Shown: piece by piece, positions 1-64,000 of the stretch
Position numbering within the stretch: position 1 is the first letter of the stretch
How the letters are laid out: each line of letters opens with the position of its first letter
Assembly: GCF_014204915.1 (NCBI RefSeq)
Contig: NZ_JACHMH010000001.1
Coordinates: 5,915,501 to 5,979,500 of the forward strand
Source: Crossiella cryophila
Lineage (GTDB): Bacteria; Actinomycetota; Actinomycetes; Mycobacteriales; Pseudonocardiaceae
Direction of reading: 5' to 3'
Length of the DNA stretch: 64,000 nucleotides
Translations under genes and position numbers: made by a program
The notes under the pieces: generated by a model
Told to the model about the DNA's origin: nothing
Databases searched by the model: none
The model's input: the letters and a program-made list of their open reading frames with translations, nothing else

Positions 1-1961
1 GCGAACGGGTGCGGCCGGTCCGGGTCGCAGGCCAGCCGGACCTCGCGTTTGGCGTTGCGCACCCGCCCCGACGGCGCGGTCCAGTCCTGTGTGGACACTG
101 ACACCGGCACGGCGCAGGTGTTGTCGGACTCCAGATCGGTGAGCGGGGCGGCGACCTGGCGGAAGAACTCCCACCACGCCGGGTTGGTCTCCCGCCGGTG
201 GTAGCCGACCGAGGCGGCCAGCAGGGACCGGGTGCGGTGGTCGGGGGTGAAGGCGGCCGGATTCTCCGGCAGCTCCGCCATCAGCGGGTCGACCAGGGCG
301 GCGAGTTTCGCGGCGCGTTCGGCGCGGCGTTGCGCGGCCAGCTCATCGGCCGCGGAATCGATCGCGGCGTCCAAAGTGGACGGATCGACCGGCGGGGCCG
401 GTTCGATCCCGGCTTCGGCGCGGATGTCGAGGAGGAAGCGGTAAAGGCGGTTGGTGGACACGCAGTCGTACTCGTTGTAGTCGGCGATACCGCGCAGCAC
501 CGCGGCCGCGCGGGCGGTGTCGCCGACCTCGGTCAGGGTGAGGTAGTCCTCGTATGCCTCGATGCTGGACACCGCGTTCTGCACGTCCCCGGCCCGGGAT
601 TCGGGCATGTACAACGGTTCCAGGTACTTGATCGAGTAGGACCGCTGGGATACCCGGAGTCCCTTGCGCACCACGGTGTACAGGTCAACGAGGACCCCGC
701 CGCGCAGCAGCGTGTCGACCTCCTCCTCCCGGGTGCCGTGCAGCGCGGCCAGTTTCTTCAGCGCGTTGGTCTCATAGGGCGCGTAGTGGTAGACGTGCAG
801 GTCCGGGTGCTCGGCCAGCCGCTCGGTCACGAAGTCCACAAAGGACTCGAACGCGCGTTTCTCCTGCACTCGGCTGTGCGCCCAGAACGGGGTGAACTCC
901 TCCAGGCCGCCGGGGGTGAGGGTGATCGCGCCGAAGAGGTACTCCAGCCCGTCGGAGTCCAGTGCGAACGGATCGCCCTCCATGTCGAAGAACACGTCGC
1001 CCGGACTGGGTCGCGGCAGCCCGGCCAGCTCGTCCGGGGCGACGATCTCGTAGGAGACCTTGCCGATCGGGTCCTCCGGGGTGCGGGTGAGGTCCTGCTG
1101 TACCTGGAGGGTGGCCTGGGCGCGCAACCCGGTGAAGGTGGCCGTGGACAGCGTGGGCGGGCGTTCGTTCTCGGTGGCCGCGGCCAGTGCCTCGATGGTG
1201 CCGATCCCGGCGGCGGCCAGTTTGCGCCGCTGATCGGTGCGCATGCCCGCGACCAGGGACAGATCCCGGGCGGCCGAACGGCCCTGGGCGCAGTGCTGGG
1301 CGAACCGGCAGGTCGTACAGGCCGGACGCTCGTCGTCCCAGAGCCGCTCGGGCAGTGTGGCCGGTTCGCTGAGCCGGGTGCGCAGACGGTCCCGCAGGTG
1401 GGCCAGCAGCGGCAGGAATTCCTGTACCCGCAGGGAATGCGCGCTGCCGTCGCCGAGCAGCAGGTGCATCAGCGGCCCGGCGGTGAACCCGGCCTGGGTG
1501 AGCGCGTGCGCGTAGGCGGTCAGCTGCAGCACGGCGGAGGGACGGGCGTGCCGGGCGAGTTTGGCGTCGTGTGGTTCGTAGCCGCCGTCCTCGGTGGCGA
1601 TGAGGAAGTCGGCGCGGCCGGAGAACTCCCCGTCGTAGAACACGCCCTGGTAGACCACCGGAGCCCCGGCGGTGAGGGCCTGCCGGGTGCGTTCGGCGGC
1701 CGCGGTCAGCGCCGCCGGCGTCGGCGCCGGGGTGTCGATCTCGACCACCCCGGCCCCGTACCGTCGTTTCAGCCGTTCCAGCACGGCCTGCTCGTGCGCG
1801 AGGCCGTGCTTGGCGACCAGGGCCTCGGATCCGCGTTCGGGCGCGGGCGCGCCGGGCAGGCCGAGCGCGAGGGCCTGGTTGAGCCTGCTGCGGTGCCCGC
1901 ACTCCATGAGGTCGACCAGGTCGGTCGGGGAGTGGACGAGCCCGTGATCGGTCCGCAGCAT
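1..1961 (-). CDS. TM0106-family RecB-like nuclease (3' end off the left edge)
   Basis: The reading frame is open from an ATG at 1961 to the window edge (653 codons seen). Residues about 10-235 form a RecB-type nuclease domain: Asp118 in GRADF and Asp132-x-Lys134 fit PD-(D/E)XK, and Cys21, Cys215, Cys218 and Cys224 fit the Fe-S cysteines of AddB/Cas4-like nucleases. A second, RNase H-like nuclease (YprB type) starts at DMEGDP (Asp326, Glu328) and has a late YNEYDC acidic motif near residue 505. Family members normally end in a superfamily 1 helicase, which would lie outside the window. It begins 17 bp after the upstream small gene and is probably cotranscribed with it. A DNA repair or processing role is inferred from the family. 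Confidence 0.88.
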   Translation of the reverse strand, partial: MLRTDHGLVHSPTDLVDLMECGHRSRLNQALALGLPGAPAPERGSEALVAKHGLAHEQAVLERLKRRYGAGVVEIDTPAPTPAALTAAAERTRQALTAGAPVVYQGVFYDGEFSGRADFLIATEDGGYEPHDAKLARHARPSAVLQLTAYAHALTQAGFTAGPLMHLLLGDGSAHSLRVQEFLPLLAHLRDRLRTRLSEPATLPERLWDDERPACTTCRFAQHCAQGRSAARDLSLVAGMRTDQRRKLAAAGIGTIEALAAATENERPPTLSTATFTGLRAQATLQVQQDLTRTPEDPIGKVSYEIVAPDELAGLPRPSPGDVFFDMEGDPFALDSDGLEYLFGAITLTPGGLEEFTPFWAHSRVQEKRAFESFVDFVTERLAEHPDLHVYHYAPYETNALKKLAALHGTREEEVDTLLRGGVLVDLYTVVRKGLRVSQRSYSIKYLEPLYMPESRAGDVQNAVSSIEAYEDYLTLTEVGDTARAAAVLRGIADYNEYDCVSTNRLYRFLLDIRAEAGIEPAPPVDPSTLDAAIDSAADELAAQRRAERAAKLAALVDPLMAELPENPAAFTPDHRTRSLLAASVGYHRRETNPAWWEFFRQVAAPLTDLESDNTCAVPVSVSTQDWTAPSGRVRNAKREVRLACDPDRPHPF

Positions 1962-1978
1962 CAGGTCAGTCTGCCGGG

Positions 1979-2221
1979 TCAGGGTTTGGCGTCACCCTCC
2001 GGCTTGCCGTCCTTGTCCAGAAAACCCTCGACCTTGTTGCTGACGGTTTCGATCTTGTCGGTGTACTTGCCACCGGTGACCTTGTCGATCCCGCTGGCCG
2101 CGGCGTCCACACCCTTGGCGGCGAGTTCGCGCGCCTTGTCCCCAGCGGGGCTCTGCGCGAACTCGGCCGCCTTCTCCTTGGCCTGCTCAGCCAGCTCTTT
2201 CGCCTTGTCCAGGAAGCTCAT
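1979..2221 (-). CDS. MT0933-like small antitoxin-family protein
   Basis: An 80-residue, highly charged, Lys/Ala/Glu-rich protein predicted to be helical. It starts MSFLDKAKELAEQAKEKA and contains a GIDKVTGGKYTDKI block near residues 44-57, the pattern of the MT0933/Rv0909 antitoxin family. In mycobacteria that protein is paired with an SRPBCC toxin (Rv0910). No such gene sits beside it here: upstream is the ABC importer operon (33 bp) and downstream the RecB-like nuclease (17 bp). A stress-related small protein without toxin pairing is equally possible. The family assignment is fairly secure, the antitoxin role is not. Confidence 0.7.
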   Translation of the reverse strand: MSFLDKAKELAEQAKEKAAEFAQSPAGDKARELAAKGVDAAASGIDKVTGGKYTDKIETVSNKVEGFLDKDGKPEGDAKP

Positions 2222-2254
2222 GCCGCCATCGTGCCATCGGATCGGCGGATGTGC

Positions 2255-3292
2255 TCAGTTCCCTGGCCGGTCGTCAAACTTCGGGGTGACGGTGGAGGCG
2301 GGCACCAGCTGCCAGCCTTCCAGGGCCTTGCGGACCTGTTCGGCGGCGTCGATGTTGAGCGGCCCGGAGGTCCACAGCGCGTAGGGCAGGTTGAGGAACC
2401 GGTTCTCCTTGACCGCGGGCAGCTCGTTGATCCCGGCGCGGGCCTTGAGCAGCGCGACCTTGTCGGCGTAGCTCTGCGGCGGGTAGTCCACGAACAGGAA
2501 GGCGTCCGGTCTGGCCGCGGCGACCCGTTCCCAGGAGACCTTGGTCCAGGTGTCGTCCACATCGGCGAGCGCGTTGCGCGCGCCGGCGTCGCTGATGATC
2601 GCCTCGGGCGCGCCGAAGCGGCCGCTGGAGTACACGCTGTCGGTGCCGCTGTCGAAGAGGAACACGGTGGGCGCCTTGGCCGGTTTCGGTGCTTCGCGCA
2701 GGGTCTTGAGCCGGGCGTCCAGATCGGCGGTGACCTTGTCCGCCTCGGCCGTGCGGCCGGTGATCTTGCCGAGGTTGGCCAGGTCCTCGCGCAGCGCCTG
2801 CCAGGGTTCGATCACGCCGCGAGCGGCCTTGCCGTCGGCCTGGCGGCAGCTCTCGGTGAGCACGTAGGCCGCCACGTTCTGCTGGCGCAGGGTGGCCGGG
2901 GTGAGCTGCTTCTCCTCGGCGTAGCCGTAGCTCCAGCCCGCCACCATGACGTCCGGGCGCTGGGCGAGCACGGTTTCCCGGGCCGGGTACTCGGGGGAGA
3001 CCGAGTTGAGCTTGTCGACCAGGTCGCCGTAGTGCCGTTTGAGGGTGGGGGCGTCCCGCTGCACGCTGGAGACCGCCGCGATCTGTTCCTGCGCGCCGAG
3101 GGCGAGGGTCATCGCGATCAGGTTGCCGTCGTTGACGAACAACCGCTTGGCAGGGGCGGGGAAGCTGACCTGGCTGCCGCAGTTGGTGATGCTGATGGTG
3201 CCCGCGCCGGGCTGCGCGGCCGGGCCGCCGCCGCAGGCGGGCAGGGCCAGCAGCGCGACGGCGCCGATCAGCAGGGGGATGGGACGGCTCAT
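2255..3292 (-). CDS. ABC importer substrate-binding lipoprotein, BtuF/FecB fold
   Basis: A 345-residue class III periplasmic binding protein. The N-terminus is a lipoprotein signal with lipobox LPAC, so Cys20 should be lipidated and the protein anchored outside the membrane. The rest fits the BtuF/FhuD/FecB fold (two lobes joined by a rigid helix). The start overlaps the stop of the ATPase gene (ATGA), making it the third gene of the transporter operon. The substrate is not readable from the protein: related actinobacterial proteins are variously labelled siderophore, B12 or F420-0 binding. The riboswitch-like leader of this operon argues for cobalamin or another corrinoid. Confidence 0.85.
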   Translation of the reverse strand: MSRPIPLLIGAVALLALPACGGGPAAQPGAGTISITNCGSQVSFPAPAKRLFVNDGNLIAMTLALGAQEQIAAVSSVQRDAPTLKRHYGDLVDKLNSVSPEYPARETVLAQRPDVMVAGWSYGYAEEKQLTPATLRQQNVAAYVLTESCRQADGKAARGVIEPWQALREDLANLGKITGRTAEADKVTADLDARLKTLREAPKPAKAPTVFLFDSGTDSVYSSGRFGAPEAIISDAGARNALADVDDTWTKVSWERVAAARPDAFLFVDYPPQSYADKVALLKARAGINELPAVKENRFLNLPYALWTSGPLNIDAAEQVRKALEGWQLVPASTVTPKFDDRPGN

Positions 3293-4065
3293 GGGCGCTC
3301 CAGGGTGGGGGTGAACAGCAGATGCGGTCGCCCGGTGTCCGGGTGGGTGACCCGGGTGGCCCTGACCCCGAAGACCTCGCGCACCAGCGACGGGGTCAGG
3401 GCTTCGGCCGGGACGGCGGCGGGGCGGGCCTCGCCGTTGTGCAGGACCACCACGCGGTCACAGACGTCGGCGGCCAGGTTGAGGTCGTGCAGGGCCAGCA
3501 GCACGGTCCGGTCCAGCCCGCGGACCAGGTCCAGGAGGTGCAGCTGGTGCCGGATGTCGAGGTGGTTGGTGGGTTCGTCCAGCACCAGCAACGGCGCGTC
3601 CTGGGCGAGTCCGCGGGCGAGCAGCACCCGGCGTCGTTCACCACCGGAGAGCTGTTCCACCGGCCGGTCCACGGCGTCTTCCAGGTCTACTGTGGACAGT
3701 GCTTTTCGGACGGTCTCACGTTCTCGCCGGTCGCCTCCGGCCCAGGGCGCGCGATGCGGGACCAGCCCGAGCGCGACGAGTTCGCCGACAAGCAGATCCG
3801 CGGGCAGTTCCTCTTCCTGCCCCACCATGGCGATCCGCCGCGCCCGTTGCCGAGCGGACAGCGCCGAGAGCGGCTGGCCGTCCAGGAGGATCCGCCCGGC
3901 CGCGGGTGCCCGGATCCCGGCCAGCACCCGCAGCAGCGTGGACTTGCCGCTCCCGTTGGGCCCGACAAATCCCAGCACCTCACCGGGTTCGACGGCGAGA
4001 TCGACCCCGCGCAGGATGGTCCGCCCACCGATCGCGCAGTCCAGCCCTGATGCCCGAAGCCTCAT
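3289..4065 (-). CDS. ABC importer ATP-binding protein, BtuD/FecE family
   Basis: A 258-residue ATPase that energises the importer. Walker A GPNGSGKST is at residues 35-43, the LSGGE signature at 139-143, and Walker B followed by DEPTNHLD at about 158-170. The ATG at 4065 was chosen because it overlaps the permease stop (ATGA) and gives the normal family length; a longer open frame upstream to 4731 is antisense noise. Its own stop overlaps the start of the binding-protein gene. The order permease, ATPase, binding protein is translationally coupled throughout, so a single mRNA makes all three parts. Confidence 0.93.
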   Translation of the reverse strand: MRLRASGLDCAIGGRTILRGVDLAVEPGEVLGFVGPNGSGKSTLLRVLAGIRAPAAGRILLDGQPLSALSARQRARRIAMVGQEEELPADLLVGELVALGLVPHRAPWAGGDRRERETVRKALSTVDLEDAVDRPVEQLSGGERRRVLLARGLAQDAPLLVLDEPTNHLDIRHQLHLLDLVRGLDRTVLLALHDLNLAADVCDRVVVLHNGEARPAAVPAEALTPSLVREVFGVRATRVTHPDTGRPHLLFTPTLERP

Positions 4066-5087
4066 CCCTCGCTCCCGAACCGGTACCGCCGCCGCCCCAG
4101 CAACAGCAGGAACACCGGCGCGCCGATGAGTCCGGTGACCACGCTCAACGGCACCTCCACCGGCCGGACCAGCACCCGCGCCGCCATGTCCACACACAGC
4201 AGGAACAACGCCCCCGTCACCGCCGCCACCGGCAACATGGCCCGATGCCGCGCCCCCACCAGCAGCCGCGCGATGTGCGGAATCACCAGCCCCACGAACC
4301 CGATCCCGCCAGAGACCGCCACCAGCACCCCGACCAGCACCGCCAGTCCGACGAACAACGAGTTCCGCAAAACCCGGACCGGCACCCCCAGCCCCGCCGC
4401 GGTGTCCGGCCCCATGGCCAACGCGTCCAGCCACCCACTCCCAGCCAGCAACAACGCCCCCAGGACCAGCACCACCACGAGCGGCAACCCCAGCCGATCC
4501 CAGTCCGCGCCGGCCAGACTGCCCAGCAGCCAGAACAACACCGACTCGGCGGCCCCAGGCTCCGCACTCCGGAACACCAGATAACTGGCCATCGCGGAGA
4601 ACGCCGACCCCAGCACCGTCCCGGTGAGCACCAACCGCAACGGCGTCAACCCACCCTGCGCCGCCGCGATCGCGAACACCAAAGCCGCCGCCCCAAGCGC
4701 CCCGACCAAGGCCCCCGCCGACAACGCCCACACCCCGGCCCCCGCGAACAACCCCGAGGTGATCACCGCGGTAGCCCCCACCCCCGCCCCGGAGGACACC
4801 CCGAGCAGGTAGGGATCGGCCAGCGGATTACGCACCAGTGTCTGGACCGCCACCCCGGCCACCGCCAGCCCGGCGCCGACGACCAGGGCGAGCAGACTGC
4901 GCGGAACACGCAGGTTCCACACGATGGTGTCGAAGGTGAGGTCGGCGCCGGGAGAACCGGTGAGCCGCGCGCCGAGCACGGCGCCCAGGGGGAGTTGCTC
5001 AGCGCCGACGGAGGCGGAGAAGGCGGCCGCGACCAGCAGCAACGCCGTCGGCGCGAGCAGGACCAACCCGGTCCGGGAACGACGCAC
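4062..5087 (-). CDS. ABC importer permease, BtuC/FecCD family
   Basis: A 341-residue polytopic membrane protein of the FecCD/BtuC type, with about nine to ten hydrophobic helices. Conserved family stretches include PLADPYLLGVSSGAG near residues 94-108 and GFVGLVIPHIARL near 263-275. It begins at a GTG preceded by a strong GGGGAGG ribosome binding site nine bases upstream. It is the first gene after the promoter and riboswitch-like leader. Together with the ATPase and lipoprotein it should form a type II importer for a large metal chelate; the leader suggests cobalamin. Confidence 0.9.
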   Translation of the reverse strand: MRRSRTGLVLLAPTALLLVAAAFSASVGAEQLPLGAVLGARLTGSPGADLTFDTIVWNLRVPRSLLALVVGAGLAVAGVAVQTLVRNPLADPYLLGVSSGAGVGATAVITSGLFAGAGVWALSAGALVGALGAAALVFAIAAAQGGLTPLRLVLTGTVLGSAFSAMASYLVFRSAEPGAAESVLFWLLGSLAGADWDRLGLPLVVVLVLGALLLAGSGWLDALAMGPDTAAGLGVPVRVLRNSLFVGLAVLVGVLVAVSGGIGFVGLVIPHIARLLVGARHRAMLPVAAVTGALFLLCVDMAARVLVRPVEVPLSVVTGLIGAPVFLLLLGRRRYRFGSEG

Positions 5088-5100
5088 GAGGTGGAACCTC
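5088..5100 (-). promoter_or_regulatory. Hairpin that can sequester the permease Shine-Dalgarno
   Basis: Read on the minus strand, GAGGT-TCC-ACCTC lies immediately before the GTG start of the permease gene. The left arm is part of the GGGGAGG ribosome binding site, so pairing would hide it. This is how many translational riboswitches switch expression off. The loop is only three bases, so the hairpin may need a partner helix. Confidence 0.5.
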
Positions 5101-5212
5101 CCCGGGCTGACGCGGCCCGCTAGGTGGCGGTGTGGACGGCACGGGGTCTGGCTTCACAGTGGCGCGACCGCTCCGAAGGTGTCGGATTCCCGTTGTCGTC
5201 GACAAGGCGAGC
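5100..5212 (-). promoter_or_regulatory. Probable cobalamin riboswitch leader
   Basis: The minus-strand leader contains, in order, GGGAATCCG, a CCGA/TCGG stem, the conserved-looking GCCACTGTGA and then AGCCAGACCCC, which resembles the B12 box. These are the core landmarks of cobalamin riboswitches, here in a compact form. It starts just after a good promoter and ends at the ribosome binding site of a BtuC-like permease gene. The identification rests on motif order and context; no covariance-model score was computed. Confidence 0.68.
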
Positions 5213-5214
5213 GC

Positions 5215-5243
5215 ATCGTAGGCACAGGTGGGGTGGGGGTCAA
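5215..5243 (-). promoter_or_regulatory. Sigma-70-type promoter of the ABC importer operon
   Basis: On the minus strand TTGACC (5243-5238) and TACGAT (5220-5215) are separated by exactly 17 bases, a near-consensus housekeeping promoter. Transcription would start around 5208, at the head of the riboswitch-like leader. Confidence 0.7.
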
Positions 5244-6770
5244 AGTTTGTGGTTGGTGGGCATGATGGGTTCAGTGGGGAGTGAAAGTGAAGGGTGGAGG
5301 GGCGAAGGCACAGGCTACCGGGAGGGCGGTGAGGGCGATAGGAGTGGTGAGCGTGCATGGAGGGTGGGCGCGACGGGCTGCTTGGGTCGGGTTGCTCGGG
5401 CGGGGAGGGTCGCGGTCCGGGACGGGCTGCCCGCGACGGGCCGCCGGGGCTGGGAGGGTCAGTCCGCAGCCAGCTGCCACGGCAGGGAGGGCCGGTTGCG
5501 TGAACGGCCGTGAGCGGGCGGGGGAGGGCGCGGGCTGGCAGGAGGCGGGGAGGGTCGCTGGGGGCGGGGCTCCCGGGTCAGGCGGGTCAGTGCGGAGGGA
5601 GTTTGGGTGGGAGTTTCGGGCGGGGTGCTGGCCGTGCGGTGGCGTTGCTCGGGTCGCGATCGCGGGCGGCGGGCAGATCGCGCGCGGCGTGCGGGTGGGC
5701 TGGGCTCGTGGGGGAGCGGAAGGGCTGCCGTTCACGGACGTTCACGCACCGGCCCCGCCCCGTGGAGCTGCGGGCGGGCGGTGACGTTGACCCGCGCTCG
5801 GCCTGCGCTCAGCCCGCGCGGTGACGGTGGCTGGTGGCCGACGTTCCTGATCGCGCGTTCCTGATCGCGCGATGGCGCTCGCGCTCGTGCCCCGGGGGGA
5901 CGCGCTCGGGGATGAGTGGGGCCGGGTCGAGGTGAGTGCGCGCCCAGGTCCCTGGTGGCCTGCCCGCTCCCGGTGGCCTGCCTGCATCGCCGATGTCGCG
6001 CCTGCCGCGATGTCACCGGGCCCGTCCCTGCCTCGGGCCTAGTCCCTATCTCCTATGCGTGACCACCCGGTGCTCGCCTCGCCGTGTCCCGCCCCGCGCA
6101 CCGCTTCTTTCTGCGGAACGAAACGATCAGCGCCCAAAGTTCCCCGAGCCATTTATCTCTTGGCAAACAGCCGCAGGCTGCCTGCCGCAGTTCCGGAGCT
6201 GTCCTCGGCGCCGAGGCAATGCGACCAGGTCAAGCATGCCCTGTTGCTGCTTACGATAACTTCAGTGTCAAGTGAAACTAACCTGTTCGGGCGAGCCAAA
6301 CACAAAACCCGCGCGAACCCTGGCGAACACAGAACCGACCTGGTAACGCCAAACCGGCGCCGACCAGACGAACTCTGACCGCAGCAACGACGAACTCTGA
6401 CCGCAGCAACACTGCCGGGAGCAACGCAGGCCGGACCAGCACCGATTGCAGGACGACCTCGCACTACCCCGACCAACTCTCGCGACCAACTCCATCGACC
6501 AACTTGCCCCGACCAGCTGCCCCTACCAACCCCGCCCCAGCCACTCCCGCGCGGAACGAACTCACCCGGACCGTGCCCAACCCAGCCCACCCCGCCGAAC
6601 ATCCCACCAAGCCCGAATCCCCGCCAGCCCAAATCCCGCACCAGCCCGCACATCCCGCCACCCCACACATCCCGGCCCCCACCCCCGAATCAAGCAGGCC
6701 AGGGCCTCGCAAGCGAGGCGGCGCTGCCCTGGCCAAGCCGCGTCAGGTGCCCAGACTCAAGTGCCCACAC
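5244..6770. other. About 1.5 kb without a convincing gene
   Basis: Every frame here reads as low-complexity Arg/Pro/Gly/Ala peptide with no family resemblance. The plus strand is strikingly G-rich and purine-biased from about 5250 to 6000 and C-rich from about 6400 to 6720, which creates long open frames by composition alone. From about 6100 to 6420 the A+T content is clearly higher than around it, and a short tandem duplication lies at 6367-6410. No tRNA, terminator or insertion element was recognised. Confidence 0.6.
6367..6410. repeat. Perfect tandem duplication, two 22-bp units
   Basis: Positions 6367-6388 and 6389-6410 are identical and directly adjacent; each unit contains AACTCTGACCGCAGCAAC. 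It lies in the gene-poor, relatively A+T-rich part of the 5.2-6.8 kb gap. Replication slippage is the simplest explanation. Confidence 0.9.
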
Positions 6771-7568
6771 TCAGGCGTCCTGCGCCGCCGGCTCCGGCAA
6801 CACCGACCCCGTCTCCAGCAACGTCTTCAGGTTGGCGATGATGTGCGACCAGCCCTCGGTGATCATCCCTCGCAGCACCGAGTCCGGCGCGAACCCGTCA
6901 TGGGTCACCGTCAGCTTCACCAGCTCGCCCAGTGGCTCGATGTCGAAGCTCGCCTTCGACCGTGGCTCTGCCGCGAGTTTCGCGCCCAGGTCCGCGTCCA
7001 GGCCGACGCTGGGGGCGAAGTCGGGGGTGAAGGTGTGCCAGGTGTAGGCGAGGCGGGTGTGGGGGTTGGCTTCCAGGACTACCTGGTCGGGGTCGGTGTG
7101 GGACCAGTCGCCCTGGGTCCAGGTGATGGTGGAGCCGGGGCGCCAGTCTGATTCCAGGGTGGCGCCCCAGTATTGCTGGGTGAAGGACGGGGTGGTGAGG
7201 GCCGCCCAGAGTTGTTCGGGGGTGGTGCGGATGTAGGTGGTGTAGACGAAGGGGTCCATGGGTCCTTGCTCCAATGCGGTTTTCAGGTCGGCCAGCGCTT
7301 GGGCGCGTGGTCGGTGGTAGTGGGTGATCCAGCGGTCGGCGATGGCGTTGATCGGGGCGGCGTTGAGGTAGTGCAACTTCTCCCGGCCGCGCCATTGGGT
7401 GGTGACCAGTTCGGCCGCGGCCAGCACCGCCAGGTGCTTGCTGACGGACTGGCGGGCCATGTCCAGCCCGGCGCACAGCTCCCGCAGGGTCTGCCCGTTC
7501 CGGCTGTTCAGGCTGTCCAGTAACCGGCGGCGACTGGGATCGGCCAGTGCCTTGAACACCTCGTCCAT
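6771..7568 (-). CDS. ArsR-type regulator fused to an SRPBCC/AHSA1 domain
   Basis: A 265-residue fusion. Residues about 1-95 are a winged-helix ArsR domain (MDEVFKALADPSRRRLLDSL, then MARQSVSKHLAVL as recognition helix). Residues about 105-255 are an SRPBCC/AHSA1 ligand-binding fold (VYTTYIRTTPEQLWAALT and WTQGDWSHTDP). Such fusions probably sense a hydrophobic ligand directly. The ATG at 7568 has GAGAGG upstream; the longer frame from 7610 would start inside the operator palindrome and is rejected. The perfect inverted repeat just upstream suggests autoregulation and control of the divergent lipoprotein gene. Confidence 0.88.
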   Translation of the reverse strand: MDEVFKALADPSRRRLLDSLNSRNGQTLRELCAGLDMARQSVSKHLAVLAAAELVTTQWRGREKLHYLNAAPINAIADRWITHYHRPRAQALADLKTALEQGPMDPFVYTTYIRTTPEQLWAALTTPSFTQQYWGATLESDWRPGSTITWTQGDWSHTDPDQVVLEANPHTRLAYTWHTFTPDFAPSVGLDADLGAKLAAEPRSKASFDIEPLGELVKLTVTHDGFAPDSVLRGMITEGWSHIIANLKTLLETGSVLPEPAAQDA

Positions 7569-7581
7569 CGCATCCTCTCGC

Positions 7582-7632
7582 ACATGCAGCCGTTTGGCTG
7601 CCTGAACCATAGGCAGCCAAACGGCTGCATGT
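7582..7632. promoter_or_regulatory. Large perfect inverted repeat, operator of the ArsR-SRPBCC gene
   Basis: Arms 7582-7603 and 7611-7632 are perfect 22-bp inverted repeats separated by GAACCAT. Each arm contains its own smaller dyad, GCAGCC-GTTT-GGCTGC or its mirror (CAAAC centre), so the site can be read as two regulator-binding dyads facing each other. It fills the space between two divergent starts (7568 minus, 7652 plus). Intrinsic hairpin formation is also possible. Confidence 0.75.
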
Positions 7633-7651
7633 CAACCACTAGGCTTGGACC

Positions 7652-8131
7652 GTGCGTGGGGGATCACTGCTGATCGGTGTTGTGCTGCTCGCCGGACTGG
7701 CCGGGTGCGGGGCGCCGGAACCACCCAGACTGGGGACGCCGGGGCAGAAGGTCACCGTGGTCCGGGGCGAGCGGACCTATCCGATGACCGCGGAGATCCT
7801 TGGCTGGGAGGTCCGGCCGCATCCGCAGGTCCCAGAGCGGGGGCCCGCGGTCAACTACCGCTACCGGTTCAGCGGCACCGCACCTGAGGTGCGGGTCGAA
7901 CTGCTGGCCTGCGCGATCGACGCGAACCGGGTGGTCATCCTGTGCGCGGGCATCCACCACCCCGGCATCGACGACCAGTGGTTCGGCCCGGCCGAGGGCT
8001 TCGACCTCACCCGCACCACCGCGGTGGTGGTCTTCCCCGACCAGCTGCACACCAGCTCGAACCCCGCCGACCCCAAGGACTTCGACGGCTACTACCCGCC
8101 GCGCCGGCTCGGTCCCGGCGACCGCCTCTGA
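7652..8131 (+). CDS. Predicted lipoprotein, unknown function
   Basis: A 159-residue protein with a short hydrophobic N-terminus and lipobox LAGC (Cys19), so it should be exported and lipidated. The mature part is rich in beta-type sequence, with two Cys (about residues 90 and 100) that could form a disulfide; no family was recognised. It starts at GTG with no clear ribosome binding site; a TAGGCT hexamer at 7639-7644 sits at the distance expected for a leaderless mRNA. It is divergent from the ArsR-SRPBCC gene and may be under the same operator. Confidence 0.75.
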   Translation: MRGGSLLIGVVLLAGLAGCGAPEPPRLGTPGQKVTVVRGERTYPMTAEILGWEVRPHPQVPERGPAVNYRYRFSGTAPEVRVELLACAIDANRVVILCAGIHHPGIDDQWFGPAEGFDLTRTTAVVVFPDQLHTSSNPADPKDFDGYYPPRRLGPGDRL

Positions 8132-8227
8132 CGGGTCAGCGGGAAAATCTCCTGGGCGTGTCGATATCGCCGGTGGCCGTTCGTCGTCATGGTGTACGCC
8201 AGCACCAGAACTGACGGGAGCACCACG

Positions 8228-8569
8228 GTGAAGTACATGTTGATGATCATGGCCGCGGACAAGGACGCGGACAACGGCTGCACCTTCGAGGACTGGGTGG
8301 CCTATGCGAAGGAACTCAAGGACTCGGGGGTGTGGGTCAGCGGGCACGCGCTGGCCGACCTGGTGACGGCGACGACGGTGCAGGTCGGCGCCTCGGGGGA
8401 GCGCACGGTCACCGACGGGCCGTTCGCCGAGACCCGGGAGGTGCTCGGCGGGTACGACATCATCGACGTCGCCGACCTGGACGAGGCGCTGAAGTGGGCG
8501 GCGCGCTGCCCCGGCTCCCGGGGTGGCGGGGCGGTCGTGGTGCGGCCGGTCGCGGACTTCGGGAACTGA
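8228..8569 (+). CDS. YCII/DGPF-domain protein
   Basis: A 113-residue protein of the YCII-related superfamily. It has the hallmark DGPF motif at residues 63-66 (VTDGPFAETREVLGGY) and a conserved histidine at about residue 40. The GTG at 8228 (KYMLMIMAAD follows) has GGGAG eight bases upstream; the longer frame from 8189 lacks support. DGPF proteins accompany ECF42 sigma factors, and the sigma gene follows five bases later. Their biochemical role is not established. Confidence 0.88.
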   Translation: MKYMLMIMAADKDADNGCTFEDWVAYAKELKDSGVWVSGHALADLVTATTVQVGASGERTVTDGPFAETREVLGGYDIIDVADLDEALKWAARCPGSRGGGAVVVRPVADFGN

Positions 8570-8574
8570 TCGCG

Positions 8575-9834
8575 ATGAGCGAGCAGGCGTCCTCCTCGGT
8601 CGAGTCGATTTTCCGGGAGGAGCACGGCAGGCTGCTGGCCTCCCTGGTGCGCCGTTTCGGCGATCTCGACCTGGCCGAGGAGGTCGCCGCGGAGGCGATC
8701 GAGGCCGCGCTGACGCACTGGCCCGTCGACGGGGTGCCGCACAAGCCCGGCGCGTGGTTGCTGACCACGGCACGGCGCAAGGCGGTGGACCGGCTGCGGC
8801 GGGACCAGGCCTACGCGGCCCGGCTGGCCATCCTGCAGGTCGAAGCCGACCGCGCCGACCCGGCCCCGCCGGCGGATCGCGGTGGGGACCTGCCGGATGA
8901 CCGGTTGCAGTTGTTCTTCACCTGCGCGCACCCGGCGCTGCCCGCGGAGGACCGCGGCGCGCTGACCTTGCGCTGCCTGGCCGGGCTGACCACGCCGGAG
9001 GTGGCACGGGCCTACCTGGTGCCGCCGGCCACGATGGCGCAGCGGATCGTGCGCGCGAAGAAGAAGATCCGGGAGGCGCGCATCCCGTTCCGGGTGCCGG
9101 GCGCGGACGAGTTGCCGGAGCGGCTGCCCGGGGTCCTGCAGGTGCTGTACTCGATCTTCACCGAGGGCTACGCGGCCAGCTCCGGGCCGGAGTTGCAGCG
9201 CCTGGACCTGGCCGAGGAGGCGATCCGGCTGGCCCGGATCCTGCACCGGCTGCTGCCCGGCGAACGGGAGGTGACCGGGCTGCTCGCGTTGCTGCTGCTG
9301 ACCCACGCCCGCCGGGCGGCGCGCACCGGCATGTACGGCGAGCTGATGTTGCTGGCCGATCAGGACCGGTCGCGCTGGGACCGGGCGATGATCGCCGAGG
9401 GCGAGCCGCTGGTGGTCGCCGCGCTGTCCGGCGGCCCGCCCGGCCGGTACGGGGTGCAGGCCGCGATCGCCGCGCTGCACGATGAGGCCGCCGACTTCGC
9501 GAGCACCGACTGGCCGCAGATCGTGGCCCTCTACGACGTGCTGCTCACGATCATGCCGTCGCCGGTGGTGGAGTTGAACCGGGCGGCCGCGGTGGCCATG
9601 CGGGACGGCCCCGCCGCCGGTCTGGCGCTGCTGGACGAACTCGCCGGGGAGCCGAAACTCCGCGGCTACCACCTGTACCCGCTGGCCCGCGCGGACCTCC
9701 TGGAACGCCTGGGCCGCACCGAAGAGGCCGCCACCGCCTACCGGGAAGCCCTGGAACTGGCTGGCTCGGAACCCGACCGCGCACACCTGCGCGACCGACT
9801 TGTCGCCCTGGAGGGCAAAGACCATGGACCGTGA
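8575..9834 (+). CDS. ECF42-type sigma factor with C-terminal TPR-like extension
   Basis: A 419-residue sigma factor, about twice the length of a plain ECF sigma. Region 2 lies at about residues 10-75 (FREEHGRLLASLVRRFGDLDLAEE, AWLLTTARRKAVDRLRR) and region 4 at about 115-170 (RGALTLRCLAGLTTPEVARAY). The remaining 240 residues (DUF6596-like, with ALAREDLLERLGR-type helical repeats) are the extension typical of ECF42. There is no anti-sigma gene nearby, as usual for this group, where the extension is thought to control activity. It follows the DGPF gene and overlaps the next gene by 11 bp. Confidence 0.9.
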   Translation: MSEQASSSVESIFREEHGRLLASLVRRFGDLDLAEEVAAEAIEAALTHWPVDGVPHKPGAWLLTTARRKAVDRLRRDQAYAARLAILQVEADRADPAPPADRGGDLPDDRLQLFFTCAHPALPAEDRGALTLRCLAGLTTPEVARAYLVPPATMAQRIVRAKKKIREARIPFRVPGADELPERLPGVLQVLYSIFTEGYAASSGPELQRLDLAEEAIRLARILHRLLPGEREVTGLLALLLLTHARRAARTGMYGELMLLADQDRSRWDRAMIAEGEPLVVAALSGGPPGRYGVQAAIAALHDEAADFASTDWPQIVALYDVLLTIMPSPVVELNRAAAVAMRDGPAAGLALLDELAGEPKLRGYHLYPLARADLLERLGRTEEAATAYREALELAGSEPDRAHLRDRLVALEGKDHGP

Positions 9835-10471
9835 CCAGATCCTGGACTGGACCTGCCGGCAGCGCCTGCGCCTGGCCGACTTCCTGGAGAGCCTGCCCGA
9901 AGCCGAGTGGCAGTCCCGTTCGCTCTGTCCGGAGTGGACGGTCTACGAGGTCGCCGCGCACATGACCATCTCCACCCGGATGACCTTCGGCGGCCTGGTC
10001 AAGGCCGCGATCCGGGCCCGCGGCGACTTCGACCGGATGGAGGCGACCCTGGCCATCGAGCGGGCGGCCCGGTTCACTCCGGCGGAGTTGATCGTGCAGG
10101 TGCGGGAGCACGCGGGGTCGGCCAAGCGCACGCCCGGTTCGGGTTTGCTGGACCCGTTGACGGACGCGTTGGTGCACGCCCAGGACATCGCGCGGCCGCT
10201 GGGGCGGGTGCTGGCGATGCCGGTGGAGCCGACGGTTCCGGCGCTGGAGCACGTCATGAAGAGCCCGTTCTACGGTGCGCGCAAGCGGTTCCGCGGGATG
10301 CGCCTGGTCGCCACGGATGTCGAGTGGACCTCGGGGGAGGGGGCTGACGAGGTGCGTGGGCCGGTGGGGGAGCTGTTGTTGCTGGCGACCGGGCGGGCGG
10401 CGGGGCTGGCGGGCTTGACGGGGGCGGGTGCGGAGCGGCTGGCCTCAGCCTTCGCCCAGGCGGGCCAGTAG
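9824..10471 (+). CDS. Mycothiol-dependent maleylpyruvate isomerase/DinB-like family protein
   Basis: A 215-residue four-helix-bundle protein. LCPEWTVYEVAAHM near residues 35-48 supplies the first conserved His, and DALVHAQDIARPLG near 123-136 the later one, the MDMPI_N pattern. Members often use mycothiol or bind a metal, but the substrate here is unknown. The ATG at 9824 overlaps the sigma gene by 11 bp, which suggests coexpression with the ECF42/DGPF pair. The 3' end overlaps the convergent NLR gene by 27 bp. Confidence 0.85.
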   Translation: MDRDQILDWTCRQRLRLADFLESLPEAEWQSRSLCPEWTVYEVAAHMTISTRMTFGGLVKAAIRARGDFDRMEATLAIERAARFTPAELIVQVREHAGSAKRTPGSGLLDPLTDALVHAQDIARPLGRVLAMPVEPTVPALEHVMKSPFYGARKRFRGMRLVATDVEWTSGEGADEVRGPVGELLLLATGRAAGLAGLTGAGAERLASAFAQAGQ

Positions 10472-12460
10472 CCAGTTGACCTGCTGGTGCCGGTGCTGGG
10501 CCTGGTGCAGGACAAGGGATTCGCGCCAGGCGGTGGCCGCCTGCCCGGTCTGGCCGAGGGCGGTGTGCGCACTGCCCAGGCGGCGCAGGATGTCGGCCTG
10601 TTCGTAGGTGTCGCCGAGTTCCCGGTACTGGGCCAGGGCTTGGTGCAGGTAGTCGATGGCCTCGTGGTGGCGGCCCAGTTTCAGCGCGATGCTGCCGAGG
10701 CTGTGCAGGGCGCCGGCTTCGCCGTCCCGGTAGTCGTGGGTGCGGGAGAGCGCCAGTGCGGTGGTGAAGTAGTCGACGGCCTTGAGTTCCAGGCCGAGGT
10801 TGACCAGGTGCCAGCCGTAGCCCTTGAGCGCCTTGGCCCGCCACTCCGGTGCGTTGAGCTGCTCGAAGGCGTCCAGGGCGTGGGTGGCGGCTTCCAGGGC
10901 CCGCTGGTGATCACCCAGGGCCTGCCAGGCGAGCGCGAGCGCGCGCTGGGCGTGGGCTTGACCGGCGAGGTCGTTGGCTTCGGTGGCCAGTTCGACCGCG
11001 CGGCGCAGGTGGTCGAGTGCTTCCCGGGGCTGGCCGAGGCGTAGGCAGGCGCGGCCGAGTAGCCGGAGCGCGGTGTGGCGGGCTTCGGCGTGGTCGAGCT
11101 GGTCGGCGGCGGCCAGGCCGAGGGCCCAGGTGGTGTGGTGGTCGTGCTGGTGGCCGCGGCGCTGCTGGAAGGTGGTCAGGGCCCAGGCGAGTTGCCAGGT
11201 CAGCAGGGGATCGCCGAGGTGCAGGGCGGTGAGCAGGCCGGGGTGTTCGGCGTCGAACCAGGTCAGGGCGGCCTGTTCGTCGGGTAGTTCCAGCGGTGGG
11301 GTGCGGGGTGGGCCGGGTGGCAGGGGGTGCACGTGGAGTTGGTCGAGGTGGTGGTGGGCGGCCAGGGCGGTGTGCAGGTAGAAGTCGGTGAGCCCGGTCA
11401 GGTCCCGGTCGATGGCCACGGTGGCGGCGAACTTGCGGACCAGGTCGTGCATGCGCCACCGGTTGGCCGTGTCCCGGTGGATCAGGGATGCCTGTTCCAG
11501 GGCGCGCAGGGTGCGGCGGGTGTCGGGGGAACCAGCCAGCGCGGTGGCGGCGGGCAGGCTGATATCGGGGCCGGGGGCGATGCCGAGCAGGCCGAACACA
11601 CGGGCCTGTTCGACGCTGAGGGCGCGGTGGGACCAGGACAGGACGGCGGTGACGCTGGCGGTCGGGTCGTCCTCGTCCAGGCCGGTGTCGCGGAGTTCGG
11701 CGATGACCTCGGACAGCGGCAGGTGCGGCTGGATGCGGGCGCGTCCGGCGACGATGGTGAGCGCCAGGGGCAGGCCGCCGCAGAGTTCGCCGAGTTCACG
11801 CAGGTCAGCCGGGTCGGCGTGGCCTAGGCGGGTGGCGAGCAGTTCGTGCGCGGCCTGTCGGGGGAGGACGTCCAGGGCGACGTGCTGGGCTCCGTGTGCG
11901 CCGATCAGACCGGGGAGGTGGTTGCGGCTGGTGACCAGCACTGTGCAGGTCGGGCTGCCCGGGAGCAGCGGGACGACCTGGGCGGTGTCCACGGCGTTGT
12001 CCAGGATGATCAGCAGGCGTTTGCCCGCGACCAGGCTGCGGTAGTGCGCGAACGGGTCGGCGGGCTGGTGGGCCGGGTCCTGGCCGAGGGCGTCCAGGAA
12101 GCCGTGGACGGCGGTTTCGGGGGCGAGGGGTTCGCTGTCGGGGCTGAAGCCGCGGAGGTCGACGAAGAGTTGGCCGTCCGGGAAGTCCTCGAGTCGCTGG
12201 TGGGCCCAGTGCAGGGCGAGTGCGGTTTTGCCGATGCCGCCGGTGCCGGCCAGTGCGGTGATGGCCACGGTCGCGTTGCCGCCCAGCGCGTTGGTGAGGG
12301 CGGTGAGTTCCGGGGTGCGGCCGACGAAGCTGGTCGGGGCGGGTGGGAGTTGGCGGGGGATCGGCGGTGGGGTGGCGCCCAGGTGGATGTCGCCGGTGAT
12401 CGAGGCGGCCTGGATCAGGTGGCCGCCGACCGAGCCCGCGTTGTCGTTACTGTGCGTCAC
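10445..12460 (-). CDS. NLR-like NB-ARC ATPase with TPR sensor and amyloid-type N-terminal motif
   Basis: A 671-residue STAND ATPase. Residues 9-28 (GSVGGHLIQAASITGDIHLG) resemble the bacterial amyloid signalling sequences found at NLR termini. FVGRTPEL opens the NB-ARC domain; Walker A is GTGGIGKT at about 72-79 and Walker B RLLIILD at about 148-154, followed by a winged-helix region. From about residue 370 the protein is helical TPR repeats, the presumed sensor. There is no DNA-binding SARP domain, unlike AfsR. It may transmit a signal through its N-terminal motif. The start overlaps the end of the methyltransferase gene by 14 bp, so the two are probably cotranscribed. Confidence 0.88.
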   Translation of the reverse strand: MTHSNDNAGSVGGHLIQAASITGDIHLGATPPPIPRQLPPAPTSFVGRTPELTALTNALGGNATVAITALAGTGGIGKTALALHWAHQRLEDFPDGQLFVDLRGFSPDSEPLAPETAVHGFLDALGQDPAHQPADPFAHYRSLVAGKRLLIILDNAVDTAQVVPLLPGSPTCTVLVTSRNHLPGLIGAHGAQHVALDVLPRQAAHELLATRLGHADPADLRELGELCGGLPLALTIVAGRARIQPHLPLSEVIAELRDTGLDEDDPTASVTAVLSWSHRALSVEQARVFGLLGIAPGPDISLPAATALAGSPDTRRTLRALEQASLIHRDTANRWRMHDLVRKFAATVAIDRDLTGLTDFYLHTALAAHHHLDQLHVHPLPPGPPRTPPLELPDEQAALTWFDAEHPGLLTALHLGDPLLTWQLAWALTTFQQRRGHQHDHHTTWALGLAAADQLDHAEARHTALRLLGRACLRLGQPREALDHLRRAVELATEANDLAGQAHAQRALALAWQALGDHQRALEAATHALDAFEQLNAPEWRAKALKGYGWHLVNLGLELKAVDYFTTALALSRTHDYRDGEAGALHSLGSIALKLGRHHEAIDYLHQALAQYRELGDTYEQADILRRLGSAHTALGQTGQAATAWRESLVLHQAQHRHQQVNWLLARLGEG

Positions 12461-13196
12461 GCGGGTTGACTGTAGTGGGTCGGCGGAACAACGCGGTCCA
12501 GAGGAAGGGTTCGCCGAAGCTGGGGGAGTCGGCGGGTTCGTCGTGCATGCGGCGGAGTTCGACTTCGGTGAGGTCGGCGAAGATCCAGCGCAGCGACTCG
12601 GGGGTGAAGGCGAGTCCGCCGCCGAGGCCGCCCTGGTGGTACAGCTCGGTGTCGGACAGCTCGGAACCCATTGCGCCGGAAGCGAAACAGGTCAGCGCGA
12701 AGTGTCCGCCGGGGGTGAGTAGCCGGTGGAGCAGGGCGAGGTAGCTGATCCGGCGGTGCGGGGGCAGGTGGTGCAGGCAGCCGGAGTCGTAGATCAGGTC
12801 GTACGGGCCGGTCAGCTCGGTGGAAAAGGCGTCCCCGCAAAGGAAATTGACGTCGGCCTCGGCTTCGCGGGCTCGGTCGCGGGCCCAGTCCAGGGCGGTG
12901 GGGGAGAGGTCGATGGCGTCCACGGTGAAGCCCGCGGTGGCCAGGTGCACGGCGTTGCGGCCCGGTCCGCAGCCCAGGTCCAGGGCCCGGCCGGGGGTGA
13001 TCAGGCCGCGGTCGAGGTAGGAGGCCAGGTTCTCGTCGGGTTTGGCCACGAAGAACGGCACCGGCTTGTCCCGGTCGGCGTAGAAGTCGTCCCACCAGGT
13101 GGAGCCCGCCTGGCTGGTCCAGCGGTCCGCCTCGCGGGCGAACAGGCCGTCCAGCAGCCGGAGCACATCGTCCACATCGCGAATGTCCCGGTCCAT
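12447..13196 (-). CDS. Class I SAM-dependent methyltransferase
   Basis: A 249-residue protein with motif I ALDLGCGPGRNA at 71-82, the acidic end of strand 2 at VDAIDLS (about 91-97), and post-motif GPYDLIYDSGCLHHLP (about 130-145). It fits the UbiE/Tehb-like Rossmann methyltransferases; the substrate is not evident. An N-terminal helix with WWDDFYADRDKPVPFF is shared with many actinobacterial homologues. It begins 77 bp from the divergent nucleotidyltransferase gene and runs into the NLR gene. Confidence 0.88.
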   Translation of the reverse strand: MDRDIRDVDDVLRLLDGLFAREADRWTSQAGSTWWDDFYADRDKPVPFFVAKPDENLASYLDRGLITPGRALDLGCGPGRNAVHLATAGFTVDAIDLSPTALDWARDRAREAEADVNFLCGDAFSTELTGPYDLIYDSGCLHHLPPHRRISYLALLHRLLTPGGHFALTCFASGAMGSELSDTELYHQGGLGGGLAFTPESLRWIFADLTEVELRRMHDEPADSPSFGEPFLWTALFRRPTTVNPRDAQ

Positions 13197-13273
13197 CCGG
13201 ATCCCCCTTTCCGCAGGTCAATCCTAGTGCAGTCCGGAGGTGTGAGCCGGGGATAGGTGGGTATCCGGGCTGC

Positions 13274-13954
13274 ATGGTCAGCACTGGAGCAGCGATGGCC
13301 GACGACCTGCCGCCGTTACCCCTGGAGGACCCACCGGACCAGCCGCCCACCGCCGATCCGGAGGCGTTGCTGCGCACCCTGGTCAAGGTGGTGACCACGT
13401 TGCGCGGCCAGGACATCCCGTTCGCGGTCACCGGTGGCGCCGCGGTGTACGCGCGGGGTGGGGCGGCCTCCGATCACGACATCGATCTGCTGGTCACCGT
13501 CGAGGACGCCCGCCGTGCGGTGCAGGCGTTGATGGACAACGGGATGCGCGGGGCGCAGCCGCCGGAGGACTGGCTGCTCAAGGCCTATGACGGGGACCGG
13601 TTGATCGACCTGATCTTCCGGCCCAACGACCGGCCGGTCACCGCGGAACAGCTCGCCGCCGCCGAGGACCTGCGGGTCGGCTCGGTCACCGCGCCGGTGG
13701 CACGGGCCACCGATCTGGTGGTGGACAAGCTTTTGGTGCTCGGGCCGCATCGGTGTGACTTCACCGAGTTGCTGCCGATGGCCAGGGCGTTGCGGGAACA
13801 GGTCGACTGGGAACGGGTCGCCACCGACACCGCGGGCTCGCCGTACGCCGAGGCATTCCTGTTGCTGGCCAAGCGACTGCGGATCGCCCCGGCACTCGGC
13901 GCGCTCGGCCAGCGAGGAGGACAGGGTGAACGAAGCGCGAACACCGCAGTATGA
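13274..13954 (+). CDS. Nucleotidyltransferase-fold protein
   Basis: A 226-residue protein with the minimal nucleotidyltransferase signature: Gly54-Gly55, then SDHDIDLLV supplying Asp69 and Asp71, and a third acidic residue in LIDLIF (Asp112). It resembles stand-alone MNT/AbiEii-like enzymes that transfer nucleotides to proteins or small molecules. The target is unknown. The ATG at 13274 is taken; a second ATG at 13295 is possible. It overlaps the BON-domain gene by 29 bp, and that gene is coupled to a metallophosphoesterase, so a modification/removal pair is conceivable. Confidence 0.85.
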   Translation: MVSTGAAMADDLPPLPLEDPPDQPPTADPEALLRTLVKVVTTLRGQDIPFAVTGGAAVYARGGAASDHDIDLLVTVEDARRAVQALMDNGMRGAQPPEDWLLKAYDGDRLIDLIFRPNDRPVTAEQLAAAEDLRVGSVTAPVARATDLVVDKLLVLGPHRCDFTELLPMARALREQVDWERVATDTAGSPYAEAFLLLAKRLRIAPALGALGQRGGQGERSANTAV

Positions 13955-14183
13955 GGTCAGCCGGCTGCGCCGGGCGCTGGTGGAGGACCCCCGCACCGCC
14001 GAGCAGGGGGTCAGGGTCACCGTGCGCGGGCAGCACGTGTTCCTGGTCGGCGAGGTGGCCAGTGAGGCGCGCAGGCGTGGTCTGGACGAGGTGATCGGGG
14101 AGGTGGCGCCGGATCTGGTGGTGCACAACGAGACCCACGTGGCCGGTGCGGCCGCCCCGGTTGGACGGGAGGAGTTGCGGTGA
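13926..14183 (+). CDS. Small BON-domain protein
   Basis: An 85-residue protein starting at a GTG with an excellent GAGGAGG ribosome binding site at 13914-13920. Residues about 26-75 (GVRVTVRGQHVFLVGEVASE then VVHNETHV) match the BON pattern of beta-strand, conserved Gly and helix, a fold that binds lipids or macromolecules. No signal peptide is seen, so it is probably cytoplasmic, which is unusual for BON proteins. It overlaps both neighbours (29 bp upstream, GTGA with the phosphoesterase). Confidence 0.78.
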   Translation: MNEARTPQYEVSRLRRALVEDPRTAEQGVRVTVRGQHVFLVGEVASEARRRGLDEVIGEVAPDLVVHNETHVAGAAAPVGREELR

Positions 14184-14914
14184 TCCGGATAGCCGCGGTC
14201 GGCGACGTGCACCTGGGACCGGACGCCGCCGGACACCTACGGCCCGCCCTGGAACAGCTGGGCGAGTGCGCCGACGTGCTGTTGCTGGCGGGTGATCTGA
14301 CCAAGCACGGCAGCCTGGAGGAGGCCCAGGTGGTGGCCGAGGAGTTCGCCGACCTGGCGGTGCCGGTGCTGGCGGTGCTGGGCAACCACGACCACCACGC
14401 CGACGTGCCCGAGCAGGTCGCCGAACTGCTCACCGGGCACGGCATCACGGTGCTGGAGGGCGAGGCGGTCACGCTGGAGCTGGGCGGGTGCAGGCTGGGT
14501 GTGGCCGGGGTGAAGGGTTTCGGCGGCGGGTTCGCCGGGAAGTGCGGCAGTGCGTTCGGGGAGCGGGAGATGAAGGCGTTCATCAACCACACCAACGGGA
14601 TCGCCGAGCGGCTCGCCGACGCGCTGCACGGCCTGGACTGCGATGTGAAGGTCGCGCTGACCCACTACTCACCGGTGACCGACACGCTCAAGGGTGAGCC
14701 GCCGGAGATCTATCCGTTCCTGGGGTCCTACCTGCTGGCCGAGGCCATCGACAGCGCGGGCGCCGATCTGGCCGTGCACGGGCACGCCCACTTCGGCACC
14801 GAGCACGGCAGTACCCCTGGCGGGGTGCGGGTGCGCAACGTGGCCCAGCCGGTGATCAAGAGCGCCTACCAGGTGTACTGCCTGGAACCGGCGGTCGCGG
14901 CCACCTCGGTGTAG
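14180..14914 (+). CDS. Calcineurin-like metallophosphoesterase
   Basis: A 244-residue enzyme with the complete metal-binding set: GDVHLG (Asp9, His11), GDLTKHG (Asp39), GNHDHH (Asn69, His70), THYSP (His162) and HGHAH (His200, His202). Family members hydrolyse phosphomono- or diesters with a dinuclear metal centre. The GTG start overlaps the BON stop. It is the last gene of a three-gene coupled operon with the nucleotidyltransferase and ends before a strong hairpin terminator. Confidence 0.92.
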   Translation: MIRIAAVGDVHLGPDAAGHLRPALEQLGECADVLLLAGDLTKHGSLEEAQVVAEEFADLAVPVLAVLGNHDHHADVPEQVAELLTGHGITVLEGEAVTLELGGCRLGVAGVKGFGGGFAGKCGSAFGEREMKAFINHTNGIAERLADALHGLDCDVKVALTHYSPVTDTLKGEPPEIYPFLGSYLLAEAIDSAGADLAVHGHAHFGTEHGSTPGGVRVRNVAQPVIKSAYQVYCLEPAVAATSV

Positions 14915-15078
14915 GCGGTGCCGATGCGGTTGGGTGATTTTCTTTGTGGCAGCAGGTTTCCGGTCGGGCGGGGCGGGTAGCCGATGAGTGCGTGACGAAC
15001 CGTCCTACTGGGACGGTGAGGCCAACCGAGAGGAGCGCGTGACCGGGAAGCAGGGCCCGGTCACCGCCCGCGGGAAAC

Positions 15079-15120
15079 CGGTCGTGCCGCCCCCGCTCAC
15101 CACCGGGGGCGGCACGACCG
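15079..15120. terminator. Bidirectional hairpin terminator
   Basis: Perfect 17-bp arms at 15079-15095 and 15104-15120 (core GGTCGTGCCGCCCCCG) flank an 8-base loop. It lies between convergent genes (metallophosphoesterase on plus, serine hydrolase on minus). No T-tract follows, as is usual in high-GC actinomycetes. Confidence 0.85.
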
Positions 15121-15149
15121 CCGCTGTGGTCAGGCAGGGCCGAGCCGGG

Positions 15150-15986
15150 TCAGGCAGGCGATACCGGTTCGCTGACCCGGCCGATGCCCGCGGTCAGGGC
15201 CCGGCCCGCGGCCCGCCGGTCCATGCCCTCCGGCCAGCTGGTGAGCAGCACCACCACGTACTGGTGATCGCCGCCGACCAGGCCGGTGGTGTGCACCATG
15301 GTCCGCTCCGCGCTGCTGCCCCAGCCCTGTTTGATCGCCCATCGGGCGCCTTGCAGACCGTCCGGGATGCCGAAGTGCTGGTCGAAGCCGTCCGCCGCGG
15401 TCCGCGGTGCCGCGGCCATCGACGTGGTCAGCAGCTGGCGGTGTTCCCGGGAGGCCACCGCGGAGATGTGCCGGTACACCAGCGCGACGTCGTGCGCGGT
15501 GAGCTGGGTGTCGCCCCACTGCCCGGCCTTCTTCGGCGGCCGCACCCCGCCCAGCTTGAGCTTGTCGGCCATCCGCTGCACGATCTGCGGTCCGCCCTGC
15601 GCGGTCCACAGGGCGCTGGCCGCGTTGTCGTCGCTGACCGTGAGCATCCGCTCGACCAGGTCCTCGGCGGCCTCGCCCTGGCGTTCCAGCGCGTCCAGCG
15701 CGATCAGCAGTTTCACCACCGAGGCCGAGGCGAACCGCTGTTGCGCGTTGACCCCGGCCACCACCTGGCAGGAGGATAGGTCGACCACCTCGTAGCCGAT
15801 ACTCGCCCCGCGGGCGGACTCGTCCACCGCCTTGCGTACCGCGGCCGCCGACCCGGTCGGATTCCCCGGTGCGGTCAGCGGCCCGGTGCACCCGGTCCGC
15901 CACGGATCGCGCCCGAACGAGGTGATCAGCACCGTGGCCACCACCGCGACAACCAGCCCCACCGGCAGCCACAGACGTACTCGCAT
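15150..15986 (-). CDS. Membrane-anchored beta-lactamase-fold serine hydrolase
   Basis: A 278-residue class A beta-lactamase-like protein with an N-terminal hydrophobic segment at about residues 5-22, so it is exported or tethered. The SxxK motif is SVVK (Ser89, Lys92); the SDN-like motif is SDDNAAS (about 118-124); the KTG position reads KQG (219-221). No clear Glu166-containing omega loop is recognised, so it is more likely a peptidase-like or penicillin-binding hydrolase than a true resistance enzyme. ATG 15986 is preceded by AGAGG; a longer frame to 16022 is less likely. Confidence 0.82.
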   Translation of the reverse strand: MRVRLWLPVGLVVAVVATVLITSFGRDPWRTGCTGPLTAPGNPTGSAAAVRKAVDESARGASIGYEVVDLSSCQVVAGVNAQQRFASASVVKLLIALDALERQGEAAEDLVERMLTVSDDNAASALWTAQGGPQIVQRMADKLKLGGVRPPKKAGQWGDTQLTAHDVALVYRHISAVASREHRQLLTTSMAAAPRTAADGFDQHFGIPDGLQGARWAIKQGWGSSAERTMVHTTGLVGGDHQYVVVLLTSWPEGMDRRAAGRALTAGIGRVSEPVSPA

Positions 15987-16057
15987 GCCCTCTTTACGCC
16001 GAAAGCATGAACCCGGTTGCAACGGAAATCAGTTGCCCGATCGCGGACACTGACCCC

Positions 16058-16615
16058 ATGGCGATCTTCCTGACCACCGAACGCCTGGTCCTCACCGTCC
16101 CGGCGCCCGCAGACCTCCCCGACGTCATCGCGTTGCACGGCGACCCCGAGGTGATGCGCTACCTCAGCGCGCCCAAGAGCCCGGCCGAGACCGAGGCGGG
16201 TTTCACCAGCAGGATGAGCGCCCGCTACCCGCGTGGCCTCGGTTACTGGATCGCCCGGCGCCGCGAGACCGGCGAGTTCCTCGGCTGGTTCGAGCTGTAT
16301 CCCAGCGAGGCCGACTCGACGGTCGTCGAACTCGGCTACCGCCTCGCCACCGCGGCCTGGGGTCAGGGCCTGGCGAGTGAGGGGTCGATCGCGTTGGTGG
16401 ACAAGGCGTTCCGGGAGCATGGGGTCCGGGTGGTCACCGCGAACACCATGGCGGTGAACGCGGGGTCGCGGCGGGTGATGGAGAAGGCCGGGCTGCGGTT
16501 CGCCCGGACCTTCTTCGCCGACTGGGACGGTGAGGAGATCGAGGGCAGCGAGCAGGGCGACGTGGAGTACCAGCTGACCAGGGAGGAGTGGTCGGCCTCG
16601 ACCACCCAACCCTGA
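16058..16615 (+). CDS. RimJ/RimL-type GNAT acetyltransferase
   Basis: A 185-residue acetyltransferase starting FLTTERLVLTVP, the family N-terminus. ELGYRLATAAWGQGLASEGSIAL at about 87-109 contains the acetyl-CoA pyrophosphate-binding loop, and NAGSRRVMEKAGLRFAR is the typical C-terminal helix. Targets in this family are protein N-termini or small amines; none can be named here. The ATG at 16058 is preferred to an upstream ATG at 16007, which falls in the divergent promoter region shared with the serine hydrolase gene. Confidence 0.88.
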   Translation: MAIFLTTERLVLTVPAPADLPDVIALHGDPEVMRYLSAPKSPAETEAGFTSRMSARYPRGLGYWIARRRETGEFLGWFELYPSEADSTVVELGYRLATAAWGQGLASEGSIALVDKAFREHGVRVVTANTMAVNAGSRRVMEKAGLRFARTFFADWDGEEIEGSEQGDVEYQLTREEWSASTTQP

Positions 16616-16700
16616 CTCACCCGCCCGCCGCCCGTTGCCCTGCGCGGCTGTCCGCCGCCGGGCGTCCTCGGGCCGCGACCGCCGCCCGCGAACCGCTCGG

Positions 16701-17747
16701 TCAGTCCGCCGCGCGCTCGGCCACCGGGCGTCGCCGGCGCCCCGGCTCCAGCGACGGTGGCTGCCAGGCCCCGTCCGCCCGGTACAGGTCCGTTCCCGGC
16801 GGCACGATCTCGTCGATGCGGTCGAGGGTGGCGTCGTCCAGCACCAGGGCGGCGCCCTTGGTCAGGCCCTCGAACTGCTCCATCGTGCGTGGTCCGATGA
16901 TCACCGAGGTGACCGCCGGGTGCGCGGCGGGGAAGGCCACCGCGAGTTCGGGCAGGGTCACGCCCAGGTCCTGGGCCAGTTCGGCCAGCTGCTCCAGGGC
17001 GTCGAACTTGGCGGCGTTCTCCGGCAGGGACGGGTCGAAGCGGAACGGGGTCAGCGCGGCCCGGCCGGTGCCCAGGTCCACCGGCTGGTTCTTGCGGATC
17101 TTGCCGGAGAGGAAGCCGGAGGCGAGGGGGCTCCAGGTCAGCACACCCATGCCGTAGCGCTGGGCGGTGGGCAGCAGGTTGGTCTCCACGCCCCTGGCCA
17201 GCAGCGAGTACGGCGGCTGTTCGGTGCGGAAGCGGTACAGGCCGCGGCGTTCGGCGACGTGGTGGGCCTCGGCGATGTCCTGGGCGGGGAAGCTGGAGCA
17301 GCCGAAGGCGCGGATCTTGCCCTGGCGGACCAGGTCGGTCAGCGCGGCCAGGGTCTCCTCGATGTCGGTGGCCCGGTCGGGGCGGTGCACCTGGTACAGG
17401 TCGATCCAGTCGGTGCGCAGGCGGCGCAGGCTGTCCTCGATGGCGCGGGTGATCCAGCGCCGGGAGTTGCCGCCGCGGTTGGGTCCCTCGCCCATCGGGA
17501 AGTGGAACTTGGTGGCCAGGACCACGTCCTCGCGCCTGCCTGCCAGTGCCTTGCCGACGATCTCCTCGGACTCCCCGGTGGAGTACATGTCCGCGGTGTC
17601 CACGAAGTTGATGCCGGTGTCCAGGGCGGCGTGGATGATCCGGGCGCTGTCGCCATGGTCGGAGTTGCCGACCGCGCCGAACATCATCGCGCCCAGGCAG
17701 TGCACGCTGACCTCGATGCCGGTGCCGCCGAGTGTGCGGTAACGCAT
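16701..17747 (-). CDS. Aldo/keto reductase
   Basis: A 348-residue TIM-barrel NADPH-dependent oxidoreductase. The catalytic tetrad is visible: Asp50 and Tyr55 (VDTADMYSTGESEE), Lys80 (LATKFHF) and His121 (YQVHRPD). It resembles the YghZ/Tas-like subgroup; the substrate is unknown. The last 20 residues are Arg-rich and go beyond the family core. It is divergent from the MarR-GNAT gene, with an operator-like palindrome between them. Confidence 0.92.
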   Translation of the reverse strand: MRYRTLGGTGIEVSVHCLGAMMFGAVGNSDHGDSARIIHAALDTGINFVDTADMYSTGESEEIVGKALAGRREDVVLATKFHFPMGEGPNRGGNSRRWITRAIEDSLRRLRTDWIDLYQVHRPDRATDIEETLAALTDLVRQGKIRAFGCSSFPAQDIAEAHHVAERRGLYRFRTEQPPYSLLARGVETNLLPTAQRYGMGVLTWSPLASGFLSGKIRKNQPVDLGTGRAALTPFRFDPSLPENAAKFDALEQLAELAQDLGVTLPELAVAFPAAHPAVTSVIIGPRTMEQFEGLTKGAALVLDDATLDRIDEIVPPGTDLYRADGAWQPPSLEPGRRRRPVAERAAD

Positions 17748-17827
17748 AAGTGCTGCTCCCCAGTGTGGTGTTCGCTGCGCCGGACCCTAGGTGCTGGAGC
17801 GGACTCCAGGTCAACCCCATGATATGT

Positions 17828-17840
17828 TTGACTAAGTCAA
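17828..17840. promoter_or_regulatory. MarR-type palindrome between AKR and MarR-GNAT genes
   Basis: TTGACTAAGTCAA is a perfect 6+1+6 palindrome in an A+T-richer island 24 bases before the MarR-GNAT start and about 80 bases from the aldo/keto reductase start. Its size and symmetry suit a MarR dimer, suggesting autoregulation with possible control of the reductase. Confidence 0.65.
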
Positions 17841-17863
17841 CGAACTAGCGGACTGGGGCAACG

Positions 17864-18808
17864 ATGACGAGTGTGCGGCAGGAGCGGATCGCCGCGGTCC
17901 GGGCCTTCACCCGGTGCTACACCGCCCAGCTGGGCGTGCTCGACGAGGGACTGCTGCGCACCCCGTACACGCTCACCGAGGCCAGGGTGCTCTTCGAGCT
18001 GGGCCAGCGCGACACCGTGGACGTGGCCGACCTGCGCCGCGACCTCGCCCTGGACGCCGGGTACCTCAGCCGGATCGTCGGCCGCTTCGCCGCCGACGGA
18101 CTCCTGGCCAAGGAGAAGTCCGCCGCCGACGCCCGCCGCCAGGTGCTGCGCCTGACCGAGTCCGGCCGCGCGGTCTTCGCCGACCTGGACGCCCGCTCGG
18201 CCGAACAGGTCCTCGGCCTGCTCGGCGAACTCGCCGAAGCGGACCAGGAACGCCTGGTGGCGGCCATGAACACGGTGCGGGAGGTGCTGGCGCCGACCCG
18301 GCCCCGCCCGCGCACGGTGGTGCTGCGCGCGCTGCGTCCCGGCGACTACGGCTGGGTGATCAGCCGCAACGCCGTGCTCTACGCCGAGCAGTTCGGCTGG
18401 GACCAGAGCTACGAGGCCCTGGTCGCCAAGATCATCGCTGATTTCGCTGGTTCTCACGACCCTTCTCGGGAGGCGGGCTGGATCGCCGAGGTCGACGGCG
18501 AACCGGTGGGTTGCGTGTTCTGCGTGAGCGAGGACGAGCAGACCGCCCGGCTGCGGCTGTTGCTGGTCGAACCGAGCGCCAGGGGTCTGGGCATCGGCTC
18601 TCGCCTGGTCGAGGAGTGCCTGCGCTTCGCCGAACGCGCCGGCTACTCCGCGATCACCCTGTGGACCAACGACGTGCTCACCGCGGCCCGCAAGATCTAC
18701 CAGGAGTTCGGGTTCGAGCTGGTCAGCGAGGACAAGCACCACAGCTTCGGCAAGGACCTCACCGGCCAGACCTGGTCCCGGCCACTGCCGGTGCGGGTAA
18801 CTCGCTGA
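17864..18808 (+). CDS. MarR-family regulator fused to GNAT acetyltransferase
   Basis: A 314-residue fusion. Residues about 5-145 are a MarR winged helix (YTLTEARVLFELGQRDTVDVADLRRDLALDAGYLSRIV with the RQVLRLTESGRAVF wing). Residues about 155-310 are a GNAT domain with RGLGIGSRLVEECLRFAE as the acetyl-CoA loop and helix and YQEFGFELV near the end. Such two-domain proteins occur widely in bacteria; whether the acetyltransferase acts on the regulator's signal is not known. Its 3' end overlaps the convergent SGNH hydrolase gene by 50 bp. Confidence 0.88.
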   Translation: MTSVRQERIAAVRAFTRCYTAQLGVLDEGLLRTPYTLTEARVLFELGQRDTVDVADLRRDLALDAGYLSRIVGRFAADGLLAKEKSAADARRQVLRLTESGRAVFADLDARSAEQVLGLLGELAEADQERLVAAMNTVREVLAPTRPRPRTVVLRALRPGDYGWVISRNAVLYAEQFGWDQSYEALVAKIIADFAGSHDPSREAGWIAEVDGEPVGCVFCVSEDEQTARLRLLLVEPSARGLGIGSRLVEECLRFAERAGYSAITLWTNDVLTAARKIYQEFGFELVSEDKHHSFGKDLTGQTWSRPLPVRVTR

Positions 18809-19982
18809 GCGGCACCGCCCCGGCCATCGCCTGATAGCCGGCGTCGTTGGGGTGTAACCAGTCGCCGTTGTGGAAGTGCGCCCGCAACCTGGCCGGATCA
18901 GCCGGATCCCGCACGGCCGCGTCGAAGTCGACCACCCCGTCGAAGAGCACGCCCGACCGGATTCGCTGGTTCACCTGCTGCCGTAACGATTCCCTGGCCG
19001 CGGTGAACCTGGCCGAGCCCTGGAACGGGGTGAGCGTGCCGCCGAGCACCCGGATGCCGCGGGCGTGCGCGGTGGCCACGATCCGTCGGTAGCCCTGCCA
19101 CAACTGCTCCAGCGAGGGCGGGTTGTCCTGCCGGATGTCGTTGATGCCTTGCAGGAGGATCGCGGTGCGCACCCCGGCCCGCCGCGTGATGTCCCGCTGG
19201 GCGCGGGAGATCCCGGCGGGTCCGTAGCCCGGGTTGTCCGCCAGGACTTTGTTGCCGCTGATCCCGGCGTTGACCACACCTGAGCGGCGATCCCGCGCGG
19301 CGAGCCGGTCCGGCCAGCGGCGATCGGTGCCGACCGTGGACCCGGCGCCGTCGGTGATCGAGTCGCCGAAGGCCACCACCGCGCCGCCGGGGGCGTCGAC
19401 CTCCACATCGGCGAGGAAGTACCAGGAGGTGGTGCTGCGGGTGAACACCGCCGGATCCAGTGCCCCGGACTGGTCCCCGGCCGCCAGGTGGTTGTGCGCG
19501 TAGGCCGCCCGGTGCCGGGTGGCCAGGCCTGGCGGGCGGTCCAGGAACATGCTCACCACCAGGTCCGAACCCGCCGCGACGGTGAACGGCAGTGGATCGC
19601 TCACCGCTGTCCCGCCCGCGGCCACGGTCACCGGTCTCCGTCCACCGAAGCTCAGCTCACGCGGGGTGCTGACCGGTCGGCGTGGACTGGTAGCCGTGGC
19701 CACCGCGACGGTGACCCGGCCGAAGCGGGCCGCGCCGTCTCCGTACACATTGGACAGTCGGATCCGGACCGCCGACCCGCCGAGGCTGGTGTGCGGGAAG
19801 TGCCGGACGGTGTAGCTCGGCCAGGAGGCCAGTTCGGCACTGCCCTCACTCATCGCCGTGCCCCAGGTCGCGACCCAGTGGGCAGCCGCACGCGCGGGTG
19901 CGACGGCCTGTGCCACCGGCGCCGACCACAGCGTCAGCAGCACCGCCAGTACCGCCGCGGGTACGGAAGTCCACGTCCGCAT
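18759..19982 (-). CDS. Secreted SGNH/GDSL hydrolase
   Basis: A 407-residue exported esterase. A Sec signal peptide occupies about residues 1-30 (cleavage near AQAVA or ARAAA). After a beta-rich N-terminal domain, the SGNH core has GDSIT (Ser208), Gly242 in the NAGISGN block, GINDIR (Asn281) and DWLHPND (Asp374, His377). Homologues deacetylate or hydrolyse polysaccharide side chains and lipids. It starts one base after the stop of the beta-propeller protein gene, so the two are one operon and may act on the same extracellular glycan. Confidence 0.9.
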   Translation of the reverse strand: MRTWTSVPAAVLAVLLTLWSAPVAQAVAPARAAAHWVATWGTAMSEGSAELASWPSYTVRHFPHTSLGGSAVRIRLSNVYGDGAARFGRVTVAVATATSPRRPVSTPRELSFGGRRPVTVAAGGTAVSDPLPFTVAAGSDLVVSMFLDRPPGLATRHRAAYAHNHLAAGDQSGALDPAVFTRSTTSWYFLADVEVDAPGGAVVAFGDSITDGAGSTVGTDRRWPDRLAARDRRSGVVNAGISGNKVLADNPGYGPAGISRAQRDITRRAGVRTAILLQGINDIRQDNPPSLEQLWQGYRRIVATAHARGIRVLGGTLTPFQGSARFTAARESLRQQVNQRIRSGVLFDGVVDFDAAVRDPADPARLRAHFHNGDWLHPNDAGYQAMAGAVPLSELPAPAVAGTRSGR

Positions 19983-19983
19983 G

Positions 19984-20994
19984 TCACACCGCCCGCGCGA
20001 TCGCGATGTTGCCGCCCAGCCGGTCCCCGGCCTCGTAGAACATGTACTCCCGCCCGCCGTCGGAACCGAAGGACGGGGCGGCGGAACGGCCGTTGTCCGG
20101 CGCGGTGCTCAGCGGTGTGTGGAAGACACCCAGGTGGACGCGCCTGCTGAAGTCCCTGCCGACCTCGGTGATCCGCATCCCGCCCTGGTCGGTGTGGTAG
20201 ACGACGTAGGCGGAATCGTTGCGGAACAACACATGTGGCCCGGACAGGTTGGTCCGCCCGATCTCCTCCGGCCGGATCAGCGGTTGCTGGTCGAAGCTCC
20301 AGTTCCGCCCGTCGGCCGACCAGCCCCAGCCGATGGAGCGCCGGTTCGCGGTGGTATTGATCATGAAGACCATCACGTAGTGCGCGCCGCGTGCCGGGAT
20401 GCTGTGCTCGAACACCCTGGCGTAGCTGGCTTCCCTGGTGCTGGCGGGCAGCATGGTGGTGGACAGCACGATCTTGTCGTAGCGGAAGGTGATGCCGTCG
20501 GTGGAGCGGGCCAGCCGGGTGGTGGTGTTCTCCCCGTGGAAGTAAAGCCACATCTCCCTGGCCCGGCTGTTCCACAGCACGTGCGGACTGGACACGTGCG
20601 TCACGAAGTCGTAGTGCGGCGGCCATTCCCGCCGCACCAGTGGATTGCCGCCGTACTCCCGGAACGGGCCTTCCAGGGAGTCGGCGTAGCTCAGGCAGAT
20701 CCCGCCGGGGGCGTCGTGCGGGGCGTAGTAGAGGTAGAAGCGGCCCAACGGGTTCGCGATCCGGCCCGCGGTGCCGCGCACGCACGGGAAGATCACCTCG
20801 CGGCGGGCCGGGGGATAGGTCAGCGTGGCCTTGTCGAAGGCCAGCTTGAGGTAGCGGTAGTCGGGGAAGCCGCCAGGGGCCGCGGCGGCCGGGGCGGGCA
20901 TCGCGCCGAGCACGGCGGCGGAGCCCAGTGCGGCGGTGCCGCCGAGCAGGGTGCGGCGGGAGAAGGTCGCCGGGTGGTGCGCGGTGTCGTCCAT
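19984..20994 (-). CDS. Tat-exported five-bladed beta-propeller protein, GH43/GH117-like
   Basis: A 336-residue protein with a twin-arginine signal (SRRTLL at residues 12-17, hydrophobic stretch and AAAAP cleavage region to about 40). The mature part has repeated blades of the glycoside hydrolase 43/62/117 clan: FYLYYAPHD, SSPHVLWNSRAREMWLYFHG, and REYMFYEAGD near the end. Catalytic acids cannot be assigned confidently by eye. It is the first gene of the minus-strand pair and faces the LacI gene across a region with two operator-like palindromes. Confidence 0.8.
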   Translation of the reverse strand: MDDTAHHPATFSRRTLLGGTAALGSAAVLGAMPAPAAAAPGGFPDYRYLKLAFDKATLTYPPARREVIFPCVRGTAGRIANPLGRFYLYYAPHDAPGGICLSYADSLEGPFREYGGNPLVRREWPPHYDFVTHVSSPHVLWNSRAREMWLYFHGENTTTRLARSTDGITFRYDKIVLSTTMLPASTREASYARVFEHSIPARGAHYVMVFMINTTANRRSIGWGWSADGRNWSFDQQPLIRPEEIGRTNLSGPHVLFRNDSAYVVYHTDQGGMRITEVGRDFSRRVHLGVFHTPLSTAPDNGRSAAPSFGSDGGREYMFYEAGDRLGGNIAIARAV

Positions 20995-21066
20995 GTCGTT
21001 CGCTCCTTTGCGAAACCACGGCGTTGGCGGGGGAGTGTGCTCGGCCCATAACGGCCGGTCAAGGGC

Positions 21067-21080
21067 CTAATACGTATTAG
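21067..21080. promoter_or_regulatory. LacI-type operator 1
   Basis: CTAATACGTATTAG is a perfect 14-bp palindrome with the central CG typical of LacI/GalR sites. It lies 73 bases upstream of the beta-propeller gene start, in the divergent promoter region. Confidence 0.8.
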
Positions 21081-21145
21081 TACTGCGGTCTGACCCATTT
21101 CGGTCAGCTCCTTGACTTGCCCGTCGGTGCTGGCGACAGTTCGGT

Positions 21146-21161
21146 GCTAATCCGCATTAGC
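21146..21161. promoter_or_regulatory. LacI-type operator 2
   Basis: GCTAAT-CCGC-ATTAGC shares the CTAAT/ATTAG half-sites of operator 1, with an asymmetric centre. It sits 22 bases before the lacI-type gene start. The two centres are 80 bp apart, which would allow looping and joint repression of both divergent units. Confidence 0.75.
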
Positions 21162-21183
21162 GCTGGAGATCCGGAGGTGCCGG

Positions 21184-22224
21184 TTGCCCGCGAGAGGACG
21201 CAGACGTCCGTCGCAGTCGGATGTGGCCCGACTGGCCGGGGTCTCCCAGACCACGGTGTCGCTGGTGCTCAGCGGCAACAAGTCCGGCATCTGCCTGGCC
21301 GAGACCACCCGCCGCCGGGTACTGGCCGCCGCCCAGACCCTGGGCTACGCGCCCGACCCGGTGGCCACCCGGCTCGCCCTGGCCCGCAACAACATCCTCG
21401 GCCTCTACACCTTCACCGCGACCTTCCCCACCGGCGTCGAACACTCCTACTACCCCTCGCTGGCCGGGGTGGAGGCCGAGGCCGCCGCCCAGGGCCAGGA
21501 CGTGCTGCTGTTCACCGGCTCCACCGGCGCGGGCCAGGACATCCTGCGCCGGGTCCGGGTCGCCGACGGCTGCCTGTTCCTGGGCAGGCACGTGCCAGAG
21601 GACCAGCTCGCCGTGCTGCTGGCCGAGGACTACCCGTTCGTCCACATCGGACGCCGGGACGAACTGGACGGCCGCATCCCCTATGTCGGCGCGGACTACG
21701 TCAGCGCCGCCGCCGAGGTCGTGCACGGCCTGCACGCCCTGGGACACCGGCACATCCGCTACGTCCGGGAGCGGGACGAGGCCCCGTCCTCGGCCGACCG
21801 CGAACTCGGCGTACGCCGGGCCGCCGCGGCCACCGGACTCGACCACGACGACCTGGTGCACCGCGCCGACGCCGCCGAGATCACCCCCGGACTCCTGGAG
21901 AGCTGGCTGGCCGCCGGGGTCACCGCGCTGGTCACCGAGGAGACCGACACCGGAGCCGTGTTCACCGCCCTGACCAGGGCACTGGACGCACTCGGCGTGG
22001 ACTGCCCGAGCACGGTGTCGCTGGCCCTGCTCGGCGCGCCACCGGTCACCGGCTGGCGGGACCGCCGGATCAGCGGCTTCGCCGTGCCCCGGCACGAGAT
22101 GTCCCGCGCCGCGGTCCGGCTGCTGGTCGACCTGGTCACCGGCGCGGAGCACCCACCGCACCAGCACCTGCTGCCGTGTCCACCGCGCACCGGCGACACC
22201 ACCGGTCCGGCACCCCATCGCTGA
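21184..22224 (+). CDS. LacI/GalR-family transcriptional regulator
   Basis: A 346-residue repressor. The N-terminal helix-turn-helix is SQSDVARLAGVSQTTVSLVL at about residues 10-29, followed by the hinge helix AETTRRRVLAAAQTLGYAPD. The C-terminal periplasmic-binding-like sensor has HALGHRHIRYV near 180. The start is TTG with GGAGG upstream; an ATG alternative is not available. Two matching palindromes precede it, so it probably represses itself, the divergent glycan-type genes and the downstream catabolic operon. The inducer is unknown. Confidence 0.92.
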   Translation: MPARGRRRPSQSDVARLAGVSQTTVSLVLSGNKSGICLAETTRRRVLAAAQTLGYAPDPVATRLALARNNILGLYTFTATFPTGVEHSYYPSLAGVEAEAAAQGQDVLLFTGSTGAGQDILRRVRVADGCLFLGRHVPEDQLAVLLAEDYPFVHIGRRDELDGRIPYVGADYVSAAAEVVHGLHALGHRHIRYVRERDEAPSSADRELGVRRAAAATGLDHDDLVHRADAAEITPGLLESWLAAGVTALVTEETDTGAVFTALTRALDALGVDCPSTVSLALLGAPPVTGWRDRRISGFAVPRHEMSRAAVRLLVDLVTGAEHPPHQHLLPCPPRTGDTTGPAPHR

Positions 22225-22248
22225 CTCCTTTCCGAAAGGTCCTGAGCA

Positions 22249-23871
22249 TTGTCCGAGCGTGAAACAGAGATCCTGGTCGTCGGCGGCGGCCTCGGCGGGG
22301 TCGCCGCCGCCCTGGCCGCCACCAGGGCCGGGCACACCGTGGTGCTGACCGAGGAGACCGACTGGATCGGCGGCCAGCTCACCGCGCAGGCCGTGCCACC
22401 GGATGAGCACCCGTGGATCGAGCGCTTCGGCTGCACCGCCAGCTACCGTGAACTCCGCGAGGGCATCCGCGCCTACTACCGGCGCGCCTACCCGCTGCGC
22501 GCCGAGGCACTGCGGCAGCGCGAGCTGAACCCGGGCGCCGGGCGGGTCAGCAAGCTCTGCCACGAACCGCGGGTCGCCCTGGCCGTGCTCCAGGAGCTGT
22601 GCCAGCCCCAGATCGCCGCCGGACTACTCACCATCCTGTTGCAGCACAAGCCGATCCGCGCGCATGTGCACGGTGACCTGGTCGAGGCGATCACCCTCGC
22701 CGGGCCGGACGGCGCCGAGATCACCGTGCGCGCCGCCTACGTCCTGGACGCCACCGAGTCCGGCGACCTGCTGCCGATGGCCGGCGTCGAACACGTCACG
22801 GGGGCCGAGGCGGCCGCCGAACACAACGAGCCGCACGCGCCCGATCTCGCTGATCCATACAACCTCCAAGGCATCACCTACTGTTTCGCGTTGTCCCACC
22901 ACCAGGGCGAGAACCATGTCATCGACCGGCCGGAGATGTACTCGTTCTGGCGCACCTACCGGCCGGAGTTCTGGCCCGGCCCGCTGATCGGTTTCCGCGC
23001 ACCGGATCCACGCACGCTCGAACCGACCGAACGCACCTTCCGCCCGAACCCGGACATCGATCCGCTCGCGGTCAGCGCCGACCAGAGCGCGGACGCCGGG
23101 GACAAGGAACTGTGGGGCTTCCGGCGCATCCTCGCGCGCGGCCTGCACCAGCCCGGCAGCTTCGACTCCGACATCACCCTGGTCAACTGGCCACTCAACG
23201 ACTACTGGCTCATGCCTGCGATGGAGATCGACGGCGGGGTCGACGCCGACGGTGTCCGTACTGCCCTGCACGAGGCCAAGCACCTGTCGCTGTCCGTACT
23301 GTACTGGCTGCAGACCGAAGCCCCACGCCACGACGGCGGAACCGGCTTCCCAGGACTGAAGCTGCGTAATGAAATCACCGGAACGGCTGACGGCCTCGCG
23401 AAAGCACCATATATCCGCGAATCCCGGCGCATCCGTGCCAAAAGGACAGTCACCGAACGTGATGTGGCGCTGGAACTGGTCGGTCCGGCCGGTGGCACCA
23501 GGTACCCGGATTCGGTGGGCATCGGCAGCTACCGGATCGATCTTCACCCCTCCACCGGCGGCGACAATTACATAGACGTGGCAAGCGTTCCGTTCGAGAT
23601 ACCGCTCGGCGCGCTGCTGCCACAACGGGTCCGGAACCTGCTGCCCGCGGCCAAGAATCTGGGCACCACCCACATCACCAACGGCTGCTTCCGACTCCAC
23701 CCCGTCGAGTGGAATGTGGGAGAGGTTTCCGGGCACCTGGCGGGCTTCGCGCTACGCAACGGAGTCGAACCGCACCAGGTGCACGCCGAGACCAAGCTGC
23801 TGGACAGCTTCACCCAGGAACTCGACCGCGCCGGCGTGGAACGCCGCTGGCCGGACATCCGCGGGTACTGA
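22249..23871 (+). CDS. FAD-dependent oxidoreductase, PF12831-like
   Basis: A 540-residue flavoprotein. The dinucleotide-binding motif ILVVGGGLGGVAAALAA is at residues 8-24, followed by EETDWIGGQLTAQAVP, typical of the FAD_oxidored family whose members oxidise or dehydrate sugar- or acid-type substrates. The C-terminal FAD contact is LLPAAKNLGTTHITNG at about 464-479. It starts at TTG with AAAGG upstream, 24 bp after the LacI gene, and stops two bases before an alternative start of the hydantoinase-like gene. The substrate is unknown. Confidence 0.87.
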   Translation: MSERETEILVVGGGLGGVAAALAATRAGHTVVLTEETDWIGGQLTAQAVPPDEHPWIERFGCTASYRELREGIRAYYRRAYPLRAEALRQRELNPGAGRVSKLCHEPRVALAVLQELCQPQIAAGLLTILLQHKPIRAHVHGDLVEAITLAGPDGAEITVRAAYVLDATESGDLLPMAGVEHVTGAEAAAEHNEPHAPDLADPYNLQGITYCFALSHHQGENHVIDRPEMYSFWRTYRPEFWPGPLIGFRAPDPRTLEPTERTFRPNPDIDPLAVSADQSADAGDKELWGFRRILARGLHQPGSFDSDITLVNWPLNDYWLMPAMEIDGGVDADGVRTALHEAKHLSLSVLYWLQTEAPRHDGGTGFPGLKLRNEITGTADGLAKAPYIRESRRIRAKRTVTERDVALELVGPAGGTRYPDSVGIGSYRIDLHPSTGGDNYIDVASVPFEIPLGALLPQRVRNLLPAAKNLGTTHITNGCFRLHPVEWNVGEVSGHLAGFALRNGVEPHQVHAETKLLDSFTQELDRAGVERRWPDIRGY

Positions 23872-23897
23872 GCATGCGGACACCGGAAGGCGGAGCG

Positions 23898-26021
23898 GTG
23901 GGACGGATCAGGGTCGGCATCGACGTCGGCGGCACCTTCACCGACGCGGTCGCGGTCAGCGCAAGCACATTCGAGCTGCTCGGCCAGGTCAAGGTGCCGA
24001 CCAGCCACCACCACCCCGACGGCGTGGCGCACGGCATCGTGGCCGCGCTGACCCAACTCCTGGCGCAGGTCGGCGTGGCTGCCGCCGAGGTCGGCTTCCT
24101 CGCACACGGCACCACCCAGGCCACCAACGCCCTGCTCGAAGGCGACGTCGCCAAGGTCGGGATCGTGGGCGTGGGCAAGGGTTTCGACGGCTGGGCCACC
24201 GCACGACTGCGTGCCCTGGGCAGGCTGAAACTCGCCCCCGGCCGCACCCTGCCGGTCAGCTACGCCGCCGCCCGCGACCCGGCCGAGGCCGCCACCGCCG
24301 TGACCACGCTGAGAAAAGCGGGCGCGGAGGTGCTGGTCGCGGTCGAACCCTTCAGCGTGGACGACCCACTCGGCGAACAGGCCGTGCTCGCCGCCGCGGC
24401 CGAAGCCGGCCTCCCCGCCACCGCCACCCACGAGATCTCCAAGCTGTACGGCCTGACCAAACGCGCCCGCACCGCCGTGCTCAACGCCGGGATCATGCCG
24501 CGCATGCTGGAGACCGCCACCCTGGTCGAACGCGGCATCGCCGCGGCCGGGATCACCGCCCCGCTGATGGTCATGCGCTGCGACGGCGGCGTCATGTCCC
24601 TGGCCGAGATGCGCAGCCGCCCCCTGCTCACCGTGCTCTCCGGCCCCGCCGCCGGGGTCGCGGGCGCGCTGCTGGCCGAACGGATCAGCGAGGGCGTCTT
24701 CCTGGAAACCGGCGGCACCTCCACCGACATCAGCGTCATCCGCCGCGGCCGGGTGCAGATCCGGCACGCCAGCCTGGGCGGCCGGGAGACCTACCTGTCC
24801 GCGCTGGACGTGCGCACCGTCGGCGTCGGCGGCGGCTCGATGATCCGGCTCGCCCCGGGACAGCAGGAGATCGCCGACGTCGGGCCGCGCAGCGCGCACA
24901 TCGCCGGACTGCCCTACGCCTGCTTCGCCAGCACCGCCGAACTCGCCGGGGCCAGGCTCATCACCCTGCGCCCACGACCGGAGGACCCCGACGACTACCT
25001 GGCCATCGAGGCCGCCGGCGGGCGCTACGCGATCACCCTGACCTGCGCGGCCAACGCCCTCGGCGTGGTCCCACCAGGCGATCACGCGCAGGCCGACCCC
25101 GCCCTCGCCCGGCTCGCGCTCGCCCCCCTGGCACTGGCCCTGGGCGTGCCGGTGGAGGCGGCCGCGCGGGCCGTGCTCGACCAGGCGATCCGTCCGATCC
25201 GGGCCGTCCTCGACGCGTTGCTGGCCGACTACCGGCTGGACCGGGACCTGCTCACCCTGGTCGGCGGCGGTGGGGGAGCGGCCACCGTCACCCCGCACCT
25301 GGGCGCGGAAACCCGGCTGGACTGGCGGATCGCCGCGCACAGCGAGGTCATCAGCCCACTGGGCGTCGCCCTGGCCCTAGTGCGGGAATCGGTCGAACGG
25401 ATCGTGCCCAACCCCGGGCACGCCGACGTGCTGGCCGTGCGCGCCGAGGCCGAGGCCGCCGTGGTCGCCCAGGGCGCCGATCCGGCCGGGGTCGAGGTGG
25501 AGGTCCTGGTCGACCCGCAGCGCAACCTGGTCCGCGCCATCGCCACCGGTGCCACCGACCTGCGCACCAAGGACCGCGCGTCCACAGTGGACGAACAGCG
25601 GGCAGGCGAGATCGCCGCGCGCAGCCTGGACGTGCCGGTCACCGAGGTGCGGCCGTTGGCGCACAACGGCAACTACCGCGTCTTCGGCCACACCCGCAAG
25701 CGCGGCCTGCTCCGGCGACCGCGGCTGGCCGTGCGGGTGGTCGACGCCGAGGGCGTGGTCCGCGTGCACAGCGCCGACGCGCACGTGGACACCCTGACCG
25801 TCGCCGAAGCCCCGGCCAGACTGCTCGAACTCATCCACGGCCGCACCCGCTACGGCGACGGCGGCGGTCGCGCCCCCGCGGTCCGATTGCTGTTGGGCGC
25901 CAAGGTGGTCGACCTCAGCGGCGTGCTCGCCGTGGACGCGCTGCTCGCCCTGGCCGACACCGAACTCCGCACCCGCGCACCGGGTGAAACCCTGGTCGCG
26001 ATCATGGAGGAACGGCGATGA
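23898..26021 (+). CDS. Hydantoinase/oxoprolinase A-family protein (HyuA-like), stand-alone
   Basis: A 707-residue ASKHA-fold enzyme subunit with the phosphate-1 motif GIDVGGTFTDAVAV at residues 7-20, LAHGTTQATNALLEG near 70 and MRCDGGVMS plus LSGPAAGVAGA near 225-260. HyuA-type proteins phosphorylate or activate lactams, hydantoins, acetone or similar, normally with a HyuB partner; no HyuB gene is present here. GTG 23898 has GGAAGG eight bases upstream; ATG 23874, two bases after the previous stop, is the alternative. Its stop overlaps the next start (ATGA). Confidence 0.86.
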   Translation: MGRIRVGIDVGGTFTDAVAVSASTFELLGQVKVPTSHHHPDGVAHGIVAALTQLLAQVGVAAAEVGFLAHGTTQATNALLEGDVAKVGIVGVGKGFDGWATARLRALGRLKLAPGRTLPVSYAAARDPAEAATAVTTLRKAGAEVLVAVEPFSVDDPLGEQAVLAAAAEAGLPATATHEISKLYGLTKRARTAVLNAGIMPRMLETATLVERGIAAAGITAPLMVMRCDGGVMSLAEMRSRPLLTVLSGPAAGVAGALLAERISEGVFLETGGTSTDISVIRRGRVQIRHASLGGRETYLSALDVRTVGVGGGSMIRLAPGQQEIADVGPRSAHIAGLPYACFASTAELAGARLITLRPRPEDPDDYLAIEAAGGRYAITLTCAANALGVVPPGDHAQADPALARLALAPLALALGVPVEAAARAVLDQAIRPIRAVLDALLADYRLDRDLLTLVGGGGGAATVTPHLGAETRLDWRIAAHSEVISPLGVALALVRESVERIVPNPGHADVLAVRAEAEAAVVAQGADPAGVEVEVLVDPQRNLVRAIATGATDLRTKDRASTVDEQRAGEIAARSLDVPVTEVRPLAHNGNYRVFGHTRKRGLLRRPRLAVRVVDAEGVVRVHSADAHVDTLTVAEAPARLLELIHGRTRYGDGGGRAPAVRLLLGAKVVDLSGVLAVDALLALADTELRTRAPGETLVAIMEERR

Positions 26022-26566
26022 CCGAACTCGACCGCGCCGTGTGGCTGCTCCGGGCCACCCCGACCCACGAACACCGCGACGAGCACACCCTGCGCCGCTG
26101 GGCCCGTATCGCCCTGGACTTCGGCCGCGAACTCGCCACCACCGCACAGCCACTGGAGATCCCGGTGCACCGGGTCGAGGGCGGCCACCACCCGGACGAA
26201 CTGGTGCTCGCCGAATACCGGCCCAACCGGCCCAGAATCCTGCTCTACACCGACACGCTCACCGCGGTACAGGACATCCTGCGCGCACAAGGATCGCACG
26301 AGATGTTCCCGCCGGAACTCGTCGAGGCAGCCGCGATCGCCCATGAACAGGCCCACCACCGCCTGCACGGTCCAGCGGGCCGCGAACTACGCCACCGCCT
26401 CGACCATACCGCACTGACCCTGGGCCGGATCCGCCTGCGCGGACACGTGCTCGGCGCGGACGAGGTCGCCGCGCACAGCTACGCCCGGCACGTCCTGGGC
26501 GGGCGGCACTGCCCGCTGCGCCTCACCCAGACCCTCAGCCGCCACCTCGCCGCCACCCGGAGTTGA
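26018..26566 (+). CDS. Small HExxH protein of unknown family
   Basis: A 182-residue protein not matching a family I recognise. Residues 109-113 read HEQAH within AAIAHEQAHHRLHG, a zincin-like HExxH motif in a predicted helix, and further His at 94, 57-58 and 129 could be metal ligands. There is no signal peptide, so it should act in the cytoplasm. It is coupled to the HyuA-like gene (ATGA) and is followed by the permease gene two bases later, so it should belong to the same pathway. Metallopeptidase or amidohydrolase activity is only a suggestion. Confidence 0.75.
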   Translation: MTELDRAVWLLRATPTHEHRDEHTLRRWARIALDFGRELATTAQPLEIPVHRVEGGHHPDELVLAEYRPNRPRILLYTDTLTAVQDILRAQGSHEMFPPELVEAAAIAHEQAHHRLHGPAGRELRHRLDHTALTLGRIRLRGHVLGADEVAAHSYARHVLGGRHCPLRLTQTLSRHLAATRS

Positions 26567-26568
26567 CC

Positions 26569-27840
26569 ATGGGTTTTGTCATCGTGGCCGTGATGGCCGT
26601 GGGTGTGCTGCTGATGCTCACCCGGTTGCTGCCCACCGCGTTCACCCTCGGCTTCCTCGCCGTGGCCATCGCCCTGCTGTCCGGGGCCAGCCTGCTCGGC
26701 AAGACCGACAGCGTGGCCACCACCGTGCTGCAGACCGGCGCCCCGCTGCTGGCCGCCACCATGATCGCCATCCTGCTCGGCTCCTGGCTGGGCGCGCTGC
26801 TGGAGGAGACCGGCATCGCCGCGACCCTGGTGCGCAAGATCGTGGAGTTCGGCGGGGAACGGCCCTCGCTGGTGGCTCTGGGCGTGTTCGGGGTGTCGCT
26901 GCTGGTCGGCACCATCACCGGCTCCGCGCCCGCCGCGCTGCTGGCCGGGGTGGTGGGGATCCCGGCGATGATCGCGGTCGGCGTGCCCAAGGTGGTCGCC
27001 GCAGGCACCGTGCTGATGGGCATCTCCGCCGGACTGCCCCTGGAACTGATCGGCTGGCAGTTCCTGGCCGACGCGCTGCGGATGCCGATCGAGCAGGTCC
27101 GCTCCTTCCAGCTGCGGCTGTTCCCGATCGTGCTGGTCATCGGGATCGCCTACGTGCTCATCGAAACCCGGCGCAAGGGCGTGCGGCACGCCTGGGCGGT
27201 GCGCGCCTCCGCCTCGCGCCGGGCCCGGCGGGGCGACGCGCCCTGGTACGCGCTGCTCACCCCGCTGGTGCCGATCGTGCTCGCGCTCGGCTTCGACCTG
27301 CCGATCGTGCCCGCCCTGCTCGCCGGACTGCTCTACTGCCTGGTCAGCACCTACCGGCGGGGCGGGGCCAAGGAACGCGCGCTGCGCACGCTGTACCGGG
27401 CCTTCGAGGTGGCCGCGCCGCCGATCGTGCTGTTCGTGGCCATCGGGATGCTGTTGTCCGCGGTGCGGCTGCCCGGCGCGGTCGCGGCGCTCAACCCGAT
27501 CGTGCAAGCCGTCAGCCCGGCCGGTCCGGTGCTGTTCGTGCTGGTCTTCGCGGTGCTGGCGCCGCTGTCGCTGTACCGGGGGCCGCTCAACATCTACGGT
27601 CTGGGCGCGGGTGTGGCCGGGGTGCTGATCTCCGGCGGGGTGTACCCGCAGACCGCGGTGCTGGGCCTGATGTCCTCCCTGGGCCAGGTGCTCGGCGTGT
27701 CCGATCCGACCAGCACGCAGACGGTGTGGAGTGCCCAGTACGCGGGCACCCGCCCGGAACGGGTGATGCTGTCCACGCTGCCCTACACCTGGCTGATCGC
27801 CCTGGGCGGCCTGACCCTGACCGCGCTGCTGTACCTGTAG
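26569..27840 (+). CDS. GntP/DcuC-like carboxylate permease
   Basis: A 423-residue membrane protein with about 11-12 hydrophobic helices, similar in layout to ion-transporter-superfamily carboxylate permeases (GntP, CitMHS, DcuC). Notable blocks are LLVGTITGSAPAALLAGVVG near 105-125, the re-entrant-type loop SLYRGPLNIYGLGAG near 340-354, and SDPTSTQTVW near 382. ATG 26569 with GGAG upstream is preferred to TTG 26563. As the last gene of the LacI operon it probably imports the substrate processed by the FAD and HyuA-like enzymes. Confidence 0.82.
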   Translation: MGFVIVAVMAVGVLLMLTRLLPTAFTLGFLAVAIALLSGASLLGKTDSVATTVLQTGAPLLAATMIAILLGSWLGALLEETGIAATLVRKIVEFGGERPSLVALGVFGVSLLVGTITGSAPAALLAGVVGIPAMIAVGVPKVVAAGTVLMGISAGLPLELIGWQFLADALRMPIEQVRSFQLRLFPIVLVIGIAYVLIETRRKGVRHAWAVRASASRRARRGDAPWYALLTPLVPIVLALGFDLPIVPALLAGLLYCLVSTYRRGGAKERALRTLYRAFEVAAPPIVLFVAIGMLLSAVRLPGAVAALNPIVQAVSPAGPVLFVLVFAVLAPLSLYRGPLNIYGLGAGVAGVLISGGVYPQTAVLGLMSSLGQVLGVSDPTSTQTVWSAQYAGTRPERVMLSTLPYTWLIALGGLTLTALLYL

Positions 27841-27872
27841 CGCTGTCGGTGCCCCCGCCTACGCTGCCGGGG

Positions 27873-28355
27873 GTGACCGACATTCGCCCCGCCGACCCCG
27901 GCCAGGCCGATGAGCTGACCGAGCTGATGCACGCCAGTTCGGCCTACCGGGGTGAGTACGCCTCGATCCTGCACGAGTTCCGGCTCACCGCCGCGGATCT
28001 GAGCACCGAACCCACCTTCGTCGCGATGCGCGCGGAGCGGCCGCTGGGCTTCTACCGGCTCATCCTGGATCCGCCGGAGCTGGACCTGCTGTTCGTGGCC
28101 GATCACGCGCAGGGACTGGGGCTGGGAGCGCGGCTGCTCCGGCACATGCTGGCCGAGGCTGCGCGCCGCGGGCTGACCGCGGTGCGGATCGTCTCGCACC
28201 CACCCGCGGCCGAGTTCTACCGCCGGCAGGGCGCGCGGCAGGTCCGGATCCTGCCGCCGTCGCCGCCCCGGGTGACCTGGTCCCGGCCGGAGTTCACCCT
28301 CCCGGTACCTCCGGCCGCTGGGTGCACACGGCCACCAGCCCCACCAGGATCATGA
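27873..28355 (+). CDS. GNAT acetyltransferase
   Basis: A 160-residue acetyltransferase. HAQGLGLGARLLRHMLAEAARRG at about 80-102 is the acetyl-CoA-binding loop and helix; PAAEFYRRQGARQVR is the C-terminal signature. The GTG start has no evident ribosome binding site, but TACGCT at 27860-27865 is placed for a leaderless transcript. The gene is separate from the LacI operon (32 bp gap) and overlaps a convergent membrane-protein gene by 62 bp. Substrate unknown. Confidence 0.83.
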   Translation: MTDIRPADPGQADELTELMHASSAYRGEYASILHEFRLTAADLSTEPTFVAMRAERPLGFYRLILDPPELDLLFVADHAQGLGLGARLLRHMLAEAARRGLTAVRIVSHPPAAEFYRRQGARQVRILPPSPPRVTWSRPEFTLPVPPAAGCTRPPAPPGS

Positions 28356-28608
28356 TCCAGCCGCTGACGGTGAACAGGACCATGAACGGGTAGGTGCCGA
28401 TCACCAACTGGACGCTGCCGGCCAGCACGCACAGGACGCCGAGCTGGGTGGTGCTGCGGCCGGCCAGGGGCAGGAAGCTGAGCAGGGCCAGGGCCAGGAA
28501 GAACGGGCTGGCCGGGCCGACGGAGATCGACATCAGCACGCCGACGACCATCGACAGGGTGATCGGCAGCGCCATCAGCCGCCACAGCCAGCGCGGTGGG
28601 GTCGTCAT
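28294..28608 (-). CDS. Small four-helix membrane protein
   Basis: A 104-residue protein, nearly all hydrophobic, with about four predicted membrane helices (for example LMALPITLSMVVGVLMSISV and FMVLFTVSGWIMILVGLVAV). No family recognised. The ATG at 28608 overlaps the stop of the upstream membrane-protein gene (ATGA), so the two are translated together. Upstream operators suggest control by the nearby TetR regulator. Confidence 0.75.
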   Translation of the reverse strand: MTTPPRWLWRLMALPITLSMVVGVLMSISVGPASPFFLALALLSFLPLAGRSTTQLGVLCVLAGSVQLVIGTYPFMVLFTVSGWIMILVGLVAVCTQRPEVPGG

Positions 28609-28991
28609 GACAGGCCGTGGAAGCGGTAGATGGTCGAGACGATGATCAGGTAGCCGCCCGCCGCGGCGAGCAGGATGAACGGCACCCTGGCCGGCCAGGA
28701 CCGGCCGGACAGCGCGACTCCGAGCAGAACCAGGCCGGGACCCATGAAGAGCATGGGGACGGTCAGTCCGGGCGTGATCGCGACCACCAGGCAGGCCGCT
28801 CGGAACGCGTACTCGTTGGCGATGAAGAACAGCGGGGCGAACCCGACCAGCGACATCACCACCAGGTACTGCTCGGTCGGGTCGACGGATGTGGTCGCCG
28901 AGATCTTCGTGAGCGTGGTGGCCGCCATGACCACCGCGGCCACCATGGTGGCGACGATCCGCCAGACGGGGGCCCGGAGTGCTGTCTCCAT
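28605..28991 (-). CDS. Small membrane protein, partner of the preceding one
   Basis: A 128-residue protein with about four membrane helices and a Cys in helix 3 (YAFRAACLVVAITPG). No family recognised. It is the first gene of a two-gene unit with the 104-residue membrane protein and starts 15 bp downstream of a perfect TetR-like palindrome, with a good AAGGAGG ribosome binding site. The pair may form a two-component membrane complex. Confidence 0.77.
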   Translation of the reverse strand: METALRAPVWRIVATMVAAVVMAATTLTKISATTSVDPTEQYLVVMSLVGFAPLFFIANEYAFRAACLVVAITPGLTVPMLFMGPGLVLLGVALSGRSWPARVPFILLAAAGGYLIIVSTIYRFHGLS

Positions 28992-29006
28992 GCTGAACCT
29001 CCTTGA

Positions 29007-29022
29007 TTGAGCGAGCGCTCAA
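29007..29022. promoter_or_regulatory. TetR-like operator, proximal
   Basis: TTGAGCG-AG-CGCTCAA is a perfect 7+2+7 inverted repeat directly upstream of the ribosome binding site of the 128-residue membrane protein gene. The half-site TTGAGC also occurs in the second palindrome 29 bp away. Confidence 0.78.
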
Positions 29023-29035
29023 TTCTAAGCACATG

Positions 29036-29051
29036 TTGAGCGATTGCTCAA
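29036..29051. promoter_or_regulatory. TetR-like operator, distal
   Basis: TTGAGC-GATT-GCTCAA is an inverted repeat with the same half-site as the proximal one. Both lie between the TetR stop codon and the membrane-protein pair, so the pair can be transcribed from its own repressed promoter. Confidence 0.72.
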
Positions 29052-29062
29052 AGAGATTCGGG

Positions 29063-29623
29063 TCAGCTGCCGGTGGCGGCGGTGATCAGGTTGAGCGCGG
29101 CTGGGCGGCCGTAGTCGAAGGCGGCGTCGTCATCCAGTGAGGTTGCCAGGGCCATCGAGCCCTCGAACAGCACGAACAGCTGGCGGCCCAGCTCCTCCGG
29201 ATCGCTCGCCCCGGCCTCGCGGGCGGTCTCGGTCAGGCGGTGCAGGAAGTCGAGCTTGTGGCGGTGGATCACCGCGTGCGCGGCCTGGTTGCCCGCGGCC
29301 AGTTCGACCGCGGCGTTGTGCATGGGGCAGCCGCGGAATCCGAGGGCCTGGTCCGGGCGGTCGAACAGGGCGATCAGCCGGTCCCGGGCGGACAGGTCGG
29401 CGCGGGCCAGGTTGGCCTCGTTGCCCAGGGATCTGGTGGCGAGCTGCTCCAGGTAGGCGGTGACCAGGTTGTCCTTGCTGCCGAACACTTTGTAGAGGGT
29501 GCGCTTGGAGACCGCCGCGGCCTCGGCCAGCTCCTCCACGCCGGTGGCCTGGATGCCCTGCCGGTAGAACAGTGCGCTGGTCGCGCCGAGGATGCGCTCA
29601 CGCGGGCTGGCCTGGGTGGTCAT
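29063..29623 (-). CDS. TetR-family regulator
   Basis: A 186-residue repressor with the standard N-terminal helix-turn-helix (ERILGATSALFYRQGIQATGVEELAEAAAVSKRTLYKVFGSKDNLV, residues about 9-54). The C-terminal domain has GFRGCPMHNAAVEL near 94-107, typical of the TetR_C subgroup found next to oxidoreductase or efflux genes. Probable targets are the downstream membrane-protein pair, which carries two matching palindromes, and perhaps the divergent hydrolase. Confidence 0.92.
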   Translation of the reverse strand: MTTQASPRERILGATSALFYRQGIQATGVEELAEAAAVSKRTLYKVFGSKDNLVTAYLEQLATRSLGNEANLARADLSARDRLIALFDRPDQALGFRGCPMHNAAVELAAGNQAAHAVIHRHKLDFLHRLTETAREAGASDPEELGRQLFVLFEGSMALATSLDDDAAFDYGRPAALNLITAATGS

Positions 29624-29641
29624 GCGTTCAGGGTACCGCTC

Positions 29642-29700
29642 GTTTTCCCGTTCCGGAAAACCACGTGTCGCCGATCACGGAAAATGGGGTACCGATCGGT
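29642..29700. promoter_or_regulatory. Candidate control region of the alpha/beta hydrolase gene
   Basis: Two dyads lie between the TetR start and the hydrolase start: GTTTTCC-CGTTCC-GGAAAAC (29642-29661, perfect 7-bp arms) and the palindrome ACCGATCGGT (29691-29700). Their half-sites differ from the TTGAGC boxes, so another regulator or a TetR autoregulatory site is possible. Confidence 0.5.
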
Positions 29701-29739
29701 TTACCTGGATCGGCCGGACTTCGGGAAAGGACAACGGGC

Positions 29740-30597
29740 ATGACCACGCACACCCATGTCACCGCACCGACACAATTCGTCGAGGTCGACGGGACCCGGT
29801 ACGCCTACCGCCGTTTCGGCGCGGACACCGGCACCCCGCTGGTCTTCCTCCAGCACTTCCGCGGCGGCCTGGACAACTGGGACCCGGCGGTCACCGACGG
29901 ACTGGCCGCGCACCGCCCGGTGCTGCTGCTCAACTACGCCGGCGTCGGCGCCTCCACCGGAGCGACCCCGGAAACCATCGAGGGCCACGCCGACGGGGTC
30001 GCGGCCGCACTCGGCGGACTGGGCCTGCGCACGGTGGACGTGCTGGGCTTCTCCATCGGCGGCATGGTCGCCCAGGAAGTGGCCCTGCGGCACGCTGAAC
30101 TGGTACGCAGGCTCATCCTGGTCGGCACCAGGGCCAAGGGCGGCACCAGCGAGGGCGCGCACCCGGACTACCCGCACGTGGCCACCCGCAACGCGGTGCC
30201 GGAACTCGCGGACTTCCTGTTTCTCTTCTTCGACCCGGCCCAGGCCAGCCAGGACGCGGGCCGCGAGTTCTGGGACCGCCGCACCGCCCGCGCCGACGCC
30301 GACCCGCCCTCGGGCGCGCAGACCATGCAGGCCCAGGGCATCGCCGGGGCGAAGTGGCAGGCCGACGGCGAGGACCGCTTCGCCGACCTGGCCCGCATCA
30401 CCCAGCCGACCCTGGTGGTCAACGGGCGCGAGGACGTCATGGTGCCGACGATCAACTCCTACGACCTGGCCCGGCACCTGCCGAACGCCCAGCTCAGCAT
30501 TTACCCGGAATCCGGCCACGGCGCGCTGTTCCAGTACCCGGAACTGTTCGTCAGCCAGGCCGAGCGATTCCTCGCCAACCACCGCGTGTTCCACTGA
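29740..30597 (+). CDS. Alpha/beta hydrolase
   Basis: A 285-residue enzyme. The oxyanion block is LVFLQHFRGGLDNWDP (about 34-49), the nucleophile elbow LGFSIGGMVAQ places Ser107 in GFSIGG, the acid is in VVNGREDVMVP (Asp near 230) and the base in YPESGHGALFQ (His near 257). It resembles the haloperoxidase/epoxide-hydrolase-like group. The ATG has GGGAAAGG upstream. It is followed 13 bp later by an unknown 239-residue protein, and the two are probably one operon. Confidence 0.88.
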   Translation: MTTHTHVTAPTQFVEVDGTRYAYRRFGADTGTPLVFLQHFRGGLDNWDPAVTDGLAAHRPVLLLNYAGVGASTGATPETIEGHADGVAAALGGLGLRTVDVLGFSIGGMVAQEVALRHAELVRRLILVGTRAKGGTSEGAHPDYPHVATRNAVPELADFLFLFFDPAQASQDAGREFWDRRTARADADPPSGAQTMQAQGIAGAKWQADGEDRFADLARITQPTLVVNGREDVMVPTINSYDLARHLPNAQLSIYPESGHGALFQYPELFVSQAERFLANHRVFH

Positions 30598-30610
30598 AAG
30601 GCGACCGGCA

Positions 30611-31330
30611 ATGAGTGACCTGCTCGACTTCGTCCTGGAAAAGCACGGCGGCCTGACCGCCTGGCAGAACACCACCGAGATCACCGCCCACCTCAACGCG
30701 GGCGGCCCGTTCTGGGGACTGCGCGGCTACCCCGACGCCTTCACCAGCCAGACCCTCGTGGTCGACCCACACCGCCAGCACCACGTGATCACCCCCTGGC
30801 TCGACCCCGGCCACAACCTGACCTTCCAGCCCGAGGAGGTCACCCTGCGGGACAACACGGGCGCGCTGGTGGACCGCCTGGCCGAACCCCGCGGCACCTA
30901 CCGCGGCTACGACGCGCTGACCCCGTGGCAACCGCTGCAGGTCGGCTACTTCCTGGGCTACGCCATGTGGAACTACCTGGTCACGCCCTACCTGTTCACC
31001 TTCGACGGCGTCCGCGCCGAGGAAGGCGAGCCCTGGCAGGAGAACGGCGAGACCTGGCGACGCCTGCACGTCACCTTCCCCGCCGACCTGGCCACCCACA
31101 CCGCCGAACAGACCTTCCACTACGGCCCCGACGGCCTGCTCCGCCGCCTGGACTACACGGTCGACGTCAACGCGGACGTGCTGGTCGCGCACTACACGGG
31201 GGAGCACCGGACGGTGGGCGGACTGGTGTTCCCGACCAGCAGACGGGTGTACCGGCGCAACCCGGACAACACGGCGGACCTCAGCCTCGCCGGGATCACC
31301 CTGGAGCTGAACGACATCACGGTCGCCTAG
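30611..31330 (+). CDS. Conserved-looking protein of unknown function
   Basis: A 239-residue soluble protein with no signal peptide. It begins MSDLLDFVLEKHGGLTAWQ, like substrate- or lipid-binding proteins in which a head helix precedes a beta-barrel, and its middle is rich in alternating aromatic strands (RRLHVTFPADLATHTAEQTF, LLRRLDYTVDVN). The pattern resembles LolA-type lipid-binding barrels, but that is only a shape impression. Position 13 bp after the alpha/beta hydrolase, with GAAAGG as ribosome binding site, ties it to that enzyme. Confidence 0.75.
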   Translation: MSDLLDFVLEKHGGLTAWQNTTEITAHLNAGGPFWGLRGYPDAFTSQTLVVDPHRQHHVITPWLDPGHNLTFQPEEVTLRDNTGALVDRLAEPRGTYRGYDALTPWQPLQVGYFLGYAMWNYLVTPYLFTFDGVRAEEGEPWQENGETWRRLHVTFPADLATHTAEQTFHYGPDGLLRRLDYTVDVNADVLVAHYTGEHRTVGGLVFPTSRRVYRRNPDNTADLSLAGITLELNDITVA

Positions 31331-31352
31331 GCGGCGGTCGGCCGCGAGGGTG

Positions 31353-31430
31353 CGGCCCGGCCGGTCACGATCGTAGGGAGCGGTCGGCCTGGGCTCGGGC
31401 GGCGGCCGGTCTCCCGGTGCGGCCGGGCCG
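31353..31430. repeat. Separated inverted repeat between convergent genes
   Basis: CGGCCCGGCCG (31353-31363) and its complement (31420-31430) lie 56 bases apart in the short gap between the unknown protein gene and crtI. They could form a weak terminator-like structure, but the sequence is so GC-rich that chance is possible. Confidence 0.3.
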
Positions 31431-31473
31431 GTAGGCAGCCGCCTTCGTGGCGGGGCGGTCGCCGCGGCGGCGT

Positions 31474-32943
31474 TCAGCCCGTGATGCGTTGAGCCGCCAA
31501 CCTGCCGGAGATCAGCACCGGCGGAATCCCCACCCCGGGCGTGGTGCCCGCCCCCGCCAGCACCACGTTCGCGAACGCCCTCGGCAGGTTCCCCGGCCGG
31601 AACGGCCCGGTCTGGGCGAAGGTGTGCGCCAGCGCGAACGGCGTGCCCGCGGACAGCCCCTGCCGGGCCCAGTCCGCCGGGGTCACCAGCGACAGCCGGG
31701 TCACCGCGGCCCGGTCCGGCAGCAGGCCGCGTTTGGCCAGCACCGTCACCAGCTCCTCGGCGTAGCGCGGGCCGATCCGGTCCCAGTCCAGCGGCGCGTC
31801 GACCAGGTTCGGGCAGGGCGCGAGCAGGAAGTGCCCGGTCCGGCCGGGCGGGGCGAGGGTCGGATCGGTCAGCGACGGGGTGGTCAGCAGCAGCGAGGGA
31901 TCCGACATCAGCCGCCCGCCGGTGGTGATCTCGGTGAAGGTCTGTTCCCACGCCTCGCCGAAGCTGATCGTGTGGTGCGCCAGGTCCGGCGAGGTCTGCT
32001 CGGCGGCCAGGTGCACCACCACCGCCGAGGGCGACCAGCGCAGGGGCACCGGGCGGCGCGGCTGGTGGCCGAGTAGCTCGTAGGTGGCGGCCAGGTCGGT
32101 GGTCAGCACCACCGCGTCGCAGGTGATCCGGTCGGTGGCGGTGTGCGCGGCCAGCACCCGGCCGCCCCGGCCCTCCAGGGATTCCACGGTCTCGCCGTAG
32201 CGGAACCGCACCCCGGCGGCCGCGGCGGCCTCGGCCATGGCCTGGGGGAGGGCCCGCATGCCGCCGCGCGGGAACCACACCCCGGCCACGGTGTCCATGT
32301 AGGCGATCACCGCGTAGGCGGCCAGCGCGCGCTGCGGCGGCACCCCGGCGTAGAGGGACTGGAAGGAGAACACCCGCCGCAGCCGCGGATCCCGGATGAA
32401 CCGCCCCACCGCGGGCCCCAGCCGCCCGAACCCGCCCAGCGCCGCCAGCTTCGCCAGCGAGACGCCGGCCAGATCCAGCGGCGAGTCGAAGTTGGCCCCG
32501 ATGAACCGGTCCCGCTCCACCGCGTACAACCGGCCCAGCCACTGCCGCAGCCGCAGGTAGCCCTGGGCCTCGGCCGGTCCGGCGAACCGTCGCACCTCCT
32601 CGGCCATCGCCTCGGCCCCGGTGTGCACGTCCAGGCTGGTGCCGTCGGCGAAGCGGGCCCGGTAGGCCGGGTGCAGCGGCAGCAGTTCCAGGCGTCGCGC
32701 CAGGGAGTCGCCGACGGCGTGCAGCGCCTCGTCGATGAGTTCCGGCATGGTCAGCACGGTCGGCCCGGTGTCGAGGCGGAACCCGTCCACGTCGAGGCGC
32801 CCGGCCCGGCCACCCGGATGCGGTTCGCGTTCCACCACGGTCACCTCGCGGCCGCTGCCGCGCAGGTGCAGGGCCGCGGACAACCCGGCCAGCCCACCAC
32901 CGACGACCAGGACGTGGTCGCTCCGTCCGGTCACCCGCCGCAT
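31474..32943 (-). CDS. crtI: Phytoene desaturase (CrtI-type carotenoid dehydrogenase)
   Basis: A 489-residue FAD enzyme with VLVVGGGLAGLSAALHLRG near residues 11-29, the PGGRAGRLDVDGFRLDTGP block near 42-60 that defines CrtI-type desaturases, and the C-terminal VVLAGAGTTPGVGIPPVLISG. It would introduce double bases of conjugation into phytoene or a related isoprenoid at the membrane. It lies 40 bp after the prenyl diphosphate synthase gene in a three-gene operon. No phytoene synthase is present, so the true substrate could differ from phytoene. Confidence 0.92.
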   Translation of the reverse strand: MRRVTGRSDHVLVVGGGLAGLSAALHLRGSGREVTVVEREPHPGGRAGRLDVDGFRLDTGPTVLTMPELIDEALHAVGDSLARRLELLPLHPAYRARFADGTSLDVHTGAEAMAEEVRRFAGPAEAQGYLRLRQWLGRLYAVERDRFIGANFDSPLDLAGVSLAKLAALGGFGRLGPAVGRFIRDPRLRRVFSFQSLYAGVPPQRALAAYAVIAYMDTVAGVWFPRGGMRALPQAMAEAAAAAGVRFRYGETVESLEGRGGRVLAAHTATDRITCDAVVLTTDLAATYELLGHQPRRPVPLRWSPSAVVVHLAAEQTSPDLAHHTISFGEAWEQTFTEITTGGRLMSDPSLLLTTPSLTDPTLAPPGRTGHFLLAPCPNLVDAPLDWDRIGPRYAEELVTVLAKRGLLPDRAAVTRLSLVTPADWARQGLSAGTPFALAHTFAQTGPFRPGNLPRAFANVVLAGAGTTPGVGIPPVLISGRLAAQRITG

Positions 32944-32983
32944 GGCCGTACTCCGTTCGGTCGTCCGCCGACTGCCGAACCCG

Positions 32984-34090
32984 TCAGTGATCGCGTTCGG
33001 TCAGCACCCTGGCCAACGTACCCAGTTGCCCGGCCGGGCCCGCACGAAGGTCCGCCGAGGCCAGCGCCGCCAGCGCGGCCGCGGTGTGCTCCTCGATCAT
33101 CCGCTCCACCGCGTCCACCGCCCCGACCTCGGTCAGCGCCTGCCTGACCCGGTCCACAGTGGACTCCTCCACCGGGTTTTCCCCACTGTCACGCAGGATC
33201 CCGGTCAGCAGCTCGGTCACCGCGGGCCGCCCGGTCCGCTCGGCCAGGTGCAGCCCGAGCACCAGCAGCGGGGTCCGCTTGCCCTCGCGCAGGTCATCAC
33301 CCACCGGTTTGCCGGTCACCGCCGGATCGCCGAAGACCCCCAGCAGGTCATCGCGCAGCTGGAAGGCCACCCCCAGCGACCGCCCGAACGCCCGCAACCG
33401 GCTCACCATCGGCTCGGCCGCCCCGGCCAGCTCGGCGCCCAGCTGCAACGGCCGCTCGATGGTGTAGCTGGCCGTCTTCAACCGGGCCACCCGCAACAAC
33501 GCGGGCACCGAGTCCTCGCCCTTGGCGTGCGCCCGCAGATCGAGGTACTGACCGGCCACCATCTCACTGCGCATCGCCTGCCACGGCCGCCAGGCCCGCC
33601 GCAGCATGTCGTGGCTGACCCCGGAACTGACCAGCGCGTCATCCGCCCAGGCCAGCGCCAGATCACCGATCAGGATCGCCACCCCGTCACCGAAGCGCTC
33701 CGCGCAGCCCGACCAGCCCGCCGACCGGTGCCGACCCGCGAACACCACCTGTGCCGCGGGCTGCCCGCGCCGGGTCGAGGACCGGTCCATCACGTCGTCA
33801 TGCACCAGCGCGCTGCACTGCAACAACTCCAGCGCCACCAGCGCCCGAACCACCGAGTCGGCCCGCTCACCGGCCGGATCGCCACCCGCGGCCCGCCAGC
33901 CCCACCAGGCGAAGGCCGGCCGGATCCGCTTGCCACCGGCCAGCGCCAACTCGGTCAGGGCCCGCACCACCGCCGGATCGACCCCCGCCCGCACGTCGCC
34001 CTCGCCCCGCGCCCGCAGGAACTCCTCGATCGCCGATTCCAGCCCGGCCTCGGCCAGCTCCTCGGCGAACACCACCTGTTGGACCGGCAA
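32984..34090 (-). CDS. crtE: Polyprenyl diphosphate synthase (geranylgeranyl type)
   Basis: A 368-residue trans-isoprenyl diphosphate synthase. FARM is LVHDDVMD with a following RRGQP, and SARM is QLRDDLLGVFGD; GGKRIRPAF precedes them. It should condense isopentenyl diphosphate to geranylgeranyl or a similar chain and feed CrtI. TTG 34090 is chosen because GGAGGAGGGG precedes it and it follows the upstream stop by 40 bp; ATG 34156 would overlap that gene. A longer open frame to 34300 translates the tandem repeat of the neighbouring gene out of frame. Confidence 0.88.
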   Translation of the reverse strand: MPVQQVVFAEELAEAGLESAIEEFLRARGEGDVRAGVDPAVVRALTELALAGGKRIRPAFAWWGWRAAGGDPAGERADSVVRALVALELLQCSALVHDDVMDRSSTRRGQPAAQVVFAGRHRSAGWSGCAERFGDGVAILIGDLALAWADDALVSSGVSHDMLRRAWRPWQAMRSEMVAGQYLDLRAHAKGEDSVPALLRVARLKTASYTIERPLQLGAELAGAAEPMVSRLRAFGRSLGVAFQLRDDLLGVFGDPAVTGKPVGDDLREGKRTPLLVLGLHLAERTGRPAVTELLTGILRDSGENPVEESTVDRVRQALTEVGAVDAVERMIEEHTAAALAALASADLRAGPAGQLGTLARVLTERDH

Positions 34091-34130
34091 GTCCCCCTCC
34101 TCCGCTCGCCGCGCCTCCCGTCTCGCGACG

Positions 34131-35171
34131 CTAGCCGCCGGACCGGGAACGCGCATCCGCGAACGAGGCTGACCTGCGACGAAGCCAAGACTGCCGGTCG
34201 CCGCCCGCGCTGCTTCCACCCACAGGCTTCCCACCCACAGGCTTCCCACCCACAGGCTTCCCACCCACAGGCTTCCCACCCATACGGCCGCTGCCCACAC
34301 GGCTGCCGCCAGTGCGACTGCCGCCGCTCCGGTTGCCGCCCGCGCGGTCGCCCTCGGCCAGCCCGGCCCTGGCGAAGGCGGCCCGCGCCCGAGGCAGGTA
34401 GCGGAGCCGGTAGGGCAGCAACGGCCAGACCCGGGCCACCGCCGCCGCGAACCGCCGGAACCGCCGCTCGTCCACCGGCCGCCAGGACGCGCCGATCTTC
34501 GCCCGCACCACCGGTGGCAGCGACCCGCGGGTCAGGAACCACAGCACCCGGCCCGCCGCCGGCGCGACCAGCCGCCACAGCGGAGCGGGCAGCCACGGCT
34601 GCGCCATCGCCTCCGGCCGCTCCACGAAGTCCAGCAACGCCCGCGCCGCCGGAGTGAGTTCCAGCTGCTCGGCGCACACCCGCTCGAAGTAGGCATGGAA
34701 CTCCGCCCAGTCCGCGGGCACCGGCCGATCGCTGACCCCGTACCGCCGGTAGATCAGCACCGACTCGGCGTAGAACCGCTCCCGCTCCGCCTCGGTCAAC
34801 GGCCGGTCGAAGACCTCCGCGAGCCGCAGCACCACATCGAACATGGTCGCGTGCGCCCAGAACCACACCTCCGGATCAAGGGCGTGGTACCGCCGCCCCT
34901 GCTCATCCCGGCCGGTGATGCCGTGATGCAGCCCGCGGATGCCGTGCGCGGTCGACTCGGCCGCCGGACCGTCGTAGACCACTCCGGCGATCTGCGGGAT
35001 CGACCGCAGGGTGCGCGCCCACGGCTCGGTGTAGAACGCCGAGTGCTCCACCACGCCCGCGCCCAGCGCCGGGAACATCAGCTCCAGCAGACCGACCCGA
35101 CCGAGCAGCAGCAGCGAACGGCGATCACCCGCGTAACGCCAGTACAGGGATCCGGGGCCGGGTTCGGTCAT
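34131..35171 (-). CDS. MpaB/DUF2236-family oxygenase-like protein with repetitive C-terminus
   Basis: A 346-residue protein. Residues about 1-265 are the DUF2236 (MpaB/latex-clearing-protein-like) helical domain, with GDRRSLLLLGRVGLLELMFP near 14-33, FWAHATMFDVVLRL near 103-116 and the conserved YRRYGVSDRPVPAD region. Related proteins bind b-type haem through His. Residues about 277-346 are low-complexity Gly/Ser/Arg, including GKPVG four times. It heads the operon with the prenyl synthase and CrtI genes, so a carotenoid-cleaving or isoprenoid-oxidising role is plausible. Confidence 0.83.
   Translation of the reverse strand: MTEPGPGSLYWRYAGDRRSLLLLGRVGLLELMFPALGAGVVEHSAFYTEPWARTLRSIPQIAGVVYDGPAAESTAHGIRGLHHGITGRDEQGRRYHALDPEVWFWAHATMFDVVLRLAEVFDRPLTEAERERFYAESVLIYRRYGVSDRPVPADWAEFHAYFERVCAEQLELTPAARALLDFVERPEAMAQPWLPAPLWRLVAPAAGRVLWFLTRGSLPPVVRAKIGASWRPVDERRFRRFAAAVARVWPLLPYRLRYLPRARAAFARAGLAEGDRAGGNRSGGSRTGGSRVGSGRMGGKPVGGKPVGGKPVGGKPVGGSSAGGDRQSWLRRRSASFADARSRSGG
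34216..34282 (-). repeat. In-frame 15-bp tandem repeat, four full copies
   Basis: The unit CCACCCACAGGCTTC (plus strand) is repeated exactly at 34216, 34231, 34246 and 34261, with a partial fifth copy. In the MpaB-like gene it encodes GGKPV repeats. Exact identity and a length divisible by three point to a recent, slippage-prone VNTR. Confidence 0.95.
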
Positions 35172-35242
35172 GGCGGACTCCTCGACGGGGAGCCTCCATC
35201 ATGACCCACCCGCCCCGCCGGGCGACATGGGCCGATCCGGGG

Positions 35243-36238
35243 TCACCGCTCACTGTCCAGGTGCGCCATCAACGGTTCCGGATAGCGTGCTCCGGCAGCG
35301 GCGTCCGCCGGTACTGCTCGCTCGATCGCCTCGAGGTCCACATCGGACAGTTCCAGGTCGAGTGCGCCGATCGCCTCGGTCAGCCGCTCCCTCCTGCGCG
35401 CGCCCACCAGCGGCACGATGTCCTGCCCCTGATGCAGCACCCAGGCGATGGCCACCTGAGCGGGGGTGGCGCCGCGGGGCTCGGCCACCGCGCGTAATGC
35501 CTCGGCCAGGCTCAGGTTGTGCCCGAGGTTCTCCGGCGCGAACCGTGGGCTGTGCGCGCGGAAGTCCCCGGCAGGCATCGGCCGGCCGGCGGCCCAGTGC
35601 CCGGACAGCAGGCCCCGGGACAGCACCCCGTAGGCGGTGACACCGATGCCCAGCTCGCGGCAGACCGGCAGGATCTCGGCCTCGATCCCGCGGGAGATCA
35701 GCGAGTACTCGATCTGCAGATCCACGATCGGGTGCACCGCGGCGGCCCGGCGCAGGGTCTCCGCGCCGACCTCGGACAGCCCGATGTGCCGCACCTGCCC
35801 GGCTCGCACCAGCTCGGCGATCGCGCCGACGGTGTCCTCGATCGGCACTTCCGGGTCGAGCCGGGCCGGCCGGTAGACGTCGATGTGGTCGGTGCCCAGC
35901 CGCCTGAGGGTGTACGCGGCGAAGTTCTTCACCGCGGCCGGCCTGGCGTCGAAGCCCAGCCAGTTGTTCCCGGCGTCGCGCAACGCGCCGAACTTGACGC
36001 TGATGACGGCCTGCTCGCGAGCGCGGCCACGCAGCGCCTCGGCGATGAGCAGCTCGTTGTGGCCCATGCCGTAGAAGTCGCCGGTGTCCAGCACGGTCAG
36101 GCCCGCGTCCAGGGCGGCGTGGATGGTGGCGACGCTCTCGGTCCGGTCGGCCGGGCCGTACAGGTCCGACATGCCCATGCAGCCAAGGCCGAGCGCGCCG
36201 ACGGCCGGGCCGGTGGTGCCGAGGGGACGAGTGATCAT
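35243..36238 (-). CDS. Aldo/keto reductase
   Basis: A 331-residue reductase of the AKR13/YajO-like group. It has LGLGCMGMSDLYGPADR at about 15-31, VLDTGDFYGMGHNE (Asp and Tyr of the tetrad) at about 50-63 and VKFGALRD (Lys) near 81. At the usual His position it reads VYRPARLDPEVP, with Pro-Ala in place of the common QHR/HRxD; this His loss is unusual. The ATG at 36238 has GGAGG upstream. It is divergent from an XRE regulator across a nested palindrome. Confidence 0.88.
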   Translation of the reverse strand: MITRPLGTTGPAVGALGLGCMGMSDLYGPADRTESVATIHAALDAGLTVLDTGDFYGMGHNELLIAEALRGRAREQAVISVKFGALRDAGNNWLGFDARPAAVKNFAAYTLRRLGTDHIDVYRPARLDPEVPIEDTVGAIAELVRAGQVRHIGLSEVGAETLRRAAAVHPIVDLQIEYSLISRGIEAEILPVCRELGIGVTAYGVLSRGLLSGHWAAGRPMPAGDFRAHSPRFAPENLGHNLSLAEALRAVAEPRGATPAQVAIAWVLHQGQDIVPLVGARRRERLTEAIGALDLELSDVDLEAIERAVPADAAAGARYPEPLMAHLDSER

Positions 36239-36317
36239 GACGGTGGATCCTCCAGTCGGTTCCGCGGCGAAGCTGCCGCTGCACCGAGCCTGCCCCGCCC
36301 GCGCCGAATTGAGGAGA

Positions 36318-36362
36318 GGACTCCGAGTCCCTGGGACCGGGCGTCCCAGGGACTCGGAGTCC
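36318..36362. promoter_or_regulatory. Nested palindromic operator between AKR and XRE regulator
   Basis: Perfect 20-bp arms (36318-36337 and 36343-36362) flank CGGGC. Each arm contains its own 13-bp palindrome GGACTCSGAGTCC, so two regulator dimers could bind side by side. The site lies 80 bp from the reductase start and 38 bp from the regulator start. Confidence 0.8.
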
Positions 36363-36399
36363 CTGGATAACTGTCGGTGCGACAGGGCAGGGTGGAGCC

Positions 36400-37311
36400 G
36401 TGGACCGAACCCAACTCGCCGACTTCCTCCGCCGCTGCCGGGCCCGCCTGCAGCCCGCCGAGCTGGCCGCCGCCGCGAAGACCCGCCGCCGCACCCCCGG
36501 CCTGCGCCGCGAGGAGGTGGCCCGCCTCGCCGGTGTCTCCACCGACACCTACACCCGCCTTGAACAGGGCAGAGGCCGACATCCGACCACCCACGTGCTG
36601 GCCAGCCTGGCCCGCGCGCTCCACCTGACCGACGACGAACGAGACCACCTGTACCTGCTCGCCGGGCACGAGCCACCGGTCCCGCAGGAGCCCACCACCA
36701 CGATCCGGCCCAGCCTGCGCCCACTGCTCGCCCGGCTGTGGGACTACCCCGCCCAGGTGGTCTCCGACCTCGGTGTCGTGCTCGCGCAGAACCCGCTCTC
36801 GGTCGCCCTGATGGGTGATCTGGTCTCGGCGCACGGCTGGGACCGCAGCTTCTACTGGCGCTGGTTCGCCCGCCCGGAGACCCGCGGGTTGTTCCCGGCC
36901 GAGGACCACGCGCACCACTCGCGGGTGCACGTGGCGGACCTGCGGGCCACCGTGGCCCGCAGGGCCAAGGACAAGGAGGTGCTGGAGTTCGTCCGGGCCC
37001 TGCGGGCGAGCAGCGCCGAGTTCGCCGAACTCTGGGACGAACACGTCGTCGCCGTGCGCCGGTCGGACGAGAAACGCTTCCTGCACCCCGAGATGGGACT
37101 TATCGAGGTGCACTGCGAGATCCTGCTGACCCCCGAGCACGACCAGCGTTTACTGGTCTACTCCGCTGAGCCCGGCACCGTCAGCCACGACCGCCTGCAA
37201 CTGCTCGGCATGCTGGCCAACCAGTCCCCGGAGGATCAGGCCGAGGCGGAGGCCGCGTTGGAGGAACTGGAGGCGATGGACCGGTACCCCCAGGAGCCGT
37301 TCCAGTTCTGA
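36400..37311 (+). CDS. XRE-family regulator with MmyB-like ligand domain
   Basis: A 303-residue regulator. The N-terminal helix-turn-helix is at about residues 8-75 (RRTPGLRREEVARLAGVSTDTYTRLEQGRGRHP). Residues about 105-275 match the MmyB-like ligand-binding (PAS-type) domain, ending in YSAEPGTVSHDRLQLL. The GTG start has GGTGGAG upstream. In this family the neighbouring oxidoreductase gene is usually the target, which fits the palindrome and the divergent aldo/keto reductase. Its 3' end overlaps the convergent epimerase gene by 76 bp. Confidence 0.92.
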   Translation: MDRTQLADFLRRCRARLQPAELAAAAKTRRRTPGLRREEVARLAGVSTDTYTRLEQGRGRHPTTHVLASLARALHLTDDERDHLYLLAGHEPPVPQEPTTTIRPSLRPLLARLWDYPAQVVSDLGVVLAQNPLSVALMGDLVSAHGWDRSFYWRWFARPETRGLFPAEDHAHHSRVHVADLRATVARRAKDKEVLEFVRALRASSAEFAELWDEHVVAVRRSDEKRFLHPEMGLIEVHCEILLTPEHDQRLLVYSAEPGTVSHDRLQLLGMLANQSPEDQAEAEAALEELEAMDRYPQEPFQF

Positions 37312-38168
37312 CCCGGCTCCAGCACGATCAGCCCGTCGCCGCTGTTGAAGGCGTTCGGCGCGCAGGTCATCGGCTCGATGGTGATGCCGGAACGCGGCGT
37401 GCGTGCCGCCGGGGCGTAGTCGTCGGTGTAGACCTGCAGATAGTCGTAGCCGCCGTCCAGCCACAGCTCGGTGGCCGTGCCGGTCGCGTCGGCCACCCGG
37501 GCCACGGCGTGCCCGCGCTCGTCCCTGACCAGGTCGGTGAAGGCGGTGTCCAGCGCCGCCGAGCCGAGTGAGCGGGCGGTGCGGAAGTCCAGCGCGGTGC
37601 CGGTCACCGACTCCTTGCCGATGGGCAGCAGGCGGTTGTCGGTGGGGTAGTAGGTGGCCGCGGGGACGGTCAGCTCGACCGGTCCGGTGGTGGCCAGGTA
37701 CGGGTGGTGCGCCGCGCCGAAGGGTGCCGGGGTCGCGCCGGTGTTGGTGGCCTGCAAGGTGATCCGGACGCCGTCGGCGTCAACCTGGTGTTCGATGCGG
37801 AAGGAGAGCGCGAACGGATAGCCGTACTGCGGACGTTGGTCCTGTGCCAGCACCACCCGGTCCTCGGTGTGCTCGACCAGTGACCACTCGGTCCAGCTCA
37901 GCAGCCCGTGCAGAGCGGCGCCGCGATCCGGCTCGTTCAGCGGGACCTGGTGCCGCACCCCGCCGAAGGTGTAGACCCCGTCCTCGATCCGGTTCGGCCA
38001 CGGCACGATGGTCTTGCCCTGGTAGCTGTCGCCGAGTTCGTCAGCCGCGTGGGTGAGCAGCCGCTCGACGCCGTCAACCCGCCAGGACAGCAGCGTGGCG
38101 GCCACTCCGGCCACCACCGCGGTGTGCCGGCCAGAGCGGATCTCGTACAGGCGCCCGTTCATCGTCAT
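37236..38168 (-). CDS. Aldose 1-epimerase-family protein
   Basis: A 310-residue galactose mutarotase-like beta-sandwich. Conserved landmarks are TIVPWPNRIEDGVYTFGG near residues 53-70, AALHGLLSWTEW near 83-94 with a catalytic-type His, FGAAHHPYLAT near 146-156 (second His pair) and TIEPMTCAPNAFNSGDGLIVLEPG near the end, with the acidic base. It interconverts alpha and beta anomers of aldoses. The gene stands alone; 819 bp of gene-free DNA lies upstream of its start. Confidence 0.9.
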   Translation of the reverse strand: MTMNGRLYEIRSGRHTAVVAGVAATLLSWRVDGVERLLTHAADELGDSYQGKTIVPWPNRIEDGVYTFGGVRHQVPLNEPDRGAALHGLLSWTEWSLVEHTEDRVVLAQDQRPQYGYPFALSFRIEHQVDADGVRITLQATNTGATPAPFGAAHHPYLATTGPVELTVPAATYYPTDNRLLPIGKESVTGTALDFRTARSLGSAALDTAFTDLVRDERGHAVARVADATGTATELWLDGGYDYLQVYTDDYAPAARTPRSGITIEPMTCAPNAFNSGDGLIVLEPGQNWNGSWGYRSIASSSSNAASASA

Positions 38169-38642
38169 GGCGCGGATTGTGTCATCCAGGGCGGTGTGGC
38201 CGAGTCGCTCGTCAGAGTGTGTCGCCTGCCACGTCTGTGCGCGGGTTCGGCGAGCGGTGGTCAGGTGCGGAGATGCGGGCGCGGATCCGGACCTGCGACG
38301 GCACCGGGCGGCGTAGGCCGGATGTCGCCACCGGGGCGTGCGAGCGGGCTCGCCTTCCGGGTGGTGGTTTCGCCAGGGGCCGGGCTGTTGTGGCGGGCAT
38401 GTGTCGCGGGATTGGCCGTGGGGCGGCTGTGTTCGCTGTGGCGGTCAGGGGCGTGGCGGGCAATGGGCGTTGTGGGCAACGGACACAGCGCGGGCGGGCT
38501 GATACGGGCCCACCGAAGGTGCCGTTGGCACCGAATTCGCGGGTGGTGCTGATGGCCCGGGGGGCACGGGTGACGAGGAAGGAGCACAGGGCGGTCGGCG
38601 GCGCGTGAGGGTACTGGGTGCTGGGTCAGGGCAGTGGGTGGT

Positions 38643-38790
38643 GTGAGCACGGCGGATGGTGTGAGCGCGGTGGTGGTGTGAGCGTGGCGGATGGCGTGGG
38701 TGTGGTGGTGATGTGAGCGTGGCGGATGGTGGAGGAGTGCGGTTAGTGGTGTGTGAGCAGCGTGGTTGGCGGTGGGTGAGCGTGGCGGAT
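38643..38790 (+). repeat. Degenerate direct repeats, about 35-bp period
   Basis: A core close to GTGAGCGTGGCGGAT starts at 38643 (with AC for GT), 38678, 38713 and 38776. The first three are exactly 35 bp apart, and related GTGGTGTGAGC words fill the space between. The array lies in the gene-free gap. Confidence 0.8.
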
Positions 38791-38904
38791 CGCGGGTGAG
38801 GGTGGCTGGTGGTGCGTGATGCCTCGCCTGGCATGGGTCAGGCTGGTGGAGCGGTGAGATGCGGTGCGGTGTGGCCGGTGTGCTGGCCCGGGTTCGGTCG
38901 TTTG

Positions 38905-38967
38905 GCTCGGAACGACCGGGGTGTGCTCGGAACGACCGAGGTGTAGTGGTCGGGATGACCGGGGTGT
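38905..38967 (+). repeat. 20-bp tandem repeat, two good copies and one degenerate
   Basis: GCTCGGAACGACCGGGGTGT at 38905-38924 is repeated at 38925-38944 with one change (A for G), then a degenerate copy ends at 38967. It lies 20 bp past the 3' end of the LysR gene. Confidence 0.85.
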
Positions 38968-38987
38968 GGTGACGGTGGCGGGGTGGG

Positions 38988-39947
38988 TCAGCCGGCCAGT
39001 TCGTCGGTACGGGACAGCCAGCTTCGGTAGACCGGGGCCTGGTCCGCCTTGGCCCAGTAGGCGCGGATCGCGCTGCTGACCAGGGTGTCGGTCAGCGGGG
39101 TCAGGGGACTGTCGGTGCGGAAGGCGAGGATGTGGCGGAAGTCCGGGCGGGCGCCGGCGAAGGGGCGGACCGAGATGCCCTCCTCCAGGCGGAAGGTGGC
39201 TTGGGCGAGCATGACGCCCAGGCCGCGGCGGAGGAATTCGCGGGCGTTGAAGCTGTCCAGGCGGTAGGCGATGCGGGGGATGAAACCGGCATTGGCACAG
39301 ATGCCGCGGAGGTATTCGGCGCAGCGGATTTCCAGGCCCTGGGGGAGGATCCAGTTCTCCTCGGAAAGGTCTGCCAGGGAGATCTCGAATTCGTTTGCTA
39401 GCGAATGTCCTGTTGCGACGGCGATGAACAGCGGCTCGGTGGCGATGGTGTGCACCGTCACGCCCGGCGGACGGTCCAGGGGCATGCCAGGGTGCTCGGC
39501 AAGCACACCCAGGTCCGCCGCGCCACCCGCCAGAAGTTCCATCGCGGTCTGGCCGGAACGTTCCTGCCGCAGGGTGATGTCGGCCTCGGGGGCCAGTTCG
39601 TGCAGATGTTCGGTGATCGGACCCGGCAGCGGGGTCGGGTGGGCCACCACGCGGATCCGGGCCGGGCCGTCGGACAGTGGAGCGCCGTGCTGGCGGGCCT
39701 CCTGGATCAGCTCGTCCACCGAGGGCACCAGGACCCGTACCCGTTGCACCACCAACTCGCCCAGCGCGGTCGGACGGGTTCCGTTGCGGTCGCGGTGGAA
39801 CAGCATGCCGCCGAAGGCGCGTTCCAGCCGCTGCAGCTGGCGGGTCAGGGCCGGCTGGGTCAGGCCGAGCCTGGTGGCCGCGCCGCTGAGACTGCCCGCC
39901 TCGCTGATGGCCCCAATCATCCGCAGGTGCCGGATCTCCACGTCCAT
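38988..39947 (-). CDS. LysR-family regulator of the isocyanide operon
   Basis: A 319-residue regulator. The N-terminal winged helix is EIRHLRMIGAISEAGSLSGAATRLGLTQPALTRQLQRLE (about residues 4-42), and the remainder is the two-lobed effector domain (RIRVVAHPTPLPGPITEHLHE onward). The ATG at 39947 gives the normal N-terminus; a longer frame to 40028 adds unrelated residues. It is divergent from the isocyanide synthase gene with 122 bp between starts, the classical LysR arrangement, so it probably controls that operon. Confidence 0.92.
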   Translation of the reverse strand: MDVEIRHLRMIGAISEAGSLSGAATRLGLTQPALTRQLQRLERAFGGMLFHRDRNGTRPTALGELVVQRVRVLVPSVDELIQEARQHGAPLSDGPARIRVVAHPTPLPGPITEHLHELAPEADITLRQERSGQTAMELLAGGAADLGVLAEHPGMPLDRPPGVTVHTIATEPLFIAVATGHSLANEFEISLADLSEENWILPQGLEIRCAEYLRGICANAGFIPRIAYRLDSFNAREFLRRGLGVMLAQATFRLEEGISVRPFAGARPDFRHILAFRTDSPLTPLTDTLVSSAIRAYWAKADQAPVYRSWLSRTDELAG

Positions 39948-40011
39948 GATCTCGATGCTAGGACCCGCTGACCTGGCCGCGTAGCCGCTGATCGTCCCCT
40001 GACCGGCCCAA

Positions 40012-40067
40012 CCATGTTCTGCGGTCATGGCGAGGTGTCAGTGGCCCCCGCCGAATTGTTCAAATTC
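40012..40067. promoter_or_regulatory. Divergent control region of LysR and isocyanide operons
   Basis: Two dyads: CCATG-N9-CATGG (40012-40030) and GAATT-GTTCA-AATTC (40053-40067). The second is in an A+T-rich patch immediately before the isocyanide synthase ATG and may overlap its promoter. Either could be the LysR site. Confidence 0.5.
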
Positions 40068-40069
40068 TA

Positions 40070-41020
40070 ATGAGTTGCATGTTGTCCTCCACGACGCCGG
40101 CGCGGCTGGCCACGCGGGTGCTCGAACTTGTGCTGGCGCACCAGCGGAAAGCACGCAATGGCGGGCCGTGCGGACAGAGTCCGTGCCCCCGGTGCCTTTC
40201 CGCGCACGTGCCCGCGGTGATCCGGGCAATTGGGCGGAACCAGCCGATTCAGTTCGTACTGCCCGCCTTTCCGGCCAAATCACCCAACCGGGACAAGGTC
40301 CTCGGCCACCTCCCCGACCTGGCCGAGGAACTCGCAGTCGGCTTCCTCAGCGACCTGTGCGCCGACTTGACCGAGTTGTACCCACCGGGCGCCCGGCTCA
40401 CCATCTGCTCCGACGGCCGGGTCTTCGGCGACCTGATCGGCGTGCCGGACGAGGAGATCACCGCCTACCAGCAGGAGATGGCCGCGCTCATCCGCGCAAC
40501 CGGTTCGGACCGGCTCGATCTGTACACATTGGACGATTACGCGCCCGGTTCATGCCCGGAATCACTGCGCCGCCTGCTCGACGCGGAGTACACCGAACCG
40601 ATCGCCGACCTGCGTGCGCGGATCGGGGCCGACGCCGACCTGCGCGCCATGTACCTCGGCATCGTCCGCTTCCTGCTGGAGGACCGATACGGCCCCGGTT
40701 ACTCGGGCACCCGCTCGGCACTGCAACGGGAAAGCCGCCAACGCGCCTACGGCGTGGTCGCCCGAAGCCGGGCCTGGGGCGATCTGGTCGGCGCCCGGTT
40801 CCCGGACGCGGTACGGCTGTCCATCCACCCGCAGCCCTGCGGCGCGGCCAAACTCGGCCTGCTGCTCGGCCGCACCCCGGACGCCTGGCTCACGCCCTGG
40901 CACGCGGTGGCGGTGCACGAGCCCGGCGGTTTCACCCTGATGAAGCGGATCGAGGCCGAACAACTGGGTGCGCGGCTCGTACACCGGGGCGGTCGACCCA
41001 GCCACTACGTCCTGCCATGA
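40070..41020 (+). CDS. Isocyanide synthase (IsnA/PvcA/DIT1 family)
   Basis: A 316-residue protein of the PvcA/DIT1 family. Recognisable blocks are QFVLPAFPAKSPNRDKVLG (61-79), ARLTICSDGRVFGD (108-121) and the C-terminal HPQPCGAAKLGLLLGR near 250. These enzymes convert the amino group of tyrosine or tryptophan to an isocyanide using ribulose-5-phosphate. The ATG at 40070 has no ribosome binding site and may be leaderless; ATG 40079 is an alternative. It precedes an Fe/alpha-ketoglutarate oxygenase and two glycosyltransferases. Amino acid preference cannot be told from sequence alone. Confidence 0.9.
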   Translation: MSCMLSSTTPARLATRVLELVLAHQRKARNGGPCGQSPCPRCLSAHVPAVIRAIGRNQPIQFVLPAFPAKSPNRDKVLGHLPDLAEELAVGFLSDLCADLTELYPPGARLTICSDGRVFGDLIGVPDEEITAYQQEMAALIRATGSDRLDLYTLDDYAPGSCPESLRRLLDAEYTEPIADLRARIGADADLRAMYLGIVRFLLEDRYGPGYSGTRSALQRESRQRAYGVVARSRAWGDLVGARFPDAVRLSIHPQPCGAAKLGLLLGRTPDAWLTPWHAVAVHEPGGFTLMKRIEAEQLGARLVHRGGRPSHYVLP

Positions 41021-41328
41021 GCGGCCATCTCGCCACCGCGTCCGATTCCGGCCACCACTTCGCCGGCACGTCCTGCGTCAACCCGCGGTCTCGCAACCAC
41101 GTCCTGCCCAGGCAGGGTCACCGCGTCCGGCTCTGGTCCCTGCCTCGCCGTCGTGCCCTGCCCTGCCTTCACGGCACCGTCGTGTCCTCGCCCCGGTCCT
41201 TGTCGCGCGACCGTCTCCTGTCCTGGTCCCTGCCTCGCCACCACGTCCTGCCCTGACCCCTGCCCCGACCTTCGCGGCTGACCTGCCCGCTCCGACCGTC
41301 ATTGCCCCGTTCAAGGAGCACAACCGCC
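41021..41328 (+). other. 308-bp spacer with imperfect direct repeats inside the isonitrile operon
   Basis: No ORF with a protein-like sequence. GCCACTACGTCCTGCCATGA, the last 20 bases of the isocyanide synthase gene, recurs at 41237-41256 with two changes. CTGGTCCCTGCCTCGCC occurs at 41133-41149 and 41223-41239, and CCACGTCCTGCCC at 41097-41109 and 41241-41253. The spacer ends at the AAGGAG ribosome binding site of the oxygenase gene. Whether it holds an attenuator or is slippage debris is not clear. Confidence 0.65.
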
Positions 41329-42207
41329 ATGACGAACCTCGCCCTCGACCTGCCCGGCGCCACCGCCACCGCGCTGGATCCGGTCGGCCTGCTCATCGAA
41401 CCGACCGGTTCCGGCCAGGACCCGCGCCGGTTGCCGGTGGGTCTGCTGCGTGAACTGGCCCGGACGCACCACCTGTTGCTGCTGCGTGGATTCGCCTCCT
41501 TCGCCGGTCCGGAGGAACTGGCCGCGTGGAGCGAGACCTGGGGCGAGATCATGATGTGGCCGTTCGGTGCGGTGCTCGAACTCATCGAGGCCGAGGCTCC
41601 CGCCGACCACATCTTCGACCACTCCTACGTGCCACTGCACTGGGACGGCATGTACCGGCCCTATATCCCGGAATTCCAGGTGTTCCACTGTGTCAGCGCG
41701 CCCGGTGGCGGCCAGGGTGGGGCGACCACCTTCTGTGACAGCGCGAGGATGCTGGCGCACACCTCGTCGGCCAGCCTCGAACGCTGGTCGCGGGTCGAGG
41801 TGACCTACCGCATTCCCAACCTGAGCCACTATGGCGGCCAGGCCGTCTCGCCACTGGTCGTGCCACATCCGCGCACGGGCGAGCCGACCATGCGCTACAA
41901 CGAGCCGCCGCGTGCCGACGACGACACCTTCCGCAACCGGCCCGAGCAAGCCTTCGCCGGACTGCCGGACAAGGAAGTGCCCGCGCTGCTGACCGAACTG
42001 CATGCGGCCACCCATGATCCGCGCTGGTACTACGAGCACACCTGGCAGGAGGGTGACCTCGTCATCGCGGACAACTACACGCTGCTGCACGGGCGGACCG
42101 CGTTCACCCACCGCGCGCCGCGGCACATTCGCCGGGTGCACGTGCTCGGGGAACCGCCGTTCCGCAACCCCGCGGGTCCTGACGTGGAGCGGAACGAGTC
42201 CAGGTGA
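41329..42207 (+). CDS. PvcB/TauD-like Fe(II)/alpha-ketoglutarate oxygenase
   Basis: A 292-residue dioxygenase. The iron triad is His104-x-Asp106 (PLHWDGMY) and His254 (TLLHGRTAF), with a following Arg cluster (APRHIRRVHV) for alpha-ketoglutarate. Family members that act with isocyanide synthases desaturate and decarboxylate the side chain to give a vinyl isonitrile. AAGGAG lies eleven bases before the ATG. The stop overlaps the GTG start of the next gene (GTGA), so the glycosyltransferases are coupled to it. Confidence 0.9.
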   Translation: MTNLALDLPGATATALDPVGLLIEPTGSGQDPRRLPVGLLRELARTHHLLLLRGFASFAGPEELAAWSETWGEIMMWPFGAVLELIEAEAPADHIFDHSYVPLHWDGMYRPYIPEFQVFHCVSAPGGGQGGATTFCDSARMLAHTSSASLERWSRVEVTYRIPNLSHYGGQAVSPLVVPHPRTGEPTMRYNEPPRADDDTFRNRPEQAFAGLPDKEVPALLTELHAATHDPRWYYEHTWQEGDLVIADNYTLLHGRTAFTHRAPRHIRRVHVLGEPPFRNPAGPDVERNESR

Positions 42208-44081
42208 ACCGTAACACAATCGCTGTCACGGTTCTGACGCTGGCCACCTTCGGACTGACGTTCTGGGCCGCGGGCTCGGTGGAACCGCACTACTACTACA
42301 CCGTCGCGGTGCGCGCGATGAGCGCCGACTGGCACGCCTTCCTCTACGGGGCGATCGATCCGGCGGGCACGCTCACCGTGGACAAGATCCCTGGCGCGCT
42401 GTGGGCGCAGGCGCTGTCGGTGCGGCTGTTCGGCTTCCACGACTGGGCATTGCTGCTTCCCCAGGCGCTCGCGGCCGCGGCCACCGTGCCGCTGCTGCAC
42501 GACGCGGTGCGCCGCTGGGCCGGGACCCGGGCCGGACTGCTCGCCGCGCTGGTGTTCGCGCTCACCCCGATCACCGTGGTGCTGGCCAGGGTCAACATCC
42601 CGGACACACTTCTGGTGCTCGCTCTGGTGGGTGGCGCGCACGCCACGATTCTTGCGCTACGATCGGTGCGGACCTGGCCACTGATCCTGGCCGGGATCTG
42701 GGTGGGACTGGGTTTCCAGGTCAAGCTCGGGCAGGCTCTGCTGGTGTTGCCCGCGCTGGCGATTCCCTACCTGGTAAAGGCTTCCGTGCCGGTGAGGGCA
42801 CGGATCGCGCGGGTGCTGCTGGCCGGTCTCACGACCGCGGTGGTGGCCTGCGCCTGGCTGGTGCTGGTGGCGTTGACCCCCGCCGCACATCGGCCTTATG
42901 TGGATGGCAGCACCGCGAACTCGGTGTGGGATATGGCCTTCCGGTACAACGGACTCGGCCGGTTCGTCCACACCGACGCCGCCTCCGGACAGGTGGCGAG
43001 CTTCCTCGCGGACTTCGGTGGTCCGCCCGGCCTCGGGCGGCTGGCGAATGCCGAACTGGGGACGCAGATCGCCTGGCTGTTGCCGTTCGCGGTACTCGCG
43101 CTGGTGGCCGGACTGGTGTTCGGTCGTCGGCACGGGTCCACAGTGGACGGATGGCTGCTGTGGGGACTGTGGCTGGGCACGCACGCGGTGGTGTTCAGCG
43201 CGGCCACCGGTATCCACCCGTACTACGCGGCCGCCCTGACCCCGGCGATCGCGGCGCTGTCCGGCGCCGGCCTGGTGCTGCTGGCCAGACTGTGGTCGGC
43301 GGGCGGCACAACGGCCTGGTTGCTGCCACTGGGTGTGGCGGTGACCGGGGCGTGGGCGGCGGTGCTGTCGGCACGGGCCGTGGAACCCTCGGCCGCGGCC
43401 GAGGGCCTGCCCGGACTGACCGTGCTGGTGCTCGGGCTGACCACGGTGACGGTGGTCGTGCTGGTGGTGGGTGCGCTGCACCCGTTGCCGCGCTTGCGGA
43501 TCCCGGCGATCGGCGGCGCGGTGCTGGTGCTGCTGGCCGCACCGGCGGTCTGGTCGGTCGAGGCGTCCGGGAAGCCGTTCCCGAGCCTGACCGCGCTCAA
43601 CCCCGTCGCGGGGCCGGGCAATCCACTGCCCGCCGCGGGGATGGCCGCCATGCACGGGTTGCCGCCGGACACCCCGTTGCCGCCGGAGCTGGGTGACATG
43701 CACATGGTCACCCCGAACCGGGGGCTGCTCAGCTATGTCGGACAGCGGCACCGCGGGGAGAAGTACCTGCTCGCCGTGCCGACCGTGAACACCGCGGCGC
43801 CCTACCTGCGCCTCGGGCACAGCGTGCTGCCCATGGGCGGTTTCACCGGCGCGGCCGGGGTGCCCGCACTGTCCGAACTGGACGCGCTGGTGCGTACCCG
43901 CGCGCTGCGCTTCGTCATGATCGGCGGTTTCCACGGCGGCATGGGCGGACCGATCGCCCAGGAACGGCAGCGGTGGGTCGCCGAGCATTGCCTCGCCGTG
44001 CCCTTCGCCGACTACCAGGGCCCGAGTGGTCCGCCCGATGCCCCGGAAACGCTCTACGACTGTCAGGCGGGTGCCCGATGA
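42204..44081 (+). CDS. GT39/ArnT-like polytopic glycosyltransferase
   Basis: A 625-residue GT-C enzyme with about 11-13 membrane helices. The first extracytoplasmic loop carries EPHYYYTVAVRAMSADW and the family-type DKIPGALWAQALSVRLFGFHDW; a C-terminal soluble domain follows from about residue 470 (VGQRHRGEKYLLAV, ALRFVMIGGFHGG). Such enzymes move a sugar from a polyprenyl-phosphate carrier to an acceptor on the outer face of the membrane. Translational coupling (GTGA with the oxygenase, ATGA with the next GT) makes a role in glycosylating the isonitrile product or a linked envelope molecule likely. Confidence 0.85.
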   Translation: MNRNTIAVTVLTLATFGLTFWAAGSVEPHYYYTVAVRAMSADWHAFLYGAIDPAGTLTVDKIPGALWAQALSVRLFGFHDWALLLPQALAAAATVPLLHDAVRRWAGTRAGLLAALVFALTPITVVLARVNIPDTLLVLALVGGAHATILALRSVRTWPLILAGIWVGLGFQVKLGQALLVLPALAIPYLVKASVPVRARIARVLLAGLTTAVVACAWLVLVALTPAAHRPYVDGSTANSVWDMAFRYNGLGRFVHTDAASGQVASFLADFGGPPGLGRLANAELGTQIAWLLPFAVLALVAGLVFGRRHGSTVDGWLLWGLWLGTHAVVFSAATGIHPYYAAALTPAIAALSGAGLVLLARLWSAGGTTAWLLPLGVAVTGAWAAVLSARAVEPSAAAEGLPGLTVLVLGLTTVTVVVLVVGALHPLPRLRIPAIGGAVLVLLAAPAVWSVEASGKPFPSLTALNPVAGPGNPLPAAGMAAMHGLPPDTPLPPELGDMHMVTPNRGLLSYVGQRHRGEKYLLAVPTVNTAAPYLRLGHSVLPMGGFTGAAGVPALSELDALVRTRALRFVMIGGFHGGMGGPIAQERQRWVAEHCLAVPFADYQGPSGPPDAPETLYDCQAGAR

Positions 44082-45298
44082 CCGAACTGCCCCTCCCGTT
44101 GCGCAGGCTGGCCCGGTACGCGGTGCCGATCGCGGTCGGCTCGGCGGCGTTGTTCGTGACGCTGGCCGCGGTGCACTGGGTGATCACCGGATACGTGGTG
44201 ATGTCGGACTTCTGGGACCTCAAGGTCTACCGGGCGGGCGGCGAGGCGGTGCTGACCGGGGAGGCGCTGTACCCGGGCAAGATCGCGGGCGGCATGTTCG
44301 CCTTCACCTACCCGCCGTTCGCGGCCTTGTTGTTCGTGCCGCTGGCCTTCGGGCCCGAGGTGCTGGGGCAGTACCTGGTGTTCCCGGCCAACCTCGCGGC
44401 GCTGGCCGCGGTGGTGTGGGTGGGGCTGCGGGCGATCGGCGTGCCGCGCGGGCGGGAGCTGGGGCAGCTGACCCTGGGGCTGACCGCGCTGCTGTTCTGG
44501 CTGGAACCGGTGTCCTGGACCGCCTACCTCGGCCAGGTCAACGTGCTGCTGATGGCCCTGGTGATGGTGGACCTGCTGCACCTGCCGGAGCGCTGGCGCG
44601 GGGTGGGTGTGGGCATCGCGGCCGGGATCAAGATCGTGCCCGCCTTCTTCATCCTGCACCTGCTGCTGACCCGCCAGTACCGGGCGGCCGCCACGGCCAC
44701 CGTGACCGCGGCCGGGACCGTGCTGGTGAGCCTGGTGTCGCTGCCGGGGGACACGTTGCGGTTCTGGACCGGCACGTTCGCGGTGACCGAGCGGGTCGGC
44801 GACGTGGAGAACCAGATGAACCAGTCGCTCAACGGGATGCTGTCCCGGATCCTCGGCGTGGACAGCACCCCGCTCTGGCTGTGGCTGCCCCTGGCCGCGC
44901 TCACCGCGGCGGCCGGGCTGTGGGTGGCCCGGCGGGCACAGCGGGACGGTCGGCTGCTGCTGGCGATCTCGGTGGTCGGGCTGACCGCGGCCATGGTGTC
45001 GCCGATCTCCTGGAGTCACCACTGGGTGTGGTTCGTGCCGTTGCTGATCGCGCTGCTGCCGCTGCTGGTGGACGGGGTGGCGGTGCGCGCGGTCGGGGTG
45101 TTCGCCGCGGTGCTGAGTTTCGCCTGGCCGATGCACTTCCTCAACGGCCACCGGATGGACCTGCCGCCGCTGGGGCTGATCGGGCTGCCGACCGCCGGCG
45201 GGCTGGAACTGCTCTACCAGAACGCCTATCCGTTGGGGTTCCTGGTCATCCTGGCGTTCGCAGCTCGGCGAGCAGGCGTGCGAACACCGGTTCGGTGA
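44078..45298 (+). CDS. GT87 (DUF2029) mannosyltransferase-like polytopic protein
   Basis: A 406-residue GT-C enzyme with about ten membrane helices, similar to PimE-type alpha-1,2-mannosyltransferases. FWDLKVYRAGGEAVLTGEALYP near residues 47-68 supplies the conserved loop Asp, FAFTYPPFAALLFVPLA follows, and SPISWSHHWVWFVPLL near 308-323 is the other signature. It uses polyprenyl-phosphate-mannose or a similar donor. The ATG overlaps the stop of the GT39 gene, and the 3' end overlaps the convergent exonuclease gene by 53 bp. Confidence 0.86.
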   Translation: MTELPLPLRRLARYAVPIAVGSAALFVTLAAVHWVITGYVVMSDFWDLKVYRAGGEAVLTGEALYPGKIAGGMFAFTYPPFAALLFVPLAFGPEVLGQYLVFPANLAALAAVVWVGLRAIGVPRGRELGQLTLGLTALLFWLEPVSWTAYLGQVNVLLMALVMVDLLHLPERWRGVGVGIAAGIKIVPAFFILHLLLTRQYRAAATATVTAAGTVLVSLVSLPGDTLRFWTGTFAVTERVGDVENQMNQSLNGMLSRILGVDSTPLWLWLPLAALTAAAGLWVARRAQRDGRLLLAISVVGLTAAMVSPISWSHHWVWFVPLLIALLPLLVDGVAVRAVGVFAAVLSFAWPMHFLNGHRMDLPPLGLIGLPTAGGLELLYQNAYPLGFLVILAFAARRAGVRTPVR

Positions 45299-46424
45299 TG
45301 ATCGGGATCTGGTAGTCGCGGGCCTTGCGTGCCTTGGTGGACAGGGAGTCCGGGTCCGCGGCGACCACGACCTTGGTCCAGCGGCAGACGTTCTCCGGGT
45401 GGGTGACCAGGCCGGCGGCGGCCGCGTGGGCCTGGAGCTGCTCGCGGGGTTGGTCGGTCTGGCCGGTGAAGGCGATGCGGTCGCCGGGATCCAGGCGGAA
45501 TCCGGCGGGCAGCTCCGCGTCGGTGGGGTAGCCGCTGGCAGGGGGGTTGGGGACCGCGGCGGAGTGGTGTTCGGCGGGGGAGCGGGGGGCGACGGAGGAA
45601 CGGGTGTCGGCGGGGGAATGGTGATTGGCGGCGGAGAAGGGCGGACGGGTCTGGGGCGAGGAACTGCGCGGGAATGGTGCCGCGGGGTCAGGGGCAGCGG
45701 CAGCGCCGTGCTGGGCTGGGGCAGTGGCGGAGCCGGGCGCCGGGTTGGTGCGGTACGCGGCCGTGTTCCGGGTCGTTCGGCGGTAGGTGGGGTCGCCGTC
45801 CCGGCGGGGACGGCGGGCCACCGGCTGGCCGGGCGGGCTCCGGTGCACCACCGGGGTGTCCAGGGCGGGGATGAACGGCCACGGGCGGGAGCGGGCCGCT
45901 TCCAGGTGCGGGGACCAGTCGTCGTGGCCCGCGGCGAGGTAGTGCGCGAGCAGGGCCGCGGTGGCGCGGGCGTCGTGCAGGGCCGAGTGCGCGTTGGTCA
46001 GCGGGATGCCCGCGGCGGCGCAGCAGGCGGCCAGGTTGCGGCGATCGGTGGTGAGGTAGCGCGGGGCCAGGGTCATGGTGCACAGGCCGTCGAGGGCCTC
46101 GGGCGGGGGCAGGACGCCCGCGGCGGTCAGTTCGGCGTTGAGGAACCTGGCGTCGAAGGTCAGGTTGTGCGCGACCAGGACCCGGCCGGCCAGGCGGGTG
46201 ACCAGGTCGCCGGTGATCTGCTCGAAGGTGGGCGCGGGCAGGACCTCGCGGGTGGTGATCCGGTGGATGTGCTGCGGGCCCAGGTCACGGCGCGGGTTGA
46301 CCAGGGTGCACCACTCGCCGGTGATGGCGCCCTGGGCGTCGAGCTGGACCACGGCGATCTCGATGACCCGGTCGCGGCCTGCGGCGAAGCCCGTGGTCTC
46401 GACGTCCACCACCGCGAAGCCCAC
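45246..46424 (-). CDS. DEDDh exonuclease (DnaQ-like) with C-terminal BRCT domain
   Basis: A 392-residue protein. The exonuclease occupies residues 1-165: DVET (Asp7, Glu9), HNLTFDARF (Asp91) and HSALHDARA (His146, Asp151). A Pro/Ser/Arg-rich linker of about 130 residues follows, then a BRCT domain from about 305 (GDRIAFTGQTDQPREQLQAHAAAAGLVTHPENVCRWTKVVVAADP is the characteristic region, in part). It resembles the stand-alone epsilon-like exonucleases of actinobacteria. The linker is variable and probably disordered. A repair role is inferred. Confidence 0.88.
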   Translation of the reverse strand: MGFAVVDVETTGFAAGRDRVIEIAVVQLDAQGAITGEWCTLVNPRRDLGPQHIHRITTREVLPAPTFEQITGDLVTRLAGRVLVAHNLTFDARFLNAELTAAGVLPPPEALDGLCTMTLAPRYLTTDRRNLAACCAAAGIPLTNAHSALHDARATAALLAHYLAAGHDDWSPHLEAARSRPWPFIPALDTPVVHRSPPGQPVARRPRRDGDPTYRRTTRNTAAYRTNPAPGSATAPAQHGAAAAPDPAAPFPRSSSPQTRPPFSAANHHSPADTRSSVAPRSPAEHHSAAVPNPPASGYPTDAELPAGFRLDPGDRIAFTGQTDQPREQLQAHAAAAGLVTHPENVCRWTKVVVAADPDSLSTKARKARDYQIPIITEPVFARLLAELRTPG

Positions 46425-46487
46425 CGAACCCCCGATCCGTAGCGATCACCGGACGCAGCGTATCCGTCGCGATGATCACCGCCGGGA

Positions 46488-47132
46488 TCAGGCAGGCAGT
46501 TCGACACTCTCACCGGTGGCCAGCAGGGTCAGCGGCGCGCCGGTGCCAGGGCCGCGTTCGCCGAGCATGCTGCTGGTCAGGGCGCGGCCGGTGTCGCTGA
46601 GCAGCACGTCGTGCACCTGGTAGGCCTGGCGTGGCTTGACCGAGCGCACGTAGTCGATCAGGTGCGCGACCCGGGACCAGGGCGCGTGCAACGGCAGCAG
46701 CAGGGTGTCCACCGGCCGTTCGGGCACGGTGAGCGCGTCGCCGGGGTGGAAGACCGTGCCGCCGAGCAGGAACCCGCTGTTGCGGACCAGGGGCAGGTCC
46801 GGGTGGATCTCGGCGTGCCAGCTGCCGTGCACCTCGACCTCGACCGCGCCGATGTCGAACCGGTCGCCGTGCCCGACCGCGGTGACCCGCCCGCCCAGCC
46901 CGGTGAGCTGGGCCGCGACCGAGTCCGTTGTCCACACCCGCAGTGCCGGGTCGGTTTCCAGGGCCTGGCGCAGGCGGTCGCCGTCGAAGTGGTCGAAGTG
47001 CTCGTGGGTGATCAGCACGGCGGTGGCGCCGGTGAGTGCCTCGGGTTCGGTGAAGGCGCCGGGGTCGAGCACGATGGTCTCGCCCTCGTGCTCGACCCGG
47101 ACGCAGGCGTGGCCGTACTTGGTGAGTCGCAT
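46488..47132 (-). CDS. UlaG-like metallo-beta-lactamase-fold hydrolase
   Basis: A 214-residue MBL-fold protein with ITHEHFDHFDG (His43, His45, Asp47, His48), a later metal-binding His in GSWHAEIHP and the Asp in FHPGDALTV. It starts directly with RLTKYGHACVRVE, as in UlaG-type lactonases and phosphodiesterases. The substrate is not evident. It sits alone between the exonuclease and carboxylesterase genes on the same strand, with gaps of 36-63 bp. Confidence 0.88.
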   Translation of the reverse strand: MRLTKYGHACVRVEHEGETIVLDPGAFTEPEALTGATAVLITHEHFDHFDGDRLRQALETDPALRVWTTDSVAAQLTGLGGRVTAVGHGDRFDIGAVEVEVHGSWHAEIHPDLPLVRNSGFLLGGTVFHPGDALTVPERPVDTLLLPLHAPWSRVAHLIDYVRSVKPRQAYQVHDVLLSDTGRALTSSMLGERGPGTGAPLTLLATGESVELPA

Positions 47133-47168
47133 ACCCGCAACTCTACAGCCGGGCTGTGTAGTTGGCGA

Positions 47169-48695
47169 TCAGAAAGCCGTGGGTGGCACGCCGGTCCAGG
47201 CGGTGCGGATCTCGGCGGTCACCCGATCCTGTCGGACATACGGATGACGGGTGAAGATCATGGTGTCGCGGGCGCCGGGTTCGAACGGGCGCCAGCGGGG
47301 GAGGTCGGGCAGGCGGGGGTCGCCGGTGCGGGCGAAGGCGCACAGGGAGTCGTTGAGCTGGGTGGCCAGGCGTTGGGCGAACTTGAGGTTGGCCTGGGGG
47401 TGTAGTTGGGCCTGGTTGACCTTGCCGAAGGTGAAGGCCAGGTCGGAGGCGTGCACCGGGCCCAGGGGGGAGGCGTCGGCGTAGTCGAAGCGGTAGGTCC
47501 AGGCGGTGGCGCCCGCGCGGTGGGCGGCTTCGGCCAGCCAGATCGACGGGAGGCCGACGAAGGTGTCGCTGACCAGGTCCAGGCGCGGGTCGCGGCCTGC
47601 TGGGCTGTGTGTGCGGTAGGCGGCCTGGATTTCGGCGAAGCGGGTGTCGCCGACGACCGACTTGAGCTTGGTCTCCATGCCGGTGGCGAAGAGCGGGAAG
47701 ATCTGGGCCAGTTGCTTGGACTCGTCGCGGCAGGTGCCGATCATGAGGTCGACGGCGGGGGAGAGCCGGCGCAGCGGGTGGGTGGGCAGTACGCGGCCGT
47801 CGAGGACCTGGTGGAAGACCTCGCCGTTCAGCTCGGGGGCCTGGTTGGCGGCGGCGGCCGCGGCGAGGAGGTCGGCGGCGGGCACGGTGAACAGCTTGGG
47901 GGAGTCCTGGCCGGGGATGCCGAGTTGTTTGAGCACGTAGTCGGTGGTCCGTTGGGCCTGCTCGGGGGTGAAGTGCGGGCGGGCGCCGCCGCTTTGCAGC
48001 ACCGCGCGGCGGAACAGGCCGGTCGCGGCGGGTGCGCCGAGCAGGCTGCCGATGGACATCGCACCCGCGGACTCGCCCATGACCGTGACGTTGCGGGGGT
48101 CGCCGCCGAAACCGTTGATACAGCGGCGGATCCAGCGCAGCGCCTCGATCTGGTCCAGTAGCGCGGCGTTGCCGGAGCCGGGGCGGCCGGACAGGTGCAG
48201 GTAGCCGAAGGCGTGCAGGCGGTAGTTGATCGTCACCAGCACGATGTCGTTGCGCTCGGCGAAGACCGTGCCGTCGTAGTCGCTGCCCGCACCGCTGGTG
48301 AACGCGCCGCCGTGGATCCACACCACCACCGGGCGGCGGCCCCTGGTGCCGCGGGAGTAGACGTTGAGGAACAGGCAGTCCTCGCTCTGCGGACCCGGCG
48401 GGCGGGGTGGTCCGGCCAGCTGGAGGGCGGCCGCGCCGAACTCGGTGGCGTCCTTGATCCCGCTCCAGGGCTGGACCGGGCGGGGGGCGGTGAACCGGTG
48501 TTCCCCGGTGGGGGCCTCGGCGTAGCGGATGCCGCGCCACACCGTGATCTCCCCGGCGCGCGTCCCGCGCAGCCTGCCGAGCGGGGTGCTCGCGACCACG
48601 TCCGTATCGGCCGCCGCGGCCACCCCCGGCACCGCGGCGGTCAGCATCGCGCCGCCGGCCAGTCCCAGCGCCATCCGCCTGTTCAGCTCTGCCAC
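47169..48695 (-). CDS. Exported type B carboxylesterase
   Basis: A 508-residue alpha/beta hydrolase. A Tat-like signal (NRRMALGLAGGAMLTAAVPG, cleavage near AAAAD at 30) directs export. The nucleophile elbow is VMGESAGAMS (Ser209), the oxyanion block WIHGGAFTSGAGSDY (127-140), the acid lies in GTCRDES (near 335) and the catalytic-type His in GPVHASDLAF (near 425). The EDCLFLNVY motif (105-113) is the family signature. It is divergent from the double-Lrp regulator with about 130 bp between them. Confidence 0.92.
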   Translation of the reverse strand: MAELNRRMALGLAGGAMLTAAVPGVAAAADTDVVASTPLGRLRGTRAGEITVWRGIRYAEAPTGEHRFTAPRPVQPWSGIKDATEFGAAALQLAGPPRPPGPQSEDCLFLNVYSRGTRGRRPVVVWIHGGAFTSGAGSDYDGTVFAERNDIVLVTINYRLHAFGYLHLSGRPGSGNAALLDQIEALRWIRRCINGFGGDPRNVTVMGESAGAMSIGSLLGAPAATGLFRRAVLQSGGARPHFTPEQAQRTTDYVLKQLGIPGQDSPKLFTVPAADLLAAAAAANQAPELNGEVFHQVLDGRVLPTHPLRRLSPAVDLMIGTCRDESKQLAQIFPLFATGMETKLKSVVGDTRFAEIQAAYRTHSPAGRDPRLDLVSDTFVGLPSIWLAEAAHRAGATAWTYRFDYADASPLGPVHASDLAFTFGKVNQAQLHPQANLKFAQRLATQLNDSLCAFARTGDPRLPDLPRWRPFEPGARDTMIFTRHPYVRQDRVTAEIRTAWTGVPPTAF

Positions 48696-48741
48696 TTCGG
48701 CCTCCTCGATCCTGGTGTTCGCCCTCCACTTCAGCGCGGAG

Positions 48742-48769
48742 TTGCCTGGAACCGGTCGTCCCGTAGGCT
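48742..48769 (+). promoter_or_regulatory. Candidate promoter of the double-Lrp gene
   Basis: TTGCCT (48742-48747) and TAGGCT (48764-48769) with a 16-base spacer. Transcription would start near 48776, about 50 bases before the ATG. A short dyad GTCGT/ACGAC flanks the -10 element. Confidence 0.5.
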
Positions 48770-48826
48770 GAAACGACGAAATCCCGCGCAGAGGCGGCCC
48801 CAGTCGACGAGAACCGGCGAACGCAG

Positions 48827-49783
48827 ATGGATGATCTTGACAGAAGACTGGTCGCGGCGCTGCAGGTGAACGGGCGGGCCACCTGGTCGGGTGTCGCGGC
48901 GGCGGTCGGGGTGTCCGAGCGCACCGTCACCCGGCGGCTGGCGCCGTTGCTGGCCGGGGGGACGGTGCGGGTGACCGCGATCCGCAACCCGGTGCTCGAC
49001 CCCGACCTGACCGGGCTGGCACTGCGCATCCGCTGCCGTCCCGGCCGCACCCCGCCGGTGGCCGAGGCGCTGGCCGCGCTGCCCGAGGCCTGGCAGGTGC
49101 TGATCCTGGAGGGCGGTGACGAGATCGCCGCGACGCTGTGGGTGAGCAGCCCGGATCGGCTGAAACTGTTGCTGCTCAAGGAACTGCCCAAGACCTCCTC
49201 GATCGACTCCTGGCAGACCCGGCGGCTGCTGTGGATCTTCCCGGACGCGCTGGGCTGGCAGGCCCCACTGCTCTCCGCCGAGGAGAGGGCCCGGCTGGGC
49301 GAGGTGCGGCCGTTGCCGGCACGGCGGCCGCTGCCCACCCTGGACGAGGTGGACCGGCGGCTGACCGCGTTGCTGGTCAGGGACGGGCGGATGGGGTTCA
49401 CCGAACTCGCCCGGCACAGCAGCGTCTCGGAGTCCACCGCCCGCCGCAAGGTGGACGCCCTGCTGCGCGAGGGCGCGATCGCCATCACCACCGAGGTCGA
49501 CCCGCGGCTGCTCGGCTACCACCTGGAAGCCCTGCTGTGGCTGACCATCCAGCCAGCCGGACTCGGCAAGGTGGCCAGGGTGCTCGCCGCGCACCCGGCC
49601 ACCCGGATGGCCGCCACCACCAGCGGCCCGAGCAACCTCCTGGTATCGGTGGTGTGCCGGCACGGCGAGGACCTCTACGACCTGCTCACCGGCACCCTGG
49701 GCGCACTGCCGGAGATCACCGGCGTGGACGTGACCCCGGTGCTGCACGTGGTCCGGCGGGCCGGGGTCAGCCACTCGGCGTGA
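48827..49783 (+). CDS. Lrp/AsnC-family regulator with two repeats
   Basis: A 318-residue protein formed by two Lrp-type units. Helix-turn-helix 1 is at about residues 3-45 (WSGVAAAVGVSERTVTRRLAPL) and helix-turn-helix 2 at about 172-215 (FTELARHSSVSESTARRKVDALL). Each is followed by an RAM-like sensor half. Tandem-Lrp regulators occur in actinobacteria and usually respond to amino acids. The neighbour, a divergent carboxylesterase, is the likely target. The last 17 bp overlap the convergent SARP gene. Confidence 0.9.
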   Translation: MDDLDRRLVAALQVNGRATWSGVAAAVGVSERTVTRRLAPLLAGGTVRVTAIRNPVLDPDLTGLALRIRCRPGRTPPVAEALAALPEAWQVLILEGGDEIAATLWVSSPDRLKLLLLKELPKTSSIDSWQTRRLLWIFPDALGWQAPLLSAEERARLGEVRPLPARRPLPTLDEVDRRLTALLVRDGRMGFTELARHSSVSESTARRKVDALLREGAIAITTEVDPRLLGYHLEALLWLTIQPAGLGKVARVLAAHPATRMAATTSGPSNLLVSVVCRHGEDLYDLLTGTLGALPEITGVDVTPVLHVVRRAGVSHSA

Positions 49784-52700
49784 GCCGCGGGGCGAGGGCG
49801 GTGAGCCTGGCCTGGGCCTGTTCCCGGCCCCGCCGGTGCAGCATCCGGGCGGCCAGGGTGTGCGCGGCCCTGGCACAGGCGCGGGCCGCGCGGGGATCGC
49901 GGGCGGCCCAGGCGTCGGCGAGCGGGAGCAGGGTCTCCAGTTCGCCGAAGTTGTCGCCGTCGGCGCGGTAGCGCTGCCGGGCCAGGTGCAGGCAGCGCAG
50001 CGCCTCCTCGATCCGGCCGAGCCGGGTGTGCGCCTGGCCGAGCACGACCAGGGAGGCGGACTCGGCCCTGGTGTCGGCGCAGCGGCGGGCCAGTTCCAGG
50101 GATTGCCTGGCCAGGCCCAGTGCCTCGGTGTAGTGGCCGGTGCTCATCCGCACCTCGGCCAGTTCGGCCAGGATGTAGCGCTCGGCCCAGTCCGCGCGGA
50201 CCTCGCGGGTGACCACCAGGGCGTGCCGGAGCTGGAGGTCGGCCAGGTCGGGGCGGCCCAGCATCCGGTTGTGCGCGCCGAGCAGGTAGCGCACCCACGG
50301 GTTGTGCGCGGGCACGTCCGGCCGCCGGGCCAAAGCCTCGGCCGCCCGCTGGTAGCGCCTGGCCTCCTGGGGTTCGCCCAGGTCGAGGCTGGTGGCGACC
50401 AGGGCGCTGAGGGTGGTGATCTCGGAGATCGGGTCGTGTTGTTCGGCCCGGTGCCGGGCCAGGTTGGCCAGTTCGTTGGCCTTGATCGCCGGGACACCGT
50501 GCCCGCGCAGGCCGTAGGAGCCGATGTCGGTGCGGATCGCGGCCGCGCCCACGGTCAGCCCGGCCTGGGCGTGCAGGTCCAGGGCCCGCCGGTACAGCTG
50601 GCCCGCCTCGTCGCCGCGCTGCCGGTACCGGACCGCGTCGGCCAGGCCCAGGTAGGCCACGACCTGCCCGACCAGGTCGCCCTCGGCCTGCGCGGCGGCC
50701 AGGGTGGCGGTGGCCGCGGGCAGGTCGGCGGTGCCGGGGCGGAGCAGGAAGTAGTTGCGCAGCACCGCGAGCAGCCGCCAGGTGGCCGGGCGCGGGCCGT
50801 GTTCGGCGGCGTGCGCGATGAGTGCGGTGAGGTTGCCGATCTCGGCGTCCAGCCAGGCGGTGGCCGGGCGGTGGTCGGCGAAACCCATCGCGGGCGGGAC
50901 CGGTGGCGCCGGTTCGGTGGCCAGCCGTCGCCAGCGGCCGTACAGCTCCTGCGCCGCGGTCTCGGTGGTCTGGACGTACCAGCCGTGCAGCCGGGTGCGC
51001 GCCGCGGCCAGTTCGGCGGGGGAGAGTTCGGCGGTGGCGCGTTCGGCGGCGTAGTCGCGCAGCAGGTCGTGCAGGGTGTAGCGGCGCCCGGTGTGCGGGC
51101 GGACCAGGTGTGCGGTGCTGAGCCGGTCCAGCGCGGCGGCGGCCTCGGTGACCGCGAGTCCGGTCAGCGCGGCCACCGCCGCGGCGGTGAAGTCGGTCAG
51201 GGGTGCGATGCCGAGCAGCCGGAACACCGCGCGGGTGGGCGGGTCCTGGTCGAGGTAGGAGGAGTCGAAGGCGGCGCGCACCCCGCTGAGTTCGTCCTCG
51301 CCGATCTCCAGTGCGCTGAGCCGGTCCTCGCCGCGCAGTTCGCCGACGACCTCGGCCAGTGGCCAGGTGGGGCGGGCGGCCAGGTGCGCGGCGGTGATCC
51401 GCAGGGCCAGGGGCAGCCGGGCGCAGGCGGTGATCAGTTCGGCGGCGGCCTGGGGTTCGGCGGCGAGGCGTTCCGCGCCGATGCTCGCGGCGAGCAGTTC
51501 GTGCGCTTCGGTGTCGTCGAGGACGTCGAGTTCGATGACGCGCACCCCGGAGAGGCGGGCCCGGCTGGTGATCAGCACCTGCGCGCCGGGTCCGTCGGCC
51601 AGCAGCGGGCGCAGCTGGGTCTCATCGCGCACGTTGTCCAGCAGCACCAGGATGTTCCGCTCGGCCAGCAGGGTGCGGTAGAGGGCGGCGGCGGAGTCGG
51701 GTTCGGTGGGCACCCGTTCGGCGGGCACGCCGAGTCCGCGCAGCAGCCGCTCCAGGGCGAGCAGTGCGGACAGCGGGTTGCCGGGGGAGTGGCCGAGCAG
51801 GTCGAGGTAGAGCTGGCCGTCGGGGAACTCACCGCGGATCCGGTGCGCCCAGTGCACGGCGAGCGCGGTCTTGCCGACCCCGGCGGTGCCGGTGAGCAGG
51901 ATCGGTTCGCTGCCCGGTGGCAGCTCGGCGAGCTGGGCCAGTGCGGTGGCGCGGCCGGTGAACCCGCCGAGGGCGGGCGGCAGCTGCGCCGGCCGGGGCT
52001 GGGCGGGGGTGAGCAGGGCGGTGAGTCCGCTGTGCGCGGCCGGGATGTCCCCGCGCAGCACCCGCAGGTGCGCCTCGCGCAGGGCGGCGCCGGGGCGCAC
52101 GTCGAGGTCGTGGCCCAGGCGGTCCCGGATGGCGGCGAAGACCTCCAGCGCGGCGGCCTGCCTGCCGGAGCCGGCCAGGGCGAGCAGCAGCACGGCATGG
52201 AGGTCCTCGTGCAGTGGGTGTTCGGCGGCGAGTGGGCGCAGCACGCGCACGGCCTGTTCGTGCCTGCCCAGCCGCACGGCCAGTCCGCCGTGGGCCACCG
52301 CGGCGGTGACGCGGCGGTGGCCCAGCGCGACCGCGTCGGGGTGTTCGCGCAGTCTGCCGGGCAGGTCGGCCAGCACCGGGCCGCGCCACAGGCCCAGGGC
52401 CCGGTCGTACTCGGCGAGCGCGGTCACCGGCTCGGCGGCCTCCGCGCGGGCCAGGCCCTCGGTGAACTCGAGCAGGTCGAGCTGACCGGGGCCGGGGTTG
52501 AGCAGGTAGCCGCCCTGGAGGGTGATCAGGCGATCGCGATCGGCCGCGGGCAGCTGTTTGCGCAACCGGCTCAGGTAGGTGTGCACCAGGCTCTGCCGCG
52601 ACTCCGGCGGGCGGGCGCCCCACAGCGCGTGGGTGATCTCGGCGTGGCTGACCACCTGGCCGGCGCGTAAGGCGAGCAGGCCGAGCAGCAGCCGGGGCAT

Positions 52701-52979
52701 GGCGGCGGCGGAGTCCAGCAGCACCGTGCCGTGCCGCAGCAGCAACGGCCCGAGCACGCCGATCCGCAGGTCGCCGGTCGCGGGCTGATCCGGGCCGGGC
52801 AGGCCGACCGCCGCGGCCAGCCTGCGCAGGGTGTCCCCGCGCGGATCCCGCACCGCGCCCTGCTCCACCCCGCGCACGGTGCGCACGCTCACCCCGGCCC
52901 GCGCGGCCAGCTCCTCCTGGGTGAGTCCCAGGCGTAACCGGGCCGCGCGAATCGCCGATACCCACCGCGTGCCAGCCAC
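49767..52979 (-). CDS. Large XRE-SARP-NB-ARC-TPR regulator (AfsR-like)
   Basis: A 1070-residue regulator. Residues about 7-60 are an XRE helix-turn-helix (RLGLTQEELAARAGVSVRTVRG), followed by the SARP winged helix (about 75-155: VVSHAEITHALWG, LVHTYLSRLRKQL), a BTAD domain (about 160-310), NB-ARC with GTAGVGKTALAVHW as Walker A and NILVLLDNV as Walker B, and C-terminal TPR repeats. It is an AfsR/DnrI-type pathway regulator with an added N-terminal DNA-binding domain. GTG 52979 fits the XRE start; the open frame continuing to 55574 is antisense noise. It is divergent from the RecD2-like helicase. Confidence 0.9.
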   Translation of the reverse strand: MAGTRWVSAIRAARLRLGLTQEELAARAGVSVRTVRGVEQGAVRDPRGDTLRRLAAAVGLPGPDQPATGDLRIGVLGPLLLRHGTVLLDSAAAMPRLLLGLLALRAGQVVSHAEITHALWGARPPESRQSLVHTYLSRLRKQLPAADRDRLITLQGGYLLNPGPGQLDLLEFTEGLARAEAAEPVTALAEYDRALGLWRGPVLADLPGRLREHPDAVALGHRRVTAAVAHGGLAVRLGRHEQAVRVLRPLAAEHPLHEDLHAVLLLALAGSGRQAAALEVFAAIRDRLGHDLDVRPGAALREAHLRVLRGDIPAAHSGLTALLTPAQPRPAQLPPALGGFTGRATALAQLAELPPGSEPILLTGTAGVGKTALAVHWAHRIRGEFPDGQLYLDLLGHSPGNPLSALLALERLLRGLGVPAERVPTEPDSAAALYRTLLAERNILVLLDNVRDETQLRPLLADGPGAQVLITSRARLSGVRVIELDVLDDTEAHELLAASIGAERLAAEPQAAAELITACARLPLALRITAAHLAARPTWPLAEVVGELRGEDRLSALEIGEDELSGVRAAFDSSYLDQDPPTRAVFRLLGIAPLTDFTAAAVAALTGLAVTEAAAALDRLSTAHLVRPHTGRRYTLHDLLRDYAAERATAELSPAELAAARTRLHGWYVQTTETAAQELYGRWRRLATEPAPPVPPAMGFADHRPATAWLDAEIGNLTALIAHAAEHGPRPATWRLLAVLRNYFLLRPGTADLPAATATLAAAQAEGDLVGQVVAYLGLADAVRYRQRGDEAGQLYRRALDLHAQAGLTVGAAAIRTDIGSYGLRGHGVPAIKANELANLARHRAEQHDPISEITTLSALVATSLDLGEPQEARRYQRAAEALARRPDVPAHNPWVRYLLGAHNRMLGRPDLADLQLRHALVVTREVRADWAERYILAELAEVRMSTGHYTEALGLARQSLELARRCADTRAESASLVVLGQAHTRLGRIEEALRCLHLARQRYRADGDNFGELETLLPLADAWAARDPRAARACARAAHTLAARMLHRRGREQAQARLTALAPRLTPSG

Positions 52980-53069
52980 CCGGCAATGCTGCCCGCCCAC
53001 CGTGCCCTCGGGCCAGCCGGGGCTGTGATAGGTGTTGTCCCGGCGGGCACACGGCGAGGGGTGGCGGGG

Positions 53070-55298
53070 ATGAACGGCGGCGAACCCGTCCGGCACGCGG
53101 TCCTGGAAGGCGTCCTGGAACGGATCACCTTCGCCAACGAGGAAACCGGCTACACCGTGGCCAGGGTGGACACCGGGCGCGGCGCCAACGACCTGCTGAC
53201 CGTGGTGGGCGCGTTGCTCGGCGCGCAGCCGGGGGAGTCGTTGCGGATGCGCGGGCGGTGGGGCTCGCATCCCCAGTACGGCAAACAGTTCCACGTCGAG
53301 GACTACACGACGGTGCTGCCCGCGACCATCCAGGGCATCCGGCGCTACCTGGGTTCCGGGCTGATCAAGGGCATCGGGCCGGTGCTGGCCGACCGGATCG
53401 TCACCCATTTCGGGGTGGACGCCCTGGACGTGATCGAGCAGAACCCGCAGCGGCTCATCGAGGTGCCCAAGCTCGGACCCAAGCGCACCAAGCTGATCGC
53501 GGCCGCCTGGGAGGAACAGAAGGCCATCAAGGAAGTGATGATCTTCCTGCAAGGCGTTGGCGTGTCCACCTCCCTGGCGGTGCGGATCTACAAGCAGTAC
53601 ATGGAGAAATCCATCGAGGTGGTGCGCACCGAGCCATACCGGCTGGCCACCGACGTGTGGGGGATCGGGTTCCGCACCGCCGACACCATCGCCAAATCCG
53701 TCGGCATCCCGCACGACAGCCCGCAACGGGTCAAGGCCGGTCTGCAGTTCACCCTGTCCGAGGCCACCGGCAACGGCAACTGCTTCCTGCCCGAACAGGA
53801 ACTCATCAGTGAGGCCATCAAGATCCTGCAGGTGGACACCGGCCTGGTGATCGACTGCCTGGCCGAACTCATCGCCGAGGAAGGCGTGGTCCGCGAACAG
53901 GTGCCGGGGGAGGACGAGGCGGCGCCGGTGGGCGCGATCTACCTGGTTCCCTTCCACCGCGCGGAAATCAGCCTGGCCGCCGCGCTGTTGCGGCTGCTGC
54001 GCACCGGGGACGACCGGATGCCGGAGTTCGCCACGGTGGACTGGACCAAGGCGCTGGCCTGGTTGCGGCGGCAGAACGACACCGAACTCGCCGGGGCCCA
54101 GGAGGAGGCGGTCAAGCTCGCGCTGACCGAGAAGGTCGCGGTGCTCACCGGCGGACCCGGCTGCGGCAAGAGCTTCACCGTGCGCTCCATCGTGTCCCTG
54201 GCCAGGGCCAAGAACGCCAGGGTGGTCCTGGCGGCGCCCACCGGCCGGGCGGCGAAACGGCTGACCGAGTTGACCGGGCATCCGGCCGCGACCGTGCACC
54301 GGTTGCTGGAACTGCGGCCCGGCGGCGACGCGGCCTACGACCGGGACCGTCCACTGCCCGCGGACCTGGTCGTGGTGGACGAGGCGTCCATGCTGGATCT
54401 GTTGCTGGCCAACAAGTTGGTCAAGGCGATCGGGCCGGGCGCGCACCTGCTGCTGGTCGGCGATGTGGACCAGTTGCCGTCGGTGGGCGCGGGGGAGGTG
54501 CTGCGCGATCTCCTGGCCGTGGACAGTCCGATCCCGCACGTGCGGCTGACCCAGGTTTTCCGGCAGGCGCAACAGTCCGGGGTGGTGAGCAACGCGCACC
54601 GGATCAACGCCGGCGAGCAGCCGATCACCGACGGCCTGGACGACTTCTTCCTGTTCCCGGTGGAGGAGGCCGAGGCGGCCGCGGAACTGACGGTCGATGT
54701 GGTGGCGCGGCGGCTGCCGAAGAAGTTCGGGGTGAACCCGCGGCGGGATGTGCAGGTGCTCGCACCGATGCACCGCGGACCGGCGGGGGCGGGGGCGTTG
54801 AACCTGGTGTTGCAGGAGGCGTTGACACCCAGCCGCCCGGAGGTGCCGGAGCGGCGCTTCGGCGGGCGGGTGTTCCGGGTGGGGGACAAGGTCACCCAGA
54901 TCCGCAACAACTACGACAAGGGCGCCAACGGCGTGTTCAACGGCACCCTGGGTGTGGTGGTGGCCCTGGACAACGACGAGCAGAAGCTGACCGTGCGTAC
55001 CGATGAGGACGAGGACGTCGACTACGAGTTCGGGGAACTGGACGAGCTGACGCACGCGTACGCGGTGACCATCCACCGGAGTCAGGGCAGTGAGTATCCG
55101 GTGGTGGTGGTTCCGCTGACGACGGGTTCCTGGCTGATGTTGCAGCGGAATCTGCTGTACACGGCGGTGACGCGGGCCAAGCGGATCGTGGTGCTGGTGG
55201 GGTCGCGGCGGGCGATCGGGCAGGCGGTGCGGACGGTGGGGGCCGGGCGGCGGCATACGGCGCTGGGCTGGCGGCTGCGGGGGCTGGGCTCCGCTTAG
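53070..55298 (+). CDS. RecD2-like ATP-dependent DNA helicase
   Basis: A 742-residue SF1B helicase with an extended N-terminus. Helix-hairpin-helix repeats (IKGIGPVLADRIV, PKLGPKRTKLI) lie at about 95-150, Walker A GGPGCGKSFT at about 360-369, Walker B VVVDEASMLD near 432-440, LVGDVDQLPSVGAGEVLRD near 460-478, and the UvrD_C-type end AYAVTIHRSQGSEYPVVV near 670-687. Unlike RecBCD RecD, RecD2 works alone in repair. The ATG at 53070 follows a GAGGGGTGGCGGGG purine-rich tract. Confidence 0.93.
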   Translation: MNGGEPVRHAVLEGVLERITFANEETGYTVARVDTGRGANDLLTVVGALLGAQPGESLRMRGRWGSHPQYGKQFHVEDYTTVLPATIQGIRRYLGSGLIKGIGPVLADRIVTHFGVDALDVIEQNPQRLIEVPKLGPKRTKLIAAAWEEQKAIKEVMIFLQGVGVSTSLAVRIYKQYMEKSIEVVRTEPYRLATDVWGIGFRTADTIAKSVGIPHDSPQRVKAGLQFTLSEATGNGNCFLPEQELISEAIKILQVDTGLVIDCLAELIAEEGVVREQVPGEDEAAPVGAIYLVPFHRAEISLAAALLRLLRTGDDRMPEFATVDWTKALAWLRRQNDTELAGAQEEAVKLALTEKVAVLTGGPGCGKSFTVRSIVSLARAKNARVVLAAPTGRAAKRLTELTGHPAATVHRLLELRPGGDAAYDRDRPLPADLVVVDEASMLDLLLANKLVKAIGPGAHLLLVGDVDQLPSVGAGEVLRDLLAVDSPIPHVRLTQVFRQAQQSGVVSNAHRINAGEQPITDGLDDFFLFPVEEAEAAAELTVDVVARRLPKKFGVNPRRDVQVLAPMHRGPAGAGALNLVLQEALTPSRPEVPERRFGGRVFRVGDKVTQIRNNYDKGANGVFNGTLGVVVALDNDEQKLTVRTDEDEDVDYEFGELDELTHAYAVTIHRSQGSEYPVVVVPLTTGSWLMLQRNLLYTAVTRAKRIVVLVGSRRAIGQAVRTVGAGRRHTALGWRLRGLGSA

Positions 55299-55670
55299 GC
55301 GTTGAGCGGCAACGCGAATCGGGTTGGTGAGTTGGTGGTGGGGTGCTGGGCTTTGTTTTGTTGGGTATCTCGATTGCGTCAGTGGCAACTGAAAGCAAAT
55401 GGATGGGAGGAAAATCGAGAGCGGCAGGGAGGGGCGGTGAGCCTGAAGAGGCAGACAGGCGGGACGGGGAAAGTGACCGAGGGGGCGGCGAGAGGGGCGA
55501 TGAGGGGAGCGAGCAGATGGCGCCAGAGGAGAAAGGGCGTGGACAGGGGAGGGAGTTGCTGGGAGAGGCGACACCCGGGCTGCACTATCCGGGTGCTGCG
55601 CCCCGGGCGTGGTCGCTGACCTCGACGACCCGCGTGGCCTGTCCCGCCCTCTCCCCGAGCCCCGGCCCGG
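55299..55670. other. 370 bp without a gene between recD2-like and eccE
   Basis: No credible coding frame; the plus strand is purine-rich from about 55380 to 55560. It separates the RecD2-like gene from the eccE stop. A terminator could not be identified with confidence. Confidence 0.55.
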
Positions 55671-56780
55671 TTACGGCGTCAGCGCGAGCGGCAGAGTGGC
55701 GATGGTGTGTTCGTCCTGCCGCCCGTCCACCGGCACCACCGGCACGCCCAGACTCTGCGAGGCCCGCTGCGGACTCAGCCACAACCCACCAGCCGCCACC
55801 CCGACCCGCGCCCTGGCCTGGGCGACCAGATCACCGCGGGCGGTGCGGGACAGGGTGTAGGAGGTGCAGGTGAACATCGCCTCCGGGGCGCAGCGGCCGA
55901 GCAAGGCGATCGCGTCGGCCGGGTCCTTGGGGACGAAGCAGGCCTGGCGGAGGCGGCCTACCGAGACGTCGCGCCAGGTCTCGGTGACGCGGTGGCGGGC
56001 GGTGCCGTCGTGGGCGAGCGGGCCGGAGACGACCTCGGGGTCGGCGCCGACGGCGACCAGGAGTTCCTGGTGCAGTTCCAGGGTGTCCAGGACGGTGGCC
56101 GGGTAGCCGGCTTCGGCGAGGCGGCTGACCAGGCGGTGGGCGGCACTGGCCACCGCGCGCCTGCTGCCTTCCTGGCCGCCGCCGCGGGCCAGCGCGGCCA
56201 GTGGGGCCTCGGCGGGGCGGTAGCGCAGGGACAGCCAGTGCACCCGGATCGGGGTCGCCGCGCCGGTGCGGGCGGGCAGGCCGGGCAGGGCCCACACCAC
56301 CAGCTGGGCGCTGCTGAGCCGGATGTCGGAACGCTCGTAGACCTCTCGCAGCAATCGGATCAGCGCATCCGGCGTAGGGTGCGCCGCCGGCGCGATCCGC
56401 ACCATCGTGCAGAAAGAGGCGTCTGCCTCAACGCTTGCCACTCCTACCCTGTTGCCCGCCCGGTCCACCTGGGTATGCACGGACAGGTCGGGTAACAGCG
56501 CCCGCAGCGGGGTGGCCGCCTCGCGGGCGGCCAACCGGGGCCTGCGCCGGAGGAAGCGCAGGTAGAGGGCTGCCCAGCGGTACGGCGGCAGGCCGCGGAA
56601 GCGGAGCAGGGTAACGGCGAGGGCGAGGGTTGCGACGGTGATGGCGGCGATGCTCACCGGTCCGAAGGGGACCGCGGTGGCCAGCACGGCCAACGCCGCG
56701 ATTTCCACCACGGCAATTGTGCCCGCGCCCAAGGGCACCACCCGTCCCCGCCGACCGGTCGAGAGATCGCTCATCCGCAT
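55671..56780 (-). CDS. eccE: Type VII secretion membrane protein EccE
   Basis: A 369-residue protein with two N-terminal membrane helices (VVPLGAGTIAVVEIAALAVLATAV and PVSIAAITVATLALAVTLLRF, about residues 15-60) and a cytoplasmic/periplasmic domain with FLRRRPRL and the HWLSLRYRP block. That topology, and divergence from eccB, match EccE, the peripheral subunit of the ESX membrane complex. ATG 56780 or 56774 is possible. No eccC or eccD lies alongside. The C-terminus (TLPLALTP) is a normal end. Confidence 0.86.
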   Translation of the reverse strand: MRMSDLSTGRRGRVVPLGAGTIAVVEIAALAVLATAVPFGPVSIAAITVATLALAVTLLRFRGLPPYRWAALYLRFLRRRPRLAAREAATPLRALLPDLSVHTQVDRAGNRVGVASVEADASFCTMVRIAPAAHPTPDALIRLLREVYERSDIRLSSAQLVVWALPGLPARTGAATPIRVHWLSLRYRPAEAPLAALARGGGQEGSRRAVASAAHRLVSRLAEAGYPATVLDTLELHQELLVAVGADPEVVSGPLAHDGTARHRVTETWRDVSVGRLRQACFVPKDPADAIALLGRCAPEAMFTCTSYTLSRTARGDLVAQARARVGVAAGGLWLSPQRASQSLGVPVVPVDGRQDEHTIATLPLALTP

Positions 56781-56900
56781 GCACCACCGAGAGTTTGGGA
56801 AAGCCTTGCGGCACAAGGATTCCGGCCAACGAACCACAGGAAGTGTCAGTGGTGATCGATAGTATGGCCCAGCAGAGAATGGCGCGAGGGGGCAACGGCG

Positions 56901-58301
56901 GTGTGGACGCAGAAAGACCAGGTGCAGGCTTACCAGTTCCTGCGCAGGCGACTGGTGTCCGCGCTGGTGGCCGGGGACGCCAATCACCCGGTGTCGCCGA
57001 GCAGGCGGCTGTTGCTGGGCACGGTGCTCGGACTGGCGGTGGCGCTGCTGGTCACCGCGGTGTTCGGGATCATCGGCGTGCTCAGCCCGGCACGGGCCGC
57101 GGAGTGGAAACAGGGCGGCCAGGTGATCGTGGAGAAGGAGACCGGCGCCCGGTTCGTGCTGGGTGAGGGCGATGTGCTGCACCCGGTGCTCAACTTCGCC
57201 TCGGCCCGGCTGTTGTCCGGGGGCAACGGGGATCGCACGGTGACGGTGCCTGCCAAGACCCTGGCGGACCTGCCGCGCGGGGCCACCGTGGGCATCCCGG
57301 GGGCGCCGGACTCGTTGCCGGAGTCCGGACGGTTGCTGAGCGGGCCGTGGACGACCTGCTCGCGGGGCTCGACCGATCTGCCCGCGAACGTGGAGCCGGG
57401 GTCGAGTGTCTCGATCGGACGGTCCCCGGGTGGCCGGGAACTGGGTGCGGGACAAGGACTTCTGGTGCGGCTGGGCGGCGGGGAACGGTTCCTGCTCACC
57501 GGTGGGCACCGGTTCAGACTGGCCGATGACCGGGCCGCCTCGGCGCTGGGCTACGAGCCGGTGCAGGCGTTGCCGGTGGCGCGCAACTGGCTGAACACGG
57601 TGCCGGTGGGCCGGGATCTGGCGGTGGTCGCGGTGCGGCAGGCCGGTGCGCCGGGGCCGCGACTGGGCACTGTGGACACCAGGGTGGGGCAGGTGCTGCA
57701 GGCCGAGGGGGTCGCGGACGGCTTCTACCTGGTGCGCGCCGACGGGCTCTCGCCGGTGAGTGAGACCGAGGCGCGGCTGGTGCTGGCCGCGCCGGGCAAC
57801 GCCGCGGCCTATCCGGACCGGCGCGCCAGGGTGCTGGCGGTGCCCGCGGCCGAGCTGGCCGAGGCGCCGCGGGCGGAGACCCCGGCGGAGCGGGAGCCGA
57901 CCGGGTATCCGTCGCGGCGGCCGGAACCGGTGTCCCTCGGCGGGTTGCCGCGGACGGTGTGCGCGACGGATTTCGCGGCCACCGGGGCGAAACTGACCTA
58001 CGGCGACAGCTCGACCGCGCCGTCCACTGTGGACGAGCGGGGCCGGGTGGCCGATGTGGCGCAGGTGCCCGGTGGGGCGGGCGCGCTGGTGGCCGACCAG
58101 CCCGCGCCGGGGGCCTCCTCCGGCGCGGTGTTCCTGGTGACCGATGCGGGCTGGAAGTTTCCGATCACAGGTGGGGAATCGGTGCAGGCGTTGGGGTATG
58201 GGGCGGTGGCCCGGCAACCGGTGCCGGCGAGTGTGCTGGCGTTGTTCCGGACCGGGCCCGTCCTCGACCGCGCCAGGGCGCAGGAGGTGATGGCACGGTG
58301 A
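56901..58301 (+). CDS. eccB: Type VII secretion membrane protein EccB
   Basis: A 466-residue protein with the EccB N-terminus (TQKDQVQAYQFLRRRLVSALVAGD), one membrane helix at about 37-60 (LLLGTVLGLAVALLVTAVFGIIGVL) and a large extracytoplasmic domain with the ALPV/NWLNT and GVADGFYLV repeats. EccB anchors the ESX core complex on the outer side. Its GTG start has a GAGGGGG tract upstream. Its stop overlaps the GTG of the response-regulator gene (GTGA), so the locus continues with a two-component system. Confidence 0.92.
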   Translation: MWTQKDQVQAYQFLRRRLVSALVAGDANHPVSPSRRLLLGTVLGLAVALLVTAVFGIIGVLSPARAAEWKQGGQVIVEKETGARFVLGEGDVLHPVLNFASARLLSGGNGDRTVTVPAKTLADLPRGATVGIPGAPDSLPESGRLLSGPWTTCSRGSTDLPANVEPGSSVSIGRSPGGRELGAGQGLLVRLGGGERFLLTGGHRFRLADDRAASALGYEPVQALPVARNWLNTVPVGRDLAVVAVRQAGAPGPRLGTVDTRVGQVLQAEGVADGFYLVRADGLSPVSETEARLVLAAPGNAAAYPDRRARVLAVPAAELAEAPRAETPAEREPTGYPSRRPEPVSLGGLPRTVCATDFAATGAKLTYGDSSTAPSTVDERGRVADVAQVPGGAGALVADQPAPGASSGAVFLVTDAGWKFPITGGESVQALGYGAVARQPVPASVLALFRTGPVLDRARAQEVMAR

Positions 58302-58960
58302 ACAGGGAGCCGATCAGGGTCGGGGTGATCGAGGATCACCCGCTGTACCGGGCCGCGGTGGCCAGGGTGCTCGCGGACGCCCCCGATATCGAGGTGGACG
58401 GGATCGCGGAGTCGGTGGCGCAGTTCGCCGCCCGGCGCACCGGATCGGGTTCGGTGGTGGTGCTGGACCTGAAGTTGCCGGGGGTGCGGGACGCGGCCGC
58501 GGTGATGGAGGTGGTCGGCATGGGGCACCGGGTGCTGGTGGTCTCGGCGCATGCCGGGCAGTCGGAGGTGCTGGGCGCGATCGCGGCCGGGGCCAGGGGG
58601 TATCTGTCCAAGGACAGTGACGGGGATGAGATTTTACGTGCGGTGCGCGAGATCGCGGCCGGGAACAGTTACGTCTCGCCGATCCTGGCGTCCTACGTGC
58701 TGAACGCCTCCCGGGATCGCAACAACGGGCCGGTGATCGAGTTGTCGGTGCGGGAACGTCAGGTGCTGGCGTTGCTGGCCGCGGGGGAGCGGGATCAGGA
58801 CATCGCCGAGGCGATGGCGATCAGCGTGCGCACCGTGCGGTCCTACCTGGACCGGATCCGGGACAAGACCGGTTGCCGTCGGCGGCCGGAGCTGACCCGG
58901 TACGCGATCGAGGAGGGGCTGGCGCACAGCACGCCGACGGACTGGGCGGGCCGTAGCTGA
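58298..58960 (+). CDS. NarL-type response regulator in the T7SS locus
   Basis: A 220-residue regulator. The receiver domain has the acidic pair Glu12-Asp13, phosphoacceptor Asp57 (VVLDLKLPG), and Lys in YLSKDSDG near 104. The LuxR helix-turn-helix lies at about 150-205 (LSVRERQVLALLAAGERDQDIAEAMAISVRTVRSYL). It overlaps eccB by four bases and the kinase gene by one, so it is made together with the secretion machinery. Its target promoter is not identified, though the eccB/eccE region is the obvious candidate. Confidence 0.93.
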   Translation: MNREPIRVGVIEDHPLYRAAVARVLADAPDIEVDGIAESVAQFAARRTGSGSVVVLDLKLPGVRDAAAVMEVVGMGHRVLVVSAHAGQSEVLGAIAAGARGYLSKDSDGDEILRAVREIAAGNSYVSPILASYVLNASRDRNNGPVIELSVRERQVLALLAAGERDQDIAEAMAISVRTVRSYLDRIRDKTGCRRRPELTRYAIEEGLAHSTPTDWAGRS

Positions 58961-60249
58961 TGGCGCCGGCCGTCGGTATCTCGACCTACCTGTCCGGACT
59001 GATGCTCAGCGGGATGCACACGGTGGCCGCGCCGCCGGAGGACCGGGTCGAGCAGGTCGTCGACCCGGCCGGGATGTCCGGTGCGGAGCGGATGTGGCTG
59101 ATGGTGGGCTCCTACTGCCGGCCGCCGGTGGAGAGCGTGCTCACCCGTTCGGCCCGCTATGTGCTGCTGGTGGCGGTGCTGGCCCGCCTGGTCGGGCTGC
59201 CGTTGCTGGGGGTGATCGTGCTGGCCCGCCAGGGGATCGCGGCCGCCTGGCCGGTCGCGGTGTTCACCGTGGTGGCGCTCGGGCTGAACGTGGCCGTGGC
59301 GGTGCGGTTCGTGGTCCACAGCGGCATGCGCAAGGAAGCCGTGCACGCGGCGCTGTGGGCTGATCTGGCCCTCGGCATGAGCGCGGTGCTCGGGGTGTGG
59401 CTGCTCAGTCCGGGGCCGGTGTTCCGGGACGCGATCACCGTGGTGGGCGCCTACTTCCTGGGCCTGGTGTTCCTGTGGACGGTGCTGCGCGGGGTGGTGT
59501 TCGGGGCCGCGGTGGCGGTGCTGGGCGCGATGCTGTTGCTGCCGCCGGGGGAGTGGACCGTGGCCGCCGGCTGGGCCGTCGACTTCCTGCTCGCCGTGGT
59601 GGTGGGCGCCTGTCTGCTGTTCTACGTCGGGCTCGCGGTGCGCCTGGCGATCTCGGTCGGCATCATCCGCGGCCGGGACGCCGAGCGGGTGCGCGGGGCC
59701 CGGCAGATCCACGACACCGTGTTGCAGGCCCTGGAGGTCATGGCCATGGCCACCCCGGCCGACGCGAGCCGGGCGGCGGAGACGTTGTCCGAGCTGCGGC
59801 AGCTGGCCCGGCGGGAGGCGGCCCGGTTGCGGCGCAACCTGGAACGCCCGGGAGTGGGTGCGGCGGCGGTGCGGTTGAGCGAGGACCTGGCCGAACTGGT
59901 CGCCGACATGGCCGGGGACGGGTTGCGGGCGCGGCTGGTGCTCTCGGAGATCAACGACTCCCTCACCCAGGTGCGGCGGGCGGCGATCAGGGACGCCACC
60001 AGGGAGGCGCTGCGGAACTCGGTCAAACACGGTGGCGGCGGTGAGGTCGTGGTGCGGGTGGAGGAACGGGATGGCGGGATCGCGGTGACCACCCGGGACT
60101 ACGGCACCGGGTTCGACCTGGCCGACCGGCCGGCCGGGTTCGGCATCCGGGAGTCGATCACCGCGCGGCTGGGTGAGGTCGGCGGCACGGCCAAGGTGGA
60201 CTCGCGGCCCTCCGGTGGCACCAGGGTGACGTTGTGGGTGCCGCGATGA
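58960..60249 (+). CDS. Membrane sensor histidine kinase in the T7SS locus
   Basis: A 429-residue HisKA_3-type kinase. About six hydrophobic helices occupy residues 65-235, the phosphoacceptor is His251 in RQIHDTVLQAL, the N-box is ATREALRNSVKHGG near 347 and the G-box DYGTGFD with GFGIRESITARLGEVGG near 385-410. There is no large extracytoplasmic sensor, so it may sense through its membrane part, perhaps the secretion complex itself. The gene overlaps the response regulator by one base and the mycosin homologue by four. Confidence 0.92.
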   Translation: MAPAVGISTYLSGLMLSGMHTVAAPPEDRVEQVVDPAGMSGAERMWLMVGSYCRPPVESVLTRSARYVLLVAVLARLVGLPLLGVIVLARQGIAAAWPVAVFTVVALGLNVAVAVRFVVHSGMRKEAVHAALWADLALGMSAVLGVWLLSPGPVFRDAITVVGAYFLGLVFLWTVLRGVVFGAAVAVLGAMLLLPPGEWTVAAGWAVDFLLAVVVGACLLFYVGLAVRLAISVGIIRGRDAERVRGARQIHDTVLQALEVMAMATPADASRAAETLSELRQLARREAARLRRNLERPGVGAAAVRLSEDLAELVADMAGDGLRARLVLSEINDSLTQVRRAAIRDATREALRNSVKHGGGGEVVVRVEERDGGIAVTTRDYGTGFDLADRPAGFGIRESITARLGEVGGTAKVDSRPSGGTRVTLWVPR

Positions 60250-61355
60250 GCCGCCGGTCCGCCGCGCTGGTGGCGGTGTGCGCGTTGTGCGCCTTCGGGT
60301 TCACGCCCGTCGCGGCGGCCCAGCAGTGCGCGGCCCCGGCCGGGAACTACACGGGCCCGGTGAACTGGGCGCAGCGCCTGATCGGGGCCGAGCGGGTGTG
60401 GCCGCTGACCGACGGGGCAGGACAGCGCATCGCCGTGGTCGCCCCCGGTGGGGTGGAGTCGGCCGGTCAGCTTGCCGGGCGGGTGCGGGAAGCGCAGAGC
60501 GACTGCGACGGGCGGGGCACGTTCGCGGCCGGGATCATCGCCGCGCCAACGGATCCGGGCACCACCTTCGCCGGGATCGCCCCGGGCAGCCAGGTGCTCT
60601 CGGTGCGTGTGCCGCTGGGCGATCCGGACTCCCTGGCCGCCGGGATCAACCGGGCGGTCGAGGGCGGCGCGACGGTGATCGCGGTGGTGAGCCCCTCGGC
60701 CAGTGGCAGTGGCGCGCTGTCGGCCGCGGTGCGCAACGCCTTCTCCCGCAACGTGGTCGTGGTGGCCTCGGCCGCGGGGGACAAGCCGGGCAGCCGCACC
60801 TACCCCGGTGCGCTGCCGGGTGTGCTGGCCGTGGGTGGGATCGACGCGAACGGGTCGCCGGTGTCGGCGGAGGGTGGCGAGCACATTTCCCTTGCCGCGC
60901 CAGGGTCCGACCTGGTCAGCGTGTCCGCCGGTGGCCGAGGGCACCGCTGGGGTGTGGGCGCGCCCGCGTTCGCGGTGGCCTATGTGGCCGGGGCGGCGGC
61001 GCTGGTGCGCGGTTACCGGTCGGAGCTGACCGTCGAACAGGTGCGGACCCGGTTGCTGGTCACCGCCAGCGGCGCGGGCGGGGCGCACGATCCGCTGCTG
61101 GGCTGGGGTGTCCTCGACGCCTACTCGGCGGTCACCGCGGAACTGCCCGAGGGCATCGCCGCGCCGGTGGTGGGGGAGCGGCCCAGCGCCGGACCCAAAC
61201 CCACCGTGGTGATCGCGGCCGGACCGGCGCGGACACCCAGGCAGGATCGGCTGGCCGGGGCCCTGGCCGTGCTGGGGGTGCTGGCGGCGGGTGTCGCGGT
61301 GGTGGCCACCGCGGCGGCGCGACGTGGCCGGGCCCGCGGCTGGCGGATTGGTTAG
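60246..61355 (+). CDS. Mycosin-like S8 protein lacking all catalytic residues
   Basis: A 369-residue protein with a signal peptide (residues 1-25), an S8 subtilase fold and a C-terminal membrane helix (about 335-358), the layout of mycosins (MycP) of ESX systems. The triad is gone: the Asp motif reads IAVVAPGG (Ala66), the His motif CDGRGTFAAGI (Arg90, normally His) and the Ser motif APAFAVAYVAG (Ala241, normally Ser). The oxyanion Asn is also Asp179 (SAAGDK). It therefore should not be a protease; mycosins also have a structural role in the ESX complex, which could persist. The ATG overlaps the kinase stop. Confidence 0.88.
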   Translation: MSRRSAALVAVCALCAFGFTPVAAAQQCAAPAGNYTGPVNWAQRLIGAERVWPLTDGAGQRIAVVAPGGVESAGQLAGRVREAQSDCDGRGTFAAGIIAAPTDPGTTFAGIAPGSQVLSVRVPLGDPDSLAAGINRAVEGGATVIAVVSPSASGSGALSAAVRNAFSRNVVVVASAAGDKPGSRTYPGALPGVLAVGGIDANGSPVSAEGGEHISLAAPGSDLVSVSAGGRGHRWGVGAPAFAVAYVAGAAALVRGYRSELTVEQVRTRLLVTASGAGGAHDPLLGWGVLDAYSAVTAELPEGIAAPVVGERPSAGPKPTVVIAAGPARTPRQDRLAGALAVLGVLAAGVAVVATAAARRGRARGWRIG

Positions 61356-61400
61356 GCGAATTGGTTAGCGGCCACCGCGCCGGTGCCGGAGGATGGCCCG

Positions 61401-62057
61401 ATGCGGTGGGACGAACAGGCCAGGACGGCCGTGGAGACAGCGCTCAACGAGTCCGATGTGCTCGGTCTGCGGATCGGGCCCTCGGCGGCCTGGTGCGATC
61501 TGCTGCTGCACGTGCTGGCCCTGCCGGAGACCGGGCCGCTCGACCCGGACGCCCGGCGGATCCTGCGGCTGAACGCGCCCGCCCTGGTGCGGGTGCTGCT
61601 GCGCGAGTCCCTGCCCGACGGCGGTTTCGGACCGGCGCTGCCCCTGGCGGATCTGGCCGCGGTGGAGGAGTTCTTCGCCGGACTGACCTGGTCGGGGCAG
61701 CTGTACGGGTGGCGGTTCCTGGACGAGCCCTCGCTGACCGCGGACTGGCCTGCCGAACCCAGCCTCACCGTCCACTGTGGACCCGAGCCCGGGTCGCGTG
61801 AGCTGTACTGGTTCAACGAGTGCGGCCGCGCCGACGGCGGCTACTGCATCGAGGGCACCGTCACCTTCGAGGAGCTGACCGTGCTGCGCGCCGACGGCAC
61901 CCCGGTGCCCCTGGCGGAGTTCACCGCCGACGGCCGCCGCTACTGGCAGGCCCTCGCCGACCGCGACCCACGGCTCAGTGACACGGCCCAGCAGGCGGCG
62001 CAGACCGGGACCCCTGCCTGGCGGCCGTACACGCGGATCAGCGCGGATCGCGGGTGA
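61401..62057 (+). CDS. Unknown protein of the T7SS locus
   Basis: A 218-residue soluble protein without signal peptide or membrane segment. It is acidic, with a helical N-terminus (RWDEQARTAVETALNESDVLGLRIG) and a beta-rich C-terminal half with three Cys (near 134-155, HCGPEPG, NECGRADGGYC). No family recognised. ATG 61401 has GGAGG eight bases upstream; GTG 61383 would add six residues. Position directly after the mycosin homologue suggests a T7SS-related role. Confidence 0.75.
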   Translation: MRWDEQARTAVETALNESDVLGLRIGPSAAWCDLLLHVLALPETGPLDPDARRILRLNAPALVRVLLRESLPDGGFGPALPLADLAAVEEFFAGLTWSGQLYGWRFLDEPSLTADWPAEPSLTVHCGPEPGSRELYWFNECGRADGGYCIEGTVTFEELTVLRADGTPVPLAEFTADGRRYWQALADRDPRLSDTAQQAAQTGTPAWRPYTRISADRG

Positions 62058-62895
62058 ACAGGTCCAGGATCAGCTTGCGGTACTGATCGGCGTGGTGGCG
62101 GTCCTGGCGCAGGTAGTTCTCCCGCGCCGTGGTCACGTTGGTGCCGGTGCGGTCGATCTCCTCCGCCGACTCCCCGAGGATCCCGGCCAGGCGGTTCAGC
62201 GTCGCGGTGTGCGACTGGGCGGCCTGGCCGGACTCGGCGATCTGCCCGAAGGCGTCAGCCGGTAGCGGGGCGGCGGTCAGGGTGCCGCGCAGCGTGCGCA
62301 GATCGGCCGCGGCGGCGTGCAGCTTCTGGGCCAGTGGCCCGAGGGTGCCGCCGCTGGCGTGGAAGGACTGTCCGCTGCCACCCCGTGCCGGAGCCGCGGC
62401 CGGTGGCCGGGCGGGGGCTGGGGCCGGAGCCGGGACTGGTGCGGCCGGTGCCGGCGCGGGGGCCGGTTCGGTCTGCTGGACCGGCTGGACCGGGGTGCCG
62501 GTGACCAGGCCGGAGGCGGTCCGGGCGCGGTCGAGGTAGCGCTGGTAGTCGCCGTTGGTGAAGGTCGACCAGGCCCCGAAGTTGTTGCCGTTGTTGGAGA
62601 TCGCGAAGGCGTTGGTCGCGTTGGTGGCCGGGTCCAGGTTGGCGACCCGGTCCCGCTGGGTCTGTTCCAGGGCGGTGCCGCGGCCGGGGTTGAGCGAGCG
62701 GATCTGCCACAGCCCCACCGACGGGCCCCAGGTCGCGTTCTGCAGGGTGAGGTCGCCCTGCGCCCCTGGCCGGCCGCTGGACTCGGCCAGCGCGACCGCG
62801 ACCGCGGTGTTGAGCTGGTCGCCACGGAACCCGGCGTCGTAGGCGTGCTGGGCGATCTGCTGATCGGTGAGGCGATCAACGACGGGGTTGGTCAT
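62038..62895 (-). CDS. Lytic transglycosylase-like protein with WXG-type tail
   Basis: A 285-residue protein. Residues about 8-110 match an SLT-type lysozyme-like fold: AVAVALAESSGRPGAQGD with catalytic-type Glu38, and GPSVGLWQIRSLNPG near 57-71. A Pro/Ala linker (about 135-170) leads to a helical C-terminal region (LGPLAQKLHAAAADLRTLRGTL onward) resembling an ESX/WXG100 helix pair. There is no signal peptide, as expected for a T7SS substrate. It lies 12 bp after a WXG/PPE-like gene and could open peptidoglycan for secretion or act as an effector. Confidence 0.83.
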   Translation of the reverse strand: MTNPVVDRLTDQQIAQHAYDAGFRGDQLNTAVAVALAESSGRPGAQGDLTLQNATWGPSVGLWQIRSLNPGRGTALEQTQRDRVANLDPATNATNAFAISNNGNNFGAWSTFTNGDYQRYLDRARTASGLVTGTPVQPVQQTEPAPAPAPAAPVPAPAPAPARPPAAAPARGGSGQSFHASGGTLGPLAQKLHAAAADLRTLRGTLTAAPLPADAFGQIAESGQAAQSHTATLNRLAGILGESAEEIDRTGTNVTTARENYLRQDRHHADQYRKLILDLFTRDPR

Positions 62896-62907
62896 CGCCG
62901 GGACCTC

Positions 62908-64000
62908 CTAGTAGCGGAAGGACGAGGGTGGGTCGGGACGGTTCTCGGGTTCCTCGCCGATCACCTGCGGGGTGATCACCGAGGATTCGCCCCACACGTC
63001 CTCGGTCTCCACCAGCCACGGCGGGATCCGGCGGCCACCGCCCATATCGCCGCCCTGCCCGCCGCCCATCGGCATCATGGGCATCATCGGCATGCCGCTG
63101 CCCATGCCCTGCGCCGCACCGGCCGCCGCCGCGCCCATCGCACCGGCGATGCCACGCGCTGCCGCGGCCGCGCCGACCGCGCCGGCGAGTCCGGCCGCGG
63201 CCTGCGGGCCCTGGCCACCGGCGCCGGGGACCTTGCCGAGGCCGCCCCCGCCGCCGCCGATCTTGCCTAGACCGGCGCCGAGTCCAGCGCCTCCCGCCGC
63301 GCCGCCCGCGCCGAGCTTGGCCGCCTCCGCACCCGCGCCGGGTGCGGGGAGACCGGTCTGCGGGTCGGGCTTCTTCGCCCAGTCCGGGATCTTGGGCAGC
63401 GTCCCGGCGAACCGGCCCGCCGCCGCGGCCGAGGCGGCCGCCAGACCGGAGGTGAACATGCCGCCGAACAGCGGCTGCCGGGTCTGCGTCGCACCCGAGC
63501 CGGGGTGATCGGCGCCGGGGTTCCCGGAAGGGACCTGACCGGCGGGGGAGTCCGGGATGGAGGCCTGGGCGACCCGGTAGCGGTTGGCCAGGTCCTCCAT
63601 GATGAGCACCGCGCGCGCGTGGTTGGCGTTGGCCACCTGGGCGGCCTGCTGCTGCTGACGCACCGCCGCGACCGCCTCGGCCTGCTGCGTGGCCACGCGG
63701 GCGGCGAGTTCGGGGGAGGTGCCGGGGCCGAGCTGGATCGGCGTGCCGGCCATGCGCAGGGTCGCCGCGGAGACCTCGGGGACCTCGGTGGGCGGCGGCA
63801 TGGTGGCCTGGGCGCGGATGAGCGCCTCGGCCGAATCGTGCGCCAGGTTGCGCATGGCGTGCGAGGCCTCGGCGGTGCGGCGCAGCCCTGCGGCCAGGTC
63901 GGTGATCATCGCCTGGTACTGCTCGGCCGCGCCACCACGCCACTGGTGCCGGAACCGGGACAGCTGCTGTTCGAGGTTGCCCGCCTGCTCGTGCAGCCGG
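62908..64000 (-). CDS. WXG100/PPE-like protein (5' end off the right edge)
   Basis: The frame is open to the edge (363 codons seen plus stop). Just inside the edge it reads HEQAGNLEQQLSRFRHQWRG, with a WRG motif between two helices, like WXG100 proteins. A Gly/Ala/Met-rich, low-complexity C-terminal region (about 190-300 of the visible part) follows, then IPPWLVETEDVWGESS near the end. It resembles PPE-type or long ESX substrates of actinomycetes. It is the first gene of a unit with the transglycosylase and is likely secreted by the ESX system encoded alongside. Confidence 0.82.
   Translation of the reverse strand, partial: RLHEQAGNLEQQLSRFRHQWRGGAAEQYQAMITDLAAGLRRTAEASHAMRNLAHDSAEALIRAQATMPPPTEVPEVSAATLRMAGTPIQLGPGTSPELAARVATQQAEAVAAVRQQQQAAQVANANHARAVLIMEDLANRYRVAQASIPDSPAGQVPSGNPGADHPGSGATQTRQPLFGGMFTSGLAAASAAAAGRFAGTLPKIPDWAKKPDPQTGLPAPGAGAEAAKLGAGGAAGGAGLGAGLGKIGGGGGGLGKVPGAGGQGPQAAAGLAGAVGAAAAARGIAGAMGAAAAGAAQGMGSGMPMMPMMPMGGGQGGDMGGGRRIPPWLVETEDVWGESSVITPQVIGEEPENRPDPPSSFRY

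Follow-up and report, generated by a model that had tools for sequence, protein, structure and literature searches.

Gene content and organisation of the locus

The window, a 64-kb stretch of the Crossiella cryophila genome (a 10.06-Mb single contig), carries at positions 38988-45298 four plus-strand genes in the order isnA-isnB-GT39-GT87, together with a divergent LysR gene. The features of this segment are the following:

38988..39947, minus strand: LysR-type regulator gene (Pfam HTH_1 and LysR_substrate), divergent from isnA; the frame is open up to 40028, with a likely start, MDVEI, at 39947
40012..40030, no strand: candidate LysR operator between LysR and isnA, an inverted repeat CCATG-N9-CATGG with T-N11-A inside
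40070..41020, plus strand: isnA, isonitrile synthase of the PvcA/IsnA family (DIT1_PvcA, 247 bits)
41021..41328, plus strand: isnA-isnB gap of 308 bp
41329..42207, plus strand: isnB, Fe/2OG desaturase with a PIsnB-type (vinyl isonitrile) signature (TauD, 158 bits)
42204..44081, plus strand: GT39-like GT-C glycosyltransferase (PMT_2 and YkcB_C; predicted ArnT fold; C-terminal globular domain)
44078..45298, plus strand: GT87, PimE-like GT-C glycosyltransferase (GT87 domain, 175 bits)

The LysR, IsnA and PvcB-like genes, which the original prediction had read as a vinyl-isonitrile unit, were confirmed by their Pfam matches and by residues R110 and N191 of IsnB. IsnA covers profile positions 3-268 of the 273 of DIT1_PvcA and matches the PvcA structure (PDB 3e59) with an E-value of 7.7e-80, which places it in the IsnA/PvcA family. 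Against NCBIfam NF045653 (L-tyrosine isonitrile synthase PvcA) it scores 278 bits, below the 600-bit equivalog cut-off, so that tyrosine specificity of IsnA is putative. IsnB aligns with PvcB (PDB 3eat) and with PIsnB (PDB 7tcl); the Fe ligands of PIsnB are matched by its HWD and by the H of its LLHGR, while R110 and N191 occupy the positions of PIsnB K107 and N188. According to the excerpted text of PMC9467999 (2022), vinyl-isonitrile enzymes have K/R and N/H at these positions and isocyanoacrylate enzymes have L and C, and single mutations left the product unswitched. This signature supports the assignment of the window IsnB as a putative PIsnB-type vinyl-isonitrile enzyme. K/R110 and N191 are found in all seven IsnBs that are linked to the two glycosyltransferase (GT) genes; since most Streptomyces IsnBs from loci without the GTs carry K/R and N as well, the signature is silent on glycosylation.

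In the window isnB overlaps GT39 by GTGA and GT39 overlaps GT87 by ATGA, as judged from candidate start codons. The translational coupling that had been proposed for the glycosyltransferase genes thus holds for these two junctions, which recur in other genomes, but does not extend to isnA, from which isnB is separated by 308 bp, a distance that is 11-33 bp in the six remaining loci with this gene order. By eye the gap is C-rich and degenerately repetitive, and a tandem-repeat search of 40900-41400 returned only two weak units of 6 and 12 bp. At the other end of the unit, the 3′ end of GT87 (45246-45298) is overlapped by a convergent exonuclease-domain ORF (45246-46424). The inverted repeat at 40012-40030 is kept in all five aligned Crossiella intergenic regions, and the Kutzneria region is without it; it is a candidate for the LysR operator. 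Scans for sigma-70 promoters and terminators gave zero matches, such scans being uninformative for a high-GC actinomycete. Neither the four genes nor the flanking genes scanned include an exporter, and the unit itself contains no lipid-sugar synthase.

Distribution and inheritance of the gene order

The four-gene order, which the original prediction had proposed to look for in other genomes, is present in seven of 390 genomes of the family, the window counted, in three genera and three chromosomal settings. The carriers are three Crossiella genomes (the window, G188 and G185), Kutzneria viridogrisea DSM 43850, and three Allokutzneria genomes (sp. NRRL B-24872, A3M-2-11 and G081, the last placed here by its genus code, which is that of the other two). 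IsnA matches (E 1e-10) occur in 46 of the 390 genomes, seven of which have short matches only; the remaining 39 yielded 52 near-full copies. The window and 40 regions around such copies (one of 3.1 kb) were read, 11 copies of 43-49% identity being left aside, and the order was found in the window and six of the 40. At the isnB/GT39 junction the overlap measures 4 bp in six of the seven loci and 1 bp in Kutzneria, and at the GT39/GT87 junction it measures 4 bp in all seven (candidate starts throughout). These stop/start overlaps persist despite roughly 50-60% protein identity between genera. Apart from LysR, no flanking gene was common to the three genera, except for weak matches (27-38%) to other window ORFs, in a comparison whose simple ORF calling left out some genes, including the GT87 gene of the third Allokutzneria. 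A LysR orthologue adjoins isnA in four other Crossiella (83-98%) and in Kutzneria (53%), and the three Allokutzneria regions gave zero LysR matches at E 1e-6.

Beyond the carriers, isnA-isnB loci of Streptomyces and others share the order of these two genes, most Streptomyces loci share the IsnB signature, and some have a divergently oriented LysR gene with 37-40% identity; GT39 and GT87 are absent from the flanking DNA covered. A set of 69 named IsnA loci taken from GTDB genomes, some of them ending at contig ends, included three with complete GT39 and GT87 genes and one (SN42) with a GT87 remnant; at one further locus (L109) a distant GT87 (39%) lies 8 kb from IsnA. In a class-wide sample IsnA was detected (E 1e-30) in 14 of 394 genomes, the window's genome counted, and GT39 and GT87 were absent from the IsnA loci of the other 13 within about 1.5 kb of flank. 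Two Streptomyces loci (L077 and L093) have isnA-isnB followed by an HpaB-type hydroxylase gene, L077 also with an asparagine synthase gene. The window's genome has a second isnA (G000:C1:9136430-9137317) in a 19.5-kb region (L065, G000:C1:9127000-9146500) without an isnB match; it lies beside a P450 gene, an MFS gene and an import set of the FecCD/binding-protein/ABC kind, has related copies in four other Crossiella, and looks like a metallophore locus or a DIT1-DIT2-like isnA and P450 locus.

We compared the histories of the four proteins in trees, all built with a quick method; the IsnA and IsnB trees were made without duplicate genomes, matches shorter than 200 residues and named loci below 44% identity. 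The seven GT-linked copies form one clade in the trees of IsnB (55 rows, SH-aLRT 97), GT39 (43 rows, SH-aLRT 99) and GT87 (17 rows, SH-aLRT 97). Of the 43 rows in the tree of GT39, 36 are non-isonitrile proteins, mostly best unlinked matches, and 36 of all 43 are distinct; Kutzneria is represented there by a 312-residue fragment that arose from a split BLAST match, the gene itself being open throughout; in the GT87 tree 10 of the 17 rows are non-isonitrile, again mostly best unlinked matches. In the IsnA tree (80 rows), by contrast, the seven are not one clade and Allokutzneria stands apart. Monophyly of the seven together with Crossiella S99.2 and SN42 was rejected (p-AU 0.0019; 66 rows, after 14 far rows had been dropped). 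Given a single clade for each of IsnB, GT39 and GT87 but not for IsnA, isnB-GT39-GT87 is best described as one inherited module, and, going by the trees, isnA appears either to have changed partner or to have been met twice by the module. The unit as first proposed, which included isnA, is thus retained in its isnB-GT39-GT87 part, with isnA as the member that changes partner. A single origin of the whole four-gene unit including its isnA is rejected on the IsnA tree.

S99.2 and SN42, both draft assemblies, keep LysR and isnA at the corresponding position and have lost the module. In S99.2 isnA is intact (96% to that of the window), isnB and GT39 are gone from the locus and GT87 survives in pieces only; in SN42 (isnA 83%), the locus has lost isnB and GT39, and GT87 up to about residue 287. 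The loss sites lie just after isnA (loci L033 and L035). Since the breakpoints differ, and since the IsnA-tree sisters differ as well (the window and G188, respectively), we count two loss events. Among the matches listed, no close GT39 stands at another place in either genome (best E-values 1e-70 and 1e-79). S99.2 carries another isnA-isnB pair (L050). The isnA dN/dS is 0.12 for the window and S99.2 and 0.18 for SN42 and G188, which gives no sign of isnA decay, yet these distances cover time before the losses too.

The two glycosyltransferases and their relatives

The original prediction that both glycosyltransferases are GT-C enzymes of the lipid-linked-sugar type is supported by PimE residues in one and by an ArnT-fold model in the other. 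For the first, the family label GT39 is retained nominally: PMT_2 and YkcB_C are the only Pfam matches at E 0.001 and the best structural match of the predicted model is ArnT. The model is ArnT-like across residues 1-623, with helices to residue 455 followed by a mixed helix-strand domain to 625, and hydropathy, as distinct from predicted topology, gives 10 segments up to residue 446. The C-terminal globular domain would lie on the outer side.

GT-Cs proposed to mannosylate secondary metabolites outside the membrane from a polyprenyl-phosphomannose donor (Ram29, MppH/I, Tcp15, Dbv20, BifO/BifP) have been described; in the source excerpts Ram29 targets hydroxyphenylglycine in ramoplanin and BifP targets hydroxylysine residues in biffamycin. 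The Ram29-type layout, described there as roughly 10-14 TM segments within some 450 residues and then a C-terminal domain of around 150, is shared by GT39, whose membrane part is likewise followed by a C-terminal domain; the likeness noted here is one of layout. The aglycones of these enzymes, as excerpted, are peptides, whereas here the partner would be an isonitrile. By analogy, GT39 may transfer sugar from polyprenyl-phosphomannose to a metabolite, although sugars differ among ArnT-fold relatives.

GT87 matches PimE (9dm5) with an E-value of 4.6e-47 and is homologous to it along 312 aligned profile positions. In the excerpt of PMC12041525, D58 is the base of PimE, an alpha-1,2-mannosyltransferase, and Y92, Q163, K195, W319 and H322 are donor residues. 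The residues aligned to D58, Y62, Y92, Q163, K195, W319, H321 and H322 are kept in all seven linked GT87s, as is the acceptor contact D55. D160 and Y161, which in PimE lie beside the acceptor, are replaced in all seven (by Y or H, and by L), so that all seven are PimE-like without being PimE itself; the context of the window GT87, isonitrile biosynthesis, also differs from that of PimE. Ten unlinked GT87s keep most donor residues too and are likewise changed at D160/Y161. Because they share the pattern, these residues inform on the type of donor and not on the acceptor.

Among the matches listed, the window GT39 has seven matches of 61-100% identity in the 390 family genomes, all beside isnB, and the next stand at 48% (partial) and 47%. 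A concern from the outset was that the GT genes might be conserved elsewhere without isonitrile genes. No close GT39 (61% or more) was found elsewhere among the matches listed, but relatives at 48% or less are common, with 291 of 390 genomes matching at E 1e-60, the seven carriers included. The seven linked GT87s score 385-871 bits (51-100%), the next match listed scoring 333 bits (47%), and one unlinked 194-residue stretch reaches 53% identity with 176 bits; relatives at E 1e-40 occur in 237 of 390 genomes, again with the seven carriers. Up to three GT39 and up to four GT87 best candidates were scored per genome. On these similarity scores, GT87 sets the carriers apart less sharply than GT39.

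Two of the four nearest unlinked GT39 loci adjoin P450 genes: L206 also has tandem GT39s, a methyltransferase and an aminotransferase, and L208 has a GT2-GtrA synthase. Both are possible small clusters drawing on lipid-linked sugars.

Proposed pathway and alternative explanations

The rhabduscin glycosyltransferase is of the soluble type. Rhabduscin and byelyankacin clusters likewise combine IsnA and a vinyl-isonitrile IsnB with a glycosylated product (excerpts of PMC6386379 and PMC9467999), and rhabduscin, found at the bacterial surface and in supernatants, needs one GT gene (excerpt of PMC6386379). Where the rhabduscin cluster, as excerpted there, has a single GT gene, the window has two integral-membrane GT-C genes that overlap isnB and each other. 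Among the listed titles and abstract beginnings of the open-licence PMC literature we found no isonitrile cluster with membrane, mannosyl or GT-C glycosyltransferases, which is a weak negative. The claim of a new pathway variant is accordingly narrowed: since Ram29 and BifP, as excerpted, already act on secondary metabolites as lipid-linked-sugar GT-Cs, the novelty lies in the combination of such enzymes with isonitrile genes.

Considering the computed gene families, order and overlaps, the co-inheritance of isnB, GT39 and GT87, the IsnB signature, the PimE residues and the predicted ArnT fold, we think it fairly probable that the locus encodes one pathway, in which a vinyl isonitrile made from tyrosine receives, on the outer side of the membrane, a first sugar that is probably mannose and then a second one. 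From an aromatic amino acid, tyrosine being the likeliest, IsnA would make an isonitrile, and IsnB would then decarboxylate and desaturate it to a vinyl isonitrile, a small lipophilic phenol that, the unit being without an exporter, would pass the membrane itself and reach GT39. The ArnT-like core of GT39 would use a polyprenyl-phosphate donor to attach a sugar to the phenol, the obvious candidate acceptor of such a vinyl isonitrile, the closest precedent being Ram29 on hydroxyphenylglycine. GT87 would add a second sugar, by analogy with PimE an alpha-1,2-mannose, to give a disaccharide; mannose is suggested by the likeness to PimE and by what is described for ramoplanin and biffamycin. Through its sugars the reactive isonitrile would be kept outside, on the cell surface or close to it. 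In Crossiella and Kutzneria the unit would be under LysR control. We infer that the GT-C pair, co-inherited with isnB, acts on the IsnB product. Counting against the pathway reading are the incongruence of IsnA with the module, the two genomes that keep isnA alone, the lack of an exporter and of a lipid-sugar synthase in the unit, the variety of sugars used by ArnT-fold relatives and the IsnA score below the NF045653 cut-off.

The first two of these observations would suit a different IsnB substrate, namely a related phenol of the N-formyl-tyrosine or phloretic acid type, so that the glycosylated product would not be an isonitrile; characterised PIsnB takes such analogues in vitro (excerpt of PMC9467999). 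isnA nevertheless lies directly upstream of isnB in all seven loci, and we consider this substrate switch distinctly improbable. The association could also be fortuitous, the pair being a bystander envelope GT operon that lies behind isnB by chance, as the commonness of GT39 and GT87 relatives (291 and 237 of the 390 genomes) might suggest; the conservation of the overlaps, the clade-specific co-occurrence and the fact that two genomes have lost the genes together speak against it, and it is disfavoured as very improbable.

A further proposal leaves the pairing intact and changes the product: the GTs would build a glycolipid or envelope glycan that carries the isonitrile as a cap or anchor, instead of a small glycoside being released. 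The PimE product is an envelope glycolipid in the excerpt of PMC12041525, GT-Cs of the YkcB class are described in the sources excerpted as modifying cell-wall polymers, no exporter is found among the four genes and scanned flanks, and in Allokutzneria B-24872 the gene after GT87 is of an acyltransferase family and has a counterpart in A3M-2-11. On the other hand, no further gene is common to all three settings, as far as the simple ORF caller, with its missed genes including GT87 of the third Allokutzneria, can tell; we regard a glycan-borne isonitrile as unlikely, and favour the glycosylated vinyl isonitrile described above.

A broader reading of that pathway, which we put forward tentatively, is of two-compartment isonitriles, in which the vinyl isonitrile would be made inside and a di-sugar added outside by two lipid-linked-sugar GT-Cs; the product would be retained at the surface, possibly anchored to lipid or glycan, and could form a metal-binding or enzyme-inhibiting coat. 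The compound could be sought in Kutzneria viridogrisea DSM 43850 and Allokutzneria sp. NRRL B-24872. The GT87 enzyme gains a candidate role beyond envelope lipids, and, if the proposed pathway is correct, isnB-GT39-GT87 would be a compact module for sugar-capped isonitriles. Sugar attachment outside the membrane would then be added to the few known routes to glycosylated isonitriles, and would hint at a way in which the producing cell avoids having a metal-binding isonitrile in its cytoplasm.
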